The translations under genes were made by a program, and so were the position numbers. A DNA stretch of 64,000 nt from contig NC_018025.1 in assembly GCF_000266945.1 (NCBI RefSeq), positions 4,654,001 to 4,718,000 of the forward strand. Reading direction: 5' to 3'. The stretch is from Desulfomonile tiedjei DSM 6799 (GTDB lineage Bacteria; Desulfobacterota; Desulfomonilia; Desulfomonilales; Desulfomonilaceae). How positions within the stretch are numbered: the stretch's first letter is position 1; each line of letters opens with the position of its first letter. The notes beneath the pieces were generated by a model. That model saw only the letters and a list, made by a program, of their open reading frames with translations, made no database searches and was not told the origin of the DNA. Shown here piece after piece: positions 1 through 64,000 of this stretch.

Positions 1-39
1 CCTACAGAAGCAATTAAAGTCGGCGCTCTCGAATCGACA

Positions 40-756
40 ATGTCCAAATTCAAGACTTTCGCTGCCGATGACCGTTGGCTTTCGTACGGCGAGTACGACA
101 CGACACAATTGGCCGGACTCATGGGATCGCGACGATCGTGCCGCAGTTTTCTCGACACACCCGTGGACAGGCGCATTCTTGAAGATTTGGTCAAATTAGG
201 ATGTACAGCCCCTTCTGCTACGAATTGTCAGATGTGGACGTTTACCATTCTTCCCTGCAGAAAGGATGTGGAGCACCTCGGGAGGTTGATAGGGGACTTT
301 TATGCCAAACTGAATGCAATGGCGGAAAAATCCTGGCTTCGTTCCATTATGAAACTCGTCGGAAAACCGGAACTCGATCAGTACTACAAAAACTATTATG
401 AGTTCGTAAAACAGGGGATGGAGCAATTCAGGCAAACAGGCCGCGACCCGCTGTTTTACGGAGCACCTTCGGTCATAGTAGTAGCTTGCGATCAACGAGC
501 GTCACTTCCCAAGGAAGATGCCATGCTCGCAACGCAAAATATGCTGCTTGCAGCTCACAGCCTGGGTCTCGGAAGTTGCCTGATAGGAATGGCCGTGGAA
601 GCAATGAAGCATGAACCGAGCATTCGGCAGTCGTTGCACATTCCCGATACAGAGGCAGTCTATGCCATAATAGCTCTCGGTTATTCCCGCGAGACGTATG
701 AGCGACAAACAGGCCGCAAGCAAGCTGCCATTCGTTTTTTTGAGACTTCTTCTTGA
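40..756 (+). CDS. Nitroreductase family protein
   Basis: Likely FMN-dependent NAD(P)H oxidoreductase of the nitroreductase fold; the substrate cannot be read from sequence. The family N-terminal motif RRSCRSF lies at residues 31-37, followed by the helix with APSATNCQMW (about 57-66); the central strand APSVIVVACD and the helix ATQNMLLAAHSLGLGSC are typical of the FMN site and dimer interface. The length of 238 residues is normal. No clear ribosome binding site precedes the ATG, and the frame stays open to the window edge, so the true start could lie upstream of the window. It stands alone, with a family A repeat downstream. Confidence 0.85.
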   Translation: MSKFKTFAADDRWLSYGEYDTTQLAGLMGSRRSCRSFLDTPVDRRILEDLVKLGCTAPSATNCQMWTFTILPCRKDVEHLGRLIGDFYAKLNAMAEKSWLRSIMKLVGKPELDQYYKNYYEFVKQGMEQFRQTGRDPLFYGAPSVIVVACDQRASLPKEDAMLATQNMLLAAHSLGLGSCLIGMAVEAMKHEPSIRQSLHIPDTEAVYAIIALGYSRETYERQTGRKQAAIRFFETSS

Positions 757-785
757 TCCGAAGGTCGCGGACTGCAAATTCTATA

Positions 786-972
786 GTCACTGCCAAAAAT
801 TCTGTCGTTTATCCCGCGTGTGAATTACAGGATATTGGTAGTGACCGGCGTCCCTGCCGGTCCATTTTATCGATATCATTGATCATATTGAAGATGTGCC
901 GGCAAGGAGGCACGGCACCTACCAGTACCCTTGTCCTCAATCGGACATTAGTTTTGACAATTCCTATAATCT
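786..972 (+). repeat. Intergenic repeat family A, copy A1
   Basis: About 185 bp sharing blocks with 8821-8990 and 56889-57072: a left part with AAAATTCTG-CGTTTATC, a short hairpin around GACCGGCGTCCCTGCCGGTC, the block TATCATTGATCATATTGAAGA, a second hairpin around GTGCCGGCA, and a right end TCAATCGGACATTAGTTTT. It fills most of the gap between the nitroreductase and oxidoreductase genes. No coding function is seen. Confidence 0.75.
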
Positions 973-1027
973 GCTGAATTTGCAGTCCCACTTCCGCTTA
1001 GTGCCTACTTTTAAAACTAAACCAACA

Positions 1028-2362
1028 TCACTGTAACCGTCCGAACTTGCGGATCAATCGTTCTGCAGCTTTAACACCCGAGTTGAAGCTCACTTCGAGA
1101 CTCGACTTGTACAGTCCGTCGCCTGCAATAATCAGATCGTCATACTGCTCTTCAAGGGCTTTCCTTAGCGAATGGGACCGGGAAACCGCTCCGGGTGGAA
1201 GTTGAACTGCTCCATGCTCCCAACGATATACCCGCGAGAAAAGCACCTGTTCTGACAAGCCGGGATATAGACCGCTTATTTCGGCGAGCGCTGCGCGTTC
1301 CACTGCATCGTCAGGTGCATCGAATAAAGCGCGACTCGCGTCTTCGCAAAGGATTGCTGTGATCATCTCCTTGCCGTCCGGCACGTGCGACATTCCCTTG
1401 TGACGGTCAAAAACCAGGGTCCCTACAGTTTTGAAATCCTTTCGAACCAGATTTGAGATCATCGACGTGCCCTCACGCACTCTACTCAGAGCGAATACCG
1501 CCACTATAGATGGAGCGTACACGATTGCGTTCAGGCGAGTCTTTATCTCGGCTGATAAGTCGGGACAGAGCAGCGGGACAATGGGTGCTGGAATCGCGAG
1601 AATAACAGCATCATACAAATTTGTCCCTGATCTATCTCCACCAACCGAGATTGCGTACGCATTTCGTCCGGCCGCACGGCGCACATCCAGGACTGGCGTA
1701 GAGAGACGCACATCCAAAGTTGCCGCAAGTCGTTCCGGCAGCATACCCATACCGCGTTCGAATGAAAATATCTTAAATCGAGTGAGATTCTTGATAGTAG
1801 AGAGAAAGGCAAGTTTGGAGTTGCCTTCCGGAGTACCGAGGAAGATTTCACAGAAAATAGGGTATGCAATCAACTCGAGGATGTCTTCGTCATAGTGGGT
1901 GAGCAGGTAGTCGGCTGACGATTCCTGCTCCAATTCGAGGGTTTTTGCCGTCGGGTCTGCAAGGTTCAACGCTGCACCGAGTGACTGTGCGTAAAGGAAC
2001 AACTTCACCATGTCTTTCTTATTACGTAACGAGAGAAGTTTGTACGTAAAGAAATCTTTCGGTGACCCGATTTTGATCTGATACTCGCGACCTCGGGCAA
2101 ACGTGGATGATGTACCGGGTGTCTCTACCAACGCGTTACCTGTGCCGAGGTCTCCAAGAAATTTTGTGAGATTCCGGTGAAATTCCGGATAGGTATAGGC
2201 AGCCTTCTCGACAACGAACCCGTCCACAACCTCAGAACTCATTCGGCCGCCAGCGAAAGAATTCTTCTCGAAGACTACGACATGATGGCCGGCGCGGCTC
2301 AGGAAGTGCGCAGCAGCCAAGCCGGCAATTCCTGCGCCAATAACGGCAATTTCAGCACACAT
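1028..2362 (-). CDS. FAD-dependent amine oxidase/protoporphyrinogen-oxidase-like protein
   Basis: Flavoprotein of the amine-oxidase, phytoene-desaturase and protoporphyrinogen-oxidase superfamily. The Rossmann dinucleotide motif GAGIAG (G9, G11, G14) opens the protein, with the acidic residue of strand beta-2 in VVVFEKN. The C-terminal FAD-contact motif is IIAGDGLYKSS...SGVKAAERL. The start at 2362 is chosen because GGAGGT sits 5 nt upstream; a longer frame to 2398 lacks a comparable site. Length 444 residues fits. The substrate is not determinable: no haem genes are adjacent, so a carotenoid-, polyamine- or sugar-nucleotide-type oxidoreductase is equally possible. Confidence 0.8.
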   Translation of the reverse strand: MCAEIAVIGAGIAGLAAAHFLSRAGHHVVVFEKNSFAGGRMSSEVVDGFVVEKAAYTYPEFHRNLTKFLGDLGTGNALVETPGTSSTFARGREYQIKIGSPKDFFTYKLLSLRNKKDMVKLFLYAQSLGAALNLADPTAKTLELEQESSADYLLTHYDEDILELIAYPIFCEIFLGTPEGNSKLAFLSTIKNLTRFKIFSFERGMGMLPERLAATLDVRLSTPVLDVRRAAGRNAYAISVGGDRSGTNLYDAVILAIPAPIVPLLCPDLSAEIKTRLNAIVYAPSIVAVFALSRVREGTSMISNLVRKDFKTVGTLVFDRHKGMSHVPDGKEMITAILCEDASRALFDAPDDAVERAALAEISGLYPGLSEQVLFSRVYRWEHGAVQLPPGAVSRSHSLRKALEEQYDDLIIAGDGLYKSSLEVSFNSGVKAAERLIRKFGRLQ

Positions 2363-2598
2363 GAATACCTCCGAGCATCCCTGCTGCACAAACATCATAT
2401 GTGAACGCTTCGTTCAGAGACTAAAGGTCTGTGCACCGGACAACTTACAACAAGAAATCAGCCTGACCCAGAGAATAATTTTTTGAATATTCCGATACCT
2501 TTCGCAGTCTTCATTGCATCTTTCTTCATGCAGTTTCCGCTCACTGACAATATGAATCCGCGTCAGGTCGGAAAACCCAGGTTATATGTCAGTTCCGG

Positions 2599-2835
2599 CT
2601 AATGCTTTTTGCGTCTCCACGTGTCGCCTTTCTTCTCATAATCGTTTTCGACTGCAGACCACGCCACCTTATGAGCAGTGGCTTCTCTTGACGAGTGTCC
2701 CTTTCGCTTTTTCGCATCCTTGTATTCTTCGTACGCGCTATTAAAGGCTTTCATATAGATTTCCTGAGCATGCTTGGGCAGATTGCCTTTCACATTATCG
2801 GGCAAGTCACTTATGGAATCGTAAGGCATGGTCAA
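2599..2835 (-). CDS. chaB: ChaB family protein
   Basis: Small 78-residue protein matching the ChaB family (E. coli ChaB, named as a regulator of ChaA cation antiport; function poorly established). Typical features are the N-terminal MPYxSISDLPDNVKxxLPxHAQEIY segment, the helix KAFNSAYEEY, and the basic tail with HKVAWSAVENDYEKKGDTW. A Shine-Dalgarno GGAGGAG lies upstream. No ChaA antiporter is adjacent. It lies between the oxidoreductase and the CheR-type gene on the same strand. Confidence 0.85.
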   Translation of the reverse strand: MTMPYDSISDLPDNVKGNLPKHAQEIYMKAFNSAYEEYKDAKKRKGHSSREATAHKVAWSAVENDYEKKGDTWRRKKH

Positions 2836-2902
2836 TTCTCCTCCGTTCTGTAATTTGTCGATTCGCTATGCATATCGGATAATGTCGTGCAAACAACTTA
2901 CA

Positions 2903-3742
2903 CTAATATAATCCCGGATTTCTTGCGTCAAAGCCGCAATCTGTCTCCTTGACAAGGATACACCGATTGTAAGTTGAAGGAATAAGAGTACGGCATTCCG
3001 CAGGGATTTCCTCGTGCGTGCCGATCACGAGGAATCCCCCGAATCGTAAGCTCTTCACGATTTTGTTGAATGCAGCCTCGCGGGATTCGCCGGAATAGTA
3101 GGTCAGAAGACTGTTTCTCAGAAATATCACATGGAATGCATCCCCAGGCGGATCGTCTCTCGTGAAATCGTGAACCCTGAAATCGACTGATTGTCTGACA
3201 AATGGAGCAATAGCAGAAATATCTTCTTGCCGAGTCGGCCTGAAACAGGTTTCCAAAGTAGCCTTATCTACCTCTCGAAGACTGCTTCTGTGATAGAGGC
3301 CGGCTTGTGCTCGTTCAATCATATGAGCATTACTGTCAGTAGCCTGAATACATATTCTTGGTGCTGTCGGCATCGTTCTACTGAAACCGTGCCACAACAT
3401 GGAGAAGCTGTACGGCTCTTCTCCCGACGCGCAGCCGGCAGACCATACCTGCACGAATGACTCATTTTCGACGAGCAGAGGAAACACGAACCGACGCAGA
3501 TCATCCCACATTTGGCGATCTCTGAAAAAACGGCTTATGGAAACTGTCAGCAACCTGCGGATCTCGTCCATGAGCATGGGATTTCGATTTGCCGTTATGA
3601 GATATTCTTGCGCTGTATCAAGCCCTAAGGAATGCATATGTTTGGTTAAACGTTTCTTGACTCCTTTCCGGATTTTGCGGTAACCCTTCCAGGATAAATC
3701 GAAGTGTGCTAGAATTTGCTGGAACTGCTCGTCATCGATCAT
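2903..3742 (-). CDS. cheR: CheR-type protein-glutamate methyltransferase
   Basis: S-adenosylmethionine-dependent methyltransferase of the CheR family, which methylates chemoreceptor glutamates. Visible are the N-terminal all-helical CheR domain (about 1-70), the signature SISRFFRDRQMWDDL, SAM motif I VWSAGCASGEEPYSF (about 98-112), the ATDSNAHMIERA segment, and FLRNSLLTYYS, replacing the usual CRNVLIYF motif. Length 279 residues is typical. No chemoreceptor, CheA, CheW or CheB lies in the window, so the partner is unknown; a role in a Frz- or Wsp-like pathway is possible. Confidence 0.85.
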   Translation of the reverse strand: MIDDEQFQQILAHFDLSWKGYRKIRKGVKKRLTKHMHSLGLDTAQEYLITANRNPMLMDEIRRLLTVSISRFFRDRQMWDDLRRFVFPLLVENESFVQVWSAGCASGEEPYSFSMLWHGFSRTMPTAPRICIQATDSNAHMIERAQAGLYHRSSLREVDKATLETCFRPTRQEDISAIAPFVRQSVDFRVHDFTRDDPPGDAFHVIFLRNSLLTYYSGESREAAFNKIVKSLRFGGFLVIGTHEEIPAECRTLIPSTYNRCILVKETDCGFDARNPGLY

Positions 3743-3947
3743 GAAAGTTGTTTTTCCGATTCAGCTTTCCTTTGTTTCTTCCAGTATGAAACTTTTTGGC
3801 ATACGAAGAATCCAATTAAAGGGTGGATTACGAAAATTTCGTTAGAGAGCTTGACAAGTACATTCAAGATGCACACAAAAGTTTTGGTGGACAAGAGGCT
3901 TGGCCGGAATAGCGGCCAGGAAAGTATAACTACGACAGGAGGAGCTG

Positions 3948-4802
3948 ATGAGCTATCCAATAGCTGCATCAGGGTTTGATGGTTTTCTCAGCCAGGTGAG
4001 AACAATTCAACCACTTTCAGCCGAACGCGAATTTGAGCTTGCAGTCAAATTTAAAGAAACCGACGATCGCGAGGCCGCGCATGAGCTGGTGGTTTCGCAT
4101 CTACCGGTTGTGGTGAAGGTGGCTTTTCAGTACAGGTTTTATCAGTTCCCCGTCCAGGATCTGGTTCAGGAGGGCACCATCGGGTTGATGAAAGCCCTGA
4201 AACGATTCGATCCATACAAAGGATATCGTCTCGTTTCCTTCGCGATATGGTGGATAAAAGCCTATATCAAGAATTACATATTGAAGTCCTGGAACCTGGT
4301 AAAGCTCGGGACCACGCAGGCTCAGAGAAAACTCTTCTACAGGGTTGGAGATATCGGCGAGCACGCAAGTCAGGAATCCAAGGACAAGCGTGTCAAAGAC
4401 CTGGCGGAGCAACTAAAAGTCAAAGAAGACGATGTCATCGAAATGGAAGCCCGGGTCCGCGCCAGGGAGTGGTCCCTCAACGAGTTGATGGGGGAGGACA
4501 AAGAACTTGAGGCTATCGAATTCCTCCAGGACCCGTCTCCAGATCAGGAAGAGCAGATCATGCAGAAGGAAACGGAGCAGGCTCTTCCCGTCGTGACTGA
4601 AAAAGCCATGGAGAAATTGGACCCCAGGGAGCGCTTCATTATCGAGCAACGCTTTTTGGAGGAATCCCCCTGGACCCTCCAAAAACTCGGAGATCACTTT
4701 GGGACCACGCGAGAACGGGTCCGTCAACTTGAGCAGAGGGCCCTTCGCAAACTAAGACGCGAACTTGAATCCAGTGGGGCTCAAGCCCTTCTACCCGCCT
4801 GA
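3948..4802 (+). CDS. rpoH: RNA polymerase sigma factor, RpoH (sigma-32) type
   Basis: Alternative sigma-70-family factor of the heat-shock group. Region 2 (DLVQEGTIGLMKALKRFDPYKG through SFAIWWIKAYIKNYI, about residues 68-108) carries core-binding and -10 recognition. The RpoH-box region has QRKLFYRVGDIG right after region 2.4, close to the sigma-32 consensus QRKLFFNLR. Region 4.2 (WTLQKLGDHFGTTRERVRQLEQRALRKL) gives the -35 helix-turn-helix. A strong Shine-Dalgarno AGGAGGAG precedes the ATG. Transcribed divergently from cheR. The assignment to RpoH over a general group-3 factor rests on length (284) and this box. Confidence 0.88.
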   Translation: MSYPIAASGFDGFLSQVRTIQPLSAEREFELAVKFKETDDREAAHELVVSHLPVVVKVAFQYRFYQFPVQDLVQEGTIGLMKALKRFDPYKGYRLVSFAIWWIKAYIKNYILKSWNLVKLGTTQAQRKLFYRVGDIGEHASQESKDKRVKDLAEQLKVKEDDVIEMEARVRAREWSLNELMGEDKELEAIEFLQDPSPDQEEQIMQKETEQALPVVTEKAMEKLDPRERFIIEQRFLEESPWTLQKLGDHFGTTRERVRQLEQRALRKLRRELESSGAQALLPA

Positions 4803-4808
4803 TTTCGA

Positions 4809-4837
4809 GGAGAGGTTTTGCACGTGCAGACCTCTCC
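4809..4837. terminator. Hairpin between rpoH and tlyA
   Basis: Inverted repeat GGAGAGGT...ACCTCTCC with a 13-nt loop, starting 7 nt after the rpoH stop. There is no U-tract after it, so it may be an attenuator or RNA-processing signal and not a strong terminator. Confidence 0.35.
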
Positions 4838-4906
4838 ACTTGCACCCACCCTATCGGAAGGCCTCTTTCTCGCGGCAAAGTCTTCAGGCTCCAGGAATAG
4901 ACTTTT

Positions 4907-5662
4907 ATGACACATTCGTCCAAATGCAGGTTGGATTCTCTCCTGGTTAGCCGCGGACTTGTGACCTCAAAACAACGAGCCCAGGCACTCATCCTGGCGA
5001 GAAAAGTGCTCGTGAATGGGATTGTCGCTGAAAAATCCGGTAAAGAAGTCCCCGCTGATGTAGAGCTCGTCATAAAGGAAGAACTCCCTTACGTGAGCCG
5101 GGGAGGCCTAAAGCTGGAAGCAGCCCTTGATGCCTTTCGTTTGAATCCTTCAGGGTTAACTGTCCTGGATGCAGGCGCTTCCACAGGAGGCTTTACCGAT
5201 TGCCTGCTCCAGAGAGGCGCAGCCCGGGTTCTGGCCGTAGATGTCGGCTATGGCCAACTGGACTGGAAGCTCCGTACGGATTCGCGTGTATTCCTCATGG
5301 AACGTACAAACATACGGTTGCTCGATCCGGCTTCTCTTCCTTTTCCTGTGGATGCAGCAGTGGCCGACCTCTCTTTCATTTCCCTGAAGTTGATACTTCC
5401 CGTGCTTGCAAGACTGCTCCAGCGCTCGGCCTGGGTTGTTCCTCTCGTCAAACCGCAATTTGAAGTCGGTCGCGACGATGTAGGCAAAGGTGGAGTGGTG
5501 AGAGATACGGAAAAAATTACGGCAGCGGTCAACGGCATCCGTACATTTGCGGAAACCTGCGGTTTTGAGGTAATTGCTCAGATTGAGAGTCCTATTACAG
5601 GCCCCAAGGGAAACCGGGAATTCTTGCTTCATCTGATCAAGAATCCCGAATCAAAGCGGTAA
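4907..5662 (+). CDS. tlyA: TlyA-family rRNA 2'-O-methyltransferase
   Basis: TlyA/RrmJ-like protein: S4 RNA-binding domain (about 5-65; RLDSLLVSRGL, KQRAQALILARKVLVNG) followed by an FtsJ-type SAM methyltransferase fold with VLDAGASTGGFTDCLLQRGA (motif I, about 85-103), DVGYGQLDWKL and PLVKPQFEVGRDDVGKGG. Mycobacterial TlyA 2'-O-methylates 16S and 23S rRNA and affects capreomycin sensitivity; the target here is unknown. Family length (251 residues) is normal. It follows rpoH on the same strand with a hairpin between them. Confidence 0.88.
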   Translation: MTHSSKCRLDSLLVSRGLVTSKQRAQALILARKVLVNGIVAEKSGKEVPADVELVIKEELPYVSRGGLKLEAALDAFRLNPSGLTVLDAGASTGGFTDCLLQRGAARVLAVDVGYGQLDWKLRTDSRVFLMERTNIRLLDPASLPFPVDAAVADLSFISLKLILPVLARLLQRSAWVVPLVKPQFEVGRDDVGKGGVVRDTEKITAAVNGIRTFAETCGFEVIAQIESPITGPKGNREFLLHLIKNPESKR

Positions 5663-5744
5663 AAGTTCCCTCTGCTTCGATTGCCAACAATATCAATCTA
5701 TCCTCGTATTTATGCAAGTGTATAAAACAGTGGCCAATTGCGAA

Positions 5745-5829
5745 AAACACTTCTGGCAATTGGTAGGTGCCGTGCCTCCGTGCCGGCACATTTTTCAAAT
5801 ACAGATCAACCGGTTCGGGCCGGCAGAGA
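5745..5829 (-). repeat. Partial family A repeat fused to a family B element (A')
   Basis: Reverse-oriented right part of family A, recognisable by GGTAGGTGCCGTGCCTCCGT followed by the hairpin GCCGGCAC, truncated on one side and running straight into the B element at 5830. The same A'-to-B junction occurs near 20936-21031. Confidence 0.65.
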
Positions 5830-6050
5830 GAGACTGTCTCAAAATTCTCGAATCCAGAACATCGTGCCACGATTCATCGTCCTTGCAGGGGTCCCGCGAA
5901 CACGCGGGATGCCTGCCCTCCCGCAATGACCGGCACGGAGGCCGGTCACTACCGGGCACCCACGAGGGATGCCCCTACAATCAGGCCGTGAAGATGATGA
6001 GAATTTCGTGCCACGATCGGGGGATAAATCCCGACTTTTGAGACAGTCTC
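5830..6050 (+). repeat. Family B MITE-like element, copy B1
   Basis: A 221-bp non-coding element bounded by a perfect 15-bp terminal inverted repeat GAGACTGTCTCAAAA (5830-5844 and, inverted, 6036-6050). Inside are two copies of CGTGCCACGAT, one near each end, and several G+C-rich hairpins, for example GACCGGCACGGAGGCCGGTC. The structure resembles a non-autonomous mobile element; no transposase is encoded. It lies between tlyA and the convergent lipid kinase gene, where no gene is seen from 5663 to 6112. Confidence 0.75.
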
Positions 6051-6112
6051 TAGACACCGACCCCCTACTGATTCATCTAAGGCACAATGTGTTCAAAAGG
6101 TCAGAAATTATG

Positions 6113-7057
6113 TTATCCGCTATAAGTCCTTTTCTCCCAACCTTCCGGGACAATCACTTTGAGAGCGCGAGGGTGAGATTTGAATACCAGGGGTGTTTGC
6201 TCGCTCCGGGTTTCTCCGTCCAGGCTTAGAGTTATGTTCCATCTTTGGGATAGGACGGCGATCTCATTTGTTTCGATGGTTTCCACTTCTTCCAGATCGG
6301 ATATCCGTCCTATCAGAGACAGAATCGCCACTTTCAGTTTTCCCCATGCTCCTCTCTTTTTTAGCATCATAATCCACAGCGCACCTGTTGTCAGAGCCGT
6401 TCTTCGACCCACATCCGGCCAACTCGTCTCATACGGATTGTTTCCGACAAACAGCAGAGGAACAAATCTTCGGGTGGTCACCCCATCCCATTCCAGTGTC
6501 ACGCGAAACCAGGGCAATCGCGGGAGTATCGTAAGAATCGCGAGAATCATTGCCAGCCATTTTCCGATGTACGGTCGCAAACGATCTCGGAGGCGAATTA
6601 TTTTAGGATAGAAACCGAGGCTTGCATTGTTGAGAAAGTACCTGCCATTCACCTCCCCGACATCGATAGATCTCGTATTGCCGCTGCATATGACATCAAC
6701 AGCTTCATCCAGATCGAGCGGCATTCCAAGGTCTCGGGCGAAATGGTTCAGAGTCCCAAGCGGGAGCACCCCCAGCACAATATCACGTCCCACGATCTTC
6801 TGGATGACGGCATTCACGGTTCCGTCACCGCCTGCTGCCACGACAATGTCAGTTCCTTGTTCAATTGCAGAATCAACGTGTTTGGAGATGTCTGCCGCAT
6901 TCTCCGGCACAAAGACACGTAAACTTACATCCGGATGCCGTGCGAATGACTCTGAAATCCGTACCCTCGCGTCTGAGGTCACAGCTCCGGCGGAAGCGTT
7001 GCAGATGACTATTACCTTCGGAGCAGGGGTGTTCACTTCCAGCGAACCGGTTCCCAT
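6113..7057 (-). CDS. Diacylglycerol/sphingosine-kinase-family lipid kinase
   Basis: Member of the diacylglycerol kinase catalytic family (YegS/DgkB-like), which phosphorylates a lipid hydroxyl with ATP at the inner membrane face. Visible are the nucleotide motif GGDGT (about 76-80), LPLGTLNHFARDLGMP just downstream, and a C-terminal beta-domain ending SHPRALKVIVPEGW. The start at 7057 has GGAG 8 nt upstream and removes an overlap with the neighbouring phosphoesterase; a longer frame reaches 7222. It follows the phosphoesterase by 26 nt on the same strand, so co-transcription is likely. Actual substrate is unknown. Confidence 0.82.
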   Translation of the reverse strand: MGTGSLEVNTPAPKVIVICNASAGAVTSDARVRISESFARHPDVSLRVFVPENAADISKHVDSAIEQGTDIVVAAGGDGTVNAVIQKIVGRDIVLGVLPLGTLNHFARDLGMPLDLDEAVDVICSGNTRSIDVGEVNGRYFLNNASLGFYPKIIRLRDRLRPYIGKWLAMILAILTILPRLPWFRVTLEWDGVTTRRFVPLLFVGNNPYETSWPDVGRRTALTTGALWIMMLKKRGAWGKLKVAILSLIGRISDLEEVETIETNEIAVLSQRWNITLSLDGETRSEQTPLVFKSHPRALKVIVPEGWEKRTYSG

Positions 7058-7082
7058 TATATGCTCCAGGTGAGCTTCAGGT

Positions 7083-7907
7083 TTACTCTTCCAAACAGCC
7101 TGCGGGACTTGTAATCCATTTTCCACGATCTCGGAAACGCACACACATGATCCGGGCAAATTCGTTCCGGGTTGCATCCCATTCGTACGCTGTGACATCC
7201 GCATAATTCCGAGTTGTATCAATTACATTGAAGCTGTTGGGCGTTGATCTTGTGCGATGAGACAACGCGGTCCCGGCCTGCACTATGAGAATGGACCGAG
7301 TTTCTTCGTCGCTTTTGGCTGTCTGCAAAGTGTATCGATGATGGGCGTGTCCTGCCAGGACCATATCTACACCGGCTCTTTCCATGGAAGCCAGTGCCTT
7401 TTCAGCTCGACCCACTGCAGCGATTCCCTTGATTTCCTCGGAAGCAACAATGGGATGATGGACTGCGACGATCTTCCAGATATCGGAATTCACGGATCGC
7501 ATGTCGGTCTCCAACCGTTCCATTTGCTTATAAGATATACGGCCGCCGTCAAAAACAAATGAGCGTGCGGAGTTAATTCCCATAATGAACAGTTCGTCGT
7601 CTCGATATTGCGGTTCTATATTGATCCCTATGTAACGCCGGTAGCGGGTCAGAGGTTGAAGGAATCGGTTGTACACGTTCCAGAGCGGTACATCGTGATT
7701 CCCCGGAATAATTAGTTTCGGGCTCGGGAGTCGTGCTATGAAAGCCGCGGCTTCTTCGTACTGGTGCCTTCTTGCCCGTTGCGTGAGATCCCCGGATATC
7801 ACGATTACGGTGGGTTCCAGTTGGCGTATTTCGGAGAGGAGAGGTTCCACCAGTTCGGGCACGACCGTCCCGAAATGGAGATCGGAAAGATGTACTATTC
7901 GGGCCAT
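7083..7907 (-). CDS. Calcineurin-like metallophosphoesterase
   Basis: Dinuclear-metal phosphoesterase of the CpdA-like class III group. All five signature motifs are present: DLH (D9, H11), GDLT (about 39-42), GNHD (about 69-72), HHP in VAVHHPIV, and GHAHH. Length 274 residues is usual. The second gene of the pair encodes a lipid kinase, so a role in phospholipid or nucleotide turnover is conceivable; cAMP hydrolysis is only a family precedent. Confidence 0.85.
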   Translation of the reverse strand: MARIVHLSDLHFGTVVPELVEPLLSEIRQLEPTVIVISGDLTQRARRHQYEEAAAFIARLPSPKLIIPGNHDVPLWNVYNRFLQPLTRYRRYIGINIEPQYRDDELFIMGINSARSFVFDGGRISYKQMERLETDMRSVNSDIWKIVAVHHPIVASEEIKGIAAVGRAEKALASMERAGVDMVLAGHAHHRYTLQTAKSDEETRSILIVQAGTALSHRTRSTPNSFNVIDTTRNYADVTAYEWDATRNEFARIMCVRFRDRGKWITSPAGCLEE

Positions 7908-8095
7908 TGGTCCATGAAATCCCCATGGTAATCTGATTTCTTGGCGGATGCCATACGATGAAGACGATCTTACATGGAATTGCCTTTATTTCGAAGCGAC
8001 TCACCTGAATGAGCTATCGAAGCTTAGAACTCAATTCTGTGTACATCAATTTGTGTGGAGGAGAAAGCCTGAATCAGGCTTCCCCCTCGACAATA

Positions 8096-8713
8096 CTATG
8101 AAACGTATTCGGGTCGTTCAGCACTCGGTCGTGCACGAGTAGCAGCGCCAAAACCGCCCTTTCTGAACTCGGAAAACAGGCCGATCATTCCCTTGTTGAA
8201 CGCGGGCAGATCTTTGGGGCTTCGGCTGCTGACCCAGTTTTCGTCCCGCACGAGCTCGTTGTCAACCCAGTTGGCTCCCGCATTTCGGATGTCGTCTCTG
8301 ATTGTGTGATAGCTCGTCATTGTTTTGCCTTGAACTAATCCGGCAGACACCAGCAACCATGGCCCGTGGCATATTACCGCCACCGGTTTATTCTTTGCGT
8401 CGATCGCCCTGATGAATTTCTGAGCTTCCGGTACAACCCGCAGTGCATCCGCATTCAGGGCGCCTCCGGGTAATAATACAGCATCGAAATCATCGGGATC
8501 GGCCTGGCCCAAGACCATGTCTACTCTGAACTCATCTGCTTTCACATCATGATTGACGCCCTGTACGACGCCCGAATGGGGGGCCAGAATCTTTGTCGTG
8601 GCTCCAGCTTCTTCCAAAGCAGCTTTCGGACTTGTCAATTCAACCTGCTCAAATCCGTCCGTAACGAGAATGGCTACTTTCAAACCATCTAATCGTCTGT
8701 ATTCGTCAGCCAT
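8096..8713 (-). CDS. DJ-1/PfpI family protein
   Basis: Class I glutamine-amidotransferase-like fold of the PfpI/YhbO group, known as stress proteins with proposed protease or deglycase activity. The nucleophile elbow is VAVICHGPWLL with C115 and the following H116; E22 in FEQVE completes the usual Glu-Cys pair. LLPGGALNADALR is typical. The ATG at 8713 has an AGAGGA ribosome site 8 nt upstream, so the longer frame to 8830 is discarded. The gene stands alone. Confidence 0.88.
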   Translation of the reverse strand: MADEYRRLDGLKVAILVTDGFEQVELTSPKAALEEAGATTKILAPHSGVVQGVNHDVKADEFRVDMVLGQADPDDFDAVLLPGGALNADALRVVPEAQKFIRAIDAKNKPVAVICHGPWLLVSAGLVQGKTMTSYHTIRDDIRNAGANWVDNELVRDENWVSSRSPKDLPAFNKGMIGLFSEFRKGGFGAATRARPSAERPEYVS

Positions 8714-8820
8714 TTTTATTTCCTCTTGAGAAACATTGAAGCGTGCCATGAAAAGACACGCCTTACTTACTAAGACATATTTTTCCTCAGAAGTTCTCGG
8801 AGCTGCGTTGGCGCACAGAC

Positions 8821-8990
8821 TGATTGTCAAAAATTCTGACGTTTATCTCATGATCCAATTCAAGATATCAGTGGAGATCGGCGTTCCTGAAGGTCCATCA
8901 TTTATTATCTTTAAGATGTGCCGGCACGGAGGCCGGCACCCACCAATACCCCTATCCTCAATCGGAAGCTAATTTTGGTAATTGTTACAA
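8821..8990 (+). repeat. Intergenic repeat family A, copy A2
   Basis: Closest to the 56889 copy: starts TGATTGTCAAAAATTCTGAC, then AATTCAAGATATCAGTGG, hairpin GTGCCGGCACGGAGGCCGGCAC, and ends with the CCTCAATCGGA block and a short AT-rich tail. It lies in the 8714-9139 gene-free stretch. Confidence 0.75.
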
Positions 8991-9028
8991 AGGCATCGGG
9001 CAGACTAGGTCGTGGAGCAACAAGGCAG

Positions 9029-9120
9029 GTGCCGTCCTGACTGCGCAGGTCAGTGGCACCCTCTGTATCCAGGATCGACGGCGGTTTTGGGTGCCACGGA
9101 CCTGCCCCTGCAGGTCCGTG
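9029..9120. repeat. Pair of G+C-rich hairpins downstream of tyrS
   Basis: First hairpin closes with GGTGCC (9029-9034) and GGCACC (9055-9060). The second has a perfect 10-bp stem CACGGACCTG (9095-9104) and CAGGTCCGTG (9111-9120) with a 6-nt loop. The pair lies just beyond the tyrS stop and could serve as a factor-independent-like end or as REP-type modules; no U-tract is seen. Confidence 0.5.
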
Positions 9121-9139
9121 CTGTCGCCTCAACGAGTTC

Positions 9140-10381
9140 TCAAGATTCCGAGCGGATGCGGAAGAACCTTCGTTTTCCGATCTGGACTATCTGTTCTTTA
9201 GACCCGACCGGGATCTCCTGTGCAGCATCGGAAACCTTGTTGCCATCGATCTTCACGCCACCCTGATTAATCAACCTCCTGGCTTCGGAGCCTGATACGG
9301 ATGCAAGAGAAGCTATCAGATCCACCGCTATCACCTTATCCGCGGAAATGGATCTCAGTGGTATCTCGTCGGGGACCTCTTTGCGTTGAACCACTTTCTG
9401 GAAGTGCTCTTCAGCTTCAGATGCGGCCGCGGGGTTATGGTATTCAGCCACAATACTGCGTGCAAGCGCCTTCTTGATGTTCATCGGATGGAATGGATCG
9501 TTCGATTCCTGGTGCTTTTCTATTTCTTCGAGCGCGGCAGCGAACTTGGCCACTTCCGAGGGGTCCACATCCGTCAGTAGAGTAAAGTACTTCACGACAA
9601 GATTGTCCTGGATGGACATGGTCTTGCCGAACATGTCCTCAGGAGTATCGTCCACTGCAATGTAGTTCCTCTCGGTTTTGCTCATCTTCTTGGACCCGTC
9701 GAGTCCCTCGATGAGCGGAGTCATAATTACGATCTGCGGCGGCTGATTGTGCTGGATCTGCAGATCGCGGCCGGCAAGGAGGTTAAATTTCTGGTCGGTT
9801 CCTCCCAATTCCACATGGCATTTGAGCGCAACAGAATCGTACCCCTGCATGAGAGGATAGAGGAATTCCGTGATGCTGATGGGATTTCCTTCCTTGTACC
9901 GCTTCTCGAAATCATTGCGTTCCAGCATGCGTGCGACAGTGGATCTGTAGGCCAGATCAAGGCAATCGGCAAACGACATGGGATCGAACCATTCGCCGTT
10001 GCTGCGAAGCTCGGTCTTGCTCTCGTCCAGTATTTTGAAGACCTGCTGCCTGAAGCTCTTTGCATGCTCCCAGACTTGTTCTTTGGTCAGCCTGACCCGC
10101 GCCTCACTCCGTGCCGTGGGATCGCCAATGCGGGCTGTGAAATCACCTACAAGAAATATTGCCGTATGACCCAGATCTTGAAAATGTTTCAATTTTCGTA
10201 TGGTGACCATGTGCCCCAGATGGATGTCCGATGCAGTGGGATCGACCCCGAGTTTAATTCGCAATGGCGTGTTGTTCTCGATACTCCACTTGATACGCTG
10301 TCGCATCTCCTCTTCATGGATAATTTCTTCCACGCCTCTCATAATCTTTGCCATTTGAGTGTCAACATCCGGGAACGCCAT
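9140..10381 (-). CDS. tyrS: Tyrosyl-tRNA synthetase
   Basis: Class I aminoacyl-tRNA synthetase charging tRNA-Tyr. The HIGH-type signature is HLGH (residues 54-57) and the KMSKS-type loop is KMSKT (about 232-236). The catalytic domain includes GDFTARIGDPTARSE and EFLYPLMQGYDSVAL; the C-terminal S4 domain (about 345-413) ends with RLINQGGVKIDGNKV. Length 413 residues is typical of the shorter TyrS2-like branch. No T-box leader is visible upstream. Monocistronic in appearance. Confidence 0.95.
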   Translation of the reverse strand: MAFPDVDTQMAKIMRGVEEIIHEEEMRQRIKWSIENNTPLRIKLGVDPTASDIHLGHMVTIRKLKHFQDLGHTAIFLVGDFTARIGDPTARSEARVRLTKEQVWEHAKSFRQQVFKILDESKTELRSNGEWFDPMSFADCLDLAYRSTVARMLERNDFEKRYKEGNPISITEFLYPLMQGYDSVALKCHVELGGTDQKFNLLAGRDLQIQHNQPPQIVIMTPLIEGLDGSKKMSKTERNYIAVDDTPEDMFGKTMSIQDNLVVKYFTLLTDVDPSEVAKFAAALEEIEKHQESNDPFHPMNIKKALARSIVAEYHNPAAASEAEEHFQKVVQRKEVPDEIPLRSISADKVIAVDLIASLASVSGSEARRLINQGGVKIDGNKVSDAAQEIPVGSKEQIVQIGKRRFFRIRSES

Positions 10382-10808
10382 TTCATCACCTTTCGTGCTG
10401 TCGGATTCTCTCGATAAAGGACTGCATAGTAATAGATCGGGTCCGCATTTTCAATTAAAAGTCAATGAAACCCACAAAGTATGTCGCTCTACACCGAGAG
10501 TCGGCCGAGCTTTGCTACAAAGCATGTACCTTCATCAGTTTCATTACCTGAATAATGGAAAATGTTCCCAATGAAAGCGACATTTCACTCGCTGGAGTTT
10601 CATCGCAGTATATTTTTCTTTAATCTCAGCGAAATAAGAAGAAACGAAAGATCACTTGGAATATTTCATCATATTTACTTGATTTATATTGACAAAACAC
10701 CCAATTACATATTAGACTTCAACTGGAAGAAATTGCCCGAACCGCACGCCTTCGTGTTACGGTTCGGAAACGATAATCAGCCCGTAGCCCTAATGAGGAG
10801 GGCGTCCA
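10382..10808. other. Gene-free AT-rich spacer between tyrS and the coiled-coil lipoprotein gene
   Basis: No credible gene. It is the divergent upstream region of tyrS and the lipoprotein gene and becomes distinctly AT-rich from about 10600. Confidence 0.5.
10689..10717 (+). promoter_or_regulatory. Possible sigma-70 promoter for the lipoprotein gene
   Basis: TTGACA at 10689-10694, then 17 nt to TTAGAC at 10712-10717, in an AT-rich context about 90 nt before the ATG. The -35 is perfect but the -10 is weak. Confidence 0.35.
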
Positions 10809-11780
10809 ATGGTAAAATTCTTCTTAATAGTGCTTTCCGGTCTCGCTTTAATGGGGTGCGGAAGCTCCGATCTCGAGCAAGCGCGAATCGAAGATCAGAA
10901 GGTCATCTCCGATCTCAAAGCCAAGCTCGCTGATGCGCAAAGCGCAATGGAAGTCCGTCAGAATGAAATTGACCGTTTGACACGCCAGATGCAGGACGTA
11001 ACCAGTAAAAATAATGAGCTGCAGAACCTTTTGAAGACAAGAATCGAACAGAAGACCGCAAAACCCGAACCGCCGGGACGTGTCGAACTTCTTGGCGCAA
11101 AAGCCCTGGCGGAGTACAAAGCCGAACAGTTGAGCCGCAGAGTGGAGAAGCTCACCACCGACCTTGACCAGAGAGAACGGGAACTGGCAGAGATTAACCA
11201 GAAGACGAAGAACCAGGGAGCGGAAGTCGAACAATTGCGACAGACGGTCGCGGAACTGCAGAAAACCGATGCGAATCGCACGGCCGAACTGCAGGGCAGG
11301 ATTGAATCCATCACCAAACAGTTAAAAGAACGGTCCGACGCAGCAGAACAATTCAGGCAACAGTTGAACGAGAGAACCGAACTGCTCAATGCACTCAAGA
11401 ATGCTGTCGCGGATGCAGGCAAATTGAAAACCACTGCCGAATCGGAAAACGCCACGCTAAGGCAAGCGCTTGAGGAGACGAAAAAACAATTGGAGGCGGC
11501 TAATGCTGCTACTGAAGAAGCTCGTCAGGAAGCCGTGAAGTTCCATGCGTACGGAGAGCAGATTTATACTCAATCGGGCCAATGGAAGCAATATGCCGAA
11601 CAGATGAAGCAGGAGGCCGAACGCCTTAACAGCGAACTTCAGGCAGCGACAACGGAGATTACTCAATTACAGGAACAGGTTCAGACCCTCCAGGCGGAAA
11701 TTCAAAAGCCTTCAACCGTGGAGCGCCTTCTTCAACCTCCCGATGTTCCAGGAGAGCAACAGACGCAAAGTCTCAACTAA
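10809..11780 (+). CDS. Coiled-coil lipoprotein
   Basis: Predicted outer- or inner-membrane-anchored lipoprotein: hydrophobic signal (residues 2-16) ending in the lipobox LMGC with C17 as the lipidated cysteine. Residues 20-310 are almost entirely heptad-like, rich in Glu, Gln, Lys, Ala and Leu, indicating a long coiled coil; the end is Pro-rich. No enzymatic motif is visible. A structural or scaffold role in the envelope is plausible but not shown. GAGGAGG just upstream of the ATG supports the start. Confidence 0.75.
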   Translation: MVKFFLIVLSGLALMGCGSSDLEQARIEDQKVISDLKAKLADAQSAMEVRQNEIDRLTRQMQDVTSKNNELQNLLKTRIEQKTAKPEPPGRVELLGAKALAEYKAEQLSRRVEKLTTDLDQRERELAEINQKTKNQGAEVEQLRQTVAELQKTDANRTAELQGRIESITKQLKERSDAAEQFRQQLNERTELLNALKNAVADAGKLKTTAESENATLRQALEETKKQLEAANAATEEARQEAVKFHAYGEQIYTQSGQWKQYAEQMKQEAERLNSELQAATTEITQLQEQVQTLQAEIQKPSTVERLLQPPDVPGEQQTQSLN

Positions 11781-11973
11781 TATTAGACGTCCTTCAAGCT
11801 ATAAGAATTTGAGGTACTTTGCAAACATTCCCGGTATTCTCTGTCTGTTCAGAGTATATTCTTCTCCAAAAACGATTATTTCAGACGAATGCGCAACTGG
11901 ATGCGGTGTAGGCTTGGCTTTACACAATAATTCCCTTTCTGTGTAAGAATACAGGCCGATATACGGACGATAC

Positions 11974-12660
11974 ATGAGTAAGAATCCGGCCCAAAACGTA
12001 AGACCTCGTTGGAAGAAATTCTTGCGTGCTTTGGCTGTGATATTCCTGATCACCATTCCGATAATAATTGTTGGAGCGGCAGCTCTCCTATTCGTCTATG
12101 AATTTGGTCTGGGACCATTCAGATGTCTCCCCTCGGATGAGACTTTGATCAGACATTTCCAGAAACATCGAGCCGATTTCGAACTACTCGTGCAGATCTA
12201 CCGGGAAGATCCGGACCTGCCTAACAATTTCGGCATGGTATCAAAACCGACTCCGGAAATTTCAGCAATCATGAATCGAATTAATGTGAGAGATCTCCGA
12301 AGTGACTGGACGATATGGCTACCACCGGATCCATATTCGGAAGAAGCCAAAAGTGAGACGAAGGCACGAAAACTCATTCAAAAAGTTCACAGAGGTGAGG
12401 CTGAAGGACGCAGATTTAGCGGTGTGTCGATGACCTACGACCACGGACCGGTCAGAAGGTTTGATAAATATCTTTCAGAAGTGTTCAAAGGCTATTATTA
12501 TACTCCTTTTCCTCCGAGGGTTGAGAATGGTTTGCTCAAAAAGCCGGATGGAGCTGAGCCGGTCTTCCACCATTTGAACACGTATCCACCAAGGCTCATA
12601 TTGGGCGACTGCGTTTATCGGCAGTTTGCCCCACAATGGTTCATCAAACTGTGTCAATAA
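11974..12660 (+). CDS. Membrane-anchored protein of unknown function
   Basis: 228 residues. A basic N-terminus (RPRWKKFLR) precedes one long hydrophobic segment (about 20-42), then a soluble domain with PSDETLIRHFQKHRADFELL (about 53-72) and a His/Tyr-rich C-terminal half. No family is recognised. The DETLIRHFQKHRADFELLV-type helix is common near the N-terminus of small exported proteins that face the periplasm. It lies alone between the lipoprotein and recO, and no promoter is evident. Confidence 0.6.
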   Translation: MSKNPAQNVRPRWKKFLRALAVIFLITIPIIIVGAAALLFVYEFGLGPFRCLPSDETLIRHFQKHRADFELLVQIYREDPDLPNNFGMVSKPTPEISAIMNRINVRDLRSDWTIWLPPDPYSEEAKSETKARKLIQKVHRGEAEGRRFSGVSMTYDHGPVRRFDKYLSEVFKGYYYTPFPPRVENGLLKKPDGAEPVFHHLNTYPPRLILGDCVYRQFAPQWFIKLCQ

Positions 12661-12786
12661 TTTGTGGTGACAATCTGAATAAGGGACATTGGTTTTCCTT
12701 GACAAAAGAGGACTTAATCTAACCTATTCAAATATCCAAAGCTGCTTTCCAAAGGCCTTGTGACCTACAGACGCGTTTTTCATTTG

Positions 12787-13557
12787 CTAATCTGTACGAG
12801 TAGGCCATAGTCCCAGTTCTTCCAGGAAATAGAGAGAAGGTATTTCACCTCCGTGCAGATATCTGATGAAGCCGGCAAGCGCTGCGGCTAGTTCATCCAG
12901 CCCCTTTTTATGGAGCCTCAACCGCTTTGCGGCTTCACCTTCCAGCTTCAAACCCTGACGAATGACCGCGAGCGTTCCGGGACTTAAAGTTACTACTCCC
13001 GGCACTCCCGGAGGCAAGCACTCGCGATGGCATATCCCTCCGAGCGCTGAAGAAAATGCTGCTTCCTGGCCGGTACTGAAGGTCTTGCCGCAAACCGTGC
13101 AGGAATCGAAACGCGGCGAAAAGCCGACGAACCCGAGCAATCGTATCGTATCGAGCATGATACTCAAGAAACCCGGCGCAACATTGTCTTTTTCCAGTTG
13201 CTCAAGAATGTCGTGGAGAAAATCGAAAAGATTCTGGTCCGGAGAGTCTTCCGGGAGGAACATCGAGGCTAATTCAAGGAAATAGGAGGCCCAAGCGACT
13301 TTGGTGATGTCCGAACGTATGCCGAGATGACCGTGGAGAACCTGGGCTTCATCGATCCAGACCAGGTCATCTCGTTTTCTCTGCCGAAGCGTGAGATCGA
13401 CCAGCGAAAACGGCTCTAGGTGTCCTCCAAAACGAATGCGACTCTTCTTGGAATTTTTCGCTATTCCTCTGAGCCAGCCAAGCTCGCGACTGAAGAAAAT
13501 CACCAGTTCGTCTGCTTCGCCGCGGTCCTGTTTCTTGAGAATTAATGATTGCACCAC
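12787..13557 (-). CDS. recO: DNA repair protein RecO
   Basis: Recombination mediator of the RecFOR pathway that binds SSB-coated single-stranded DNA and helps load RecA. The N-terminal OB-fold begins VVQSLILKKQDRGEADELV; the zinc-binding module has CTVCGKTF (about 147-154) and the pair C-H-R-E-C. Start uncertain: the frame extends to 13653, but that extension runs through a hairpin repeat and begins with TTG, and family alignment puts the start near the tandem GTG codons at 13554-13557. No strong ribosome site was found for either choice. Confidence 0.82.
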   Translation of the reverse strand: MVQSLILKKQDRGEADELVIFFSRELGWLRGIAKNSKKSRIRFGGHLEPFSLVDLTLRQRKRDDLVWIDEAQVLHGHLGIRSDITKVAWASYFLELASMFLPEDSPDQNLFDFLHDILEQLEKDNVAPGFLSIMLDTIRLLGFVGFSPRFDSCTVCGKTFSTGQEAAFSSALGGICHRECLPPGVPGVVTLSPGTLAVIRQGLKLEGEAAKRLRLHKKGLDELAAALAGFIRYLHGGEIPSLYFLEELGLWPTRTD

Positions 13558-13613
13558 GTATCGCCGCCGTAAGCCTGTCCCAGGCCAATGCGCGTCCAAA
13601 GCAGTAAGATTTA

Positions 13614-13640
13614 GGGAACCTTTTTGTGAAAAAGGTTCCC
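13614..13640. repeat. Perfect 12-bp hairpin upstream of recO
   Basis: GGGAACCTTTTT (13614-13625), loop GTG, AAAAAGGTTCCC (13629-13640), followed by a C-rich tract and AAAAACTTTT. Related GGTTCC-containing sequence recurs near 15340-15370 and 39455-39475. It may act as a terminator for the leftward gene ending at 13803. Confidence 0.6.
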
Positions 13641-13668
13641 CAAACCCCTCCAAAAACTTTTAACACTG

Positions 13669-13712
13669 GCCGAACTCATCGTTTTGTCTATCGACAAGAC
13701 GATGAGTTCGGC
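13669..13712. repeat. Long hairpin, 20-bp arms with one G-T mismatch
   Basis: Left arm 13669-13688 beginning GCCGAACTCATCG, 4-nt loop TATC, right arm 13693-13712 ending GATGAGTTCGGC. One position is not Watson-Crick. Together with the hairpin at 13614 it fills the recO to 13803 intergenic gap, consistent with transcript end signals or REP-like repeats. Confidence 0.6.
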
Positions 13713-13802
13713 GAATGCTAGAAGTTCTTGGGAAGGGGTTCGGGGAAACACTTCTTACAAGAAGGGTTTCTCCGATTTTACTTCCTTGAATGCGAATAGA
13801 TA

Positions 13803-15179
13803 TCAGAATAGTTGTGCTCCTCCGAAGACCCTGTGTGTTTTCACCCATTCCTTCTGGAATTCCACCTCTGATTTTACCGATCCCGAAGATTCGGAAGCAA
13901 TCTTCTCCAGAGCTTCCAAAGCTTGTTTCTGCATGGCGCGGTTCTGCAGAATGACAATTCCTCCTGCAGCTTTGGTAGCCGCTTCGTTAGCCGGGGCTCC
14001 TTTAATGCCGAGGATCGCCAAGGTGCTAATGCCGAGAGGTCGGAACACATGATCCTTGGGTCTACTTGCAGCGTACATCGCCGCGGAAAGGGCCTTGTAG
14101 TCAACCATGTCGTCAAGGCAACTCAAAGCGGTCTGAAGCAAATCGAGGCGACGACCGGCCAGTTGGACGAATGCCAAAGTTTTCTCCCGGTCGGCAGTCC
14201 GTTCTTGTACACGCGCCAGTTCTTCGGCTGCCCGTTTCTGAATACCGATCCCCCAGATCAGAAACCGTGCCCCACCCGGTTCATTGAGTATTTGTCGGCC
14301 GAAAGTGATGAGCCGTTTGTAAATGCTTTCGGCCACACGTGAGTTTCCTTGTTTTTCCGCTGCCTTGGCGCGCTCGATTGCCGCTTGGGCATACTCAGCG
14401 AACATTTCCCAGGGCATCGACGGGCGTTTATCGTCAGGCCCTGCCTTGAAGTCAGGCTGATAATGCTTGAGCAGATTGGCATGTTCTACGTTGACCGCTT
14501 TCAAAAACATCTGGACACCTTCGGCTTTGGGATCGATGCCCTTAGAACTGCGTTCCTTCGGATAGAGTCGTTCGAGTTCCCTGTATGCTTCCAGGGCTTT
14601 TCCCGAAGCCGGACGGCCCATGATCTCCTTGTCTTCCTCACCCGGCATTCCAATAGTGTTCATGACTTCGAGTGCAGTCTTGAACCGCAATTCTGCCTCG
14701 TTCTGTTCCGGAGTGGGGTACGGTTTTGTCCACTGCACAACATGCTCCATCGAGATCGGGCGTTCCAACCACCATGCTCCGTCCTCTGCGATCCAGAGGA
14801 GTACCATGCGGAATTCCGGGCGATTGGGATACGCAGGGCCCAGGTTCGGTCCAGTGAAGGTCATGGTACACTGGAATCGCTCAGTTGTACCGTCCTCGGA
14901 TTTGATCCTCGCGTCCACACGGGAATTCGTGAGAGTCAGGACGTCGCTCCTGTACCGCTTGAGGAATTCCTGAACATCCTCTAATTTGATATCTTTTTCC
15001 GAGACTATCTCCGGATACGTCATGCTCAACACAGCAGCCGCGTCCTGTGCTTTAAACGCAGTGATGAATTTTTTCATGGCTATCTCGGGTTCTTCGGAAG
15101 AAGACAAAAATGACAAGACCCCTAGAAATCCCAGTATAGCCACACAAGGGTAATTGCGACCGAACAGTTTGACGAGCAT
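13803..15179 (-). CDS. Signal-anchored protein of unknown function
   Basis: 458 residues from the ATG at 15179, which has GGAGAA 6 nt upstream; a longer frame reaches 15206. An N-terminal hydrophobic segment (about 10-26) suggests an export signal or anchor. Residues 30-130 (EEPEIAMKKFITAFKAQDAAAVLSMTYPE...) resemble the NTF2-like/lumazine-type domain often used in exported accumulation proteins; the central part is helical (ALEAYRELERLYPKE, YAQAAIERAKAAEKQGNS) and looks TPR-like. No catalytic motif is recognised. Transcribed toward recO. Confidence 0.65.
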   Translation of the reverse strand: MLVKLFGRNYPCVAILGFLGVLSFLSSSEEPEIAMKKFITAFKAQDAAAVLSMTYPEIVSEKDIKLEDVQEFLKRYRSDVLTLTNSRVDARIKSEDGTTERFQCTMTFTGPNLGPAYPNRPEFRMVLLWIAEDGAWWLERPISMEHVVQWTKPYPTPEQNEAELRFKTALEVMNTIGMPGEEDKEIMGRPASGKALEAYRELERLYPKERSSKGIDPKAEGVQMFLKAVNVEHANLLKHYQPDFKAGPDDKRPSMPWEMFAEYAQAAIERAKAAEKQGNSRVAESIYKRLITFGRQILNEPGGARFLIWGIGIQKRAAEELARVQERTADREKTLAFVQLAGRRLDLLQTALSCLDDMVDYKALSAAMYAASRPKDHVFRPLGISTLAILGIKGAPANEAATKAAGGIVILQNRAMQKQALEALEKIASESSGSVKSEVEFQKEWVKTHRVFGGAQLF

Positions 15180-15397
15180 GGTATTCTCCGGCTCCAAATA
15201 GAACACAGATCTCGGCGTCCTATCGCCAAAGCGCGTTGTCTGTTTACCTGTTTACATGAACTAATTCAAGGGGAACTTCGTTCGGGCGGAGAGTCAGACC
15301 AATATGCTTTCAAAGCAGTAACATCCGGGAACCTCTTCTGTAATTGTTAAAAAGGTTCTCGAACCCTCTTTGAATGCAAATCCGCATCAAACCGGAG

Positions 15398-16018
15398 TTA
15401 AGATCCGGAACTCTCATTGATTGGCAAGGGGCCACTCCAATTCTCTTCTGATAAGGCTGTTTCCAGGTCTTGATGAAAGGTTGCCATGGGGCGCTGTATG
15501 AATGAGTGAAGCAGCACGATAGCGGAGACGGCTAAGATCAATGCAGTGCTCTTCAAGAATATCTGTTTCCAGGAAATTTTGAAAAAGGCTATTTCGCCCA
15601 AAATGATTATCAGGGGCATAGTAACAGCATTTTCCTTGCTTAATACTGCACATACAAAAAGAACAAACGCGCCAATGTATCCAATAACCGGCCGAACCAA
15701 CATTCCCGAACGCGATCGGAGTACAAAAGGAGAGATGAAAAATAGAAAAAACAGGCAAGAAGAGCCGCGCGTTGCCAAATATACAACGTTACCAGGTCCG
15801 GAGAGGATGCACCAAGAAGAAAAGGCCGCAAAGACAGGAAGTTAAGTAAATTTCCCATTCCGCAGCATGTAGAGCTGCAATCTTTAGCAAAAGAGCAATT
15901 AAGTACACCAGTACAGTGGAAGTTGCTGCCAACAGAAATAAGTTGACCATGCGAAAAGAAGACAGATCCCAACCGAAGAGTGATAATTCAAGAGGGAGAA
16001 AGACAGCGTTTCTGTACC
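15398..16018 (-). pseudogene. Frameshifted, truncated relic of a TMTC-like membrane-TPR gene
   Basis: Read leftward, three different frames carry consecutive pieces of the protein family encoded at 33.3-39.4 kb. The first frame reads SLFGWDLSSFRMVNLFLL to LCGLFFLVHPL (about 16018-15808), the second DLVTLYIWQRAALLACFFYF (about 15806-15720), the third MLVRPVIGYIGAFVLF then VLSKENAVTMP and AFF (about 15712-15398). These align in order with GFRFVN, LFLAHPAQ, YIWQRVALLAMLFF and SKENALTLP of the intact paralogues. At least two frameshifts separate them, the N-terminus is missing (the relic abuts the hda stop codon) and all TPRs are lost. Confidence 0.75.
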
Positions 16019-16756
16019 CTACAGCAGACCGTCTTCTTCGAGAAGCTTGATGAGAGGCACGGTAATGCGACGTTTTAGCTGTAAGGATTTTCGATCCAGG
16101 ATATCGACTATTCTCTCGAGCTCTTTAATGTTTCGCGATTTCCGCGTCACGAGATATCCTGCTACTTCTCTCGGGATACGAACATTCTTATCCCGCGCCA
16201 TTTTATCCAGGATAAGCATGCGGACGGGATCCTCTGGTGGGGTCAGTTCCAGGACCAATCCCGACAGAATGCGCGATCTGAGGTGCGGATCGTCAGGCGA
16301 GAAATGGGCAGGGGACTCGCATGAGGCTATCAACAATGCAGCGCCCATACGTGTCAATTTGTTGAAGATCACGAGGAGAAGCGAACCAAGCTCGCGGTCG
16401 ATGCGAGGAACATCGTCTACTGCGAGAGCAACGAGAGAATCCATGAGGTCGGGTCGAGCGGCCAGTTCCTCGAGTTCTTCAAACCGCGGCTCGGCCTTTT
16501 GTGGTATAATGATTCGTGCATGCGTTCCAGGAGCGGATTTTTGTTCCCATTCCGTGATAAACGCGTGCAACAAATGAGTCTTTCCCGTTCCCGGCGGCCC
16601 GAACAAAAAAATGTGGGGCAAAACACCGTCCGGAGAGAATAGGAGTGACCTGAGCGCAGTAACAGCACCCTCGTTCCCTTCATGAACGATGAGATTATCG
16701 AAGGTGTACCGGGGTGGCGTGGATAGCGGAAGGACAAGCTGCATCATGAAGCTCAT
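16019..16756 (-). CDS. hda: Hda-like DnaA-related AAA+ ATPase
   Basis: DnaA-family AAA+ protein without the DNA-binding domain IV. The Walker A motif GPPGTGKTHLL and Walker B-like ALAVDDV are present, with a sensor region FNKLTRMGAALLIASCE and box VII-like LRSRILSGLVLEL. The N-terminal QLVLPL closely resembles the clamp-binding hexapeptide by which E. coli Hda attaches to DnaN to stimulate DnaA-ATP hydrolysis. The start is uncertain: ATG codons at 16756, 16747 and 16744 all lie just before QLVLPL, none with a good ribosome site; a longer frame to 16888 has no family support. Confidence 0.8.
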   Translation of the reverse strand: MSFMMQLVLPLSTPPRYTFDNLIVHEGNEGAVTALRSLLFSPDGVLPHIFLFGPPGTGKTHLLHAFITEWEQKSAPGTHARIIIPQKAEPRFEELEELAARPDLMDSLVALAVDDVPRIDRELGSLLLVIFNKLTRMGAALLIASCESPAHFSPDDPHLRSRILSGLVLELTPPEDPVRMLILDKMARDKNVRIPREVAGYLVTRKSRNIKELERIVDILDRKSLQLKRRITVPLIKLLEEDGLL

Positions 16757-17026
16757 TGTAGACCGGGAAGTCTTAATGATCAATGATGAATACTGCAACA
16801 AAGACTTGACAGGAACGGGTCTGTTGATTAATAAATAAGTATTGGAATATTTTTTTCTGATATTCATCCCTCCAGGAGCACATTCCATCCGAGGAAAAAA
16901 TCACCGAACGCTGGGGTAATGCGCCATATCTGTAAAGAAGCGCGTACCTCGCCCTAGAGACTGCAGGCATTATTCCAAACCCAAGATTTATGCCCCCGCT
17001 GAAAGAAATGAGCCAGGAGAGCCCAT

Positions 17027-18280
17027 ATGGACGTTGCAGAGTTGAAAGAAAAAAAGGTTAGCGAACTTCTTTCTATAGCCAATTCGCTGGATGTAGAAGG
17101 CGCAAGCAGTATGCGCAAACAGGAGCTGATCTTCGCCATCCTTCAGGCCCACCAGCAGACCGAAAAGGAAGCTCCTATCAGGGGTGAAGGAGTGCTCGAA
17201 ACGCTGCCCGATGGATTCGGTTTCTTGCGAGCACCTGATTACAATTATTTGCCCGGGCCTGATGACATCTATGTTTCGCCCAGCCAGATACGGCGGTTCA
17301 ACATGAGAACCGGGGACACCATCGCGGGTTATATCCGTCCTCCCAAAGATACGGAGCGTTACTTTGCCCTGTTGAAGGTGGAGGCGATCAATACCGAGGA
17401 TCCTGAAAAGATCAGGGATAAGGTCCTGTTCGACAACCTCACCCCGCTCTATCCGAACGACAGGTTGAAACTGGAAACCAGCCCCACAAATTACTCCATG
17501 AGGGTCATGGATCTTCTGACTCCCATCGGCAAAGGGCAGCGCGGGCTCATCGTTTCGCCACCGAAGGCCGGAAAGACCGTTTTGCTCCAGCAAATAGCCA
17601 ACAGCCTGACCAGAAATCATCCGGAAGTCTATCTCATCGTGCTGCTCATTGACGAGCGTCCTGAAGAAGTCACCGACATGCAGCGGTCGGTCCGAGGAGA
17701 GGTCATCTCCTCAACCTTCGACGAACCGGCTCAACGTCACGTGCAAGTTGCCGATATGGTCATAGAGAAGGCAAAAAGGCTTGTAGAACACAAACGGGAT
17801 GTTGTCATTCTCCTGGACAGCATCACCCGATTGGCGAGGGCTCACAACACCGTGGTCCCCCCGAGCGGAAAGATTCTCTCGGGTGGTGTCGATTCAAATG
17901 CGCTTCACAGGCCCAAACGCTTCTTCGGGGCAGCGAGAAATATCGAAGAAGGCGGAAGTCTGACGATCATTGCAACGGCTCTCATTGACACCGGCAGTAA
18001 AATGGACGAGGTTATTTACGAGGAGTTCAAAGGCACTGGTAACATGGAAATCCACCTTGACCGGCGTCTGTTGGAACGAAGAATTTTCCCGTGCATCGAT
18101 ATCAACCGGTCCGGAACCAGAAAAGAAGAACTCCTGCTAAGCCAACAGGATCTCCAGCGTATATGGTTGCTGAGAAAATTGCTGGCAGATATGAATTCAG
18201 TGGATGCCATGGAATTCCTCCTGGACAAAATCGTTCAGACCGATTCCAACCGAGAGTTCCTTGAAGTCATGAATAAATAA
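17027..18280 (+). CDS. rho: Transcription termination factor Rho
   Basis: Hexameric RNA-dependent helicase and ATPase that terminates transcription. Domain order: N-terminal Rho_N helices (about 1-48), cold-shock-like RNA-binding domain ([18 protein letters not shown], about 53-70), then the RecA-like ATPase with P-loop PPKAGKT, Walker [17 protein letters not shown], and the Q/R-loop region [22 protein letters not shown]. Length 417 is standard. The ATG has a GGAG ribosome site. It leads the rho-rpmE-DUF1385-prfA cluster, a conserved arrangement. Confidence 0.97.
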
Positions 18281-18406
18281 GTTCGAAATCCCGCATTCTG
18301 GAGCCCATGTATTGAGGGCGGATGCGGCGTGCAAAAATTCTCTTTTGACCGGAACCGTTTTCTGTTATATTGATCTGCTCAAAAGAGCTTAATGGAGGAA
18401 AAGGGA

Positions 18407-18709
18407 ATGAAGAAGGATATTCATCCCGAATACCAAGAGACCGTTTTTAGATGCGCTTGCGGCGCGGAAGTAAAAACCCGCTCCACAAAACCCGAGTACC
18501 GCCTGGAAATTTGTTCCGCGTGTCACCCCTTCTTTACAGGAAAGCAGAAACTCGTGGACAGCGCCGGTAGGGTTGAGCGTTTCATGAAAAAATATGCCGA
18601 TGCTGCTATTGCAACAGGCAAGAAACCGGCAAAAACCTCAAAGGTGAAACCGGCAATTAAACCTGCGGTAAAACCCAAGAAAGAAAAAGCCGAGAAACCG
18701 AAGAAGTAA
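18407..18709 (+). CDS. rpmE: Ribosomal protein L31, zinc-binding type
   Basis: 50S subunit protein bL31. The start at 18407 (MKKDIHPEY) has GGAGG 8 nt upstream, so upstream methionines are rejected. Zinc ligands are CAC near residue 16 and CSAC near residue 36, marking the C+ form; [16 protein letters not shown] is the family core. The C-terminal 30 residues form an unusually long Lys/Pro/Ala-rich tail ([20 protein letters not shown]), which may contact rRNA. It lies between rho and the DUF1385 gene. Confidence 0.95.
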
Positions 18710-18746
18710 GAGAAGAAGTTTTTCTTCATTATTGGTGCGGAGGCTC

Positions 18747-19715
18747 ATGTTAATCAGCAATCAGTCGGGAGATGAAACGGCTCAAATCAGAGTGGGCGGC
18801 CAAGCGGTTATAGAAGGAATTATGATGCGCGCGCCCAAAACGTTTACCGTTGTGGTGCGTAGACCGGACGGTGACTTGTCAATTCGCGAGGATCGCTGGT
18901 ACTCTCCTATGGAGAAATGGCCGATTCTGAGCAAACCGTTTCTGAGGGGCAGCGTGGTACTGTACGAATCACTCTTTAATGGAATCCAGGCCCTCACCTA
19001 CTCTGCTCAGGAAGCTCTCGGAGAAGAAGAAGAGAAGCTCAGTCCCATGGCGCTGGGAGCTACTATAGCTCTTGCATTGGGTGGGGCTATTCTGCTTTTC
19101 GTGATTGTTCCGCATCTGGCCACTCTCGGCATCGGCACCTTGCTCAACACGGATTTGGGCGTACGAAGCGTATGGTTTCATGTAATTGACGGTATCATCA
19201 AAGTAAGCATTTTTATTGCCTACATTTTGCTGATTTCCTTGCTCAAGGATATTCGACGAGTATTTCAGTACCATGGCGCAGAGCACAAATCCATACACAC
19301 GTATGAAAAAGGTGAAGATCTGACAGTCGAAAACGCCCGCAAACATTCCACGCTGCATGCGCGATGCGGGACCGCCTTTCTGCTACTGGTACTGGTGCTC
19401 AGTATTTTCATTTTTACTGCAGTCTTCCCCTTCCTGCCCAAAGATTTGTTGGGGAACAAGATTGTAACGAACGCTTTCTATATCCTGGTGAAGATAGCTT
19501 TGTTACTGCCCATCGCTGGATGCTCGTACGAGCTTATCCGCCTCGGCAATAAGTATCAGAATCCTGTACTGCAGGGATTCCTTTTGCCGGGAATGTGGCT
19601 TCAAAAGCTTACCACACGAGAACCGAGCGACGATCAGCTTGAAGTGGCTTTGGTGGCTCTGAAGAAAACATTGGAAAAAGAGGAATTACGGGCCCAACTG
19701 AATACAGCGGCCTGA
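18747..19715 (+). CDS. DUF1385 integral membrane protein
   Basis: Conserved membrane protein almost always found with rpmE and prfA in these bacteria; function unknown. The start at 18747 has GGAGG 4 nt upstream; an extension from a TTG at 18732 is less likely. The N-terminal signature is [15 protein letters not shown], then [18 protein letters not shown], hydrophobic segments around 105-135 and 150-175, the conserved [19 protein letters not shown] motif with two histidines, and two further membrane segments. The AEHK motif could bind metal, but no activity is established. Confidence 0.9.
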
Positions 19716-19723
19716 TCGATCTC

Positions 19724-20803
19724 ATGCAGGTAATCGAAAAACTCGAAGAAATTAATCGCAGATATGAAGAGCTCAATGAAGAGCTTTCTCGACCGGATGT
19801 AATTTCCGATCCCGCAAAACTGAAGAAAGTGGCCAAAGAGCAGTCCGATCTTGCGGATATCGTGAAGGCGTACCACACCCTTTCCGATATACTCCGGGAA
19901 ATCGACGATCTGGAAGCAATCATAGCGGCCGGAGACGACCCGGAGCTGGTGGAAATGGCTCGCGAGGATTTGCCGCAAATCAAAGAACGCGAATCCGACG
20001 TGCGGCAAGCGATTAACATATTGCTCCTCCCTAAAGATCCAAACGATGACAAGAACACCTTTCTTGAAATTCGTGCGGGGACAGGGGGAGAAGAAGCCGC
20101 TCTTTTTGCCGGAGATCTCTTCCGTGCCTATTGCCGATATGCAGAAGTCCGGAACTGGCGCGTGGAACTTATGTCTTCATCGCCGGCCGCGGCAGGCGGA
20201 ATAAAAGAAGTGATCGCTCTTATTCACGGAAGCGGAGCCTACTCCAGACTGAAATTCGAACGCGGCGTTCACAGGGTTCAGAGAGTGCCGACTACCGAGT
20301 CTCAGGGGCGGATTCATACGTCTGCAGTGACTGTGGCTGTTCTCCCGGAAGCTGACGACGTGGAGATAGATATCGATCCCAAGGATTTGAAGATTGACGT
20401 GTACCGATCTTCCGGCCCCGGCGGTCAGAGCGTGAACACTACGGATTCAGCGGTACGGGTTACACACCTGCCCACAAACCTGGTAGTAACGTGCCAGGAT
20501 GAGAAATCTCAGCACAAGAATAAGGCCAAGGCCCTGAAGATATTAAAGGCCCGCTTGCTGGACAGAATGGAAGAGGAAAGAAACGCGCAGATCAGCAAAG
20601 AGCGAAAAAATCAGGTGGGCTCAGGCGACCGTTCCGAGCGCATTCGGACGTACAATTTTCCTCAGAATCGAGTGACCGACCATCGGATCGGCCTGACCCT
20701 CTACAAACTGGATGGTGTGCTTGAGGGCAAGCTCGACGAAATTATCGATCCCCTTATTTTCCACGCACAGACGCAAGCAATCCAGGAAGGCTTCACTCAG
20801 TAA
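19724..20803 (+). CDS. prfA: Peptide chain release factor 1
   Basis: Class I release factor reading UAA and UAG. The anticodon-like PxT is present as PTT in [15 protein letters not shown], and the catalytic GGQ is in [17 protein letters not shown] (about residue 230). The family element [18 protein letters not shown] is intact. Length 359 is typical. Only 8 nt separate it from the DUF1385 gene, implying co-transcription. The usual downstream prmC is not present; a repeat region follows instead. Confidence 0.97.
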
Positions 20804-20915
20804 TAAATAGAGACGGATATTTTTGCAGGAAGCTACCCCGCAAACGCCCACATGCGCTAACTTACCGCCACGTTCGCCCGTCTTTTTTCGGAGAGACGTC
20901 AACTGAGTATATAGG

Positions 20916-21030
20916 AATTGCAAAAATTAATGTCCGATTGAGGACAGGGGTATTGGTAGGTGCCGTGCCTCCGTGCCGGCACGTCTTCAATATGATCAAT
21001 AATATCGACAGGATGGACCGACAGGGGAGG
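20916..21030 (-). repeat. Partial family A repeat fused to a family B element (A')
   Basis: Reverse-oriented right two thirds of family A: TGTCCGATTGAGGACAGGGG, then the GGTGCCGTGCCTCCGTGCC hairpin, then TCTTCAATATGATCAATAAT. It joins directly to the B element at 21031, as at 5829/5830. Confidence 0.75.
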
Positions 21031-21209
21031 GACTGTCTCAAAATTCTCAAATGCATACAAATCGTGCCACGATTCTCCATCCGAGTAGGGGCAGACCAAT
21101 GCGTCTGCCCTGATTTGGGCGGACACACGGGTCCGCCCCTACCAGTCAGGCGGGAAGGATGATGAGAAATACGTGCCAGGGTCTGGGACAAATTTCGATT
21201 TTTGAGACA
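21031..21209 (+). repeat. Family B MITE-like element, copy B2
   Basis: Left end GACTGTCTCAAAA (21031-21043), right end TTTTTGAGACA (21199-21209), giving a shortened inverted repeat. Inside are CGTGCCACGATT near the left end and two stem-loops, GGGCAGACC...GTCTGCCC and GGGCGGAC...GTCCGCCC. It lies in the 20804-21364 gene-free stretch after prfA. Confidence 0.75.
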
Positions 21210-21364
21210 CATTCGGGATGCCGGTCCCTACCATGAGCTGGTCGTGCTCGGGTCTCCGTGCCGGGGTCAATAGAAATTGACACCGATTGGCCGAGAGCAG
21301 TCCGACAACAAAAATCCCCTCTCTCTACTGTCGTATGCAGCCGGAGATGAATGGAAGGGATTAC

Positions 21365-21541
21365 CTACCCTCTCCGTCTCAGGGATGTTCCTTTGAGCAC
21401 GGCTTTTCGCTGCTCTTCGGGGATACGTGTGAAGTGATCCACAGCGGCAATGACCAGGTCTCTGGGGGATTCTCCGTAGCGTTCAGCCATCTGCTCCAGC
21501 TTTTTCAGAAGATCTTCGGGAAGACTGAATTCTTCAGACAT
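21365..21541 (-). CDS. Small CopG/ribbon-helix-helix-like protein
   Basis: 58 residues: MSEEFSLPEDLLKKLEQMAERYGESPRDLVIAAVDHF. A short N-terminal strand followed by two helices with spacing like CopG or Arc-type DNA-binding antitoxins. The ATG at 21541 has CGGAG 6 nt upstream; the frame continues open to 21682 without a better site. No toxin is obvious next to it; the next gene upstream is a small membrane protein. Identification as an RHH protein is by pattern only. Confidence 0.5.
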   Translation of the reverse strand: MSEEFSLPEDLLKKLEQMAERYGESPRDLVIAAVDHFTRIPEEQRKAVLKGTSLRRRG

Positions 21542-21584
21542 TAGTTGCTCCGAATTCCAGGACAGCAGAAGGATGCCGATATCC

Positions 21585-21905
21585 CTAGGATGAGGTCTTA
21601 GATGGGAAGAGTTTACCCAGGAAGATGTATACGATAGAGGAAACCGCCACCCATAGTCCAAAATCAAGCGCCCACCCTGCAACTATTGGGAAATCTCGGA
21701 TCGGATCAAAATCGTACTTCTGGCGAGCTACTCTGGTTAAGATGTACGCGATTATGAAGGTTGTAATAAATTTGTGGCGGCTAATGCATCTAGCGATTTC
21801 TTTTGGGAGGTCACGGAAAACAACCGCTATCTCGTCTATAATCGACAAGGTGGAAAAGCCCTCCTCGTGCTGATTGACTACGTGCAAAATACTCCTCCAC
21901 TCCAT
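21585..21905 (-). CDS. Small membrane protein of unknown function
   Basis: 106 residues from the ATG at 21905 (a TTG three codons earlier is an alternative). Hydrophobic segments are at about 45-60 (FITTFIIAYILTRV) and 72-97 (FPIVAGWALDFGLWVAVSSIVYIFL). It precedes the CopG-like gene on the same strand by about 43 nt. The combination could be a small membrane toxin plus antitoxin, but that is speculative and no family is recognised. Confidence 0.5.
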   Translation of the reverse strand: MEWRSILHVVNQHEEGFSTLSIIDEIAVVFRDLPKEIARCISRHKFITTFIIAYILTRVARQKYDFDPIRDFPIVAGWALDFGLWVAVSSIVYIFLGKLFPSKTSS

Positions 21906-22029
21906 TCTGGTCAATCAGGTTTCAACTACGCTTATGTGAAGGCCTTATTGTTCTTCACTGATGTGAGAATCCTTCTGACGATTCCGGATGAGTTCCTGTT
22001 TGATAACAATTAGAATCCAAGTGTTTCGA

Positions 22030-22968
22030 TTACGGTATTATGGGCGACGAAGTAGTTATACGGCGGCTGGTCTCTACATCGCGGCGTATTTGTTCCCGCA
22101 ACTCGTCCACCGAGGCAAAGGTCATCTCTGCCCTCAATCTTTCCACAAGATAAACTCGGATCACCTGACCGTAAATGTTTCGATCGAAATCCAGAATATG
22201 CACTTCATAAGAGACTCTGCGATCCTTGAATGTGGGATTGTAACCGATATTCATGACCGCTTTGTACATTTCTTCGCCAACGCGACAATAGACCGCATAC
22301 ACCCCTTCAGGTGGATGGAGCTTCACTTCGGGTTTGATATTCGCAGTAGGAAATCCCAGCCCCTTGCCGCGGTGATGACCGTGAATCACTCGGCCTTCGA
22401 TTATGAACTCGCGTCCCAGAAGCTCGTTCGCTTCGCGAATCTCTCCATTCATGAGGTGCTCTCGTATTCGACTTGAGGAGACCACGACTCCATTAGCTGT
22501 CACGGGCGGAATTACGTGAACAGCGAATCCGAGTTCCGGAGCCATATCCTTCAAGATGTGGGGAGTCCCTGCCCTCCCTTTTCCGAATCGATAGTTGGTG
22601 CCTATAAACAGGTGTTTTACGCCAAGCTCTTCCACGAGCACGTTCTGCACGAAGTCTTCGGGACTCTGTTTAGCGAAATCCTCGGTGAACTCCGCCAGCA
22701 CGAGCACGTCTATCCCCATATGCTCGAGAATATCTGCCCGCTCCCGGGGAGTGGTAATTCTCGGGATATCGGGTACTTTTTTCAATACGAGCCGCGGATG
22801 CGGGTCAAAAGTGTAGACTACCGCATCACGACCTTTCCTGTGTGCCGATTCAACAGTTTTCCTGAGAATCTCCTGATGTCCCAGATGAACACCGTCGAAG
22901 TTTCCCAGGGCTACGGATGGAGCATTGAAGTGCTGATAGATTTTCTCGCGAACACGAATAATTTCCAT
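22030..22968 (-). CDS. ribF: Bifunctional riboflavin kinase/FAD synthetase
   Basis: Makes FMN from riboflavin and then FAD. N-terminal FAD synthetase (nucleotidylyltransferase) domain with GNFDGVHLGHQ (about 22-32) and the later VSSSRIREHLMNGEI, followed by the C-terminal riboflavin kinase domain (about 185-305) with GKGLGFPTANI and NIGYNPTF. Length 312 residues is normal. Start MEIIRVREK is consistent with the family. No FMN riboswitch is visible upstream. Confidence 0.95.
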   Translation of the reverse strand: MEIIRVREKIYQHFNAPSVALGNFDGVHLGHQEILRKTVESAHRKGRDAVVYTFDPHPRLVLKKVPDIPRITTPRERADILEHMGIDVLVLAEFTEDFAKQSPEDFVQNVLVEELGVKHLFIGTNYRFGKGRAGTPHILKDMAPELGFAVHVIPPVTANGVVVSSSRIREHLMNGEIREANELLGREFIIEGRVIHGHHRGKGLGFPTANIKPEVKLHPPEGVYAVYCRVGEEMYKAVMNIGYNPTFKDRRVSYEVHILDFDRNIYGQVIRVYLVERLRAEMTFASVDELREQIRRDVETSRRITTSSPIIP

Positions 22969-23118
22969 ATCGTCTTGCGTCGAATTACCTGTTGTTGATT
23001 GTATGCCGGCCGCAATCCACCTGCCGGGCTAGCCGAACAATCGATTCGGAAAAAGCTGTCCCCGGAATACCAATTGCCATGGAGATGAAAGGACTCCATG
23101 AAGTTCTCTGCCTGTCAC

Positions 23119-23559
23119 CTACCCTGACAACTTTTCTGTCGTAGGTTGCGTGCGTTCAGGTGTGGCACCGGGCAGAAGGGATCCGGAGCTGTGTGACGGT
23201 ATTCGCTGGGAGGAAAGCTCTCTTGATTGCTCGTCCAATTCTTTCTTCAACTTGACGTTGTTTTCCTGTAGATCCAGCAACTTGGCGTTGAGACGATCTA
23301 CTTCGCCCTGGTGTTCCTTATCACGCTTGATCATTCTACGTCTCTCGCCAATCCATTTCAACTGGGTAATGAAATCGCCCACTGCCGCTATAATAATGCC
23401 AAGGGACACACAAAATGTCACCAATTCCCAAAAGGCAAGTTTAATGGGCTCTTTCAGGCCGTAATAATCTATTTGCAGCTCAATATTTTTATTTTTCATA
23501 AAAACAGAGATAACGAATACCACTAACGCAAGTTCTATCAGTCTTCTGACCAGCCTCAT
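23119..23559 (-). CDS. LapA-domain membrane protein
   Basis: Small inner-membrane protein with the lipopolysaccharide assembly protein A (DUF1049) layout: a first membrane segment (about 7-22), a short loop NKNIELQIDYYGLKEPI, a second membrane segment (about 44-66), then a cytoplasmic coiled coil (GEVDRLNAKLLDLQENNVKLKKELDEQSREL) and a disordered Pro/Ser tail. E. coli LapA works with LapB in regulating LpxC turnover; here no LapB lies nearby, though LpxC is in this window. It overlaps the HIT gene by 4 bp, a typical translationally coupled pair. Confidence 0.7.
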   Translation of the reverse strand: MRLVRRLIELALVVFVISVFMKNKNIELQIDYYGLKEPIKLAFWELVTFCVSLGIIIAAVGDFITQLKWIGERRRMIKRDKEHQGEVDRLNAKLLDLQENNVKLKKELDEQSRELSSQRIPSHSSGSLLPGATPERTQPTTEKLSG

Positions 23560-24071
23560 TTCTCCACCTCTCTTGAACTTTCAGGGAACAGACGGTTGAA
23601 ACCCGCTCTCAGTCTCTTACACGTACTGAGCAGGTGCTCCGGAATCACTCTGACGTCCGCCAGCACCGGCATGATGTTGGTGTCGCCATTCCATCTCGGG
23701 ACCACGTGATAATGTAGATGTTCCTCGATCCCAGCACCGGCTGCCGCTCCAAGATTGATTCCTATGTTGAATCCCTCGGCTTTCATGACTTTGCGGATGA
23801 CTTGAACCGCCCTGCAGACCTCCTGGATCAGCAACGAATTGTCTTCGGGGCTGAGACTGCACGGGTCGGATACATGCTTATATGGCGCTACAAGAACATG
23901 CCCTCCGTTGTACGGATACTTGTTCATCATAGTAAAGGCACCATCCGCAAGATGCACGATCAGGTTTTCATCAATGCGGTCAGATACCGGTTTTGTACAG
24001 AAAATGCAACCCGGTTCCTTTGCCCCCCCCACAATATAGTCTATTCTCCAGGGAGCCCAAATTCTTTCCAT
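23556..24071 (-). CDS. HIT-family nucleotide hydrolase/transferase
   Basis: Histidine-triad protein acting on nucleoside phosphate derivatives such as AMP-lysine or diadenosine polyphosphates. The HIT motif is HLHYHVVPR with H118, H120 and H122. Two cysteines in GCIFC (about 22-25) are typical of the Zn-binding AP4A-phosphorylase-like branch. Length 171 residues fits this branch. Coupled to the LapA-domain gene downstream. The precise substrate is not determinable. Confidence 0.88.
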   Translation of the reverse strand: MERIWAPWRIDYIVGGAKEPGCIFCTKPVSDRIDENLIVHLADGAFTMMNKYPYNGGHVLVAPYKHVSDPCSLSPEDNSLLIQEVCRAVQVIRKVMKAEGFNIGINLGAAAGAGIEEHLHYHVVPRWNGDTNIMPVLADVRVIPEHLLSTCKRLRAGFNRLFPESSREVEK

Positions 24072-24105
24072 TTTTCATCCTGTGCAAGCATGCTTCGTCA
24101 CCTGA

Positions 24106-24600
24106 TCACTCGGGCCGCACAACCAGGATTTTTGCATCGAGTGTTCCATCTTCTATGTCAATGATTCCGACTGTACCCGTTTCCAGATACCGATTCTGGG
24201 AAGCAGATCCCGGGTTGAACAGGTCTATTCCGGCAATTTTTCCCCAAAATGGAACATGAGAATGTCCGTACACGATAAGATCCAGATTTTTTTCCTGAAA
24301 TCTTTCGATAATTCTGTTTTCGAGTCCCTGTTTCGCACCCCACCCGTGTATCAGACCGATGCGTTTTCCTGCTATAGAAACGATTCTGGTTTGGGGAACA
24401 GCCTCAATTACGTCGTAGTCATCCATGTTCCCGCAAACGGCTATCACGTCTCGCTCTTGAAGACGCTCTAAAACGTGCCGGGACACAATGTCTCCTGCAT
24501 GGAGGATCAGATCCGTGTCTTTGAATACCACATCAAGGATGAAATCCAGCAGTTTATTGGGTCTCGTGAGGTGAGTATCGGACAATGCTCCAATTTTCAT
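24106..24600 (-). CDS. YfcE/MJ0936-type phosphodiesterase
   Basis: Small calcineurin-like metallophosphodiesterase. Motifs: D8-x-H10 (SDTHL), HAGDIV, GNMDDYD, HGWG, and GHSH in VYGHSHVPFWG. Length 164 residues equals the YfcE family, whose members hydrolyse artificial phosphodiesters with Mn2+ and whose biological substrate is unclear. Its start overlaps the end of the UPF0280 gene by 4 bp, so the two are translationally coupled. Confidence 0.88.
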   Translation of the reverse strand: MKIGALSDTHLTRPNKLLDFILDVVFKDTDLILHAGDIVSRHVLERLQERDVIAVCGNMDDYDVIEAVPQTRIVSIAGKRIGLIHGWGAKQGLENRIIERFQEKNLDLIVYGHSHVPFWGKIAGIDLFNPGSASQNRYLETGTVGIIDIEDGTLDAKILVVRPE

Positions 24601-25352
24601 TCAGCGGCTCGCGAATTTATATTTGTTTGTCCATTGACTGATCTTAACACCAATTCCCCACCTACTACAATCTTGTCGCCAATGATGAGAATTACGCCCC
24701 CAACGTCAGTGTAATCCGCAGCTCTGTTCATCACCGAGGCAAGTTTCTCTCCACCCGCCAACCTCGATCCGATGTCGCTTGCGAACGCGGACGCCCAGGA
24801 CGCCGATCGCGATATGACGGTCACTGAATGAACTCCCCCACCTGGAACAAACGTGGATATTCCGAAGCAGTGTTTGTAGGCAGGCATCGCGAGAATCAGC
24901 TTGTCGTGGGCAGGAGCACCTTCCGCGTAAATACGTATTTCAAGCGGATGAGCACTCCGGATAAACGAATCGCCCCCGCTGGACACCACTATGTTGGCGG
25001 AATCCGCAGAGAGATCCCGGCCCACGAAATCGGCAATAGCTCCTCCCAGACATGACATGGGAGCGATTCCCGTGCAGCGGCAGGAAAGATCCGTGTACCG
25101 TACTATTTCCGGGGCTGATGCATAGATCTGGATGGGCACGGGTGTTTCACGGAACGCCGGATGCTGCCTGAGGTATTCTTCTATCTGGTAACGGTAACGG
25201 AATACCGAATCCTTTGCCTTTGCGGTCAAGTCGCTGTGGGCCTGGATGTAGAGATTCGTTTCGCGAACCTCAACCTCGAAACTGACCGACTGAGGCAGTG
25301 GGATTCTGTTACGGTAATTCTTTCTCTCATAAATGTCGTAAATTGACGGCAT
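24597..25352 (-). CDS. UPF0280 (ApbE-superfamily) protein
   Basis: 251-residue member of UPF0280, a family related to ApbE flavin transferase. Typical stretches are CTGIAPMSCLGGAIADFVGRDL, VVSSGGDSFIR (about residue 130), FGISTFVPGGGVHSVTVIS and NRAADYTDVGGV. In methanogens and some other bacteria the family occurs with redox or one-carbon enzymes, but the activity is unproven. First gene of a likely operon UPF0280-yfcE on the minus strand. Confidence 0.85.
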   Translation of the reverse strand: MPSIYDIYERKNYRNRIPLPQSVSFEVEVRETNLYIQAHSDLTAKAKDSVFRYRYQIEEYLRQHPAFRETPVPIQIYASAPEIVRYTDLSCRCTGIAPMSCLGGAIADFVGRDLSADSANIVVSSGGDSFIRSAHPLEIRIYAEGAPAHDKLILAMPAYKHCFGISTFVPGGGVHSVTVISRSASWASAFASDIGSRLAGGEKLASVMNRAADYTDVGGVILIIGDKIVVGGELVLRSVNGQTNINSRAAE

Positions 25353-25618
25353 TACTCATCCAGGGGCCATTTTTTTGAATCCTATAGCGGACTTGCCCCC
25401 GGATTATTCACCGCCTTATAAGATGCTGTCAAGGATATTTTGCCAATTGCTCGTTGCACAGAGCAGAGCGGTTTATTACTATACTGCCGCAAGAACCTGG
25501 TTGTGTGCGGTAATTCGATTCCAAAAAACGCGAGAAACCGAACCCCAAGAAAGACGAATAAGGCTACAGCCGCTCTAACCGCGCTTTGGTCGCATCGTCC
25601 CGACGGAATTAAGGTAAT

Positions 25619-26641
25619 ATGTGGCTAGACTATCTTTCGCTATTCCATCGCCCAAGTCCCTCCATGAGCGCACTGTTTTGCTCGGCCGCAGCATTGGCCG
25701 GTTGGACCGTTTGTGAGCCTTTTTTTGCTGAAGGAGGTTCACCCGAACCGATCGGCGCAGGCAACAGTTTCATGGGCCCCTTTATCACAGGTGTGATCGT
25801 AGCGGCTTTTATTCTTATTTACCGAAGATCAGGCTTGACCTATGTCGATATGGCACTTTCCATCATCGCCGGGTTCGGCATAGCGTTCGTGATCGGTTTC
25901 ACGCTCATGATCCCTTCGCACATTCTTTTCGATTGGTGCAAAAATTCTTGGTCTCTGAGCTATTTCTTTCCTTCCAACTCAGACTTTTTTGCAGTGCAGG
26001 CAGGTAGGGGGTTATCCTGGTCCGTCTTTTCTCTTGGGGCTGCTGTAAGCTTGTTTGTCTGCGCAGATCGAAGCACGGTTCTCTGCGCCGCAAGTGGTTG
26101 CGTCCTCGCCGGAGCCATTGCAGGGATACTGTTCGATCCGATTCAGCTTTGCTGCAGCAGTTTCGGGTTTACGGCGCCGTGGCTGAGCCGACTGGTCTGT
26201 TTCGCCGTACTGGGTGGCATGTCAGGATTATTCTTTGGGATAGTTCAGAAGATTTTCACTCGTGGAGCACTCCTCATAGTGTCCGGAACCCTGGCAGGAT
26301 GGAGACTCGTCATCGATGACTCACCATGTCTGATCGGAGCATCTCCGAAGTGCGATCTTGTTGTCCACGGGCAAGATCTCGATGACATTGTAGGTATTGT
26401 GGAAAAATGCGGATTTGGCTACAGATTTTTCTGTCAGGCTCACATGCGGGAATGCACGATTAACAATAAACAAACTCATTCTGCCTTATTGCAGCCCGGC
26501 GACCTCCTTCACATCGGAGGTCTCAGCATGGTTTTTTCAGAGATATCTCGTCAAGAACCGGGGAATGACAGCAGAGCTAATCTTCCTTTGCGCCTTTTTG
26601 AACGCCCTCGGACTGCAGATAATGTAAATCGTAGACCCTGA
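25619..26641 (+). CDS. Polytopic membrane protein with C-terminal FHA domain
   Basis: 340 residues. About six hydrophobic segments occupy residues 15-225, after which a cytoplasmic forkhead-associated-like domain (about 228-315) starts GALLIVSGTLAGWRLVIDDSP, with IGASPKCDLVV and QPGDLLHIGGLSMVF as the typical GxS-pattern and N-turn. FHA domains bind phosphothreonine; the Arg in the canonical GR dipeptide is not evident here, so phosphopeptide binding is doubtful. The start is an ATG with no strong ribosome site. The 3' end overlaps the convergent FG-GAP gene by 65 bp. Confidence 0.7.
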   Translation: MWLDYLSLFHRPSPSMSALFCSAAALAGWTVCEPFFAEGGSPEPIGAGNSFMGPFITGVIVAAFILIYRRSGLTYVDMALSIIAGFGIAFVIGFTLMIPSHILFDWCKNSWSLSYFFPSNSDFFAVQAGRGLSWSVFSLGAAVSLFVCADRSTVLCAASGCVLAGAIAGILFDPIQLCCSSFGFTAPWLSRLVCFAVLGGMSGLFFGIVQKIFTRGALLIVSGTLAGWRLVIDDSPCLIGASPKCDLVVHGQDLDDIVGIVEKCGFGYRFFCQAHMRECTINNKQTHSALLQPGDLLHIGGLSMVFSEISRQEPGNDSRANLPLRLFERPRTADNVNRRP

Positions 26642-27905
26642 TTTGACTTCTGGATTTCAGAAAAGAAAACCAGTCTGTTTTTCTGCGCTCCAACGTTATA
26701 AGCCGTTCACCCGAAAAACCGGGTAGAGTGTTTATGGCAAAATCTGTGACCATTCCTTGAATTCTCGGAGTGCTCCAGGCTTCGACAATTGTATCGCCGT
26801 TCCACTTCAGGCAGAACACTTGACCGTCTTCGAGCATTTTTGTCTGGGTTAAGAGCCTTCTCGTTTTGGAGGAATGAGTTATCGCCAGGATTTCATAGAG
26901 CGCATCCGTGCCGAAATTCTTGGCCATAATGCGAGGCCTGAAATATTCCTTTTCTTTTTCAGAATCACCTCTCATAGGATCGGACCTCATTTCGGGCCCA
27001 GCGGCTCTCATTACTACGTCCGATCCTCCATAATAGTCTTGAGAGAGATAAAGCCTCTTGCCCGAAGGTTCATATATCCTCAGGTGCTCGTCACGATCGT
27101 ACACCGCGATCAAAGGTTGGCGATTTCCTTGAAAATCTCCAATTGCAAATCCGAAGACGGGTATTTTCAATGGAACCCCGAATCGTCCCATTGACTCGAG
27201 GTCGTCACCCTTGTCAGTCAGACGATAGACGGGGCCATCATACATTCTTTTGAGGCCTTTCTTCTGTCCGAGGAGGAACTGTCCGTGCGTCGGGTAATCG
27301 ATTACCCGCAAGAAGTAGGGGTTGTCGGAAATGACTGGAACCAGAGCCCCATTCCGGTATTCAAGCACAAAAGAATTTACGGATCCACGATTCTGGGCAG
27401 AAACGTAGATTCTGGCAGGGCCTTGTTTTCGTATCTTGGCTACATCTACACTTTTGAGTTCCAATGAGCTCGCGGAATATTCGGTGACTAAAGAGAGTTT
27501 CCGGTCCGGCGACATTCTATAGAGGTACACGGTAGCAGGATCGATAACTACGATTTCATTTACACCGTCTCCATCAACATCCCCCACTCCCATACCGATT
27601 CCCAGGATTTCCAGTTCGTCGCTTCTCCATACCTGATCCTCCGTACGTTTGTCCCCTTTGTTCCCCTCATTCGATCGGCTGCGCTGGGCAAGTAACAAAC
27701 GTTTTGCGGGGTTCTCGACAGAATCGGTTGAATGAGAAGCGTCAGAAACACGCTTTGAATGAATCCTGCTCTGTATCGTGCGATCTACATTCTCCTGTTC
27801 TGCGATACACAGACTGCCGGCCCCGGATGATAGAAAGAGAATTGCCAGTCCCATGACAAGAGCGTGAAAGCGCACAGTGGTCCTCAGACATGCCGGAGAG
27901 TTCAT
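26577..27905 (-). CDS. Exported FG-GAP/VCBS-repeat protein
   Basis: Signal peptide (about 1-35; hydrophobic core LVMGLAILFLSSGAGSL) and a region with VCBS/FG-GAP-type repeats typified by GVGDVDGDGVNEIVVIDPA (about 105), GFAIGDFQGNRQPLIAVYDRD (about 250) and a later block around FRPRIMAKNFGTDALYEILAI. Such repeats form Ca2+-binding beta-propellers in the periplasm or on the cell surface. No enzymatic domain is visible. The 3' end overlaps the FHA gene by 65 bp on the opposite strand. Confidence 0.75.
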   Translation of the reverse strand: MNSPACLRTTVRFHALVMGLAILFLSSGAGSLCIAEQENVDRTIQSRIHSKRVSDASHSTDSVENPAKRLLLAQRSRSNEGNKGDKRTEDQVWRSDELEILGIGMGVGDVDGDGVNEIVVIDPATVYLYRMSPDRKLSLVTEYSASSLELKSVDVAKIRKQGPARIYVSAQNRGSVNSFVLEYRNGALVPVISDNPYFLRVIDYPTHGQFLLGQKKGLKRMYDGPVYRLTDKGDDLESMGRFGVPLKIPVFGFAIGDFQGNRQPLIAVYDRDEHLRIYEPSGKRLYLSQDYYGGSDVVMRAAGPEMRSDPMRGDSEKEKEYFRPRIMAKNFGTDALYEILAITHSSKTRRLLTQTKMLEDGQVFCLKWNGDTIVEAWSTPRIQGMVTDFAINTLPGFSGERLITLERRKTDWFSFLKSRSQIRVYDLHYLQSEGVQKGAKED

Positions 27906-28052
27906 TACAGTCTTTCAGAGTATTTTAGTAGAGTGCAAGATCTTTGGAAGCACCCGGCCAGCATTATACGCAGACCGGGCACTTGAGGCAAGATAAGGAA
28001 GCCTAAATTCTGCAATATGGCAATAATAGGGAGTCGAGTTAAAGAAATAGTT

Positions 28053-28964
28053 TCACGGCGCGGCTGCCAAGTAACGTTCTCCGGAATCACATAAGACCGT
28101 CACAACGATCTTGGTTGGATCGAGACGCTCGGCGTTTCGAACCGCTCCAAAAAGAGCTGCTCCTGACGAAAGGCCGGCAAAAATCCCTTCTTTCTCCGCC
28201 AGATGTTTTACGATTTTCATAGCATCCGGATAGGTAACTACTATGACATCATCAATAATGTCCGTATTGAGCACTCGTGGAATAAATCCTGCGCCGATTC
28301 CGGGAATCCTGTGAGGGCCCGGATTTCCTCCGGAAAGAATCGCAGATTCAGCGGGTTCCACAGCCACAACACGAGCGCGTTGGTCTTCTTTCTTGAAAAC
28401 CTCGCCAACTCCAGTAATCGTGCCTCCGGTGCCTACCCCTGAAACAAACACATCCGGAGCCCTTCCGATGGCACGCAAAATCTCCGGCGCTGTAGTGCGT
28501 CGATGGACCTCGGGATTTGCAGGATTCTCGAATTGATTGATCATGAACGTGCGTTTCCTGGAACCCGCTATCTCAAGGGCCTTACTGATGGCTCCTCGCA
28601 TTCCGTTTGCAGGAGGGGTAACGATGACGGTAGCACCGTATGCAGCCAGGAATCGCTTTCGCTCGTTGGGAACGGTATCCGGCATTACCAGCGTGAGAGA
28701 GTACTTTCTTGCAGCGCACATCATTGCCAAGCTTACGGCGGTATTTCCCCCGGAAGCTTCCACCAACGAATCCCCGGCGGTTAAGCCTTCAGTGGCTTCC
28801 ATAGATTCGAGTATGCCGAGACACAGTCTATCCTTGCACGATCCGCCCGGATTCATAAATTCCAGTTTAGCCCAAATCTGAGCGGATCCCGGCGATTCCA
28901 TCGACTTCAGGCGTAAAAGCGGAGTACTACCGACAAAAGATGACAATCCATTTTGCGTAAGCAT
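28053..28964 (-). CDS. cysK: Cysteine synthase (O-acetylserine sulfhydrylase)
   Basis: PLP-dependent beta-family enzyme that makes cysteine from O-acetylserine and sulfide. The PLP lysine is K44 in NPGGSCKDR, the phosphate loop GTGGTITG is around residue 175, and the substrate loop is ASGGNTAVS (about 69-77). Length 303 matches CysK. It follows the Rrf2 regulator by 11 nt, suggesting an operon and cysteine- or Fe-S-dependent control. Confidence 0.9.
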   Translation of the reverse strand: MLTQNGLSSFVGSTPLLRLKSMESPGSAQIWAKLEFMNPGGSCKDRLCLGILESMEATEGLTAGDSLVEASGGNTAVSLAMMCAARKYSLTLVMPDTVPNERKRFLAAYGATVIVTPPANGMRGAISKALEIAGSRKRTFMINQFENPANPEVHRRTTAPEILRAIGRAPDVFVSGVGTGGTITGVGEVFKKEDQRARVVAVEPAESAILSGGNPGPHRIPGIGAGFIPRVLNTDIIDDVIVVTYPDAMKIVKHLAEKEGIFAGLSSGAALFGAVRNAERLDPTKIVVTVLCDSGERYLAAAP

Positions 28965-28975
28965 GAGATTCTCGA

Positions 28976-29443
28976 CTAGATGAAATACATATATTTGTGA
29001 TCAAGATCTCTGGACACGCCTTCTTTTCTCGCAAGCGCACAGAGATCCGCAATGGACACTGAATTGTAATAATCGATCAGCAGCTTCTGAGTCTCATGCC
29101 AGACGTGCCGAGTTATGCAACCATTCAAAATGGAACAATCCTTTTTTCTCGGCTCCTCGTTCGAGAGACATCTCACGGGCACAATGGGACCCTGAGCAGC
29201 ATTGATGATGTCGCCCACCGAGATTTCGGAAGGATCCCTGGAAAGCATATAACCCCCTCTGGGCCCGCGCCTGCTCTTGAGAAGGCCTGCTTTGAGAAGC
29301 TTGTTAAAAATCTGCTCCAAGTAACGCTGCGATATCTTCTGACGTCGAGAAATATCTTTTATCTGGGTAGGTTGTCCCCCGCCGTGATAAGCCACATCAA
29401 AAATCGCGCGTACTCCATATCTACTAGTTGTAGTAATCCGCAT
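28976..29443 (-). CDS. Rrf2-family transcriptional regulator
   Basis: 155-residue winged-helix regulator of the IscR/CymR/NsrR family. The N-terminus RITTTSRYGVRAIFDVAYHG and recognition wing RGPRGGYMLSRDP are diagnostic. Cysteines C92, C103 and C109 in a loop suggest a [2Fe-2S] or [4Fe-4S] cluster; the spacing is wider than in E. coli IscR (C92, C98, C104). It lies immediately upstream of cysK on the same strand, so a CymR-like control of cysteine synthesis or an IscR-like iron-sulfur response is plausible. Confidence 0.9.
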   Translation of the reverse strand: MRITTTSRYGVRAIFDVAYHGGGQPTQIKDISRRQKISQRYLEQIFNKLLKAGLLKSRRGPRGGYMLSRDPSEISVGDIINAAQGPIVPVRCLSNEEPRKKDCSILNGCITRHVWHETQKLLIDYYNSVSIADLCALARKEGVSRDLDHKYMYFI

Positions 29444-29930
29444 GTTTTCTCCCCGAGAAAAAACAATTCGCTCATGAAGAATCTTCTCATTATGTGTATA
29501 TTTTACTTTACTACGAATGTCAAGATAATTGATTCCCTATACACAATCCCGATAGTATTTCCCCAAAACCTATTGCCGAGAATCTCCATGTCAGAACACG
29601 AGATTCATCGGCTCTGAAAAGATTCGTGACACATAGTACAAGTCCGCTTTTATCGTTTCTCTCGAGGTCATTGCTTCTCCCCATGAGATCGGAGAGATTT
29701 TTCCACCTAATTAAAGGAGGATAAAGAACTATTTTTACTTGACTCGGGAATCAACCGTCTTTTAAACTCCAAAAGTTGTACCGGGACTGGACGCAGGATT
29801 CCGGTGCGGCTGATTGAAGTATGGGTTAATCGCACTTTGAGCCATATGGCTCTAAAATTATCAGCGAAATCAACACAGCAACGGGCCGCCCAGGACCCGA
29901 ATAAGTTGCTTCATGAAAGGAGGATCATCC
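29444..29930. other. Divergent promoter region between the Rrf2 regulator and etfB
   Basis: No gene is seen. An AT-rich stretch at about 29470-29550 probably holds the Rrf2 promoter. A candidate etfB promoter is TTGACT at 29739-29744 with TTTAAA at 29761-29766 (16-nt spacing). An unexplained AAAGGAGG at about 29713-29720 leads to no reading frame. Confidence 0.4.
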
Positions 29931-30710
29931 TTGAAATCATTGGTATGCTTGAAACAAGTACCCGACACGGAAACCCAGATCAAGGTTAAACCCGATGGAT
30001 CTGGGATAGTGACGGACGGAATAAAGTACGTCATCAATCCGTACGATGAGTTCAGTGTAGAGGAGGCGCTTCGGCTTAAGGAAAAGTTTAAGACCGGAGA
30101 AGTTGTCATCCTCAGTATAGGACCCGATCGCACTACCGAAGCAATCCGGACGGCACTCGCAATGGGTGCGGACAGAGGAATTCACGTGAATGACGAATCC
30201 GTGAATAACGCAGATCCCTTTGCTATTGCCAAAGCTCTCGCCGCTGCTGCAGCAAACGTGGAATACGACGTGATATTCTGCGGACATCGCGCGATAGACG
30301 ACGACTTTGGTGAAGCAGGCGCTATGCTTGCGGAATTTCTCGGACTCCCGCAGGTTACTCTCGTCACTAAAGTTGAAGTTGCTGCCGACAAGAAATCCGC
30401 AACAGTGGAGCGTGATGTGGAAGGCGGAAAAGAAACGGTGGAAGTTCCTCTTCCGTGCGTTCTGACTTCTCAGAAAGGTCTCAATGAACCCCGCTATGCT
30501 TCCTTGCCGGGAATTATGAAGGCAAAGAAAAAACCGATTGACAAGAAGACGGCAGGAGACCTCGGAATTAGCCCGGAAGCCAAACTTCAAGCCAAGCAGT
30601 ACTCTATGCCTCCCGAACGGCAGGCCGGGAAGAAATACCAGGATATGGAACCGGCGGACGTAGCCAAGACGGTGGTCCAGGCACTTCGTAACGAAGCCAA
30701 GATCATCTAA
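29931..30710 (+). CDS. etfB: Electron transfer flavoprotein beta subunit
   Basis: Small ETF subunit, which binds AMP (or a second FAD in bifurcating ETFs). The true start is probably the TTG at 29931, because AAAGGAGG (29916-29923) lies 7 nt upstream and inside the longer frame that begins with ATG at 29913; this gives MKSLVCLKQVPDTETQIK, the usual family N-terminus. The signature is the run from VEVPLPCVLTSQ to LNEPRYASLPGIMKAKKKP. Length 259. Forms a heterodimer with the adjacent EtfA. No dehydrogenase partner is in the window. Confidence 0.93.
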   Translation: MKSLVCLKQVPDTETQIKVKPDGSGIVTDGIKYVINPYDEFSVEEALRLKEKFKTGEVVILSIGPDRTTEAIRTALAMGADRGIHVNDESVNNADPFAIAKALAAAAANVEYDVIFCGHRAIDDDFGEAGAMLAEFLGLPQVTLVTKVEVAADKKSATVERDVEGGKETVEVPLPCVLTSQKGLNEPRYASLPGIMKAKKKPIDKKTAGDLGISPEAKLQAKQYSMPPERQAGKKYQDMEPADVAKTVVQALRNEAKII

Positions 30711-30744
30711 GTGACCTGCAATATCATCTCGGAGGACGCAATAC

Positions 30745-31725
30745 ATGTCAAAAGTAATGATATACGGTGAGATCAAGGGAGGAAAACTCAAGAAAACCGC
30801 CTACGAACTTGCGAGTGAAGGACGTAAGCTTGCGGATAAACTGGGTGGAGACCTTGGCGCAGTAATCATGGGATCGGCTGGAGAGCAGTTCGCACCGGAG
30901 CTCGCCCGTTACGGAGTGGACACAGTGTACGTAATGGAATCCAGCGACCTGGATACCTACAATTCTGAAACATACGCACAAGCGCTTGCAAAGATCGTCT
31001 CGGAAAAGAAGCCGGAAATAGTCCTTCTGGGCCATTCCATGCAGGGAAAGGATCTGGCACCGAGAACTGCAGCGAAACTCGGAATCGGTGTCATTGCGGA
31101 TTGTGTGTCTTTGGAACTTGATGGATCGACCCTCGTCGGTACACGCCCCATGTACGCGGGTAAATGCAACGCAAAGTGGGTCACGTTGGGATCTCCACAG
31201 ATGGCTTCAGCAAGACCGAACGTGCTCGAAGTTGTGGAAAGCGCAAAAGCCGGCGCGGTTGAGAAAGTTTCCTTTGCCGCTGACACGAACAGACCGACTT
31301 ACACAACAAAGGACCTGAATCTCGACACCAGCGGAAAAGTTGATTTGACAGAAGCAGAGATAATCGTCTCCGGCGGTCGCGGCATGGGTGGCAACGACTT
31401 TTCGCTCCTGGAAGCCATGGCCGCAATCTTCGGGCCTACAGCCACGGTAGGAGCTTCCAGAGCCGCAGTCGATGCCGGCTGGCGTTCGCATTCGGATCAG
31501 GTGGGCCAGACGGGCAAAACCGTTACTCCCAATCTCTATGTAGCTTGCGGTATTTCAGGTTCGATCCAGCATCTCGCAGGAATGGGCTCATCCAAGGTGA
31601 TCGTAGCCATCAATAAAGATCCTGAAGCTCCGATTTTCACCAAAGCGGATTACGGTATAGTCGGCGATCTATTCAAAGTAGTACCCGAATTCAATAAAGA
31701 ACTCGAATCACTTCTCAAAGAATAG
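30745..31725 (+). CDS. etfA: Electron transfer flavoprotein alpha subunit
   Basis: FAD-binding ETF subunit. The C-terminal FAD domain has SGGRGMGGNDFSLLEAMA, VGASRAAVDAGW, DQVGQTGKTVTPNLYVACGISGS and the NKDPEAPIFTKADYGIVGDL motif, all diagnostic. Starts at an ATG after GGAGGACG. It follows etfB by 34 nt and ends before a hairpin. Electron donors in such organisms are acyl-CoA dehydrogenases; none is adjacent, so the partner is unknown. Confidence 0.95.
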   Translation: MSKVMIYGEIKGGKLKKTAYELASEGRKLADKLGGDLGAVIMGSAGEQFAPELARYGVDTVYVMESSDLDTYNSETYAQALAKIVSEKKPEIVLLGHSMQGKDLAPRTAAKLGIGVIADCVSLELDGSTLVGTRPMYAGKCNAKWVTLGSPQMASARPNVLEVVESAKAGAVEKVSFAADTNRPTYTTKDLNLDTSGKVDLTEAEIIVSGGRGMGGNDFSLLEAMAAIFGPTATVGASRAAVDAGWRSHSDQVGQTGKTVTPNLYVACGISGSIQHLAGMGSSKVIVAINKDPEAPIFTKADYGIVGDLFKVVPEFNKELESLLKE

Positions 31726-31754
31726 ACCCTGCTTAATCCTCATATTTTGATAAA

Positions 31755-31782
31755 GGGAGATTTCTACATACGGAAATCTCCC
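31755..31782. terminator. Hairpin after etfA
   Basis: GGGAGATTTC (31755-31764), 8-nt loop, GAAATCTCCC (31773-31782), 30 nt past the etfA stop. Perfect 10-bp stem but no U-tract, so the mechanism of ending is uncertain. Confidence 0.5.
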
Positions 31783-31795
31783 ATGCCCGCCATAA

Positions 31796-32110
31796 ATTCA
31801 AGCTTTGTTGCCATTCTTTGTCCCGCAGGGACTGAAGAGAATAGCCCGGTAATTCGGAAACTGTCTCAAAAGTTGAAATTCACCCCAGATCGTGGCACGA
31901 TTTTCTCATCAGCTTTCCAGCCTGACTGTAGGGGCGGACCAGAGCGTCCGCCCAAATGAGGGCAGACACATTGGTCTGCCCCTACCCGGATGGAGCATCG
32001 TGGCACGATTTTGTCGTTATGTATAATTTTGCGGCAATCTCTTCATTGCCGGGAATTTGTGTATCAGCCGTCCCCCCGAGAACAAAGGGCCCCAAAACAG
32101 GCTGAGTTAG
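31796..32110 (+). repeat. Family C repeat interrupted by a family B element
   Basis: Left half CTTTGTCCCGCAGGGACT...ATAGCCCGGTAATTC (to 31855) and right half ATTGCCGGGAATTTGTG...GTTAGCGCCTAT (from 32045) are contiguous in the copy at about 39490-39675. At this locus 189 bp intervene. This makes the C copy at 39.5 kb an empty site. Confidence 0.8.
31856..32044 (-). repeat. Family B element inserted in family C, copy B3
   Basis: Reverse orientation relative to the 21031 copy. It begins GGAAACTGTCTCAAAAG and contains two ATCGTGGCACGATTTT blocks plus stem-loops GGGCGGACC...GTCCGCCC and GGGCAGAC...GTCTGCCC. Flanks on both sides end in TTC, a possible 3-bp target duplication. The distal end is degenerate compared with B1. 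Confidence 0.8.
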
Positions 32111-32358
32111 CGCCTATACCCCCGCCTCCTTCTGCCCTCCCCATGCAATCAATAATACCGGCTGAGACACGGTGAGCGAATTGCGGAAAGTAAAGTGACA
32201 AAACTCTGTACCCTGTCCACGGACTTGACAGGCGAGGCAAGCAATAAAAACAGCAAGTTACTCGTTAGAGGAAAGAGAGGTGACATTTTTTGTTACCCCT
32301 GTCCCTTGCTGTAGCGGATCTCAGGGGAAATTCTTCGGCATTTCACTGCTACGAGTCC

Positions 32359-32374
32359 TGGCACAGATATTGCT
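32359..32374 (+). promoter_or_regulatory. Sigma-54 (-24/-12) promoter for the pilin gene
   Basis: TGGCAC-AGATA-TTGCT, identical to the sigma-54 core consensus TGGCAC-N5-TTGCW at every conserved position. Transcription would start near 32386, leaving a leader of about 75 nt before the ATG at 32460. Pilin genes under PilR/sigma-54 are established in other proteobacteria. Confidence 0.85.
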
Positions 32375-32459
32375 CCTACCCATTCACGAACTCATGAAAA
32401 ATGTCGGCATGAGTCACATTCCAACCTTTTTCCGTTACAGTGAAAGGAGAGGCTTTACT

Positions 32460-33104
32460 ATGCTGAGCAGACTCAGAAACGTGAAGGGTTTTACCCTCAT
32501 CGAGTTGATGGTTGTTGTGGCGATCATCGGTATCATCCTTGCGATCGCTATTCCGTATTACATTTCTTACAAGAGAACGAGCTGCGACAGATCGGCTGAT
32601 GCAGATATTCGCAAGCTGGCTGCTGCAGTCGAACGTTTGGGGAACGAACTGGTCGACCTCAACCTGAAATTCGATGCTGACACCACCGCACAGCAGATTC
32701 ACGATCAAGACTTGCTGCAATACCTTGTCGGTCCTTTCTACGGCTTCCGCGGCGGCAGCAAGAAGTGCGAAGTCCTCATCAGAATGGCGCAAGAAGGAAC
32801 CCGCTTCACGGTCGAAGGTTGCTCCATGAAGGGTAGCCATCCTGCCGGCACCTCCACCCGTTATCTGTATCGTGCACCTGTTGCAGGCGGCGGCGATCTT
32901 CCCGTTACCGTCAGCGGTGGCGGTGACTGCACGGCTGCTGGAAGTGGGGCTGCCTCGATATTCAATGAATACCCCGTCTTGTCCGGCACCATCGAACAGT
33001 GCTACACTGAATCAGTCGTTAACCCCACTGGTGCTGCGAACCCCGCATTTACCTCAAGAGCACCCAACAGCATCAACTGCAAATCCATCGGTGGTTCCGA
33101 CTAA
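32460..33104 (+). CDS. pilA: Type IV pilin
   Basis: Type IVa major-pilin-like prepilin. The leader MLSRLRNVKG ends in Gly and is followed by FTLIELMVVVAIIGIILAI, with the prepilin peptidase site after G10, Phe at mature position 1 and Glu at 5. The mature protein is about 204 residues, larger than the short Geobacter pilin, with a C-terminal Gly-rich region and six cysteines likely forming disulfides. The start at 32460 is chosen for the pilin leader; the frame extends upstream to 32280. It has its own sigma-54 promoter and terminator, and four TMTC-like proteins follow. Confidence 0.93.
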   Translation: MLSRLRNVKGFTLIELMVVVAIIGIILAIAIPYYISYKRTSCDRSADADIRKLAAAVERLGNELVDLNLKFDADTTAQQIHDQDLLQYLVGPFYGFRGGSKKCEVLIRMAQEGTRFTVEGCSMKGSHPAGTSTRYLYRAPVAGGGDLPVTVSGGGDCTAAGSGAASIFNEYPVLSGTIEQCYTESVVNPTGAANPAFTSRAPNSINCKSIGGSD

Positions 33105-33128
33105 GATTCTCGTTTTGGGCTGTCCTGA

Positions 33129-33159
33129 AACAGGCTCCTTTCAGGAGCCTGTTTTCGTT
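33129..33159 (+). terminator. Rho-independent terminator after pilA
   Basis: Perfect 11-bp stem AACAGGCTCCT (33129-33139), loop TTC, AGGAGCCTGTT (33143-33153), then TTCGTTC. The stem is strong, the U-run short. It is placed 25 nt after the pilin stop codon, so most transcripts probably end there and only some continue into the downstream genes. Confidence 0.75.
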
Positions 33160-33278
33160 CTTCAACTCGCGTTCGCGTCACTTCGTAATCGTTGGGCAAA
33201 GAAAATCGATTGCCCTGCTGCGTCCGGCAGGGTAAATGTTTCAGGCAGTGGTTCTGAGAAGGTATTTGCGCGGTTTTC

Positions 33279-35354
33279 ATGATCGGGAAACGAACGAGAC
33301 TTATTCTACTATTTTCGGCATTCCTCGTGATTCTTGCGGTTCTGCATTTCCGCGGCCTGGATGCTCCGCTGTATTATGACTCCGTTTATCTCGCAGAAAA
33401 CGAGTACGCGTTCGTGCAAGGTCCTCTCCAGGTGCTTGCCCTATTTCCCCAGCGTCCAGCCGCCATGCTGAGTTTTTACCTGAATTATTGTGTGACCGGC
33501 CTAAGCCCTGAAGGTTTTCGCATTATCAATGGCCTGCTCATTGCCGGTACGGCATTTCTTGTCTCGTTGATCACTCTCATCTTGTTAAGAATCTCATATC
33601 AAGATAAGGACTTTTTGCGCGAAATCCAGGATTCCTGTGCATCGGCCGACAGAGTTTCACAGAATTCGTTATTCTCCTTCGGACCTGGTGGTTCAGATCG
33701 AGACATAGTCGTTTGTGCAATCGTAACGGGTCTTTTCTTTCTTATTCATCCGGTTCAGGTATTTCTCGTTTTGTACGCATGGCAGAGAATGGCCATACTC
33801 GCCGCATTCTTCTACTGCGCTGCTTTTCTAGCCTATTTATGTGCTCGCATCGGATTCTTGCGACCTGCGTGGGCAGGATATTTTCTAGCCGGCATCCTGT
33901 TCCTCCTGGCAGTCGCGAGTAAAGAGAATGCGATTACCCTTCCCGGAATAATCGTCCTGGCAGAATTGGCTTTTTTCAGAGTAACCTGGAAAACCGCTTT
34001 TAAAGAAGCTTCTATTCTAGCGATCGGTTTAGTTGCACTCCTGGCGGTTTTTTCTTTTCTGGAGAGGCCGCATGGGGAAATCCTCCAGGATTCCGGCATC
34101 CTGACCACGGTGCGTCAATACTATCGGGAAAGCGGCATCTCGCTTCCTCAGATCGTGCTCAACCAGTGCAGGATGGTATTTGAATATATCGCGCTGATTC
34201 TGTTCCCCGATCCGGACCGTGTTCAGTTCATCAGTCCTCAGGTGATTTCCAGATCCTTTTTCGAGTCTCTCGAAGGAACGGCAAGTGTTGCAGGTACGGG
34301 AATCCTCATTTTGTCCGGAGTGATTCTACTCTGGAAACGACCGATGGTAGGCTTCGGCATACTCTTCTTTCTCGTAAATCTGCTACCTGAAGCACTCCTT
34401 GTACCGCAGTATCTTTTCATCTCGTATCGGGCGTTGCTTCCCATGGTGGGGCTGCTCGTCGCTGCCGCGGATACGCTCCTCTGGGTGTGGAGATCGGTTG
34501 GAAAACTGCAGATGGCAAAGTCTCTCAGGGCAGCACTTGCAGTCGGTCTTCTGTTGGGATTCAGCTTCACCGGTGCATCGACCTGGGCCAAGGTAGATAC
34601 CTGGAGTAATCCTCTCGCCCTATGGACTGAGGTGGTAAACAGGATGCCCGAGGATTATACAATCACCGAGAAACACGGAACAATGCAGGCTCTGAACACC
34701 CTCGGAATCCACCTGCAACGGGAGGGAAGGAATCAGGAAGCTATCGATTGTCACCTCCGTGCCCTCCAGGTATCTCCGGGTCATAGGCTCACGTATATCG
34801 CTCTGGGAAATGCTTACGCTGCAGCCGGGCATAATGACGAAGCCGAACAGGCTTATGGAGAAGCTCTCGCCGCAAAAAGGGATGCAGACAAAGCCCATGT
34901 CGGCATGGGAATGCTTTTGCTCAAACAAGGCAGAACTGCTGAAGCAAGAATTCACGTGACCAAAGCCATGGCGCTCTCACCCCATAATCCGGAATATCGC
35001 AATCTCATGGCAACAATCGATCTACAGGAGGGAAAATATACCGATGCAATGGTGCACTTGCGTAAAGCATTGGAGCTGAAACCGGATTACGCGGAAGCAG
35101 AATTTCATCTGGGTAAGGTCTTTTCTCGGCTGGGCAGCCCTAACGATGCTGCGGTCCATTTTTCGAGGGCTATAACTATGAATCCCAAACACTGGCAAGC
35201 TCGGAACGATCTTGGTATCCTCCTTGCCAAATCCGGGCGAGCCAGGGAGGCGGTGGCACATTTTCAGCAAGCGCTGGCCCTTAATCCGGAAGATCCAGCG
35301 ATCAGGGCCAATCTAAAAACGGCACTGGAACAAGCGGGATTGCCGCCACAATAG
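33279..35354 (+). CDS. TMTC-like polytopic membrane protein with C-terminal TPRs (1)
   Basis: 691 residues; about 11-12 hydrophobic segments (1-440), then about 6 tetratricopeptide repeats (from residue 467; for example ALGNAYAAAGHNDEAEQAYGEALA). Landmarks match the TMTC/GT-C superfamily: an acidic residue in the first exported loop (APLYYDSVYLAENEYAF), QRPAAMLSFYLNY, HPVQVFLVLYAWQR, SKENAITLPGI, and VPQYLFISYRALLPM. TMTC proteins are protein O-mannosyltransferases in animals; a glycosyltransferase role in the periplasm is inferred. The region after the second segment has a 35-residue insertion absent in its paralogues. First of four paralogues after pilA. Confidence 0.75.
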   Translation: MIGKRTRLILLFSAFLVILAVLHFRGLDAPLYYDSVYLAENEYAFVQGPLQVLALFPQRPAAMLSFYLNYCVTGLSPEGFRIINGLLIAGTAFLVSLITLILLRISYQDKDFLREIQDSCASADRVSQNSLFSFGPGGSDRDIVVCAIVTGLFFLIHPVQVFLVLYAWQRMAILAAFFYCAAFLAYLCARIGFLRPAWAGYFLAGILFLLAVASKENAITLPGIIVLAELAFFRVTWKTAFKEASILAIGLVALLAVFSFLERPHGEILQDSGILTTVRQYYRESGISLPQIVLNQCRMVFEYIALILFPDPDRVQFISPQVISRSFFESLEGTASVAGTGILILSGVILLWKRPMVGFGILFFLVNLLPEALLVPQYLFISYRALLPMVGLLVAAADTLLWVWRSVGKLQMAKSLRAALAVGLLLGFSFTGASTWAKVDTWSNPLALWTEVVNRMPEDYTITEKHGTMQALNTLGIHLQREGRNQEAIDCHLRALQVSPGHRLTYIALGNAYAAAGHNDEAEQAYGEALAAKRDADKAHVGMGMLLLKQGRTAEARIHVTKAMALSPHNPEYRNLMATIDLQEGKYTDAMVHLRKALELKPDYAEAEFHLGKVFSRLGSPNDAAVHFSRAITMNPKHWQARNDLGILLAKSGRAREAVAHFQQALALNPEDPAIRANLKTALEQAGLPPQ

Positions 35355-37382
35355 ATGTTCGTATTTCGATCAAGGACGACCATGCATACAGCTATTCGCC
35401 CTGTTCATTACATTCTCCTGGCACTCTTCTTTTCCGTTCTCGTATTCTTATTGCATTTTCGAGCTCTTAGCGGGCCGATGTACTATGATTCCGATGCAAT
35501 CCTTGCCCAAATGGAACATGTATTTGCCGCCGGGAGCGTTCTCTCCGTAATAGATCTTTTTCCGCAACGTCCGATTCCCATGCTCACTTTCTATTTCAAT
35601 TATCTCATCGGAGGCATGGACCCTTACGGCTTTCGTTTTGTGAACTGTCTGCTCCTTGGAACCACCGCGGCTCTGACGTTTGTCACCATGCTCATGCTTC
35701 TAGAAGCGGTACGATTAAAAGATGACCTCAATCTTCAGCAAGCTCGCTTGATCGCGATGATTCTTACTCTCCTGTTTCTCGCGCATCCTGCTCAGGCTTT
35801 TATCGTAATTTATATATGGCAAAGGGTTGCTCTTCTGGCCATGTTGTTCTTCATGGCCGCATTTTGCACGTACTTGGCCGTAAGGCTGGGAAAGCTCGAA
35901 AATCCTTTCCTGGGCTATGGATTGACAGGCGCCTTTTTCATCCTTGCTGTGTTCAGCAAAGAAAATGCGCTCACTCTGCCGACTATCCTTTTGACTGCGG
36001 AAGTCGCTTTTTTCAGACCGGACCGCAAAGAGCTGACGATTCGTGCCATTTCAATGGTTTTGATCGTCTTATTGCTTCTGTTTGCGATGTCATTTCTGCA
36101 ACGGCCGCACGGAGATGCAGCGGTTTCCGGACTGAGCGCCACTCTGCTTAAATACGCGTCTGAGGGAGGCATGAGTTTTTGGCACTTGTTCTTGACTCAG
36201 TGCAGAATGCTCTTCTCTTATATCTCTCTGGCGATTTTTCCTACGGCGTCGCAGGTTCAGATGCTGACGCCTCAGTATGTTTCCGTCAGTGTGTTTGAAC
36301 CGTGGACAACATTACCCGCGGTAATCGGCGCGATTGCGCTCGTTTCGACTGCTCTTTTGTTATTGAGGAAGCGCCCGTTAACAGGATTCGGTTTGCTTTT
36401 CTTCATTCTGAATCTTGTGCCCGAATCGTTTCTCGTGCCTCAGTATGTTTTCGTGTGCTACAGGGTCATTCTTCCGATGATAGGATTGCTCATGGTAGCC
36501 GCTGATACAATTATGTTTCTGGTTTCCAGGGCTGGTTCGTATGAGACATGGGTCAAACGCGGTCTGGTAAGCTGTGCGGTGTTGTTTATTGCTGTTTTCT
36601 CGTGGGTTTCCGTGTCAAAGGCAGGTCTGTGGCAGGAACCGTTGATCTTTTGGAAAGATGTCATTGCCCATTTTCCGGAGGACGCTCCCCATTTGGAGAA
36701 GCGATCCAGAGTCCAGGCGCTGAATACGGTCGGTTTTTGCCTTCAGCGCAAAGAAAGGTACGCCGAGGCAATCGAGTATCATGAAAAAGCTCTATTGCTT
36801 CCGAATCGTCGCGAAGCATCCGGTTCCTTTCTTGGCAAAGCGTACCTTGCGCTGGGACGCATCGACGATGCGGAACGCATGTTCAGGTTGGCAATACAGG
36901 CAAATCCCACGTTTCCGGATGGTTATCTCGGAATGGCTGCAATAACGATCAAGAAGAATCAGCTTGCGGAAGCATCCCGATTCACTCGTTCAGCCATCGA
37001 CATTGCACCGAATAATTATGGATATCAGAATCTCATGGGAATTGTTCTCCTCAAACAGGGCAAAGTCGCTGAAGCGGAGAAACATTTTCGTACGGCAATA
37101 GCGATAAGCCCTCAATTTCCTGACGCATATTATCAACTGGGCAAATGTCTCCTGGACAAAGATCCTCAGAATGCAATAAAGCTGATCACGCGGGCTCTGG
37201 CGTTGGACCCGGATCATTCTTTGGCTAACACCGAGATAGGAGTCATTCTGGCGATTTCCGGGAGACTTACAGAAGCTGAATCTCATTTTCGGAAAGCCCT
37301 GAAACGAGACCCGAATAATGAACTCGCACGAGAGAATTTGGACACCGTCTTGCATCAAATCGCGGAAATGAACGGCCGTTAA
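35355..37382 (+). CDS. TMTC-like polytopic membrane protein with C-terminal TPRs (2)
   Basis: 675 residues; its ATG starts directly on the last base of the previous gene's stop codon (TAG then ATG); an internal ATG at 35382 with a weak AAGGA is an alternative. Family landmarks: SGPMYYDSDAILAQMEHVF, QRPIPMLTFYFNYLIGG, HPAQAFIVIYIWQR, FSKENALTLPTI, VPQYVFVCYRVILPM. Six or so TPRs follow (from about 460), such as SFLGKAYLALGRIDDAERMFRLAIQ. Closely resembles the neighbouring paralogues, so probable recent duplication. Confidence 0.75.
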   Translation: MFVFRSRTTMHTAIRPVHYILLALFFSVLVFLLHFRALSGPMYYDSDAILAQMEHVFAAGSVLSVIDLFPQRPIPMLTFYFNYLIGGMDPYGFRFVNCLLLGTTAALTFVTMLMLLEAVRLKDDLNLQQARLIAMILTLLFLAHPAQAFIVIYIWQRVALLAMLFFMAAFCTYLAVRLGKLENPFLGYGLTGAFFILAVFSKENALTLPTILLTAEVAFFRPDRKELTIRAISMVLIVLLLLFAMSFLQRPHGDAAVSGLSATLLKYASEGGMSFWHLFLTQCRMLFSYISLAIFPTASQVQMLTPQYVSVSVFEPWTTLPAVIGAIALVSTALLLLRKRPLTGFGLLFFILNLVPESFLVPQYVFVCYRVILPMIGLLMVAADTIMFLVSRAGSYETWVKRGLVSCAVLFIAVFSWVSVSKAGLWQEPLIFWKDVIAHFPEDAPHLEKRSRVQALNTVGFCLQRKERYAEAIEYHEKALLLPNRREASGSFLGKAYLALGRIDDAERMFRLAIQANPTFPDGYLGMAAITIKKNQLAEASRFTRSAIDIAPNNYGYQNLMGIVLLKQGKVAEAEKHFRTAIAISPQFPDAYYQLGKCLLDKDPQNAIKLITRALALDPDHSLANTEIGVILAISGRLTEAESHFRKALKRDPNNELARENLDTVLHQIAEMNGR

Positions 37383-37385
37383 AAT

Positions 37386-39404
37386 ATGATCCGCTCCATT
37401 ACAGGTTGCATCTTTCTTGCTATCGTCTTTTCCGGGATTGTGTTCGTGTTGAATTATCCCGCGCTTGATGGACCATTCCATTATGATTCGATGCTCCTGG
37501 AAAAAAACCAGGAACTGTTTCAATCCGGCGGTCTGAGAAGTGTTATAAAGATTTTTCCTCAGCGTCCCCTTACAATGGCATCTTTTTATGCCAATTACCG
37601 ATTTGCGGGACTGATCCCGTATTATTTTCGCGTGGTAAATGTACTGATCCTGGGACTGGCCGGTGTGGCAGTAACATTGCTTGTGCGATTGCTCCTGGGG
37701 ACCCCTGCCCTCAATACGCACAGTGACAGCCGCCAAAAGGATGTGCTGTCAATTCTCCTGGGCCTGCTTTACGTAGTGCATCCCGTACAATCGGTGCTCG
37801 TCATCTACATCTGGCAACGCACTGCACTGTTGTGCAATGTGTTTTTTCTCGTTGCACTTGTATCGTATGTTGCTTCCAGGCTGAATCGCATACCCGCGGC
37901 CGTCGGATATCCGCTGAGCTTGCTGTTCTTTCTGCTTGCCATGGTATCCAAAGAAAACGCCATCATTCTTCCTGCGATCGTTCTTCTGACAGAGTTCGCC
38001 TTGTTCGGAACCGGATTCAGAAAGCTGATCCGCATTGGGGCAATTGTCGGAGGCGTAACAGTTCTGGTGCTCGCGATGATGTCGATCCTGGAAAGACCCC
38101 ACGGGGCCGGCGAAGAAGCATCGGGCATCATGGCTACTATCCTCAAATACTATGACGAAAGCGGACTTACGTTCTCACGGGTACTGGTGAACCAAAGCCG
38201 CATTCTGTTCTTGTACGTCTCAACGATATTTGTACCCACGTCTTCCAAACTGCAGATTATCACTCCTCAGATCCTGGTGAACTCCATAACCGAATCAGCG
38301 GGAGCAGCGGCATGGATGCTTGCTGCGGGGACATTGATTGTTTCAGGATTAGTCCTGCTCAAGAGAAGCCCCCTCACGGGACTCGGAATTCTTTTTTTTG
38401 TGGCAGCGTTGCTCCCTGAATCCTTTCTCGTGCCACAGTATTTGTTCATCGTGTACAGAGCTTCCTTGCCGATGATCGGGCTCCTGCTGGTGGTGGCTGA
38501 TATTTGTTTGTTCTTGTACAAATCTTTCAGCCGCGCTATTGACGCCGGGTTCATGCGCAAAGCTGTTTCAATCGGCCTGATCGGGTCAATTGTACTGCTC
38601 GGCGTAACAACCCGGCTCAGGGCTGCAGAATGGAGCGATCCGTTGACCTTTTGGAAGCAGGCAGTGCAACTGCTTCCCCCCCTTTCGGAAAACATCGAAA
38701 AAGAAGGCACTTTGCATACCCTGAACCTTCTGATCCTCAATATGATCAGAAAGGGAAGCAGCCTGGAAGAAATCGCGGATTACGAACGTAAGGCACTTTC
38801 ACTAAGGCACCGGCCGGAAACGGTCAACGTGGTTATGGGGAATGGATTCTATGCCCGAGGTGATGTTCCTTTGGCGGAAGCCGCATACAAGAAATCTCTG
38901 CAAATCCGACCGGACTTTGTCCATGCACACGTGGCTCTGGGAGGACTCTTGAGTAACCAGGGACGGAATGCCGAAGCACTGCAGCATTATGAAAGAGCCG
39001 TGCAATTGGAACCCGGGAATGCGCGGTACCGACATTACCTGGGAGTCGTGATGTTGAAGATGGGAAATTACCAGGGAGCAGCAGAATCGTTTCATAAGGC
39101 AACAGCATTGGACCCGTATGCAGCGGATTCCTGCTATCAATTGGCAAAGGCGCTTCTGGAAATGGGAAAGCAGAATGAAGCTGTTACCCAATTTCAGAAG
39201 ACGATACACTTGAATCCCGGACACGCTGCAGCACACACGGACCTCGGTGTGCTTTCCGCAATGTCAGGACATCTGCAGGAAGCAGTAACGCATTTCAGGA
39301 GTGCGCTCAGAGCAAAACCGGGAGATCCTCTGGCTGCTGATAATCTCGAAACCGCGTTGCGCCAATTGCGTGATGGGTCAGACAGTGAAAAGGAAGGATA
39401 CTAA
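37386..39404 (+). CDS. TMTC-like polytopic membrane protein with C-terminal TPRs (3)
   Basis: 672 residues; begins 3 nt after the previous stop. Landmarks: DGPFHYDSMLLEKNQELF (first exported loop), QRPLTMASFYANYRFAG, HPVQSVLVIYIWQRTALL, VSKENAIILPAIV, VPQYLFIVYRASLPMIG. C-terminal TPRs from about 450 (ALGGLLSNQGRNAEALQHYERAVQ). The three genes share start-stop adjacency, implying one transcript or translation coupling. Function inferred as for the first paralogue; direct activity is not shown. Confidence 0.75.
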   Translation: MIRSITGCIFLAIVFSGIVFVLNYPALDGPFHYDSMLLEKNQELFQSGGLRSVIKIFPQRPLTMASFYANYRFAGLIPYYFRVVNVLILGLAGVAVTLLVRLLLGTPALNTHSDSRQKDVLSILLGLLYVVHPVQSVLVIYIWQRTALLCNVFFLVALVSYVASRLNRIPAAVGYPLSLLFFLLAMVSKENAIILPAIVLLTEFALFGTGFRKLIRIGAIVGGVTVLVLAMMSILERPHGAGEEASGIMATILKYYDESGLTFSRVLVNQSRILFLYVSTIFVPTSSKLQIITPQILVNSITESAGAAAWMLAAGTLIVSGLVLLKRSPLTGLGILFFVAALLPESFLVPQYLFIVYRASLPMIGLLLVVADICLFLYKSFSRAIDAGFMRKAVSIGLIGSIVLLGVTTRLRAAEWSDPLTFWKQAVQLLPPLSENIEKEGTLHTLNLLILNMIRKGSSLEEIADYERKALSLRHRPETVNVVMGNGFYARGDVPLAEAAYKKSLQIRPDFVHAHVALGGLLSNQGRNAEALQHYERAVQLEPGNARYRHYLGVVMLKMGNYQGAAESFHKATALDPYAADSCYQLAKALLEMGKQNEAVTQFQKTIHLNPGHAAAHTDLGVLSAMSGHLQEAVTHFRSALRAKPGDPLAADNLETALRQLRDGSDSEKEGY

Positions 39405-39489
39405 TGTGTAATCAAAGAAATGAGATTCGAGGAAGCTTTTTTGCCATCAATAAAGAAGGTTCCCCAACCCCATAGGTGCTAACTTTGCA

Positions 39490-39675
39490 GTAATTCTTTG
39501 TCCCGCAGGGACTAAAGAAAATAGCCCGGTAATTCATTGCCGGGGATTTGTGTATCAGTCGTCCCTCTGGGACTGGAAAATAATTGTATTTTACCTCAAC
39601 CGGCGATGAATCGCCGGCCTATTTTCAGTTGTTCCTCCGGAACAATCCACCAAAAGCACTTGGGTTAGCGCCTAT
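39490..39675 (+). repeat. Family C repeat, uninterrupted copy
   Basis: Starts ATTCTTTGTCCCGCAGGGAC, contains GCCCGGTAATTCATTGCCGG, then hairpin CCGGCGATGAATCGCCGG, ending GGGTTAGCGCCTAT. The same sequence around 31855/32045 is split by a B element. It fills the 39405-39714 gap between the third and fourth membrane-TPR genes; no gene is seen there. Confidence 0.8.
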
Positions 39676-39714
39676 GCTCACCCCACTTCAAAGAGACTTT
39701 GAGTACGAACAGGT

Positions 39715-41517
39715 ATGAGCACACCAGCGGAACGGGGCACAATCTCCGGTCAAATGCGAAGCATTCTGCCGCTGCTTCTGGCAATCGGTGCGACTCTCGT
39801 TCTGTACGTGCCTCAAATCCCCATGGCGTTTGTGGACTGGGATCTGATTTCGTATGCACGCGTTCTTGGAAGCACGGATTATGTTCAGACCATTGTGACA
39901 TTGTTCAAAGATGTTCGCGGTGAAATAGTTCCGGGCTATTACGCTCCCTTGAGTTCCATAAGCCTCATGCTGGACAATGTCTTTACCGGCGAACCCTCTG
40001 CCTGGATCACGGTTTTCGTGAATCTGCTGTTCCACTGTCTGGTGGGAATCCTGGTATATCTCCTTGCCCGTGAAGCGGGAGCCGATGACGTGACTGCATC
40101 GCTTTCCGCGCTCATATTCTTGCTTCATCCGGTGCAGGCTTCTTCCATTCTCTGGTTTGCCCAACGTAAGGGCGTGATGGCCGCAGCGTTTTATTTGGGT
40201 TCGTACATACTATTCCTGAAATACGCGAAGACGAGCAGTTCCGCTCATTATGCGGCTTCTCTGTTGCTTTTTATTGCTGCACTGTTTGCCAAACCGACAG
40301 TTGTGGTATTCCCTATAGCATTGGTGTTCACGCTGGTATTCTTGCATGAGCAGCTCGATCGACAGTCCATTGGGCGGCGAGTCCTGCAAATCGCTCCTTT
40401 TTTCCTGATAGCTCTCCTGACAGGACTGGTTACCATGAATAGCGAGGGAATCTCGTACGGCGAGACATCTCCTGATGTTCCCTTGCTGGAGCGGCCTTTT
40501 GTCGCGGCTGCTGCAATCTGGTTCTACGTTCAGAAAGCTTTCTTCCCGACCGGGATTTCGCCTCTCTATGCAACCTGGGAGGTAGATTTTTTCAGCGTGG
40601 AATGGTGGCTTCCGTTGGGTTCTCTCGTGACACTCGCGGTTATGGTGTTCCTGCTTCGCAAGAGATTGTCCGCAGCCCTTCTCTGGAGTGCCGCGAATTT
40701 TTTGATCCCTCTTTTTCCAGTCTGCGGTCTGTTGAAATTCGGTTTTCTCAGGCTGTCGTATACTGCCGATCATTTCATGTACTTGTCCATGGTCGGCTTT
40801 GCTCATTTTTTTGCCTTCGCCATGCGAATGCTGTATGGACGACTCCGTCCCTCGGTTTCCTATGTGATGATTGCCTGTATTGCGGCTTATCTGGCATTCC
40901 TTGCTGTGCAGACCAATTCCGCTGCTCACATGTGGAAAGATTCGGTAACTCTCTGGAGCCACAACCTGCGGATGAATCCAGACAATTGGACTGCACATAA
41001 TTTTCTCGGCCATGCGTTGATCCGCGCAGGACAACCGCAGGAATCGATTCAGCATTTCAGAAAGACCCTGGAGCTGAAGCAAGAATTCCTTGTACGAAAA
41101 CGTCAATCCTGCATGGATTTGGAGAGATCCGGCAATGTGCAGGCACTTCAATTTGAGAAGCAGAAGATTGCCCCAGTTCAGGCGGGAATGTACATAGCTC
41201 ACCACAACCTCGGAAATGGGTTCTTGTTGTCCGGGATGCACAAAGAAGCAGCCGAACAGTTTCGCATTGCATTGCAGCTCAAGCCTGAATATGTGAATTC
41301 CCGCGTGAATCTCGGAATAGCATCTATGGAAATGGGAGATGCGGGTACGGCAATAGCACTGTTATCGGAAGCTTTGCAGTCAGCTCCCAACAATTTTGAA
41401 GCTCACTACAATATCGGCCGTGCTTATCGGGCAGCAGGCCAAAAGGAGAATGCAAAGAAACACTTTATCCGTGCGCACCAATTGCGGCCGGATTATCCGT
41501 TGCCTCCCGACAGTTAA
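39715..41517 (+). CDS. TMTC-like polytopic membrane protein with C-terminal TPRs (4)
   Basis: 600 residues; more divergent than the three upstream. N-terminal segments, then PMAFVDWDLISYARVLGST (first loop with acidic residues), GYYAPLSSISLMLDNVF, LLHPVQASSILWFAQRKGVMAAAFY, LFAKPTVVVFPIAL and FGFLRLSYTADHFMYLSMVG. About three C-terminal TPRs (from about 415), with a 35-residue insertion between the first two (around ERSGNVQALQFEKQ). Separated from the other three by a family C repeat, so it may be transcribed independently. Probable GT-C glycosyltransferase, as above. Confidence 0.72.
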   Translation: MSTPAERGTISGQMRSILPLLLAIGATLVLYVPQIPMAFVDWDLISYARVLGSTDYVQTIVTLFKDVRGEIVPGYYAPLSSISLMLDNVFTGEPSAWITVFVNLLFHCLVGILVYLLAREAGADDVTASLSALIFLLHPVQASSILWFAQRKGVMAAAFYLGSYILFLKYAKTSSSAHYAASLLLFIAALFAKPTVVVFPIALVFTLVFLHEQLDRQSIGRRVLQIAPFFLIALLTGLVTMNSEGISYGETSPDVPLLERPFVAAAAIWFYVQKAFFPTGISPLYATWEVDFFSVEWWLPLGSLVTLAVMVFLLRKRLSAALLWSAANFLIPLFPVCGLLKFGFLRLSYTADHFMYLSMVGFAHFFAFAMRMLYGRLRPSVSYVMIACIAAYLAFLAVQTNSAAHMWKDSVTLWSHNLRMNPDNWTAHNFLGHALIRAGQPQESIQHFRKTLELKQEFLVRKRQSCMDLERSGNVQALQFEKQKIAPVQAGMYIAHHNLGNGFLLSGMHKEAAEQFRIALQLKPEYVNSRVNLGIASMEMGDAGTAIALLSEALQSAPNNFEAHYNIGRAYRAAGQKENAKKHFIRAHQLRPDYPLPPDS

Positions 41518-41892
41518 GAACAATGCAGCTTTGAGAAATTTCGATTCATACTGTTTGGTTTTGTTACTGGTTTGCTAATTCGATCACTATAAGAGTATAA
41601 AACTTGCTTTGGCTACGCGAATCAGCCATCCTCTTTTGAGGCACGCTAGCTGTAACTTTAGGGAGTGCCTAATGTTTTCTCAACAGATGAATAATACGCT
41701 AAGTGGATCGACCAGTTTGAATCTATAGTGAACGACTTCGTACACATACGAATAACTTGAATGTAATGACCCGGCAACAGCTTGAGGAAATGGCTCTGGA
41801 GAGACTCGTTGCTTTTCTTGTCATCGCATCGAGGATTCCAAGAATGCACAGATCGAATGAGTAAATTGCTGAAGGTCCACAGGAGTGTTTAG
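41518..41892. other. Gene-free spacer
   Basis: 375 nt without a credible gene or clear promoter. Near its end lies CAGGAG, the ribosome site of the following gene; the leader from about 41872 is duplicated at 42644. Confidence 0.4.
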
Positions 41893-42663
41893 ATGTACTG
41901 GTGGAACATGTCGAAATTGGAAGATGACCTCCGAGAGGGTCGGGTCAGTGAAAATGAACGTTTCATGTACTATCCCGCGACATTTCTCGCATGGAACCTT
42001 GCCGTTTGTTCCGGCTATTCGTTCAGCATGGAGGATCTCACTTCCACGGCTCTGAATCTGACTGCTACCATCATAGGGACGATCTCTTGTCATAGGGTCA
42101 ACAAAATGGGGGACAACGCAGACTTTATCCCCAGGATGATCTGCTTGGGTTGGCCCGCAGGCATTCGGATTGCAGTGTTTTTCGCGAGTATTGCATTGTT
42201 GATTGCTGGTGTTGTCCGCCTACCGGCAGCAGCATATGGCCTTGAGGCATACATATCCGCAATGCGGGACCATCTCGTGCATATCTGGGGCATTTCTTGG
42301 GGAGTCTTTTTTCTTGTGCCTTATTACTCTTTGATTTACAGCGGTTTTATCCGAATTGCCCAGACGAAAGCGCCTGAGAATATGGCGAAAGTCGAACCTA
42401 TTAATACTCGCCGTCCCAAAAGTGATCGAGAGTTGGCTTGGGAAGCGCTGAAGTATCCACTTGCGGTCGTTGGAGGGATAGGAATTGCTGTGTTAAGCCT
42501 AATCGTGGCAATGAACTTGGGCGATCTAGAATTTTCGGAGCGCACCAGAACATTATTATTGCCTGGTCTGGCGCTGATGTCGGGAGCGGTCTGGTTGTGC
42601 GATGTGAGAACACGAACCGCATCGGAGACAATAGCTTCTCGAAAGGTCCACAGGAGTGTTTAG
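41893..42663 (+). CDS. Polytopic membrane protein, tandem copy 1
   Basis: 256 residues with about six hydrophobic segments (about 28-46, 52-68, 92-112, 135-155, 188-208, 222-240). The N-terminal block MYWWNMSKLEDDLREGR and the segment DNADFIPRMICLGWPAGIRIAVF are almost shared with the next gene. No family is recognised. Translation starts after CAGGAG. Its last residues RKVHRSV and the stop TAG are encoded by the ribosome-binding leader of copy 2, so the original C-terminus was replaced by the duplication junction. Confidence 0.7.
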   Translation: MYWWNMSKLEDDLREGRVSENERFMYYPATFLAWNLAVCSGYSFSMEDLTSTALNLTATIIGTISCHRVNKMGDNADFIPRMICLGWPAGIRIAVFFASIALLIAGVVRLPAAAYGLEAYISAMRDHLVHIWGISWGVFFLVPYYSLIYSGFIRIAQTKAPENMAKVEPINTRRPKSDRELAWEALKYPLAVVGGIGIAVLSLIVAMNLGDLEFSERTRTLLLPGLALMSGAVWLCDVRTRTASETIASRKVHRSV

Positions 42664-43452
42664 ATGTACTGGTGGAACATGTCGAAATTGGAGGAAGACC
42701 TCCGAGAAGGCAGGGTTAATGAAAGGGAGCAGTTCAAATGCTACTTGGCGACATTTGTCGCATGGAATCTTGCTGTTTGCTCCGGGTACACATTCAGCGT
42801 TGAGGACTTAGCGTCGACGGCTTTGAATGTGACCGTCATCATCATAGGGACAACCCTTTGCTATAGAGCCAACAAAAAAGGGGACAATGCAGATTTTATT
42901 CCCAGGATGATCTGCTTGGGTTGGCCTGCAGGCATTCGGATTGCAGTGTTTCTCGCGAGTATTGCATTGTTCCTCTCGGGGCTCAGTGGTCTCCCCGCGG
43001 CAGCATATGGCTTTGAAGCCTATGTCTTCGCAATGCTGCACAAGCTCCGCGAATTATGGAGCATCTTTTGGGGAATCTTTTTTCTACTGCCTTACTACTT
43101 TCAAATTCATCACAGCTTTATCCGTATTGCCCAGGCCAAAGCATCTGACAATGCGGTAGAAGCGAGCAAGCCGATACTTCAGCAAAACGGTACCGCAGTA
43201 GGACAACGTCTCAAGAGTGATCTGATAGAGTCGGAGTTACTGAAGTATGCCCTCGGGATTCTTGGAGGCATAAGCATTACGGTACTAATCGTAATCGTAC
43301 CAATTTATGTGAGCGATCACGCGATATCGAAGCGTTTCAGGATATTGTGCAGTGCTTGGCCGCTGCTGATATCATGGCTGTTGGTTTGGCTGATGAGATG
43401 GGAGAAGACGCGAAACCAATCAGGAGGGTCTCCGAAGAGGTCTCCACAATGA
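42664..43452 (+). CDS. Polytopic membrane protein, tandem copy 2
   Basis: 262 residues; paralogue of the preceding gene, strongly conserved over the first two thirds and divergent afterwards (a more charged central loop, EASKPILQQNGTAVGQRLKSDL). The ATG follows the upstream stop codon directly (TAG then ATG), with CAGGAG inside the 3' end of copy 1. Function unknown. Codon use resembles the neighbours. Transcription is probably shared. Confidence 0.7.
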   Translation: MYWWNMSKLEEDLREGRVNEREQFKCYLATFVAWNLAVCSGYTFSVEDLASTALNVTVIIIGTTLCYRANKKGDNADFIPRMICLGWPAGIRIAVFLASIALFLSGLSGLPAAAYGFEAYVFAMLHKLRELWSIFWGIFFLLPYYFQIHHSFIRIAQAKASDNAVEASKPILQQNGTAVGQRLKSDLIESELLKYALGILGGISITVLIVIVPIYVSDHAISKRFRILCSAWPLLISWLLVWLMRWEKTRNQSGGSPKRSPQ

Positions 43453-43472
43453 TTTCTTCAAAGATCCACATT

Positions 43473-43563
43473 GTAGGATATGGTGAGCGAAAGCGAACCG
43501 CATCGATCGAGAAATGAATGATCGACTCGACAGATGCGGTTCCCGTCGGTCAGCGCATCCTAC
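43473..43563. repeat. Family D REP-like hairpin, copy D1
   Basis: Outer arms GTAGGAT (43473-43479) and ATCCTAC (43557-43563), inner arms GAACCGCATC and GATGCGGTTC. The arms GATGCGGTT and a reverse-complement block ATATCCTACGCA also occur near 45438-45580. It lies between the duplicated membrane genes and the CYTH gene. Confidence 0.6.
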
Positions 43564-43612
43564 GTATTGACAAAGAATGATGTTTTGTAAAACCGCTCAA
43601 GTTCATCTCCAT

Positions 43613-44137
43613 TCAAGTCTTGGAGCCTCGTTGAGCAAGAAGATCCACATAAGCGCCTTCGATGAGCTGCTCTGGCGCAATCCCAAGCTTTGCCATAAGC
43701 TCATGAGCTTCCCGGATGCCGGCTTCGGCGAGCTCGCCCTCTTCCAGGAGGACCTCCAGTTCGAGGAAATGCCCAAGGCCTTCGACTCTGTCGAGATGAA
43801 TCCGTGTTCTTCCGACAAGATACAGCGTGCGGTGCTTCCGAACGCGACCTGCCTGTCCATATGCCAGAGACAGGGAATCTCGCAACGTGTCGGGTGTAGA
43901 CGTTGGCGAGCGAAGAAAAAACGATTCCTTCGGACCCGGCTGGTCTGGTCGACGGTAGAAGATGAGTTCGCCTTCTTTATTGGAAAAGACGCGTAATTTC
44001 AGCCGTCCCGAGTTACACCTGAAAAATGTATCGTCCTGGACAATTTCGATTGGTCCTTTATCTGCGATGGCCGCGGCTTTGGGCGCAAGAGCCTCCACGC
44101 TTTCGATATGGGCTTTGATTTCGATGTTTCTCGCCAT
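43613..44137 (-). CDS. CYTH-domain protein (class IV adenylate cyclase/triphosphatase-like)
   Basis: 174 residues from the ATG at 44137 (MARNIEIKAHI); the frame extends to 44164. The ExExK signature of the CYTH triphosphate tunnel appears as NIEIKAH, missing one acid; GRLKLRVFSNKEGELIFYRRPD and FLELEVLLEEGE match strands of the tunnel. CYTH proteins hydrolyse inorganic triphosphate or thiamine triphosphate or cyclise ATP; which applies is not decidable. Gene stands alone and convergent to the tandem membrane genes. Confidence 0.75.
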   Translation of the reverse strand: MARNIEIKAHIESVEALAPKAAAIADKGPIEIVQDDTFFRCNSGRLKLRVFSNKEGELIFYRRPDQPGPKESFFLRSPTSTPDTLRDSLSLAYGQAGRVRKHRTLYLVGRTRIHLDRVEGLGHFLELEVLLEEGELAEAGIREAHELMAKLGIAPEQLIEGAYVDLLAQRGSKT

Positions 44138-44482
44138 AGGAAGTCCGAATTTGGTTGAAGTCATTCATAATAAGTCGAACACAGGATATCTCCAGCCTCC
44201 CAGATTATGAGAAGAAAACCGAATCGGCATAATATCATGGATACTATGGCCTGAGATTTCGAAAAGGGCATGCATAGCCAAATTTGTATGATATAGGTTA
44301 TATTGATCATCAAAATACTATCGTTAAAGCCTTTAACTCGTATCAGCCAGTTGCATCATAACGAAATTAGTCTTGTGTTCATAATAACTAGACGTTACAA
44401 TGTACTATGTCTAAATAGGTCTTTTCATCGGCTTTGTTCTGGGAGGCTCTACATCGGCTTACCGCAGAATAAGGAGCCGAAC
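44138..44482. other. AT-rich spacer upstream of the thioredoxin-like gene
   Basis: 345 nt, distinctly AT-rich (about 44180-44420), no credible gene. It is the divergent upstream region of the CYTH gene and the redox protein; no strong promoter was identified. Confidence 0.35.
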
Positions 44483-44713
44483 ATGAAAATCGAAGTATTG
44501 GGCCGAGGATGCGTTAAGTGCAACTTACTCTACCAGATGGTCTTGGAAACTTTAACGAAATTGGGTCGAGATGCTGAAGTCATCAAAATAGATGATATCA
44601 AAAAATTGCCTGATTATGGCGTCTGGCTTACCCCAGGGCTCGTTGTAGATGGTGAGGTCAAGATGTCGGGGAGGATTCCCAAACAGGAAGAACTCGAAGA
44701 TTGGCTTTCCTGA
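44483..44713 (+). CDS. Small thioredoxin-fold redox protein
   Basis: 76 residues; start at 44483 with AAGGAGC upstream, the longer frame to 44303 being rejected. The active site C-V-K-C lies near the N-terminus (GRGCVKC, residues 10-13), followed by the thioredoxin-like core and a cis-Pro-type segment YGVWLTPGLVVDGEV; similar to the small-disulfide (MTH895-type) family that pairs with permease or arsenic genes. No such neighbour is present. Dithiol redox function in the cytoplasm is inferred. Confidence 0.82.
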   Translation: MKIEVLGRGCVKCNLLYQMVLETLTKLGRDAEVIKIDDIKKLPDYGVWLTPGLVVDGEVKMSGRIPKQEELEDWLS

Positions 44714-45049
44714 ATGTTGCATGCCGAAAGCTCGGAAGCGAGGCGGTTTCTCACGTCTCACACCAATGCGCTTTCATACGAGTGATATCGGGAAGCCGAT
44801 CAGTTGCCGGCTCCGGCGGATCTCCTCTGCCACGGACGGCGCAGCCTGACTTCGCTTCGGGGACCTACCGGAGCCGGCTTCAGCATTGTCACTTTTGATA
44901 GCGCATTGGAATTAGTTGCGGCGAGACCGGGTTGGTGAAATCTCCCGCTTGTTTCAGCACTGCGACACGCGTTAGGAACGGAGTAGAGAGTATTTCAAAG
45001 ATCTCGGCAGAGTTGCCTAGCTCACAGGGTTTGTCGGGGAGGTGACGAC
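44714..45049. other. Gene-free stretch with a REP-like hairpin
   Basis: 336 nt without a gene. It holds an imperfect inverted repeat whose arms are GCCGGCTCCGG (about 44808) and CCGGAGCCGGC (about 44868). The ribosome site GGGGAGGTG of the next gene closes it. Confidence 0.45.
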
Positions 45050-45409
45050 ATGGAAATGGAAGACCTGACTCACCGATTGGCGAGCCTCATCAAGACAGGC
45101 AAAGAGTTCACTTTTGAGCCATCTTTCGACTTCAGCCCGATGCTGCAGTGGATGGAAGCAGCCTTCTCGGCGCTCGCACCGCTTCCGGAAGATCAGGCGA
45201 GATTTGGGAAGTATTCACTGCATTACAAAAGCCATCCGCAAGATCGGGTTCTTCTGGGGATTGAGGTGCTCTATAATGCTCTCATAAATGCCATAATCGA
45301 ATCCGAAAAGCCCGTACCTCCTATCATGATCTGGGGCAATCCGGATCGGATCGAACTGCAGTCTCGTGGCGCATCCGGCTGGGGAGGGCAATCGCGTCTT
45401 CATCATTAG
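45050..45409 (+). CDS. Hypothetical protein
   Basis: 119 residues, start after a strong GGGGAGGTG. Features: N-terminal helix DLTHRLASLIKTGKEFTFEP, the Trp/Phe-rich run PMLQWMEAAFSALAPLP, and a Gly/Trp/Gln-rich end. No family or motif is recognised. The final 20 residues (RGASGWGGQSRLHH) look unlike a folded end, so a frameshift near 45360 is possible but not shown. Lies in an accessory stretch. Confidence 0.45.
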   Translation: MEMEDLTHRLASLIKTGKEFTFEPSFDFSPMLQWMEAAFSALAPLPEDQARFGKYSLHYKSHPQDRVLLGIEVLYNALINAIIESEKPVPPIMIWGNPDRIELQSRGASGWGGQSRLHH

Positions 45410-45996
45410 TCTATGAGATCGAAGAAAGCAAACACAGATGCGGTTCTCAACGGTCATCGCATCCCACACACTGACACAATGAAGCCAATCTTCAAGCCAA
45501 TTTTTCTGAAAAAGGCGGCATAGAGTATTTCTGACGATTCGGTTCGTTTCGCTCACCATATCCTACGCACCCGAAGTTTCGGACCATAGGTGTCCGTGGC
45601 GTCACGTAGGAGTTCTCTTGTTGTTTCTTGCTGCTTCTGGCAGCAAACCTGTCATTTGGGTATGGAAAACAAACCATAGTTTCGGCATCGTTAGTATGGA
45701 ACAATTTCCCTAGATCCGCTCTTGGAATGCGTCCGAGCAAGACAAGGACTGTAAGGTCTCTGCCCTCGAATTCCCTGCCTGACGCTGTTTTGCCCTTCCT
45801 ATCTCTCATGTCCAAGCAGGAACAGCCCTGTTCGTGAATCGCTGGAGAAGACCCTCCAAACACGCATTCAGAGCCGATTTAAAGACAAAAGCAGCATCTA
45901 AACAGTCTTCCTGGCACGTCCTTTGCAATTCGGCTTTTTGGAAGGGCAGAATTCAGGGTGGGGTAGAAGATCATGATAGGCAAAGGAGCTTCTTCG
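45410..45996. other. Gene-free spacer carrying family D arms and a sigma-54 site
   Basis: 587 nt. Family D arms lie at about 45438-45470 and 45530-45575. A perfect -24/-12 motif lies at 45912-45927. A leftward frame at 45492-45863 was inspected and not accepted. Confidence 0.5.
45912..45927 (+). promoter_or_regulatory. Sigma-54 (-24/-12) promoter, second site
   Basis: TGGCAC-GTCCT-TTGCA, full match to TGGCAC-N5-TTGCW, 70 nt before the start of the 96-residue protein at 45997. Predicted start of transcription is near 45938. Confidence 0.75.
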
Positions 45997-46287
45997 ATGG
46001 GCAATCAGAATACGTTAGGCGAGATGGATGAAAAGGTAAAGGAGGGGCTCAGGATCGCTCGCGAATCGCTTGAAGATGAAACGCTACTCAAACTCTGCGA
46101 CGACCTGGAATATACCTGGCAGCACCTGTGTTCCAATCTCATAATAGTCAGTGTGGGACTCTCAGCCATGAGATATCGGACATCCGATCAGATTAGAGAG
46201 CAGCTCATGCAGTACCTGCAGACGATTAAATCAACGAAGAAACAACATGAGCGGATGTTCTTTCCTGATACAACTCTCGCGAACTGA
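45997..46287 (+). CDS. Hypothetical small protein with sigma-54 promoter
   Basis: 96 residues, start at 45997 with AAAGGAGC 8 nt upstream (the frame starts at 45973). Predominantly helical: LGEMDEKVKEGLRIARESLEDETLLKLCDDLEYTWQHL then RTSDQIREQLMQYLQTIKSTKKQHERMF. No membrane segment, signal or catalytic motif is evident. Not assignable to a family. It is one of only two genes in the window with a perfect -24/-12 promoter, the other being pilA. Its end lies 58 nt before the antitoxin start. Confidence 0.5.
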   Translation: MGNQNTLGEMDEKVKEGLRIARESLEDETLLKLCDDLEYTWQHLCSNLIIVSVGLSAMRYRTSDQIREQLMQYLQTIKSTKKQHERMFFPDTTLAN

Positions 46288-46304
46288 AGAAATAAGATTT
46301 CGGA

Positions 46305-46334
46305 GATGTCTTGACATCATTATGAAAGATGTCA
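46305..46334 (+). promoter_or_regulatory. Probable promoter and operator of the VapB-VapC pair
   Basis: TTGACA (46311-46316) overlaps a perfect inverted repeat GATGTC-TT-GACATC (46305-46318); a further half-site GATGTCA lies at 46328-46334. With a 17-nt spacing the -10 would fall at 46334-46339. Such repeats overlapping the promoter are typical of autoregulated toxin-antitoxin operons. Confidence 0.55.
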
Positions 46335-46345
46335 TGATGACTTTC

Positions 46346-46591
46346 ATGAGAACAACATTATCAATAGACGATGACGTGATCGAAAGGGCGAAGGCAATTG
46401 CAGCTAAACTCCGCAGGCCATTCAGAGCGGTTGTAAATGACGCTCTTCGTGCCGGTCTTGACCAAATGGAGAAGCCTGCAAGAAAGCGTGCCTATAGAAC
46501 GGAACCTCACGCCATGGGCCTTCGATCCGGTCGTAATCTGGATAATATTCAAGAATTGTTGGCTCAGATCGAAGGAGAGGACTTCCGTTGA
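46346..46591 (+). CDS. VapB-type antitoxin
   Basis: About 81 residues from the ATG at 46346 (MRTTLSIDDDVIERAKAIAAK), a typical RHH-type VapB/CopG N-terminus; earlier ATGs at 46322, 46334 and 46337 are possible. The C-terminal part (SGRNLDNIQELLAQIEGED) is the usual toxin-wrapping tail. DNA-binding N-terminus represses the operon; the C-terminus masks VapC. It overlaps the toxin start by 4 nt. Confidence 0.8.
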   Translation: MRTTLSIDDDVIERAKAIAAKLRRPFRAVVNDALRAGLDQMEKPARKRAYRTEPHAMGLRSGRNLDNIQELLAQIEGEDFR

Positions 46592-47016
46592 TTCTCGTCG
46601 ATGCCAACATTCTTCTGTATGCGGAAGACTCTCTTCACCCTCGTCACGAGCAAGCCCGCTCATGGTGGGATACCCAGCTATCCGGCACTGAAACTGTATG
46701 TCTATGCTGGACGGTTCTCTGCGCATTTATTCGGATAGGAACCAATTCGAGGGTTTTTGAAACACCTCTTTCTCTCGAACAAGCACTTGCTCGTGTCCAG
46801 AGTTGGCTGGACCAGCCATGTACACGCATCATTCGTCCAACTGAACGTCACTGGACTATTCTTCAGCAAATGCTAGTGGAAGGTCAGGCCGTTGCCAATT
46901 TGGTTACAGATGCACATTTAGCTGCTCTTGCCATCGAACATGGCTGCGAGTTGGCCTCCACCGATTCTGATTTTGCACGTTTCACCAAGCTGAAGTGGAA
47001 GAATCCTCTCATCTGA
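46588..47016 (+). CDS. VapC-type PIN-domain toxin
   Basis: 142-residue PIN-domain ribonuclease. Asp5 in MILVDANILLY is the first catalytic acid; TDAHLAALAIEHGCELASTDSDFARF holds the later acidic cluster. VapC toxins cleave specific RNAs such as initiator tRNA. The start is a TTG overlapping the antitoxin stop (TTGA), typical of translationally coupled pairs. Adjacent to the VapB gene just described. Confidence 0.85.
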   Translation: MILVDANILLYAEDSLHPRHEQARSWWDTQLSGTETVCLCWTVLCAFIRIGTNSRVFETPLSLEQALARVQSWLDQPCTRIIRPTERHWTILQQMLVEGQAVANLVTDAHLAALAIEHGCELASTDSDFARFTKLKWKNPLI

Positions 47017-47275
47017 CCGATCCATCCCAAATTCGTTCCTTAGAGATGTTCTCTGATCTAGAGCGGGGATGTTCCCCAACGATCTAGAGCAAAGATAGTA
47101 CTTGACCGGTGCAGAATCGGTGAGTTACGGTAATTACTAGAAATTCGTTTCATTCATCGCCGCAACGAGACCAAGGTCCCCCAACTACCTGGAGATTTCT
47201 CATCAGTGGTCAAAATGGCCAATCTTTTCTGGAGAAACCGAAACTGTTATTCAATAGCAGATGGGCCGGAGAAAC

Positions 47276-47575
47276 ATGAAAATGACTCGCGATGAAATCT
47301 TAAACATACTGGAAAAAAACCGGGACGCCATCCGTGGCTTTGGCGTTCGCCGCCTGGGAATTTTCGGCTCGTACGCCCGCGATGAACAGACGGAAACCAG
47401 CGACATGGATTTTCTCGTTGAGTTTGAGATAGCCAGTTTCGATAACTACTTCGACCTGAAATTCTTCCTGGAAGGCCTTTTTGAACGTCCGGTCGATCTT
47501 GTCATATCGGATAGCATCAAGCCCCGAATTAGATCCACAATTCTCGAAGAGACCGTCTATGCAGCGGGATTATAG
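47276..47575 (+). CDS. MNT-type minimal nucleotidyltransferase (MntA-like)
   Basis: 99 residues from the ATG at 47276 (GGAG upstream; the frame opens at 47261). Signature GSYARDEQTETSDMDFLVEF: G31-S32 and the metal-binding D43/D45. In the MntA-HepT toxin-antitoxin system such proteins AMPylate and neutralise a HEPN toxin encoded next to them. The HEPN gene here is reduced to its first codons (next entry). Confidence 0.82.
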   Translation: MKMTRDEILNILEKNRDAIRGFGVRRLGIFGSYARDEQTETSDMDFLVEFEIASFDNYFDLKFFLEGLFERPVDLVISDSIKPRIRSTILEETVYAAGL

Positions 47576-47654
47576 GTCGTACATGGCCACGATTTGCGGC
47601 TCATTAAAACTAATAAATTGGATCAATGAGACCGGGAGTCAGAAAAATGCTTAA
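47559..47654 (+). pseudogene. Truncated HEPN (DUF86/HepT-like) reading frame
   Basis: The frame begins MQRDYRSYMATI, overlapping the 3' end of the nucleotidyltransferase gene exactly where HepT toxin genes normally start. It continues only to codon 31 (ending NETGSQKNA) without any HEPN R-x4-6-H motif. The remainder of the gene appears to have been replaced by the SIR2-domain gene. The assignment rests on position and the MQRDYR start, so it is tentative. Confidence 0.5.
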
Positions 47655-48900
47655 ACGGGTATCGTTTCTTTTTGGTTCTGGCATTTCGCTTCCCGCTAAA
47701 ATGCCCTCGGTGGATGATATAACGCAAAGCGTTCTCTCAGGATCAGGCATAATGCGGCATACGAACGGAAGATACTACGTTGATCAATCTTGTTGTGGCA
47801 TTATGGCCGAATATGTCGAAAGAGTTGTGAAATTCCTGACGAGGTTATCCGTTGAGATCGAACGCTATTATAATTCTAAGCCGTATTACAACGATACTCC
47901 CCCCGTAAATTATGAAGACCTATACTATTTAGCTCTCCAGATACTTGATAGTGAAATGGGAGAATATGACAATCCGATTGTTCAGCCGTTTGTCGACAAA
48001 ATTCTTCCAGATATCTCCCCGCTCTTGGGCATAGATGAATGCGAAACGAAATGGGAATTTTATAAAATTGCGGAAGAAGCTACCAATTTCATTAGTGATA
48101 CCGTCTGTGGCCTTCTCGAGAGTACCAAACCGACCAACTTGGATTATCTGAATTGCGTCCGCGACGCAAGCTGTGATCTGAAAACATCATTTCTTGAAAT
48201 ATTTACCTTAAATCATGATACCATTCTTGAATCCTATCTTGAAAAACAGAATATCGAATATACCGCCGGATTCGAACCACCAGAAAATGGTTACCATTAT
48301 TGGTCACCAAAGGCGTTTTCTGATTCTTCACATAAAGTGCGGCTGTTTAAGCTTCATGGATCTGTGAACTGGTTCCGATATAAACCTACCGCAGCTACGG
48401 GAATCAACGATCCTGTAGGTATTGCCGATGATGGGCGTCATTGGCTCATCAAATCTCCAAGTGGCGAATTGCGGCGGCGTTATGCTCGTAACCGTGGTCG
48501 CCCTGTACTGCTGGTTGGAACCTTCAACAAAATGCTGGAATATACGAACAGAATTTTCGCTGACCTTTTCTTTGAATTTCGTCGTGCTTTGAGTCAAACA
48601 GATCTTCTGATCGTTTCCGGGTACGGTTTTGGAGATCAAGGCATAAATGCGCAGGTAGTTGAGTGGATGAATTCCTCCAAGAAAAAGAAGATCATAGTAA
48701 TACATCAAGATCCCGATGGCTTGAAATGGCGCTCACGGGGCAACGTTTTGACCAGATGGGATGATTGGGTCAGAGATCGGCAACTTGCGACCATTGAGAA
48801 ATGGATTGAAGATACTTCTTGGGAAGACATTCAGAGCAGGATGGCTGAATTAAGACAGTATTGTGCGAGGCGAACGTCTCGGCAAAGAGACTCTCGCTGA
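47647..48900 (+). CDS. SIR2-like NAD-binding domain protein
   Basis: 417 residues from the ATG at 47647 (GGGAG upstream; an in-frame ATG at 47626 exists). Sirtuin-like NAD-binding motifs are arranged in order: FLFGSGIS (about 8-14), TLNHDTILE (N189, D191), KLHGSVNWF (H237) and SGYGFGDQGIN (about 324-334). Standalone SIR2-domain proteins act in several anti-phage defence systems by hydrolysing NAD+. The middle and C-terminal parts are not assignable to a known effector partner. It replaces the normal HepT position. Confidence 0.8.
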   Translation: MLKRVSFLFGSGISLPAKMPSVDDITQSVLSGSGIMRHTNGRYYVDQSCCGIMAEYVERVVKFLTRLSVEIERYYNSKPYYNDTPPVNYEDLYYLALQILDSEMGEYDNPIVQPFVDKILPDISPLLGIDECETKWEFYKIAEEATNFISDTVCGLLESTKPTNLDYLNCVRDASCDLKTSFLEIFTLNHDTILESYLEKQNIEYTAGFEPPENGYHYWSPKAFSDSSHKVRLFKLHGSVNWFRYKPTAATGINDPVGIADDGRHWLIKSPSGELRRRYARNRGRPVLLVGTFNKMLEYTNRIFADLFFEFRRALSQTDLLIVSGYGFGDQGINAQVVEWMNSSKKKKIIVIHQDPDGLKWRSRGNVLTRWDDWVRDRQLATIEKWIEDTSWEDIQSRMAELRQYCARRTSRQRDSR

Positions 48901-48933
48901 CGCGACTTCTTTTGGTAACCTGCAACCGAGAAG

Positions 48934-49557
48934 CTACCATTTTGCCGGTTTGTGAATATTCGTTCCCGGAATCGGGTCTGGGAGCTGGGATATTCGCAGA
49001 ACTCCCTCTCTTATTTTCCCCACGAAATCGGCATATTTGATCAATTGCCGCGATTGAGGATTCTTATGAGGAGTAATCACTCCTATGCGTTTCTTGTTTT
49101 GAGATCTCACCAGCTTCAAAGGCTCCGCTAGATCGCTATCATTAGAAATCAAGACAGCGCAGTCATACGAATCCAGCCAGGCGTCATTCAGTAAATGGAC
49201 TGCCAAGTTGACATCAGATCCCTTTTCTTCAGTTTTTATGACTTTTATACGCGGTGGACCTTCCGATCGATCTGCTAAAGGTGCCCAAACGGGATGGCTC
49301 AAGAAATGCCCATAGTAGATCTCTACTTCTGGCAGATAAGCTTGCAGTGCCCGCAGAAAAGTTTGTTGCCGAATATATTTGTCAGGGTCATGTGGAGTGG
49401 GTCGAACGCGAGCTGTAAAATACTTGATTTTGAGAATGTCATGGTGAGGTTTGAGGATGTGCTTGCAGAGAGCCCTAAAATCGAGCCACTTGTAATGAGT
49501 ACCCCGGACTGCCCCATAGTAGAGATTGAAGCCGTCTATGTAAACGTAGGTTCTCAA
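48934..49557 (-). CDS. NYN (LabA-like PIN) domain protein
   Basis: 207-residue protein of the NYN/LabA family of PIN-like nucleases. D8 and N11 in YVYIDGFNLYYG, the EKGSDVNLAVHLL core and AVLISNDSDLAEPL provide the conserved acids. Bacterial NYN proteins are predicted ribonucleases. The start is most likely the TTG at 49557. It lies convergent to the SIR2 gene and beside tmRNA, within the accessory stretch. Confidence 0.82.
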   Translation of the reverse strand: MRTYVYIDGFNLYYGAVRGTHYKWLDFRALCKHILKPHHDILKIKYFTARVRPTPHDPDKYIRQQTFLRALQAYLPEVEIYYGHFLSHPVWAPLADRSEGPPRIKVIKTEEKGSDVNLAVHLLNDAWLDSYDCAVLISNDSDLAEPLKLVRSQNKKRIGVITPHKNPQSRQLIKYADFVGKIREGVLRISQLPDPIPGTNIHKPAKW

Positions 49558-49577
49558 TAAGCAGCCTCAAATAAGCA

Positions 49578-49596
49578 GGGGCCCCAGAAGGGCCCC
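49578..49596. terminator. Hairpin between the NYN gene and tmRNA
   Basis: GGGGCCC-CAGAA-GGGCCCC, a perfect 7-bp G+C stem with a 5-nt loop, without a T-run. Its position upstream of the NYN start and 3' to ssrA suggests a terminator for leftward ssrA transcripts. Confidence 0.4.
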
Positions 49597-49746
49597 GCGC
49601 CCCATCGTCGAAACGAATGGGGGGAATATACATCAAATTCGACACCAATTAGACCGGAATCGTTCTGACAAGTCAAGCAATTATGAGAAACCCAGCATCC
49701 TACGTCTTTTTTCACGAATAATATTCATAATACTGACGATTTCATC

Positions 49747-50101
49747 TGGTGGAGGCGGCGGGAATCGAACCCGCGTCCGGAAATCTTCAGCCGAAGGCCT
49801 CTACATGCTTATTCCGAGTTTTGATTCTCGTCCGTTGGGACCCCCTCGGAAAAGGTTCCCTTCAGACCAGCCCGCTAGGTGTTTCGCCTCATCTCCAACA
49901 GGCACGGAAACTCGGCTATCCTGCTGCCCTCACTTCTTCCATCCCCACAGGAAAGAAACGGAGAAGTGCTAGCCTTACGCGGCTAGAGCGTACTCGTAAT
50001 CGTTGGCGAGTATCTTTTTTTACCGGCGGTTTTACGAGTCACCGGAGTGCTCGACATGCAGCCTTGACCTCAACTATCCCCGTCGAAACCAGGTCGCCCC
50101 C
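49747..50101 (-). ncRNA. ssrA: Transfer-messenger RNA (tmRNA)
   Basis: Leftward 355-nt gene. The 5' end is GGGGGCGACCTGGTTTCGAC and the 3' end reads CGCGGGTTCGATTCCCGCCG with CCTCCACCA, a tRNA-Ala-like acceptor arm with a T-loop and encoded CCA. GGGGGCG pairs with CGCCTCC (one G-U). The internal tag reads A-N-D-Y-E-Y-A-L-A-A then stop, codons 50007 to 49975. tmRNA rescues stalled ribosomes with SmpB, encoded immediately upstream. Confidence 0.95.
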
Positions 50102-50187
50102 TTTCGAAGATGGGAAATATTAAGATCGCTTTAGTGAAGACACTCGCAGAGCCTTTTTGTTTCCTCTAGCTCACAATAAAAATGAGA

Positions 50188-50661
50188 CTATGAGGATCTC
50201 TGGCGATACTTCACCAGACGTTCCAGTTCTCTGCGCTGGTCTTTCTTCTTAATGGTTTCTCGCTTGTCGTAGGTTTTCTTGCCCCTCGCGAGAGCCATTT
50301 CCACTTTGACCCTACCACGCTTGAAGTACATTTTCAATGGTATGAGCGAAAAGCCTCGCTCCGCTACCTTCCCGGTGAGCCTTTTCAACTCTCGTTTGTG
50401 GATCAACAACTTGCGGTCGCGAAGAGGCTCGTGGTTCTCCCGATTCGCCTGTGCATATGGAGAAATATGAGCATCCACCAGAAAAAGCTCTCCATCGACA
50501 ATCTTGCCGTACGAATCCGAAAGATTGGCCTTGCCGCTCCTGAGAGATTTTACTTCCGAACCGAGTAGACTGATCCCTGCTTCAAAGGTGTCTTCAATCT
50601 CAAAATTGAAAAACGCCTTCCGGTTCTTGCAGATCAGCTTTATGCCGTCGTTTTGCGTCAT
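50188..50661 (-). CDS. smpB: SsrA-binding protein SmpB
   Basis: 157 residues; binds the tRNA-like domain of tmRNA. The family blocks NRKAFFNFEIEDTFEAGISLLGSEVKSLR, GELFLVDAHISPY and LIPLKMYFKRGRVKVEMALARGKK are intact, with the basic C-terminal tail KTYDKRETIKKKDQRRELER that probes the empty mRNA channel. Lies between EI (6 nt upstream) and ssrA. Confidence 0.97.
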   Translation of the reverse strand: MTQNDGIKLICKNRKAFFNFEIEDTFEAGISLLGSEVKSLRSGKANLSDSYGKIVDGELFLVDAHISPYAQANRENHEPLRDRKLLIHKRELKRLTGKVAERGFSLIPLKMYFKRGRVKVEMALARGKKTYDKRETIKKKDQRRELERLVKYRQRSS

Positions 50662-50667
50662 AGAGAA

Positions 50668-52506
50668 CTATTGATTCTGATCGATAAAATAGTCTTTGGG
50701 GAATCGTTTCCTGATCCAGGACTCGAGGAAACCGTGGATCTCCCGGGCGTCACTCATCTGGAACGCCTGCCAGGTCAGCTCCCGGCATTCGTCCATACTG
50801 ATCGATCGGATGAGTTTCTTCACCAAGGGGATTGCAAGAGCATTCATGGAAAGCTCGTCCAGACCGAGACCCAGGAGAATCGGGGTGTTCACAGGATCAC
50901 CGGCCATTTCTCCGCACATTGCCACGTGAATGCCTCCAGCCTGGCCTGCACTCACTATCTGCCGTATCAATCTCAGGATGGCTGGATGAAGCGTATCATA
51001 CAGATAATTAACATGTTCGTTCACGCGGTCTATCGCAAGAGCATATTGAATGAGGTCGTTGGTTCCTATGCTGAAGAAATCGACCTCCTTGGCCAAGAGA
51101 TCGGCGATCGCCACCGCAGAAGGAACTTCCACCAGAATCCCCAGCTTTACGTCATTACCGTATGATAGACCTTCGCTTCTGAGCTCTTCCTTTACGGTTT
51201 CAAGAAGCTTCTTCGTGGCAAACAACTCTGGAAGGCACGAGATCATAGGAATCAGCAATTTGCAGTTGCCGTAAACCGCAGCTCGATAGATTGCACGCAG
51301 TTGGGTTTTGAAGAGGTCAGTCCTGCTCAGACAAAGCCGGATCGCCCTGAATCCCAGAGCCGGATTCGTCTCATGCGGAGTATCCAGACTTACTGCAATC
51401 TTGTCACCGCCTATGTCGAGGGTACGGATGGTAACCGGTTTCGGAGCATGGTGTTCCAGAACGTGTCGATATGCTTGAAACTGCTCCTCTTCGGATGGTA
51501 GATCCGGTCTTCCCAGGAAAAGATACTCTGTTCGGAACAGTCCTATACCTTCAGCTCCATGGGAATAGGCAATGTCAATCTCGTCCACCAGCTCAATGTT
51601 CGCGGAAATACGAACAGACCTCGATCCGTCCCGTGTAACCGCGGGCAGACGGCCGTAGGTCATGAGAGATTGCTGGTATTTCTTATAAAGCTCTTGTCTT
51701 TCCCGATACCTGAAGATTACGTCCGGATCGGGGTTGATAATGAGCACTCCCGTACTGCCGTCGACTATGATCGTGTCCCCGGTTTGTACCTGCTTGCTGA
51801 TCTTCTCCAAACCGGTGACAGCAGGGATCTTCAAGGATCTGGCCATAATCGCGGTATGAGAGGTTCTACCCCCCATATCTATGGCAAATCCGAGCACGCA
51901 TTCTCTTCTGATCTGAGCAGTATCTGCCGGAGACAAATCTTGCGACACTATGATGGAATTCGGCGGTAACTGATGGATTTTCTTTTCGGTAGCAATGCCC
52001 ATCAGAATACGGAGCACGCGTTCGCCGACAAAATGAATGTCTCTCGCCCGTTCCTTCAGGTACTCATCTTCAATGGTGTCGAACGCTGAGGTTATCTTGA
52101 GCATTATCTCGGACAATGCCCATTCCGCATTCTGCTTCTCGGATGCGATGGCCTGCTTTGTGCCTTCGTAGAACATCCTGTCCTTCAGGAGCAGAATGTG
52201 CGTATCCAGGATGTAGGCGTGATCCCCCAGGGGATGATGCGGTCCTATGTGACCCTTGATGGACTTTATGCGTTCAGCCGCGGTTTTGACCGCACCCTCG
52301 AACCTGATAATTTCCGCAGGTACTTCCTCAGGTTTCAGCATGCGTTTGGGACAGATTTCCGTTGTCAAACGTTCGATAACAACGGCCTGACCGATTCCGA
52401 TGCCGCCGGATACTCCAACCCCCCGCATCAATTTGTTCTTGTCGTTCTCGTTCGCTTTAGGCGACGTACGGTTTTTTTTCCCGCTAACCTTTTTCGGGCT
52501 CTTCAT
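50668..52506 (-). CDS. ptsI: PTS enzyme I
   Basis: Phosphoenolpyruvate-protein phosphotransferase of the sugar PTS. The active-site His is H217 in MGGRTSHTAIMARSL. The PEP-binding C-terminal domain shows GIGLFRTEYLFLGR, CKLLIPMISCLPEL, DFFSIGTNDLIQYALAIDR and the catalytic Cys in HVAMCGEMAGD. N-terminal 25 residues are Lys/Asn-rich and nonconserved. Length 612 is slightly above average. Overlaps the HPr gene, suggesting coupled expression. Confidence 0.95.
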   Translation of the reverse strand: MKSPKKVSGKKNRTSPKANENDKNKLMRGVGVSGGIGIGQAVVIERLTTEICPKRMLKPEEVPAEIIRFEGAVKTAAERIKSIKGHIGPHHPLGDHAYILDTHILLLKDRMFYEGTKQAIASEKQNAEWALSEIMLKITSAFDTIEDEYLKERARDIHFVGERVLRILMGIATEKKIHQLPPNSIIVSQDLSPADTAQIRRECVLGFAIDMGGRTSHTAIMARSLKIPAVTGLEKISKQVQTGDTIIVDGSTGVLIINPDPDVIFRYRERQELYKKYQQSLMTYGRLPAVTRDGSRSVRISANIELVDEIDIAYSHGAEGIGLFRTEYLFLGRPDLPSEEEQFQAYRHVLEHHAPKPVTIRTLDIGGDKIAVSLDTPHETNPALGFRAIRLCLSRTDLFKTQLRAIYRAAVYGNCKLLIPMISCLPELFATKKLLETVKEELRSEGLSYGNDVKLGILVEVPSAVAIADLLAKEVDFFSIGTNDLIQYALAIDRVNEHVNYLYDTLHPAILRLIRQIVSAGQAGGIHVAMCGEMAGDPVNTPILLGLGLDELSMNALAIPLVKKLIRSISMDECRELTWQAFQMSDAREIHGFLESWIRKRFPKDYFIDQNQ

Positions 52507-52771
52507 TTTGAATTAATCGACTGATCTCCTGGATTGCTTGCTCGGAATCCGGGCCGTAAGCTCGTACAGTTATCTCGCACCCGGGCGTCGCAGCTAAAAG
52601 AAGTAATCCTAACACACTTCTTGCATCAACTTCCACTCCATCTTTCACCAACGTGACCTGTGAAGAATAATTCTGCATAGCCTGTACCATCATAGTGGCC
52701 ACTCTTGCATGAAGCCCCAATTCGTTGCTCACCGTGAGCTTGGTTTCTAAGAGTTCGTAATTCAGAATCAT
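52484..52771 (-). CDS. ptsH: HPr phosphocarrier protein
   Basis: 95 residues: phosphorylated by EI on H21 (NELGLHARVA). The Ser corresponding to regulatory Ser46 is S52 (ARSVLGLLLLAA). C-terminal helix and length are typical. It overlaps ptsI by 23 nt and the EIID gene by 4 nt, one operon. No HPr kinase gene is in the window. Confidence 0.93.
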   Translation of the reverse strand: MILNYELLETKLTVSNELGLHARVATMMVQAMQNYSSQVTLVKDGVEVDARSVLGLLLLAATPGCEITVRAYGPDSEQAIQEISRLIQNEEPEKG

Positions 52772-53559
52772 ACTACCAGCATCCCCGTTTGAAGAAATAC
52801 GAATATGGAAAACACGCCCAATGCAATCAAGTAAATGACTGCTGCAGGAGGCATCTGCAGACGAAAGAGAGCTACAGCAGCCAAAGCGGCAACAAACAGC
52901 CCGCCTCCGGCCACCAATCTCACTGAGACTTCCGGCACCGGTACTTTCATGCCCAGATACAGGATCAACCCCGTCAAAAGCCCCAGAGCAACCGCAAGGA
53001 CATCCCGAGCCGAGGCAACAATCGCCGCTATTCCCGGACTCTTAAGGATCTGAAGGATCTGAAGGCCTTCCGTCCACCCCATCAGAAACCCTCGACCGCG
53101 GAGAAAAAACTGGGGCAGATTGTACGTTGCCAGCAGTATGACAATGCCAACCACAGATCCGAAAAACAAGAAGCCGAACAACGTCCCGCATACCGCAGCC
53201 AACGGTTTCAGATGACTCCAAAAAAAACGATCGCCATATGCAGCCAAAGTAGCCATGATACGTTTTCTGTAAGGAATGATCGTAGACGGCTCAAGATCAT
53301 GCTCCAGTCTGGCTGTCAAACCGGCTAGAAGCGGTCCCATGCTGGGATGTGTATTCACCGGCTCTAAATGGCGGCGTATTGCTTCTCTCCGCTCTTCCTC
53401 ATCCGGGTATAACCGTTCGAGTGCAGGGAAAAAACAAAATACGAATCCGATATTCTGCTTTTTTTCATAGTTCCACAAGACTTCCATAAGGAAAGATCTC
53501 TCGAAGACTCTCCGGTTAACCCCTCTCATACTGATGGAATCGGAAATCTTATAGCGCAT
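52768..53559 (-). CDS. PTS mannose-family EIID-like protein
   Basis: 263-residue membrane protein of the mannose/fructose/sorbose-family IID component. Diagnostic runs are EVLWNYEKKQNIGFVFCFFPALERLYP (about 26-52), the loop HPSMGPLLAGL, and four or so hydrophobic segments in the C-terminal half. EIID normally works with IIC in the membrane and with IIA and IIB; none is found here. First gene of the leftward operon EIID-HPr-EI-SmpB. Confidence 0.8.
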   Translation of the reverse strand: MRYKISDSISMRGVNRRVFERSFLMEVLWNYEKKQNIGFVFCFFPALERLYPDEEERREAIRRHLEPVNTHPSMGPLLAGLTARLEHDLEPSTIIPYRKRIMATLAAYGDRFFWSHLKPLAAVCGTLFGFLFFGSVVGIVILLATYNLPQFFLRGRGFLMGWTEGLQILQILKSPGIAAIVASARDVLAVALGLLTGLILYLGMKVPVPEVSVRLVAGGGLFVAALAAVALFRLQMPPAAVIYLIALGVFSIFVFLQTGMLVV

Positions 53560-53624
53560 GGAACAAGATTAGACTAGCGTCTCAGACCTGTCAATGGACA
53601 AGAAAACGCGGTTCGGATACGTTT

Positions 53625-53795
53625 TTAATCGTCATGATCGTCGAAATCCTCTATGGTCGGCGGGAGTGGAATCCTCTTTTGAGACTCCGGAGAGGTAACA
53701 GCCGGCGATCGATCCAGTTTGGGAAAATATGCGCACGAGCCAACAACATGGCTCATACAACATAGTAACAAAACTACCGCAACTTTCTTTAACAT
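53625..53795 (-). CDS. Small lipoprotein
   Basis: 56 residues from the ATG at 53795 (MLKKVAVVLLLCCMSHVV), with lipobox VGSC and C21 as the lipidated residue; the remainder is short, Pro-rich and acidic (PPTIEDFDDHDD). A longer frame starting at 53834 overlaps the LpxC-fusion gene. It sits 16 nt after that gene's end on the same strand and may be expressed with it. Function unknown. Confidence 0.6.
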   Translation of the reverse strand: MLKKVAVVLLLCCMSHVVGSCAYFPKLDRSPAVTSPESQKRIPLPPTIEDFDDHDD

Positions 53796-53811
53796 CTGAT
53801 TATCGTGGTGC

Positions 53812-55917
53812 TTACAGGATCCCCATCTTTTCACCTATGAGCTTGAGCATGGCAATATTCTCGGTATGTCCCGTCCGGCGGGCGATAATCTTGCCTTTAA
53901 AGGGTCTCCCGAACAGGTAAAAATCACCTATTATGTCCAGAATCTTGTGACGGACGAACTCGTTTTCATAACGGAGCGGTGGATTGACCACTTTCTCATC
54001 ATCCAGGAGGATGACATTGGATAGTCTGCCGCCCCCCGCAAGCCCCATTTCATCCATCATGCGCATGTGTTTGACGAATCCGAAGGTTCGGGCAGGGGCT
54101 ATTTCTTGCTTGAAACTCTCGGGGCCGTCACACCTGTAACACATCTGCATCGTGCCTATTGGCGGCGGATAGTCCAGAAAGTAATCCACTTCCAGGCAAT
54201 CGGACGGTTCCACCCTCATGAACTTCGGGCTTCCCGAAGGCACGGGCAGTTCGATGGGCTCGGTTATCCTGACTTCTTCGATTGGATCTTCCTGTACAAT
54301 GATTTCCGCGTTCTCAACCAGATTACAGAACTGAAGAGCCGAGCCATCCATAATCGGCACTTCGCCTGAAATCTTCACGAGCACGTTTGTAAGGCCGTAC
54401 ACGTGAAACACCGCCATAAGGTGCTCGATAGTCTTGGCCAGCAGACCGTTTCGTTTGAGACACGTGGATAATTCCGTTGATTCCACATTGGAAATCACTG
54501 CCGGAACTGTACCTGCTGAAGTAATATGACCGAAGAGAATTCCACTGGACGGCGGCAAAGGCGACAATGTCAGGCCCGTTTTCACTCCGGAGTGGAGCCC
54601 CTGCCCGTACATGACTACTCTTCCCCGCAGCGTTTTCTGGCGGGAGTTGCTGCTTTCCGACATTACTTCTCGATCGGCCGGTCCCGGGATAATCGTAACA
54701 TTTGGCGTGCTTTCAGATGTGACCGGTTCCGGTGTGGCTTCAATAATGGTATCTACACCGGAGTTGCCCAGTACCCCCGTCATGGGAATGAGAAGGTCGT
54801 TTGCCGTAATCTGCGATCCGGGCGCTGTCATCACCACATGCTCGATCAAAACTTTGAGCTCTTTTACATTTCCCGGCCAGGGGTACGCAAGCAGGCGATC
54901 CATGGCCTCGTTGTCCATTTCGACCGTGTTCCGGTCGAATTCTTCACCCGCTTCCCGCAGAAAGTGATCGATATAAAGCGGAATGTCATCGGGCCGCTCG
55001 CGAAGAGAGGGAACTCGAACCACTCTCTGGGCCAGCAAATCCGCCAACTCCTGAGGGAACCCGTCCGTGCGGACCAGATCGTCTGCATCGGTCAGGCTTG
55101 TGGAAAGAATTCTGAATTCCGAGGAGTCGGATCGTGGATTTTTTCCATCTGAAATCATCAGCTCGCGAAGAATGGCGGCCAAAGGATCGCGCACGTCTCG
55201 TGCAAGCCGATCCACTCTCACGAGCAGCAAAGTCTTCTCATTCCTGCGGCGGTCGAAAGATGAAAGCACACTACCTGAACCGGACTTCTTGCCCAGCAAA
55301 GATTCGCGCACGTTTTCAGTAGTAAGTTCGGTACAACGGATCTTTATCAGATTATCGCGATCTTTGCCTTCCATCTGATGGATGACCCGCGCCAGGAACT
55401 CCTTCCCCGTTCCTTTCTCGCCCGCAAGCCAGACAGCCCCCTTCTGTGCTATGGTTTTTTCCAAGGTCTTCTTGAGACCGGCCACTTTGGACGATGTGCC
55501 GATAAGGTGAGCCTGAGCAGTACCGTTCCCTGAGTTTGTCTTCTCAGATTCCTTGACAAGAATGGCCTTGTCTACCAGGTGAAGAACGTCTTCCAGATTA
55601 AGCGGTTTTTCAAGATAATCAGTGGCACCCAGCTTGATGGCTTTGACCGCGGTTTCAATCGTCCCGTGTCCGCTCATCATGATGACGGAACACTGCGGAT
55701 CGATCTTCTTGATGGCTTTCAGTGTCTGCATCCCGTCAATGCCCGGAATCCAGATGTCCAGGAAAACTATATCAGGGGAATCGCTCTGAACGATATGAAG
55801 TGCTTCCTGACCGTCTCTGGCCTTAATCAGCGAGTGTCCTTCATCCGTCAGGATTGCGCCCAGAGATTCCAGGATTTCTTCCTGATCGTCAACTACAAGT
55901 ATTCTGCCTTTTTTCAT
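53812..55917 (-). CDS. lpxC: Response-regulator receiver/AAA+/LpxC fusion protein
   Basis: 701 residues from the ATG at 55917. Receiver domain (1-120): acidic D10/D11, phosphoacceptor D54 in VFLDIWIPG, S82 and K104. AAA+ domain (about 135-365) keeps Walker A (GEKGTGKEF, 166-174) but has lost GAFTGA (replaced by GKKSGSGS) and Walker B acids (LLLVRVDRL); the conserved PWPGNVKEL near 346 remains. The C-terminal 276 residues form LpxC, UDP-3-O-acyl-N-acetylglucosamine deacetylase: E498-H499 (TIEHLMAV), H657 and D661 (RHKILDIIGD), H684 (TGHTENIA), spacing 158/4/23 as in E. coli LpxC (159/4/23). The output DNA-binding domain is absent. Likely a phosphorylation-regulated LpxC. Confidence 0.9.
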   Translation of the reverse strand: MKKGRILVVDDQEEILESLGAILTDEGHSLIKARDGQEALHIVQSDSPDIVFLDIWIPGIDGMQTLKAIKKIDPQCSVIMMSGHGTIETAVKAIKLGATDYLEKPLNLEDVLHLVDKAILVKESEKTNSGNGTAQAHLIGTSSKVAGLKKTLEKTIAQKGAVWLAGEKGTGKEFLARVIHQMEGKDRDNLIKIRCTELTTENVRESLLGKKSGSGSVLSSFDRRRNEKTLLLVRVDRLARDVRDPLAAILRELMISDGKNPRSDSSEFRILSTSLTDADDLVRTDGFPQELADLLAQRVVRVPSLRERPDDIPLYIDHFLREAGEEFDRNTVEMDNEAMDRLLAYPWPGNVKELKVLIEHVVMTAPGSQITANDLLIPMTGVLGNSGVDTIIEATPEPVTSESTPNVTIIPGPADREVMSESSNSRQKTLRGRVVMYGQGLHSGVKTGLTLSPLPPSSGILFGHITSAGTVPAVISNVESTELSTCLKRNGLLAKTIEHLMAVFHVYGLTNVLVKISGEVPIMDGSALQFCNLVENAEIIVQEDPIEEVRITEPIELPVPSGSPKFMRVEPSDCLEVDYFLDYPPPIGTMQMCYRCDGPESFKQEIAPARTFGFVKHMRMMDEMGLAGGGRLSNVILLDDEKVVNPPLRYENEFVRHKILDIIGDFYLFGRPFKGKIIARRTGHTENIAMLKLIGEKMGIL

Positions 55918-56121
55918 AATCGGACGATAATAGCTTGGGGACCGACAGCAAGCAATCAAAAAAATCTCATTCCTCGTAAGTGCAGAATCATACGAGTAAA
56001 TCTGTTACTGCTACCCGTCATCGCTCGCTCTTACCGAAACAATTGCCCAAGCGAAAGACCGAAGTTGTTTAGTAACGAGCTCGGATTCATGACAGGCCTC
56101 CCTCTGCCTGGCCTCTGTTTC

Positions 56122-56147
56122 AGGAGTGGTGACATGTCACCACTCCT
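56122..56147. repeat. Perfect 26-bp palindrome
   Basis: The left half is AGGAGTGGTGACA, with the right half its exact reverse complement, so the full 26 bp form a palindrome with no loop. It stands between the LpxC-fusion and the small exported protein gene; possibly a transcription-factor site or a hairpin stop. Confidence 0.55.
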
Positions 56148-56248
56148 AAATTTGTCTGAGATTCCCGTCTCCATACACGCGCATCCGTATTCTCGCAGCT
56201 TACCGCCTACCGTCGGCGATGCAGCCTGCCATAAAACAGTTCAAATCA

Positions 56249-56635
56249 TCATTTTGGGCTTTTCGGACAATTCTTACAACCCGCGCGTGCAGGTTGAGAC
56301 GTATCCGGAACATTTTGGGTGACTCCTTCAGCCTGAGTATTCCCGGTGTCCGACGATCCTTGAGGACAATTCCGACAGGGCTTAAGCGGTTTGGAACTAT
56401 CTACACCCACAAGCGTTCTGGTTGCAGCCCCTGAAACATCGAGCTTCTGGGGAGCCACCCCGTCCTGGGAGCCACTGGCGTCCACCAGGTGAATCGAACC
56501 TTTGGCCTTGGTCGGCAGTTGATCTGCCAGATTCGTTGGCGGCGGTTGTATCGATTCGTTCGCCCATACGAAAGGTGATGCACAGATGAAGGTTACCATG
56601 ACAAGAGAACAAAGAACTGCTGCTAGAATTCGCAT
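56249..56635 (-). CDS. Exported protein with two CxxC motifs
   Basis: 128 residues; signal peptide about 1-26 (MRILAAVLCSLVMVTFICAS) and a mature region rich in Pro, Ser, Thr and Gln. The C-terminal 45 residues hold CRNC and CKNC, a potential metal- or haem-like site, although no CxxCH is present. The start ATG has CGGGAGG upstream. Not assignable to a family. Confidence 0.55.
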   Translation of the reverse strand: MRILAAVLCSLVMVTFICASPFVWANESIQPPPTNLADQLPTKAKGSIHLVDASGSQDGVAPQKLDVSGAATRTLVGVDSSKPLKPCRNCPQGSSDTGNTQAEGVTQNVPDTSQPARAGCKNCPKSPK

Positions 56636-56888
56636 TGTGAAACGCCTCCCGAGAGATAGGCTTTCAACGAAAGCTGGGAGACTTGTACACCAAAATCGTA
56701 CTTAGTTAAATAGTTATGTTGAATTGCTAGAAGAAATAGTAGCAATAGTGGTAAGTCAGCAATATATCAGAATAACGTAATGTCTATCCATCATCTTAAA
56801 CAAGATAGCCTTTTTCACTTTTTCTTACGGCTCATGAGACGAGGAGTCTTCCCTGAGATTACGTGAACAAATACGTCTTCATCGTGGG

Positions 56889-57072
56889 ACTGATTGTCGA
56901 AAATTCTGACGTTTTATCTTACGCTCTAATTCAAGATATCAGTGGGGACTGGCGTCCCTGCCAGTCCATTCTATTGATATCATTTATTATATTGAAGATG
57001 TGCCGACACGGAGGCCGGCACCCACCAATACTCCTATCTCTAATCGGACATTAGTTTTTGGCAATTGTTATA
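56889..57072 (+). repeat. Intergenic repeat family A, copy A3
   Basis: Contains the left block TGATTGTCGAAAATTCTGACG, AATTCAAGATATCAGTGG, the hairpins GACTGGCGTCCCTGCCAGTC and GTGCCGACACGGAGGCCGGC, and TCTCTAATCGGACATTAGTT. It is the fullest copy. It lies in the gene-free stretch 56636-57646. Confidence 0.8.
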
Positions 57073-57084
57073 ATCGTTCAGTCA

Positions 57085-57470
57085 CGAGCGGGCGCTTGGG
57101 AATCTGCGCCCTGGAAGGGCGGTCCAATAATAGCCACGGGTGCAACCCGTGGAACAGCATGCCATAATCCTTGGCAAACGACCCTAGCGAGGTCGTCCAG
57201 GGCGCAACAATTCCTGAACATAATTGGAGGACCCTTCCAGGGTCGGCAATAACGAGATACACCGTCTCCGTGGGTGCAAACCCACGGAAGCGGAACGGCA
57301 AAATCCTTTGTCTTCATGACCCTGAAAGTGTCCACCAATGACAGTTGGGAATCATTGCCTGTTGGTCGACCCTTTCAGGGTCGTTGAACCATGTTTATGG
57401 ACATCGCGCTGTCCACGGGTTGACAACCCACGGCTACCATTGGGTTGCCCCTTCGGGGCATTCACCGCAT
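57085..57470. repeat. Cluster of short hairpin modules upstream of sucC
   Basis: At least six short stem-loops: CCACGGGTGCAACCCGTGG, GACCCTAGCGAGGTC-type, GACCCTTCCAGGGTC, CCGTGGGTGCAAACCCACGG, GACCCTTTCAGGGTC and GCCCCTTCGGGGC, spaced 30-70 nt apart. No gene is present. Their repeated design suggests REP-type module accumulation and not a single riboswitch. Confidence 0.65.
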
Positions 57471-57646
57471 TCCGCACGTACGTGAACGGTTGCGTCATCA
57501 TCTGCATTTTTCTTGATTGTGAACGGTGGGGCAGGTAAACTAAACAGTCATTGTTTGTGTTTTGCAGTGTATAATGACGTTTCTCTTTGAGGCTGCGCGT
57601 ACAGATACGTTTCAAGCAGTCTTACTTAAATTGGGGGCCCTGGTTT

Positions 57647-58810
57647 ATGAATCTTCACGAATATCAGGCAAAAGAAATCCTGGCAAAGCGAGGGGTACCT
57701 ATTCCCAGAGGCTCGGTTTGTTACGATCCCCTGGAAGCACAGATTGCCGCACGGGAATTGAAAACTGAAAAGGTGGTTCTCAAGGCACAGGCGCATACAG
57801 GCGGCAGAGGAAAGGCCGGCGGTGTTGCACTCGTCTCCGCAGAAGGCGATATCAGGACTAAAGCATCGGAAATCTTGGGACGCCAGTTGGTGACCTACCA
57901 GACCGGACCGGAAGGCAAACCGGTGAGCGCTCTGTTGGTAGAAGAAGTCCTTCCCATCGACCGGGAAATGTATCTCGGTGCCGTCCTGGACAGGACTTCC
58001 GGCAAAGTCACGATTATGGCGAGTTCTGAAGGCGGTGTGGAAATCGAGAAGCTTGCCCGGGAATCACCGGAAAAGATTATCACGATCGCGGTCGATCCGC
58101 TGCGAGGACTCACGCCTTTTCAGGCAAGACTCCTGGCATACAAGCTGAGCGACAACAAGATTCATGCACAGCAAATAGCGAAAACGGTCAGTGCAGTGTA
58201 CGACGTGTTCATAAAGTACGATTGCACTCTCGCGGAGATAAATCCGTTGATCGTTTCAGGGGACAAGGTTCTCGCCCTGGATGCCAAGATCAACCTGGAT
58301 GAAAATGCCCTGTTCCGACATCCGGAACTGGAATCGATGCGAGACAGGTCCCAGGAAGATTTGCTCGAACTGTCTGCAAGAAAAGACGGATTGAGCTATA
58401 TCAAGCTGACCGGCGATATCGGTTGTATCGTCAATGGAGCCGGTCTCGCTATGGCCACGCTTGATTTGATCGCTCTCCACGGGGGCTCTCCCGCTAATTT
58501 TCTGGATGTAGGAGGCGGAGCAAGCGAGCAGGGCGTGGCAGACGCGATGAATATTCTTCTGGACGACCGGCGGGTAAAGGTAGTTTTCATTAATATATTC
58601 GGTGGCATATTGCGGTGCGATGTGCTGGCCCGAGGCGTTATCAAAGCATTAAACGCCCGCGGAGTAGCGCTCCCTATTGTTGCTCGAATTGAAGGAACCA
58701 ACATCGAAGAAGGCCGCGAACTGTTTGAGCAATCCGGTCTTCCCATAGAGATGATACCGTCCCTGGACGAAGCCGCACGACTGGTGGTTGCCAAGGCCAA
58801 GTCCCTTTAG
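57647..58810 (+). CDS. sucC: Succinyl-CoA synthetase (ligase), beta subunit
   Basis: 387 residues from the ATG at 57647 ([16 protein letters not shown]), the usual start; the upstream frame begins at 57587. ATP-grasp domain with [18 protein letters not shown] and the C-terminal CoA-ligase region [20 protein letters not shown] and [15 protein letters not shown]. Forms a heterodimer or tetramer with SucD, interconverting succinyl-CoA and succinate with nucleotide triphosphate. Followed 19 nt later by sucD. Confidence 0.95.
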
Positions 58811-58829
58811 TTTTTTATGGAGAGGTGAA

Positions 58830-59699
58830 ATGGCAATTCTCGTAAACAGGGAATCACGAGTCATATGCCAGGGAATTACCGGGCGAAATGGAACATTCCA
58901 TTCGCTTGCCTGCCGGGAATACGGCACGAATATGGTAGGCGGAGTCACCCCGGGAAAGGGCGGTTCCACAGTTGATGGCATTCCGGTATTTAACACCGTT
59001 TGGCACGCCGTCAAGGAAACCGGTGCTGATGTCTCCCTCATTTTCATTCCCGCAGCCCAGGCCAAAGACCCGATTCTCGAAGCAGTGGATGCAGGGATCC
59101 AGGTTGTCGTATGCATTACGGAAGGCATCCCGCCCCTCGATACTGCGTCCGCATTGTACACACTCAGGCAGGAAGGAAGAATTCTCATAGGGCCGAATAC
59201 CCCGGGGATCATTTCTCCACCGGAATCGTGTAAAGTCGGCATCATGCCCGGATACATTCACAAGCCAGGACCGGTGGGGGTGATCTCACGATCGGGAACG
59301 CTCACGTACGAGGTTGTGGACCAACTCACCAAGAATGGAATCGGGCAGAGCACGTGTCTCGGCCTGGGAGGCGATCCGGTAGTCGGGCTCAGCTTCGTGG
59401 ACGTTCTGAAGATGTTCCGGGAAGACCCTGCAACTGAGGCCGTGGTGCTCATAGGAGAAATCGGCGGATCTGCCGAGGAGCAGGCTGCGGAATATATTAA
59501 AAACGAATTCAACAAACCGGTCGCAGCCTATATTGCCGGAAGACTGGCTCCTCCAGGCAAAAGGATGGGGCACGCTGGAGCGATCATATCCGGGGGATCC
59601 GGAACAGCTCAGGGAAAAATCCAGGCATTGCAAGACGCGGGAGTGACCGTTATTGAGAACCTGACTCAGGTGGGCTCTGCGGTTAAGCAGTTGCTTTAA
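58830..59699 (+). CDS. sucD: Succinyl-CoA synthetase (ligase), alpha subunit
   Basis: 289 residues, start at 58830 with GGAGAGG upstream. The phosphorylated histidine is H248 in [18 protein letters not shown]; the CoA-binding domain begins [16 protein letters not shown]. Together with SucC makes substrate-level ATP or drives succinyl-CoA supply. In propionate-metabolising anaerobes it lies upstream of carboxylase and mutase genes, as here. Confidence 0.96.
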
Positions 59700-59989
59700 G
59701 TTCGTGATGGGGCTCAGTTCACCTGCGCTGTGCCGAAATGGGTGAAAAATTTTTTGCACGACGTTCCTTACCGCACCCTGTCTGATCTTTTAGTGCTCGC
59801 TTCACGTTGAATTTCCATACGGGATTTGCAGTGGCGACACATGCCGGGATTTGCTGAAATTTACCGCGCGTCAAATCAAAGTCCGCATCTCGCGTGCCGA
59901 CAGATTGACGCTTATGTACCAAACTCCCGCTTTCCCGCGCAGGCTGCGCAATCGATCTTGGACCTTATCGAAATAAAGAGGAGATGTAC

Positions 59990-61543
59990 ATGTCCGTGAT
60001 GGAACAGAAGTTCGAGGAGCTGTTGGAAAAGCTTGCCGAGGCCGATATGGCCGGAGGCGTAGATAAAATAGAAAAGCAGCATAAAGCCGGCAAGATGACT
60101 GCTCGAGAGCGAGTCTTGGAGCTTCTCGACGATGGTTCCTTTGAAGAGATCGACAAATTCGTTGTCCACCGGTGCAGCGATTTTGGTATGGACAAAACCG
60201 TAATACCCGGAGAAGGCGTAATCACAGGGTTCGGAAAGGTAAACGGCCGGGGTGTCTATGTGTTTGCACAGGATTTCACCGTGTTCGGTGGCAGTCTCTC
60301 TTTTATGCACGCGCAGAAGATCTGCAAGGTGATGGATCTCGCGTACCGCAACGGTTTTCCTCTCATCGGTATAAACGATTCAGGCGGTGCTCGAATCCAG
60401 GAAGGCGTGGAAAGCCTTGGGGGCTACGGCGAAGTCTTTTACCGGAATGTCCGTGCATCGGGCGTAATCCCGCAAATCTCGGTCGTCATGGGACCGTGTG
60501 CAGGTGGGGCAGTCTATTCGCCTGCTGTTACGGACTTCATCTTTATGAAGGAAAAAACCAGCTATATGTTTATTACCGGTCCTCAGGTAATAAAACAGGT
60601 CACCAGCGAGGAGATCGATCCGGAGAGCCTCGGAGGCGCGAAAGTTCACGGAAGAGTTTCCGGCGTGTGCCACTTCCATTATGCCTCGGAAAAAGACACT
60701 TTGGCCAAGGTAAGGGAACTGCTTTCATTCCTCCCTGATAGCAACAGAGTCCCTCCACCGATTGTTCACACCGAAGACCCTGTGGACAGGCTGGTCCCGG
60801 AGCTTGATACCATTATCCCGGACAGTTCCCGCCGACCGTACGACATGAAGAAAATCATTGTCCCGGTTCTGGACAACCGCCATTTTATGGAAGTACATGC
60901 GAATTACGCGAAGAATCTCATTACGGGTTTCGGCAGACTCAACGGCAAGACCATCGGTATAGTCGCAAACCAGCCGAATTGGATGGCGGGATGCCTGGAT
61001 ACGGAAGCATCGGTCAAGTGCTCCAGATTTGTACGATTCTGTGATGCTTTTAATATTCCACTCTGGACCCTCCTGGACGTTCCCGGGTATTTGCCCGGAA
61101 CTCAGCAGGAGCACGGCGGCATCATCAAGCATGGCGCCAAGATACTGTATGCTTACGCGGAAGCCACGGTTCCCAAAGTAACCCTCATCACGCGAAAAGC
61201 GTATGGCGGTGCGTATGTGGTTATGTCAAGCAAGCACTTGAGGGCTGATATCAATCTGGCGTATCCTTCAGCGGAAATCGCAGTTATGGGACCTGAAGGA
61301 GCTATTCAGATTCTGTTCCGAAAAGAGATTTCCGACGCTGAAGATCCCGCAGCGAGGAGGGCGGAACTGATACAGGACTACGTCGAAAAATTCGCTAGTC
61401 CTTACAGAGCAGCTCAACTGGGATTCGTGGACAGAGTCATTTTTCCGCGGGAAACCCGCTCGGTGTTGATCAAAGCGTTTGCTCAATTGGAAGGAAAAAC
61501 GGAAGAGAAGCCGAAGAGGAAACATGGAAATATTCCTCTCTAG
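59990..61543 (+). CDS. Acyl-CoA carboxylase carboxyltransferase subunit (propionyl-/methylmalonyl-CoA type)
   Basis: 517 residues from the ATG at 59990 (GAGGAG 6 nt upstream). The crotonase-like carboxyltransferase fold is evident: N-terminal [30 protein letters not shown], first oxyanion region [26 protein letters not shown] and [12 protein letters not shown], and C-terminal [31 protein letters not shown]. Works with a biotin carboxylase and biotin carrier (not seen here) to make or transfer carboxyl on propionyl-CoA/methylmalonyl-CoA; may be the 5S-12S-like transcarboxylase part. Followed by the B12 mutase subunit. Confidence 0.92.
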
Positions 61544-61620
61544 TAGATGACCTGATATCATTCCCGCACCGGAGCGAGATTTGACCGGATGGAGAACTCT
61601 GGGGAAAAGAGGACTGACGA

Positions 61621-62022
61621 ATGGAAAAACGCATCAGGGTAGTTGTTGCCAAACCCGGGCTCGACGGGCACGACCGCGGAGCCAAAGTTGTAGCACGAGC
61701 ATTGCGTGATGCAGGCATGGAGGTCATTTACACCGGATTACGACAGACTCCGGAAGCTATTTATCAGACCTGCATTCAAGAAGATGCGGACGTCTTGTGT
61801 CTCAGCTCGCTTTCCGGAGCTCATGATTACTTGTTCCCGAAAGTAGCAGAAATCTTCAAGCAAAACGGGGTCAATGACGTGCTTATTCTCGGTGGAGGCA
61901 TTGTTCCCGAAGAGGATATCGGAGAGCTCAAAGATGCAGGGATTGAGGAAATCTTCGGTCCCGGCACGCGTACGGATTATATTGTCAAATACATCGAGAC
62001 CCACCTGAAAAAAGCCATTTGA
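61621..62022 (+). CDS. Methylmalonyl-CoA mutase, cobalamin-binding subunit
   Basis: 133 residues, only the B12-binding domain. Motifs: D15-x-H17-x-x-G20 (LDGHDRG), SLSGAHD, and GGGIVP. Such split mutases combine with a separate catalytic chain, which is outside the window; epimerase is also absent. The GAGGA ribosome site is 7 nt upstream. The operon sucC-sucD-carboxyltransferase-mutase B12 subunit fits the methylmalonyl-CoA pathway of propionate oxidation or succinate decarboxylation. Confidence 0.93.
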
Positions 62023-62040
62023 TCCCGATTTGCATTCAAA

Positions 62041-62085
62041 ATCCCCCCTTCCCCCCTTTATAAAGGGGGGTTAGAGGGGATTTTT
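62041..62085. terminator. Bidirectional terminator between mutase and protease genes
   Basis: ATCCCCCCTTCCCCCC, TTTATAAA, GGGGGGTTAGAGGGGAT, flanked by A-rich and T-rich tracts on either side (AAA before, TTTTT after), between convergent genes. Fits an intrinsic terminator for both strands. Confidence 0.8.
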
Positions 62086-62114
62086 GTCTAACTTTGAAAA
62101 CAAATTGGTATGAC

Positions 62115-63122
62115 TCATTCCGCCTTCTCTCGATTGTACACCGCGAGAAAATCCTCATAGGTAATTGCAAAGCTAATCCCTTCAGCCTGGGATTTGTCTT
62201 TTGTCCAGCTCACGATTCCTATGAGTGTGCCATCCTCGAGGTAGAGGCCTCCGCCGGAATTTCCCTGGTTAATCGGTGTCTGGGTCTGTATGATTTTGAG
62301 CTGAATCGATCCCTTGGAAGACTCCCGTATGCCCGAGATTGCTCCTTCTGCATAACTCCAGCTCAATTCGTGCGGATTCCCGACGGTAAAGACTCTATCC
62401 CCGATTTCGAAATCAGGTGTACTCTGGAGTTCCGGGAAGGGAATTCCGTGAGGATTCGGGCCGGTTGCAACCAGCGCGAGATCCAGACCTTCCGGCGCAG
62501 TCCACCACACGTACCCTTTTTTGTTCGTGCCGTCGTGAAAGTAAATGGTAATAAATGCCCGCTGATCCAGCTTGGATGTTTGATCTCCGTTAAAAGCAGG
62601 GTCTACCACGTGGCGATTCGTGAGAATCACGTATTCGCCTTCATTTTGCCCCAGAATAATACCTGAACCGGTAAGAGATTCATTGTGGAGAAATGCAGGC
62701 CATCCTCTACGCTCCACAACGAAGAACACGTTCAATTCCATGGCCCTGCGAATACTTTCTGGAGCCCGTTCCAGGAAATTGGCCGATGGAAACGTGAACT
62801 GCTCGACAGACTTGTAGGCAGTGTGAACCGACCTGGGGAAGGCAAATCCAAGAAGAAACACCCACAGCACCACGTCCGCCAATCCGATGGCCAATCCGGC
62901 AATGGCTAGCTTTCGCCCATGCAAATATGGGTTGGCTGCAATCTGAGTAATGGCTATTCCCGCCAAAATCACTGCAATCACGCCCGTGATGAGCCCCATC
63001 AAAGGGATTCCGAGCAGCGCAAGAATCAAAGACCACAACGCGAACGGGTGCAGACGCGTGGCGAGGTTTCGCACGGAATCGGTACCCTTGCCGGGCAACG
63101 TTTCGGAGGTGTAATCGTCCAT
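62115..63122 (-). CDS. Membrane-anchored trypsin-like serine protease
   Basis: 335 residues. The N-terminal 95 residues contain two hydrophobic segments (about 30-62 and 71-96, DUF4190-like); the C-terminal 230 residues are a chymotrypsin-fold protease with H171 (LTNRHVV), D214 (GLDLALV) and S289 (NQGNSGGGL). There is no PDZ domain, so it is not a standard DegP. The active site would face the periplasm. The AGGAGCTG site just upstream of the ATG supports the start. Confidence 0.88.
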   Translation of the reverse strand: MDDYTSETLPGKGTDSVRNLATRLHPFALWSLILALLGIPLMGLITGVIAVILAGIAITQIAANPYLHGRKLAIAGLAIGLADVVLWVFLLGFAFPRSVHTAYKSVEQFTFPSANFLERAPESIRRAMELNVFFVVERRGWPAFLHNESLTGSGIILGQNEGEYVILTNRHVVDPAFNGDQTSKLDQRAFITIYFHDGTNKKGYVWWTAPEGLDLALVATGPNPHGIPFPELQSTPDFEIGDRVFTVGNPHELSWSYAEGAISGIRESSKGSIQLKIIQTQTPINQGNSGGGLYLEDGTLIGIVSWTKDKSQAEGISFAITYEDFLAVYNREKAE

Positions 63123-63383
63123 CTATGGTATTTCAGCTCCTCTTGTGACTCACAATGTATCACAAGCAAGCTTTCTTTCCACTCTCGGAGAGATTTTTTT
63201 CTGAATTCTCATAATGCGCTTTCGTTGCCAGCCTAACTTCCCGATGGAGCGAGTCACCGCGTTCATCGATCGTATCCTGTCGCGCGGTGCAGTTTCTCCT
63301 TGCTTTTCCGGACAATTTCTGCTTTACAAGCCTCACGAGGAATTGATTTTTCAATTCAGCATATTACGTAAAGGAGTTAAGAT

Positions 63384-63566
63384 ATGACTTTAAAAGAGAT
63401 TCGAGACAAGGCCAGAATAGTCGGTGTCAAGAACTACACCCGCATCAGAAAAGAAAGCCTCATTCGAGTCATCCAGGAAATGGAGGGAAATTCTCCGTGC
63501 TTTAAAGGCATTAGCAACTGCGGAGAATTCGGTTGCCTCTGGAGAGACGAGTGCCAGGAGATCTGA
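63384..63566 (+). CDS. SAP/Rho_N-like miniprotein with four-cysteine motif
   Basis: 60 residues: N-terminal SAP-like helix pair (TLKEIRDKARIVGVKNYTRIRKESLIRVIQEMEG) resembling the Rho N-terminal domain, then C-x6-C-x4-C-x5-C in PCFKGISNCGEFGCLWRDEC. The start follows AAAGGAG. The Cys cluster suggests Zn or Fe-S; the SAP-like part suggests nucleic-acid contact. Similar small proteins are common in Desulfobacterota, with no established function. Confidence 0.75.
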   Translation: MTLKEIRDKARIVGVKNYTRIRKESLIRVIQEMEGNSPCFKGISNCGEFGCLWRDECQEI

Positions 63567-64000
63567 GAGACAAGATTCTCCAAACTGAAGAACTTACGAA
63601 GTCAGCTTGTACGCCAGTGCTTTTAGCCGGACAGAGAACTCATGCATCGGGGGCTTCGTTAGTAACACGACAGCCCATGACCGGCCAATCCCTCAGCGTC
63701 ATTTCAGCACGGGAGGGATGCGAGACTGCATTCAGGGGAAGCAATAAGAAAATGTTCAGGCCGTGAACGCTCGATGGCTCGTCCATTTTGCCATTGATGC
63801 TGCCGTCATTCTCTACAAGCGCCAAATCCGCCGCAAGCATTGCTGCCGGATCTGAAAGATTTCCCCATCCGTAGAATTTGGCCACTGATCGGGGCACCAG
63901 GTCAGTGGCATCCTTCTTTCGAAGTTTCTAATGGAATCCCACAGCGAAGCCCCAACATCCCGGATCGTATCCGCCTAATAGTCTTTCCTATCTCTTCGCA
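63567..64000. other. Gene-free right edge
   Basis: 434 nt without a supported gene. A leftward frame at 63640-63897 has no start signal or family resemblance. The next gene may begin beyond the edge. Confidence 0.35.

Follow-up and report, generated by a model that had tools for sequence, protein, structure and literature searches.

B-type MITEs of Desulfomonile tiedjei at the loops of palindromic repeats and their probable mobilization by an IS1182-family transposase

In the 64,000-nucleotide stretch of DNA analyzed here (the window; Desulfomonile tiedjei DSM 6799, contig NC_018025.1, positions 4,654,001 to 4,718,000), a repeat of type C at 31796–32126 is interrupted by one element of a second type, B. 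The repeat lies between genes, behind one named by eye as the electron-transfer-flavoprotein alpha gene. The locus raises the questions of whether B entered a C copy that was once continuous, what determined the point of entry and what moved the element. We conclude with good confidence that B elements are MITEs mobilized in trans by an IS1182-family transposase, which inserts the element at a hairpin loop and duplicates the 4 nt of that loop.

A C repeat split by a B element

The features of the locus and of its empty counterpart are, in window coordinates:

31790..31856, + strand: interrupted C repeat, left part, with the left hairpin arm CCCGGTAA
31853..31856, + strand: target duplication, left copy TTCG (decayed TTCA)
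31857..32041, + strand: B element, a MITE of 185 bp; the left end reads GAAACTGTCTCAAAA and the right end, which has decayed, TTTTGCGGCAATCTC
32042..32045, + strand: target duplication, right copy TTCA, the loop of the C hairpin
32042..32126, + strand: interrupted C repeat, right part, with the right hairpin arm TTGCCGGG
39470..39684, + strand: uninterrupted C repeat, the paralogous empty site
39525..39544, + strand: central C hairpin CCCGGTAATTCATTGCCGGG, predicted 8-bp stem, loop TTCA at 39533–39536

Both halves match the uninterrupted repeat, the left one (31790–31855) with 83% against 39470–39535 and the right one (32042–32081) with 88% against 39533–39572. The element between them is 82% identical to the B copy at 21028–21214 and, over 31857–32041, shows 84% identity to a consensus built from 28 B copies in the 183–187 bp class. 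The two C halves were joined by script, with one duplication copy taken out, and the rejoined flanks gave alignments spanning the junction to all 30 C copies that were fetched by similarity to the uninterrupted C query, with 81–93% identity and gapless in 25 of the 30; these loci are empty by selection because the query was an uninterrupted C. The original prediction of a single continuous C copy split by B is therefore upheld, none of the 30 alignments setting the halves apart, and the comparison of filled and empty C sites supports its statement that B-type elements have moved. The comparison is confirmed as genuine, with the caveat that its empty site is a paralogous C copy and not the orthologous locus of a sister strain.

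The exact ends of the element lie at 31857 and 32041, and the target duplication is 4 bp long. The insert had been described as 189 bp flanked by TTC on both sides. The insertion itself is real and the TTC is shared; the element, however, measures 185 bp, the figure of 189 including one 4-bp duplication, and the full duplication is TTCA, intact on the right (32042–32045) and present as TTCG on the left (31853–31856). The left copy is a decayed TTCA, which is why TTC was what had been seen. Insertions with exact duplications in other C repeats (L024, L079, and L003) show TTCA or TGAA. Elsewhere in the window (41872–43152), two direct repeats, 300 and 162 nt long and spaced by 771, are probably a tandem gene duplication.

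The B family and the sites that it occupies

The window belongs to a contig of 6,500,104 bp (C1). Genome-wide, the end GAGACTGTCTCAAAA occurs at least 196 times with no more than one mismatch, against four occurrences of the reversed control, and chance is therefore excluded. Among the matches listed, ends could be paired to give a sample of 72 B copies, in which the exact junction repeat was 4 bp long in 39, 2 bp in nine, 3 bp in three, and 5 bp in two. Clean copies (at most four end mismatches, 70–260 bp) numbered 64 of the 72 and ranged from 77 to 243 bp in length; those of the 183–187 bp class have a mean identity of 81% to each other. B is a MITE family. Its members are short, have inverted-repeat ends and are without a transposase gene (no ORF of at least 80 aa extends into 31857–32041), their duplications are of constant length (exactly 4 bp in the 39 of 72, and 5 bp in two nested copies), and an autonomous relative, an IS with matching ends, is present in the genome.

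Two B copies lie inside another B. At L119, subtraction of the inner 213-bp B and of one CTCGT (a 5-bp duplication) leaves an outer B whose alignment to the B consensus runs without gaps over 184 bp, with 89.7% identity; at L083, where the duplication is CACAG, the corresponding alignment covers 153 bp with 84% identity and two gap openings. As read by eye, the outer B carries a hairpin in each case, and the inner copy occupies its loop. With regard to internal organization, the minimal B elements of 77–78 bp (L061:552-628, L080:496-573, and L082:557-634) contain one ATCGTGGCACGAT each, and the long forms (181–243 bp) contain a cassette between two ATCGTGGCACGAT, which are in direct orientation in 51 of 61 cases, inverted in eight, and unscored in two. 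The cassette looks as if other palindromic repeats had entered the center of B with an 11–13 bp duplication.

The window holds two further B copies and an empty site of a third target type:

21029..21214, + strand: second B copy, within an A-type palindrome; duplication GGGA at 21025–21028 and 21215–21218
5830..6050, + strand: third B copy, of the 221-bp class, which contains an A-type hairpin; its target is an A-type palindrome; duplication GAGA/TAGA
57268..57287, + strand: D hairpin without an insert, CCGTGGGT-GCAA-ACCCACGG; at other places in the genome, such hairpins are preferred by the IS1182-family IS as targets

What the original prediction had overlooked is that the insertion point is a hairpin loop, and that this is true across several target families. 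The exact 4-bp duplications of B are found mostly at the centers of the unrelated palindromic repeats A, C, and D, and the sequences on either side are inverted repeats: CCCGGTAA[TTCA]TTGCCGGG in C, CCACGGGT[TGAC]ACCCGTGG or CCGTGGGT[GCAA]ACCCACGG in D, and GGACCGGCA[GGGA]CGCCGGTCC in A, with the duplicated bases in brackets. Single-strand folding of empty C and D sites places an unpaired 4-nt loop exactly on the duplicated words, TTCA and GCAA. By target class, the 64 clean copies comprise 29 in A, 14 in D, five in C, and 16 in other sites, several of which are decayed A sites; the best palindrome center falls within 1 bp of the duplication center at only 29 of the 64.

Pairing of the flanks was scored over eight positions at 42 sites, that is, at distinct 20-mer targets whose 4-bp duplication is exact, pooled from B, the IS, and elements of relatives (four of the 18 IS copies entered). 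The mean was 5.40 stem pairs, against 3.56 with shuffled partners (maximum 4.29 in 2000 shuffles) and 2.03 at random. An inverted-repeat target irrespective of its sequence, the structure dependence known from IS1272, is seen here as well: six or more of eight pairs were found at 22 of the 42 sites and at 0.7% of random positions. The 42 sites fall into 13 clusters, of which several consist of one weak site, and A and D hold 29 of the 42; since the sites are clustered and not independent, the claim rests on a few unrelated palindrome families and not on 42 events. When one-sided asymmetry was allowed, 25 of the 39 exact-duplication B sites of this genome had at least six pairs, compared to 3.1% of random positions; the other 14, many of them decayed A sites, stayed below six even so. 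An unstructured-looking target is seen at L022 and at the intact IS copy L121 (duplication ATAA).

Palindromic repeats are abundant between genes in this genome. Their availability alone favors palindromic targets, yet it leaves insertion at the exact center unexplained, and the data suggest that both DNA shape and sequence guide the choice of target. Many C copies are empty (59 hairpins with up to two mismatches). Uninterrupted D hairpins number 46 and those filled at both ends 44 (with B in 26 and the IS in 18, one of these IS copies being diverged), in a count that used 95 of 99 matches, four matches with three mismatches having been dropped as not D-like; the seven single-ended D matches include at least one site that is not D (C1:1961258). 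Filled D hairpins may be neighbors, as with the IS at C1:2902832-2904536 and the B at 2904662–2904898, a few hundred bases apart. D repeats often have two hairpins about 144 bp apart, with arms CCACGGGT and CCGTGGGT (C1:165001-165164, 2545112–2545275, and others), and at C1:1431711-1431990 a C hairpin lies between two D hairpins.

The same ends, together with the first inner bases, were found in at least four of 99 genomes, including that of D. tiedjei itself. In G004, a relative at the family level, they bound a different MITE of 131 bp (at least 13 matches, nine examined), and in G002 one element of 159 bp (at least one match, one examined); in G009 (L220), no paired end was seen for the match. 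Eight of nine elements of relatives (eight from G004 and one from G002, leaving out L236, which has a nested structure without duplication) show an exact 4-bp duplication, and seven of these eight have six or more of eight stem pairs, against 3.1% at random. Their flanks are likewise palindromic, for example GGCACGG[CATC]CCGTGCC and CCACGGGC[GTAA]GCCCGTGG.

An IS1182-family element with the same ends

A full-length parent with the ends of B, which the original prediction had proposed to look for, was found: an IS1182-family IS shares both GARACTGTCTCAAAA and the 4-bp duplication. Its transposase, a protein of 479 aa, scores 368.8 bits against the NCBIfam profile NF033551 (transpos_IS1182), above the cut-off of 270, and 80.2 bits against the next-best profile, NF033581, below the cut-off of 140; it also matches DDE_Tnp_1_6 and DUF772. 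Eighteen intact copies, all of 1681 bp and in two sequence variants, have the ends GAAACTGTCTCAAAA...TTTTGAGACGCTTTC, and a diverged copy is located at C1:5542965-5544667. The left end is the same as that of B 31857–32041, and the right end departs from the B consensus at three of its 15 positions. An exact 4-bp duplication accompanies 16 of the 18 intact copies. Some IS1182 members target palindromes (Siguier et al., as cited in PMC5678879 and PMC4923244), and the present IS does so as well: 17 of the 18 intact copies are in D hairpin loops, L121 (ATAA) being the exception. From these likenesses in sequence, the IS is the likely mobilizer of B.

Relatives of the transposase in whole genomes reached 49% identity over short stretches only and 28% near full length. 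A pattern scan of genome contigs with the IS1182 transposase gave 27 matches and no confirmed relative, the ends of transposase relatives, sought at 11 loci, yielded nothing usable, and the transposase search in G004 gave no match.

Other candidate parents were rejected. Pairs of ends 2.5–4 kb apart occur at L070, L078, L082, and L104. At L078, L082, and L104 the products of the ORFs between the ends include, as judged by eye, an asparagine-synthase-like and a sigma-factor-like protein and no evident transposase, and at L070, L078, and L082 the ends are those of short B copies that are distinct from each other. A second transposase family (L131-L145) was of the IS4 family by NCBIfam and has unrelated ends, TGCTGTTGA. 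Fourteen aligned copies of this IS4-family IS (L131-L144) are inserted in palindromic GGAGGCCGGCGC-type repeats, and the inspected copies have direct repeats of about 11 bp beside their ends.

Insertion at hairpin loops and the alternatives

The proposed events are as follows. The transposase would recognize the 15-bp ends GARACTGTCTCAAAA and bridge, with the element, the loop of a palindrome that can form a hairpin; one end would be joined to one strand beside the loop, and the other end to the opposite strand on the far side. The strands would thus be cut 4 bp apart, on either side of the loop, and repair would leave the hairpin arms flanking the element and the 4-nt loop duplicated. At the present locus, B would have entered the central C hairpin (arms CCCGGTAA and TTGCCGGG, loop TTCA), and the insertion would then have decayed. 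Two parts of this scheme are inferred: that B was moved by the present transposase or one closely related to it, and that what this enzyme recognizes is a hairpin or cruciform in extruded form, not the double-stranded palindrome.

Might the hairpin be incidental? A transposase that reads double-stranded sequence as a symmetric dimer (for example GG...N4...CC or the D repeat) would also pick palindromes, because symmetric sites are palindromes. We consider this unlikely, though it agrees with the concentration of 17 of the 18 intact IS copies in the single family D and with arms that are all GG/CC-rich near the loop in A, C, and D, and some transposases may read palindromic REPs in the way that regulators read their binding sites (PMC1525189, in the part available). 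Against it are the unlike arms that are used (CCCGGTAA/TTGCCGGG, CCACGGGT/ACCCGTGG, CCGTGGGT/ACCCACGG, GGCACGG/CCGTGCC, and GGACCGGC/GCCGGTCC), the covariation of the arms, in which a change in one is matched by the other, and the coincidence of the duplication with the predicted loop. The identity of the mobilizer is a separate matter. The likeness of B and the IS is limited to their ends, nothing obvious being common to them further in, and B copies are diverged (81% on average in the 183–187 bp class) whereas the 18 IS copies, in two variants, are near-identical; the mobilizer of B may therefore be an older IS. That B was moved by a different IS1182-type element, since lost or diverged, with the present IS merely having the same ends, is a serious possibility to which we give somewhat less than even weight. 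The diverged IS copy at C1:5542965-5544667 would fit it, as would G004, with its same-end MITE and no detected transposase, but B and the IS have the minimal ends and the duplication length in common, and both target D hairpins.

It is very improbable that no transposition took place and that C with B is a composite repeat spread by recombination or gene conversion. Repeats in this genome are indeed modular, and two B copies (L016 and L120) have a left flank from one target and a right flank from another, a pattern expected of recombination between B copies. Empty C copies are nevertheless common, B is found in A, C, D, and B itself with differing duplications of 4–5 bp, and within the one target family D the elements vary from 77 to 213 bp in length. 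Insertion into the hairpin loop by an IS1182-family transposase is the preferred explanation.

The closest known systems are IS1272 and TnSha1 of staphylococci, IS1182-family elements described as undergoing inverted-repeat-replacing or stem-loop-replacing transposition (PMC5678879, PMC4923244). According to the parts of these accounts available, the targets of IS1272 are inverted-repeat structures of unrelated sequence, and insertion deletes the stem-loop and leaves no duplication. The family of the transposase and the sequence-unrelated inverted-repeat targets are thus alike; here, in contrast, both arms stay and the 4-nt loop is duplicated, with L062 and L236 as possible exceptions without duplication. 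The staphylococcal accounts, in those parts, concern an autonomous IS and composite transposons, whereas the present elements are MITEs. Loop duplication with the arms kept appears as a hypothetical pathway (c, Fig 13 of PMC5678879). The target rule is a variant of the known IS1182 hairpin targeting, arms kept and loop duplicated, in what is otherwise an ordinary-looking nested MITE insertion. IS1272 insertion destroys the evidence of the stem-loop; because the hairpin arms are preserved here to the left and right of the element and the loop is duplicated, dozens of natural insertions record the points of strand joining, and the loop-joining route is therefore testable. A literature search by title and abstract opening found no IS1182-derived MITE with loop duplication, a result that does not imply absence from print.

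Intergenic repeated palindromes are also landing sites for the REP-targeting elements ISPsy8, ISPa11, ISPpu9, ISPpu10, ISRm22, IS1397, and IS621 (PMC1525189). As far as the excerpt of that paper goes, those belong to the families IS3, IS110, IS4, IS256, and IS5, whereas here the family is IS1182 and an element uses several unrelated palindrome families. The Chunjie MITE of Geobacter uraniireducens (178–235 bp, dozens of mainly intergenic copies, conserved ends, direct repeats; PMC10969869, in part) resembles B, by its description, in length, in copy number, and in having conserved ends and direct repeats. Insertion into loops is one explanation for the nested intergenic palindromic repeats in this bacterial family. 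REPIN/RAYT systems also consist of short palindromic intergenic repeats in many copies, and depend on a TnpA-REP (HUH) transposase. The A, C, and D repeats resemble REPIN repeats; B, in contrast, ends in inverted repeats, is flanked by target duplications, and has a DDE transposase as its likely partner.

For a mobile element, hairpin loops may be sites where insertion does no harm. Tentatively, and as a proposal that we would rate just short of evenly balanced, this branch of IS1182 and its MITEs may constitute a shape-reading hairpin-loop integrase that keeps the stem and duplicates exactly the loop (usually of 4 nt, but of 5 nt in CTCGT and CACAG), with the hairpins of the MITEs serving as new landing sites, so that palindromes breed palindromes. 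The reverse nesting also occurs, a C-type hairpin being contained in two B elements of 207 bp (L095:382-588 and L106:526-732).

Follow-up and report, generated by a model that had tools for sequence, protein, structure and literature searches.

A putatively NtrX-derived receiver domain fused to the sole LpxC of Desulfomonile tiedjei DSM 6799

Described systems and the fused gene of Desulfomonile tiedjei

Several response regulators carry an enzyme as their output; CheB is a receiver-gated methylesterase, and PleD and the HD-GYP regulators are others of this kind. The known control of LpxC proceeds through FtsH/LapB/YejM proteolysis or through transcription, and a 2025 review of LpxC regulation, which describes proteolysis, transcription and localisation in other organisms, regards the question of how LpxC is adjusted in bacteria that lack the degron system of E. 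coli as still emerging (PMC12444477). A text search of this review for fusion or response-regulator control of LpxC found nothing (PMC12444477). Two-component systems have been linked to lpxC through transcription. Loss of NtrYX in Rhodobacter sphaeroides raised lpxC mRNA 8.8-fold and about doubled LPS, indirectly (PMC7240162), and in D. vulgaris the lpxC gene is the single target of the response regulator DVU2934 (PMC3333781). A natural fusion of LpxC is also described, the bifunctional LpxC-FabZ protein (PRK13188).

The window analysed here, a stretch of 64,000 nucleotides from D. tiedjei DSM 6799, holds a fused gene on the minus strand (53812..55917) which reads receiver, degenerate AAA+, linker and LpxC. 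Its open reading frame comprises 701 codons from an ATG start plus the stop, with no internal stops; an alternative TTG start lies 42 bp upstream of the ATG and would give 715 amino acids. The receiver domain (residues 6-115; 55573..55902, minus strand; Pfam PF00072 Response_reg, 1.9e-30) retains the acidic pair D10 and D11, together with D54 and K104, and the codon of D54 (55756..55758, minus strand), the predicted phospho-acceptor, encodes aspartate in 96 of 96 aligned letters. It is followed by a degenerate NtrX-type AAA+ core (residues 139-305; 55003..55503, minus strand), assigned by a weak Pfam Sigma54_activ_2 match and an alignment of 31 domains, and by an AAA+ lid (residues 306-375; 54793..55002, minus strand; AAA_lid_14 PF25601, 1e-20) with a conserved WPGN(V/I)KELK motif. 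A low-complexity linker (residues 379-424; 54646..54783, minus strand), modelled with a pLDDT under 35, leads to the LpxC domain (residues 427-694; 53836..54639, minus strand; PF03331, 1.4e-79). The LpxC part scored 211.5 with TIGR00325 against an equivalog cut-off of 187.25, and 267.9 with PF03331 against 27, and holds the zinc and catalytic residues E498, H499, H657, D661 and H684 (E78/H79, H238, D242 and H265 in E. coli). The best score of the first half was to NtrX (NF051870), at 241.4 below the equivalog cut-off of 600.

An earlier note, made from the sequence of the window and giving no strand, had read the protein as a receiver, a degenerate AAA+ domain and an LpxC domain; Pfam and TIGR00325 bore this out, and every residue it had named (the receiver set, Walker A and the five LpxC residues) was found in place. 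In the AAA+ part, Walker A (GEKGTGKE, 166-173) is intact, while GAFTGA, the Walker B acids and the arginine-finger motif are missing, with LLLVRVD standing where LFLDEI is expected. The note was thus right about the loss of GAFTGA and the Walker B acids, and its view that the module is no sigma-54 activator is also supported by the loss of these motifs and of the arginine fingers. The helix-turn-helix (HTH) is gone in the family of the window. Directly upstream of the fusion, a separate gene (56249-56635, minus strand) encodes a 128-amino-acid predicted exported protein with the Cys motifs PCRNCP and GCKNCP, for which no match was found among the Desulfomonilaceae or phylum loci examined.

The locus resembles each of the described systems in part. 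Like LpxC (TIGR00325/PF03331) it has a full catalytic domain with the zinc and base residues, but it carries 425 N-terminal residues from a response regulator, and in the LpxC tree the fused sequences separate as a clade from every free LpxC sampled. With NtrX of the NtrYX system it shares the order of receiver and AAA+, the receiver ancestry and an NtrY partner gene; in contrast to NtrX, however, its output is an enzyme, and GAFTGA, Walker B and the HTH have been lost. As in CheB-type regulators, the receiver is N-terminal to an enzyme, and phosphorylation gating is likely, whereas the outputs of those regulators act on signalling molecules or chemoreceptors and the output here is the sole housekeeping biosynthetic enzyme. 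LpxC is naturally fused in LpxC-FabZ as well, but FabZ is a metabolic enzyme and the partner in the window is a signalling domain. Finally, R. sphaeroides NtrYX and Desulfovibrio DVU2934 likewise tie a two-component system to lpxC, but they act on transcription, whereas in the fusion the enzyme itself contains the regulator. Receivers with enzyme outputs, LpxC and NtrYX are therefore already known. No description of an LpxC-receiver fusion was found in the open-licence PMC literature, and what appears new against these open papers is that a receiver is joined to the sole copy of LpxC, a committed biosynthetic enzyme, in much of a phylum and in the absence of the free regulator.

The sole lpxC and the spread of the fusion

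The fused gene encodes the only LpxC of the complete 6.53 Mb, two-contig genome, so that the second intact lpxC which the earlier note had named as a counter-argument does not exist there. As the sole lpxC is the fused one, it must be taken as the housekeeping enzyme. The genome also encodes LpxK, so the lipid A pathway is not lacking in this arm; together, the single lpxC copy and LpxK argue for deacetylase activity of the fusion. An internal start yielding a free LpxC was considered and rejected, since of the 17 family members only 3 have a methionine shortly before the LpxC domain.

Within the Desulfomonilaceae, 17 of 18 genomes have a single LpxC each, and its frame is in every case about 700 amino acids long. 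The 16 further family genomes, mostly independent metagenome assemblies, have the three-part frame at 58-68% identity, and the 17 fusion proteins of the family align end to end, with one start cut by a contig end. The sister family f2 of the same class has an ordinary free LpxC. The possibility, raised by the earlier note, that two genes had been joined by a sequencing or assembly artefact can be dismissed: the identical three-part open frame recurs in these 16 genomes, making it common to 17 in the family, and an in-frame receiver is present in 79 of the 80 loci fetched elsewhere, while no point supporting an artefact was found. The fusion is real.

A search for the same domain order, which the note had proposed, found it across both family and phylum. 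We scanned 395 genomes, sampled evenly across the phylum and many of them metagenome bins, with a profile built from fused LpxC domains. In this sample, 90 of the 362 LpxC-bearing genomes, about a quarter and belonging to 25 families, carried LpxC in a long frame, a count compiled by hand. Frame length divides the two forms almost cleanly, fused frames having at least about 380 amino acids, with one truncated at a contig end, and free LpxC frames, among the matches listed, about 300-350, a few somewhat longer. A profile recognised the receiver in 79 of the 80 long-frame loci fetched. The remaining one (L235) was rejected as a receiver-less fusion, its receiver being found behind one in-frame stop; this stop (G142:C47, upstream of 6887), which lies within the receiver, is either a sequencing error or early decay.

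Two architectures occur, Rec-LpxC and Rec-AAA+(-HTH)-LpxC; the AAA+ part is present in 31 of the 97 fusions collected and absent from 66. Long frames of 1007 (L203), 1093 (L208) and 1423 amino acids (L161) were considered as single kinase-LpxC polypeptides and rejected, as Pfam found receiver and LpxC only; their upstream stretch covers an NtrY gene in another frame (L161, L203) or gave no domain match (L208). One genome (G419:C1) has two Rec-LpxC fusions of 475 and 479 amino acids (L157 and L158), about 130 kb apart. In family f34, two genomes (G242 and G284) have a divergent Rec-LpxC of 441 amino acids (L215 and L216; 252-253 bits) besides an ordinary free LpxC, and this fusion may be a specialised second copy.

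NtrX-like ancestry, constraint and the candidate kinase NtrY

In a quick tree of LpxC with several long branches, 45 free and 66 fused rows fell on the two sides of one branch (SH-aLRT 99), so that one fusion event suffices. Mapped on this tree, the two-domain label needs four changes, the root within the fused clade being unsure. In a quick receiver tree, built from few columns (121) and with a distant comparison set, fused and NtrX receivers grouped together (SH-aLRT 95). By these sequence comparisons, the N-terminal part of the window fusion is most plausibly the remainder of the response regulator NtrX, with a receiver of NtrX descent.

The pattern of conservation differs sharply between the domains. 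D10, D11, D54 and K104, as well as E498, H499, H657, D661 and H684 of LpxC, are invariant wherever aligned across the 97 fusions. All 31 fused AAA+ domains keep Walker A (GxxGxGKE) and all 31 have lost GAFTGA and the Walker B glutamate, whereas the free NtrX of relatives has GAFTGA or GSFTGA, FLDEI and the arginine-finger motif intact. Mean pairwise identity among the family fusions falls from 84% in the receiver to 76% in LpxC and 49% in the AAA+ part; the free NtrX of relatives shows the opposite ranking, with 67.5% in the AAA+ domain and 60.7% in the receiver. This reversed constraint, taken with the residues retained, indicates that the phospho-switch and the enzyme have stayed under selection, from which the sigma-54 machinery has been released. 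A Fis-type HTH lies between AAA+ and LpxC in AAA-bearing fusions outside the Desulfomonilaceae, and thus the whole of NtrX was fused there; in the Desulfomonilaceae the HTH is absent and the low-complexity linker takes its place. The earlier note had cast the AAA+ module as a regulatory adaptor. Its sequence suggests instead a remnant of NtrX in decay, in which the nucleotide site has been preserved, and since 66 of the 97 fusions are without it, it is not needed for coupling.

Structure models were consistent with this domain assignment. The AlphaFold model of the window protein (P0001) has a pTM of 0.38, and the first half of its LpxC lies mostly under pLDDT 50; residues 2-379 match Brucella NtrX (5m7p) with a Z of 25.5, and the receiver superimposes on the Brucella NtrX receiver (4d6x) with 44% identity and an rmsd of 0.9. 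A second structure comparison of P0001 (VIA) listed no LpxC chain, which, with the LpxC part poorly modelled, is not evidence against the fold. The model of a Rec-LpxC fusion (L033; 439 amino acids, pLDDT 80, pTM 0.63, linker under pLDDT 50) matches LpxC crystal structures, the best being 2ves (E 1.5e-27). The models support the domains, then, and not their mutual arrangement. A position of the receiver docked close to the active site was considered, and, given the low pTM of P0001 and the weak linker of L033, no interface is claimed.

At 27 fusion loci there was a kinase bearing the NtrY H-box, nearly always directly upstream and on the same strand, and six of these upstream kinases, when examined, had NtrY_N, HAMP, PAS, HisKA and HATPase_c. 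Among the matches listed, ntrY was adjacent to the fusion in 28 of 50 fused genomes and always came first; in free-LpxC genomes, again among the matches listed, ntrY lay within 4 kb of lpxC in 47 of 69, with lpxC first and on the same strand in 46. The order lpxC-ntrY-ntrX was found at eight free-LpxC loci. LpxC is thus linked to NtrYX in the phylum even without fusion, and this suggests, from gene order, that NtrYX may regulate lipid A or the envelope well beyond the Alphaproteobacteria. The same gene order, seen among others at loci L277-L286, is conserved in many free-LpxC families of the phylum.

A standalone NtrX ortholog scored 725-841 bits in all nine free-LpxC genomes tested. In contrast, none was found in any of the 20 fused genomes tested, where the best match, 551 bits, is at the level of other NtrC-type paralogs. 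NtrY was considered as a marker specific to the fusion and rejected, as it is near-universal (351 of the 395 sampled phylum genomes); the informative signals are gene order and the missing NtrX. The genome of the window has one NtrY ortholog (G000:C1:3596814-3599021), which scored 893 bits against 213 for the next kinase, lies about 1.1 Mb from the fusion, unlinked, and has no NtrX-type regulator beside it. Kinase matches were obtained in all Desulfomonilaceae genomes, with a full-length NtrY in 14 of 18 (813-893 bits, other kinases at most 213), and no receiver-AAA regulator was found directly beside NtrY at the ten loci checked in the family. As NtrY and the fusion are unlinked there, their pairing in this family rests on orthology.

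The window genome has many kinases, and another of them could serve the receiver. In genus g4 of the family (L025, L026 and L029-L032), the fusion is preceded on its own strand, at a distance of about 600-700 bp, by the gene of a large hybrid histidine kinase with a HEIRTPLNGIVGMA H-box and two receivers. This kinase does not lie next to the window fusion, and is a possible alternative phospho-donor.

Proposed control of LpxC and its alternatives

We consider it probable that the NtrX-derived receiver on the sole LpxC is phosphorylated at D54 by the membrane kinase NtrY, and that this would directly alter the fused LpxC, whether by allostery or access to the active site, by recruitment to the membrane via NtrY, or by a change in turnover. 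The NtrY linkage, the lack of a free NtrX and the receiver grouping are most simply read as a former NtrX receiver which is still a target of NtrY. The data suggest that envelope signalling may act here on LpxC directly and not via gene expression. The proposal of the earlier note, phosphorylation by a histidine kinase as a gate on LpxC, has in this way gained comparative support, from the strictly conserved phospho-acceptor set, NtrY in the operon of many relatives and the absence of free NtrX in the fused genomes.

It is conceivable, if rather doubtful, that phosphorylation tunes location only: the receiver would bind NtrY in the inner membrane and so draw the soluble LpxC there. The N-terminal region of NtrY is a membrane region (NtrY_N, HAMP), Ght places LpxC at the membrane in Neisseria (PMC12444477), and the long disordered linkers would permit tethering without fixed docking; however, the strictly kept acceptor and switch residues, and a receiver that in the family is more conserved than LpxC, suggest a role beyond passive tethering. 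We regard as unlikely a control of turnover in which receiver and AAA+ present LpxC to a protease, the output being the amount of LpxC. This would agree with the control of E. coli LpxC by proteolysis (PMC12444477) and with the tail of the fusions, which, with 14-23 residues after the catalytic histidine, have no E. coli-type C-terminal degron tail, so another entry point would be needed. Against it, a protease-docking motif was not identified, and loss of this tail was rejected as a trait specific to the fusions, the free LpxC of sister family f2 having a short tail as well.

That the fusion is still a transcription factor, with LpxC as a sensor of pathway state, appears very unlikely. The Fis-type HTH kept by AAA-bearing fusions outside the Desulfomonilaceae, the D. 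vulgaris NtrC-like regulator that binds only the lpxC promoter (PMC3333781) and the effect of NtrYX on lpxC mRNA in R. sphaeroides (PMC7240162) would favour it, and fusions retaining the HTH could still act on DNA. However, the absence of the HTH from the Desulfomonilaceae already counts against it for the window protein, the Rec-LpxC forms have by profile no AAA+ and a short linker only, and every AAA-bearing fusion has lost GAFTGA and the Walker B glutamate. It is scarcely credible that receiver and AAA+ are both harmless passengers of a neutral fusion, for although the AAA+ part is clearly decaying, the receiver retains its full set of phosphorylation residues throughout 25 families and, in the family of the window, is better conserved than any other domain, the standalone NtrX is missing while NtrY stays, and broken receivers are rare, with one in-frame stop (L235) among the loci fetched.

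On direct phosphorylation control by NtrY, we lean towards a history in which NtrX was absorbed into the enzyme to which it was genetically linked, losing sigma-54 contact and then, stepwise, the AAA+ domain and DNA binding, so that its receiver would have become a direct phospho-switch of LpxC. The series from free NtrX to whole NtrX fused, HTH lost and AAA+ absent would represent a regulator merging with its linked enzyme. LpxC, at which lipid A biosynthesis is committed, is an antibiotic target, and with a receiver on the sole LpxC and a candidate kinase identified by name it becomes possible to test whether signalling controls LPS synthesis directly, either in Desulfomonile, which is cultured, or with purified proteins.
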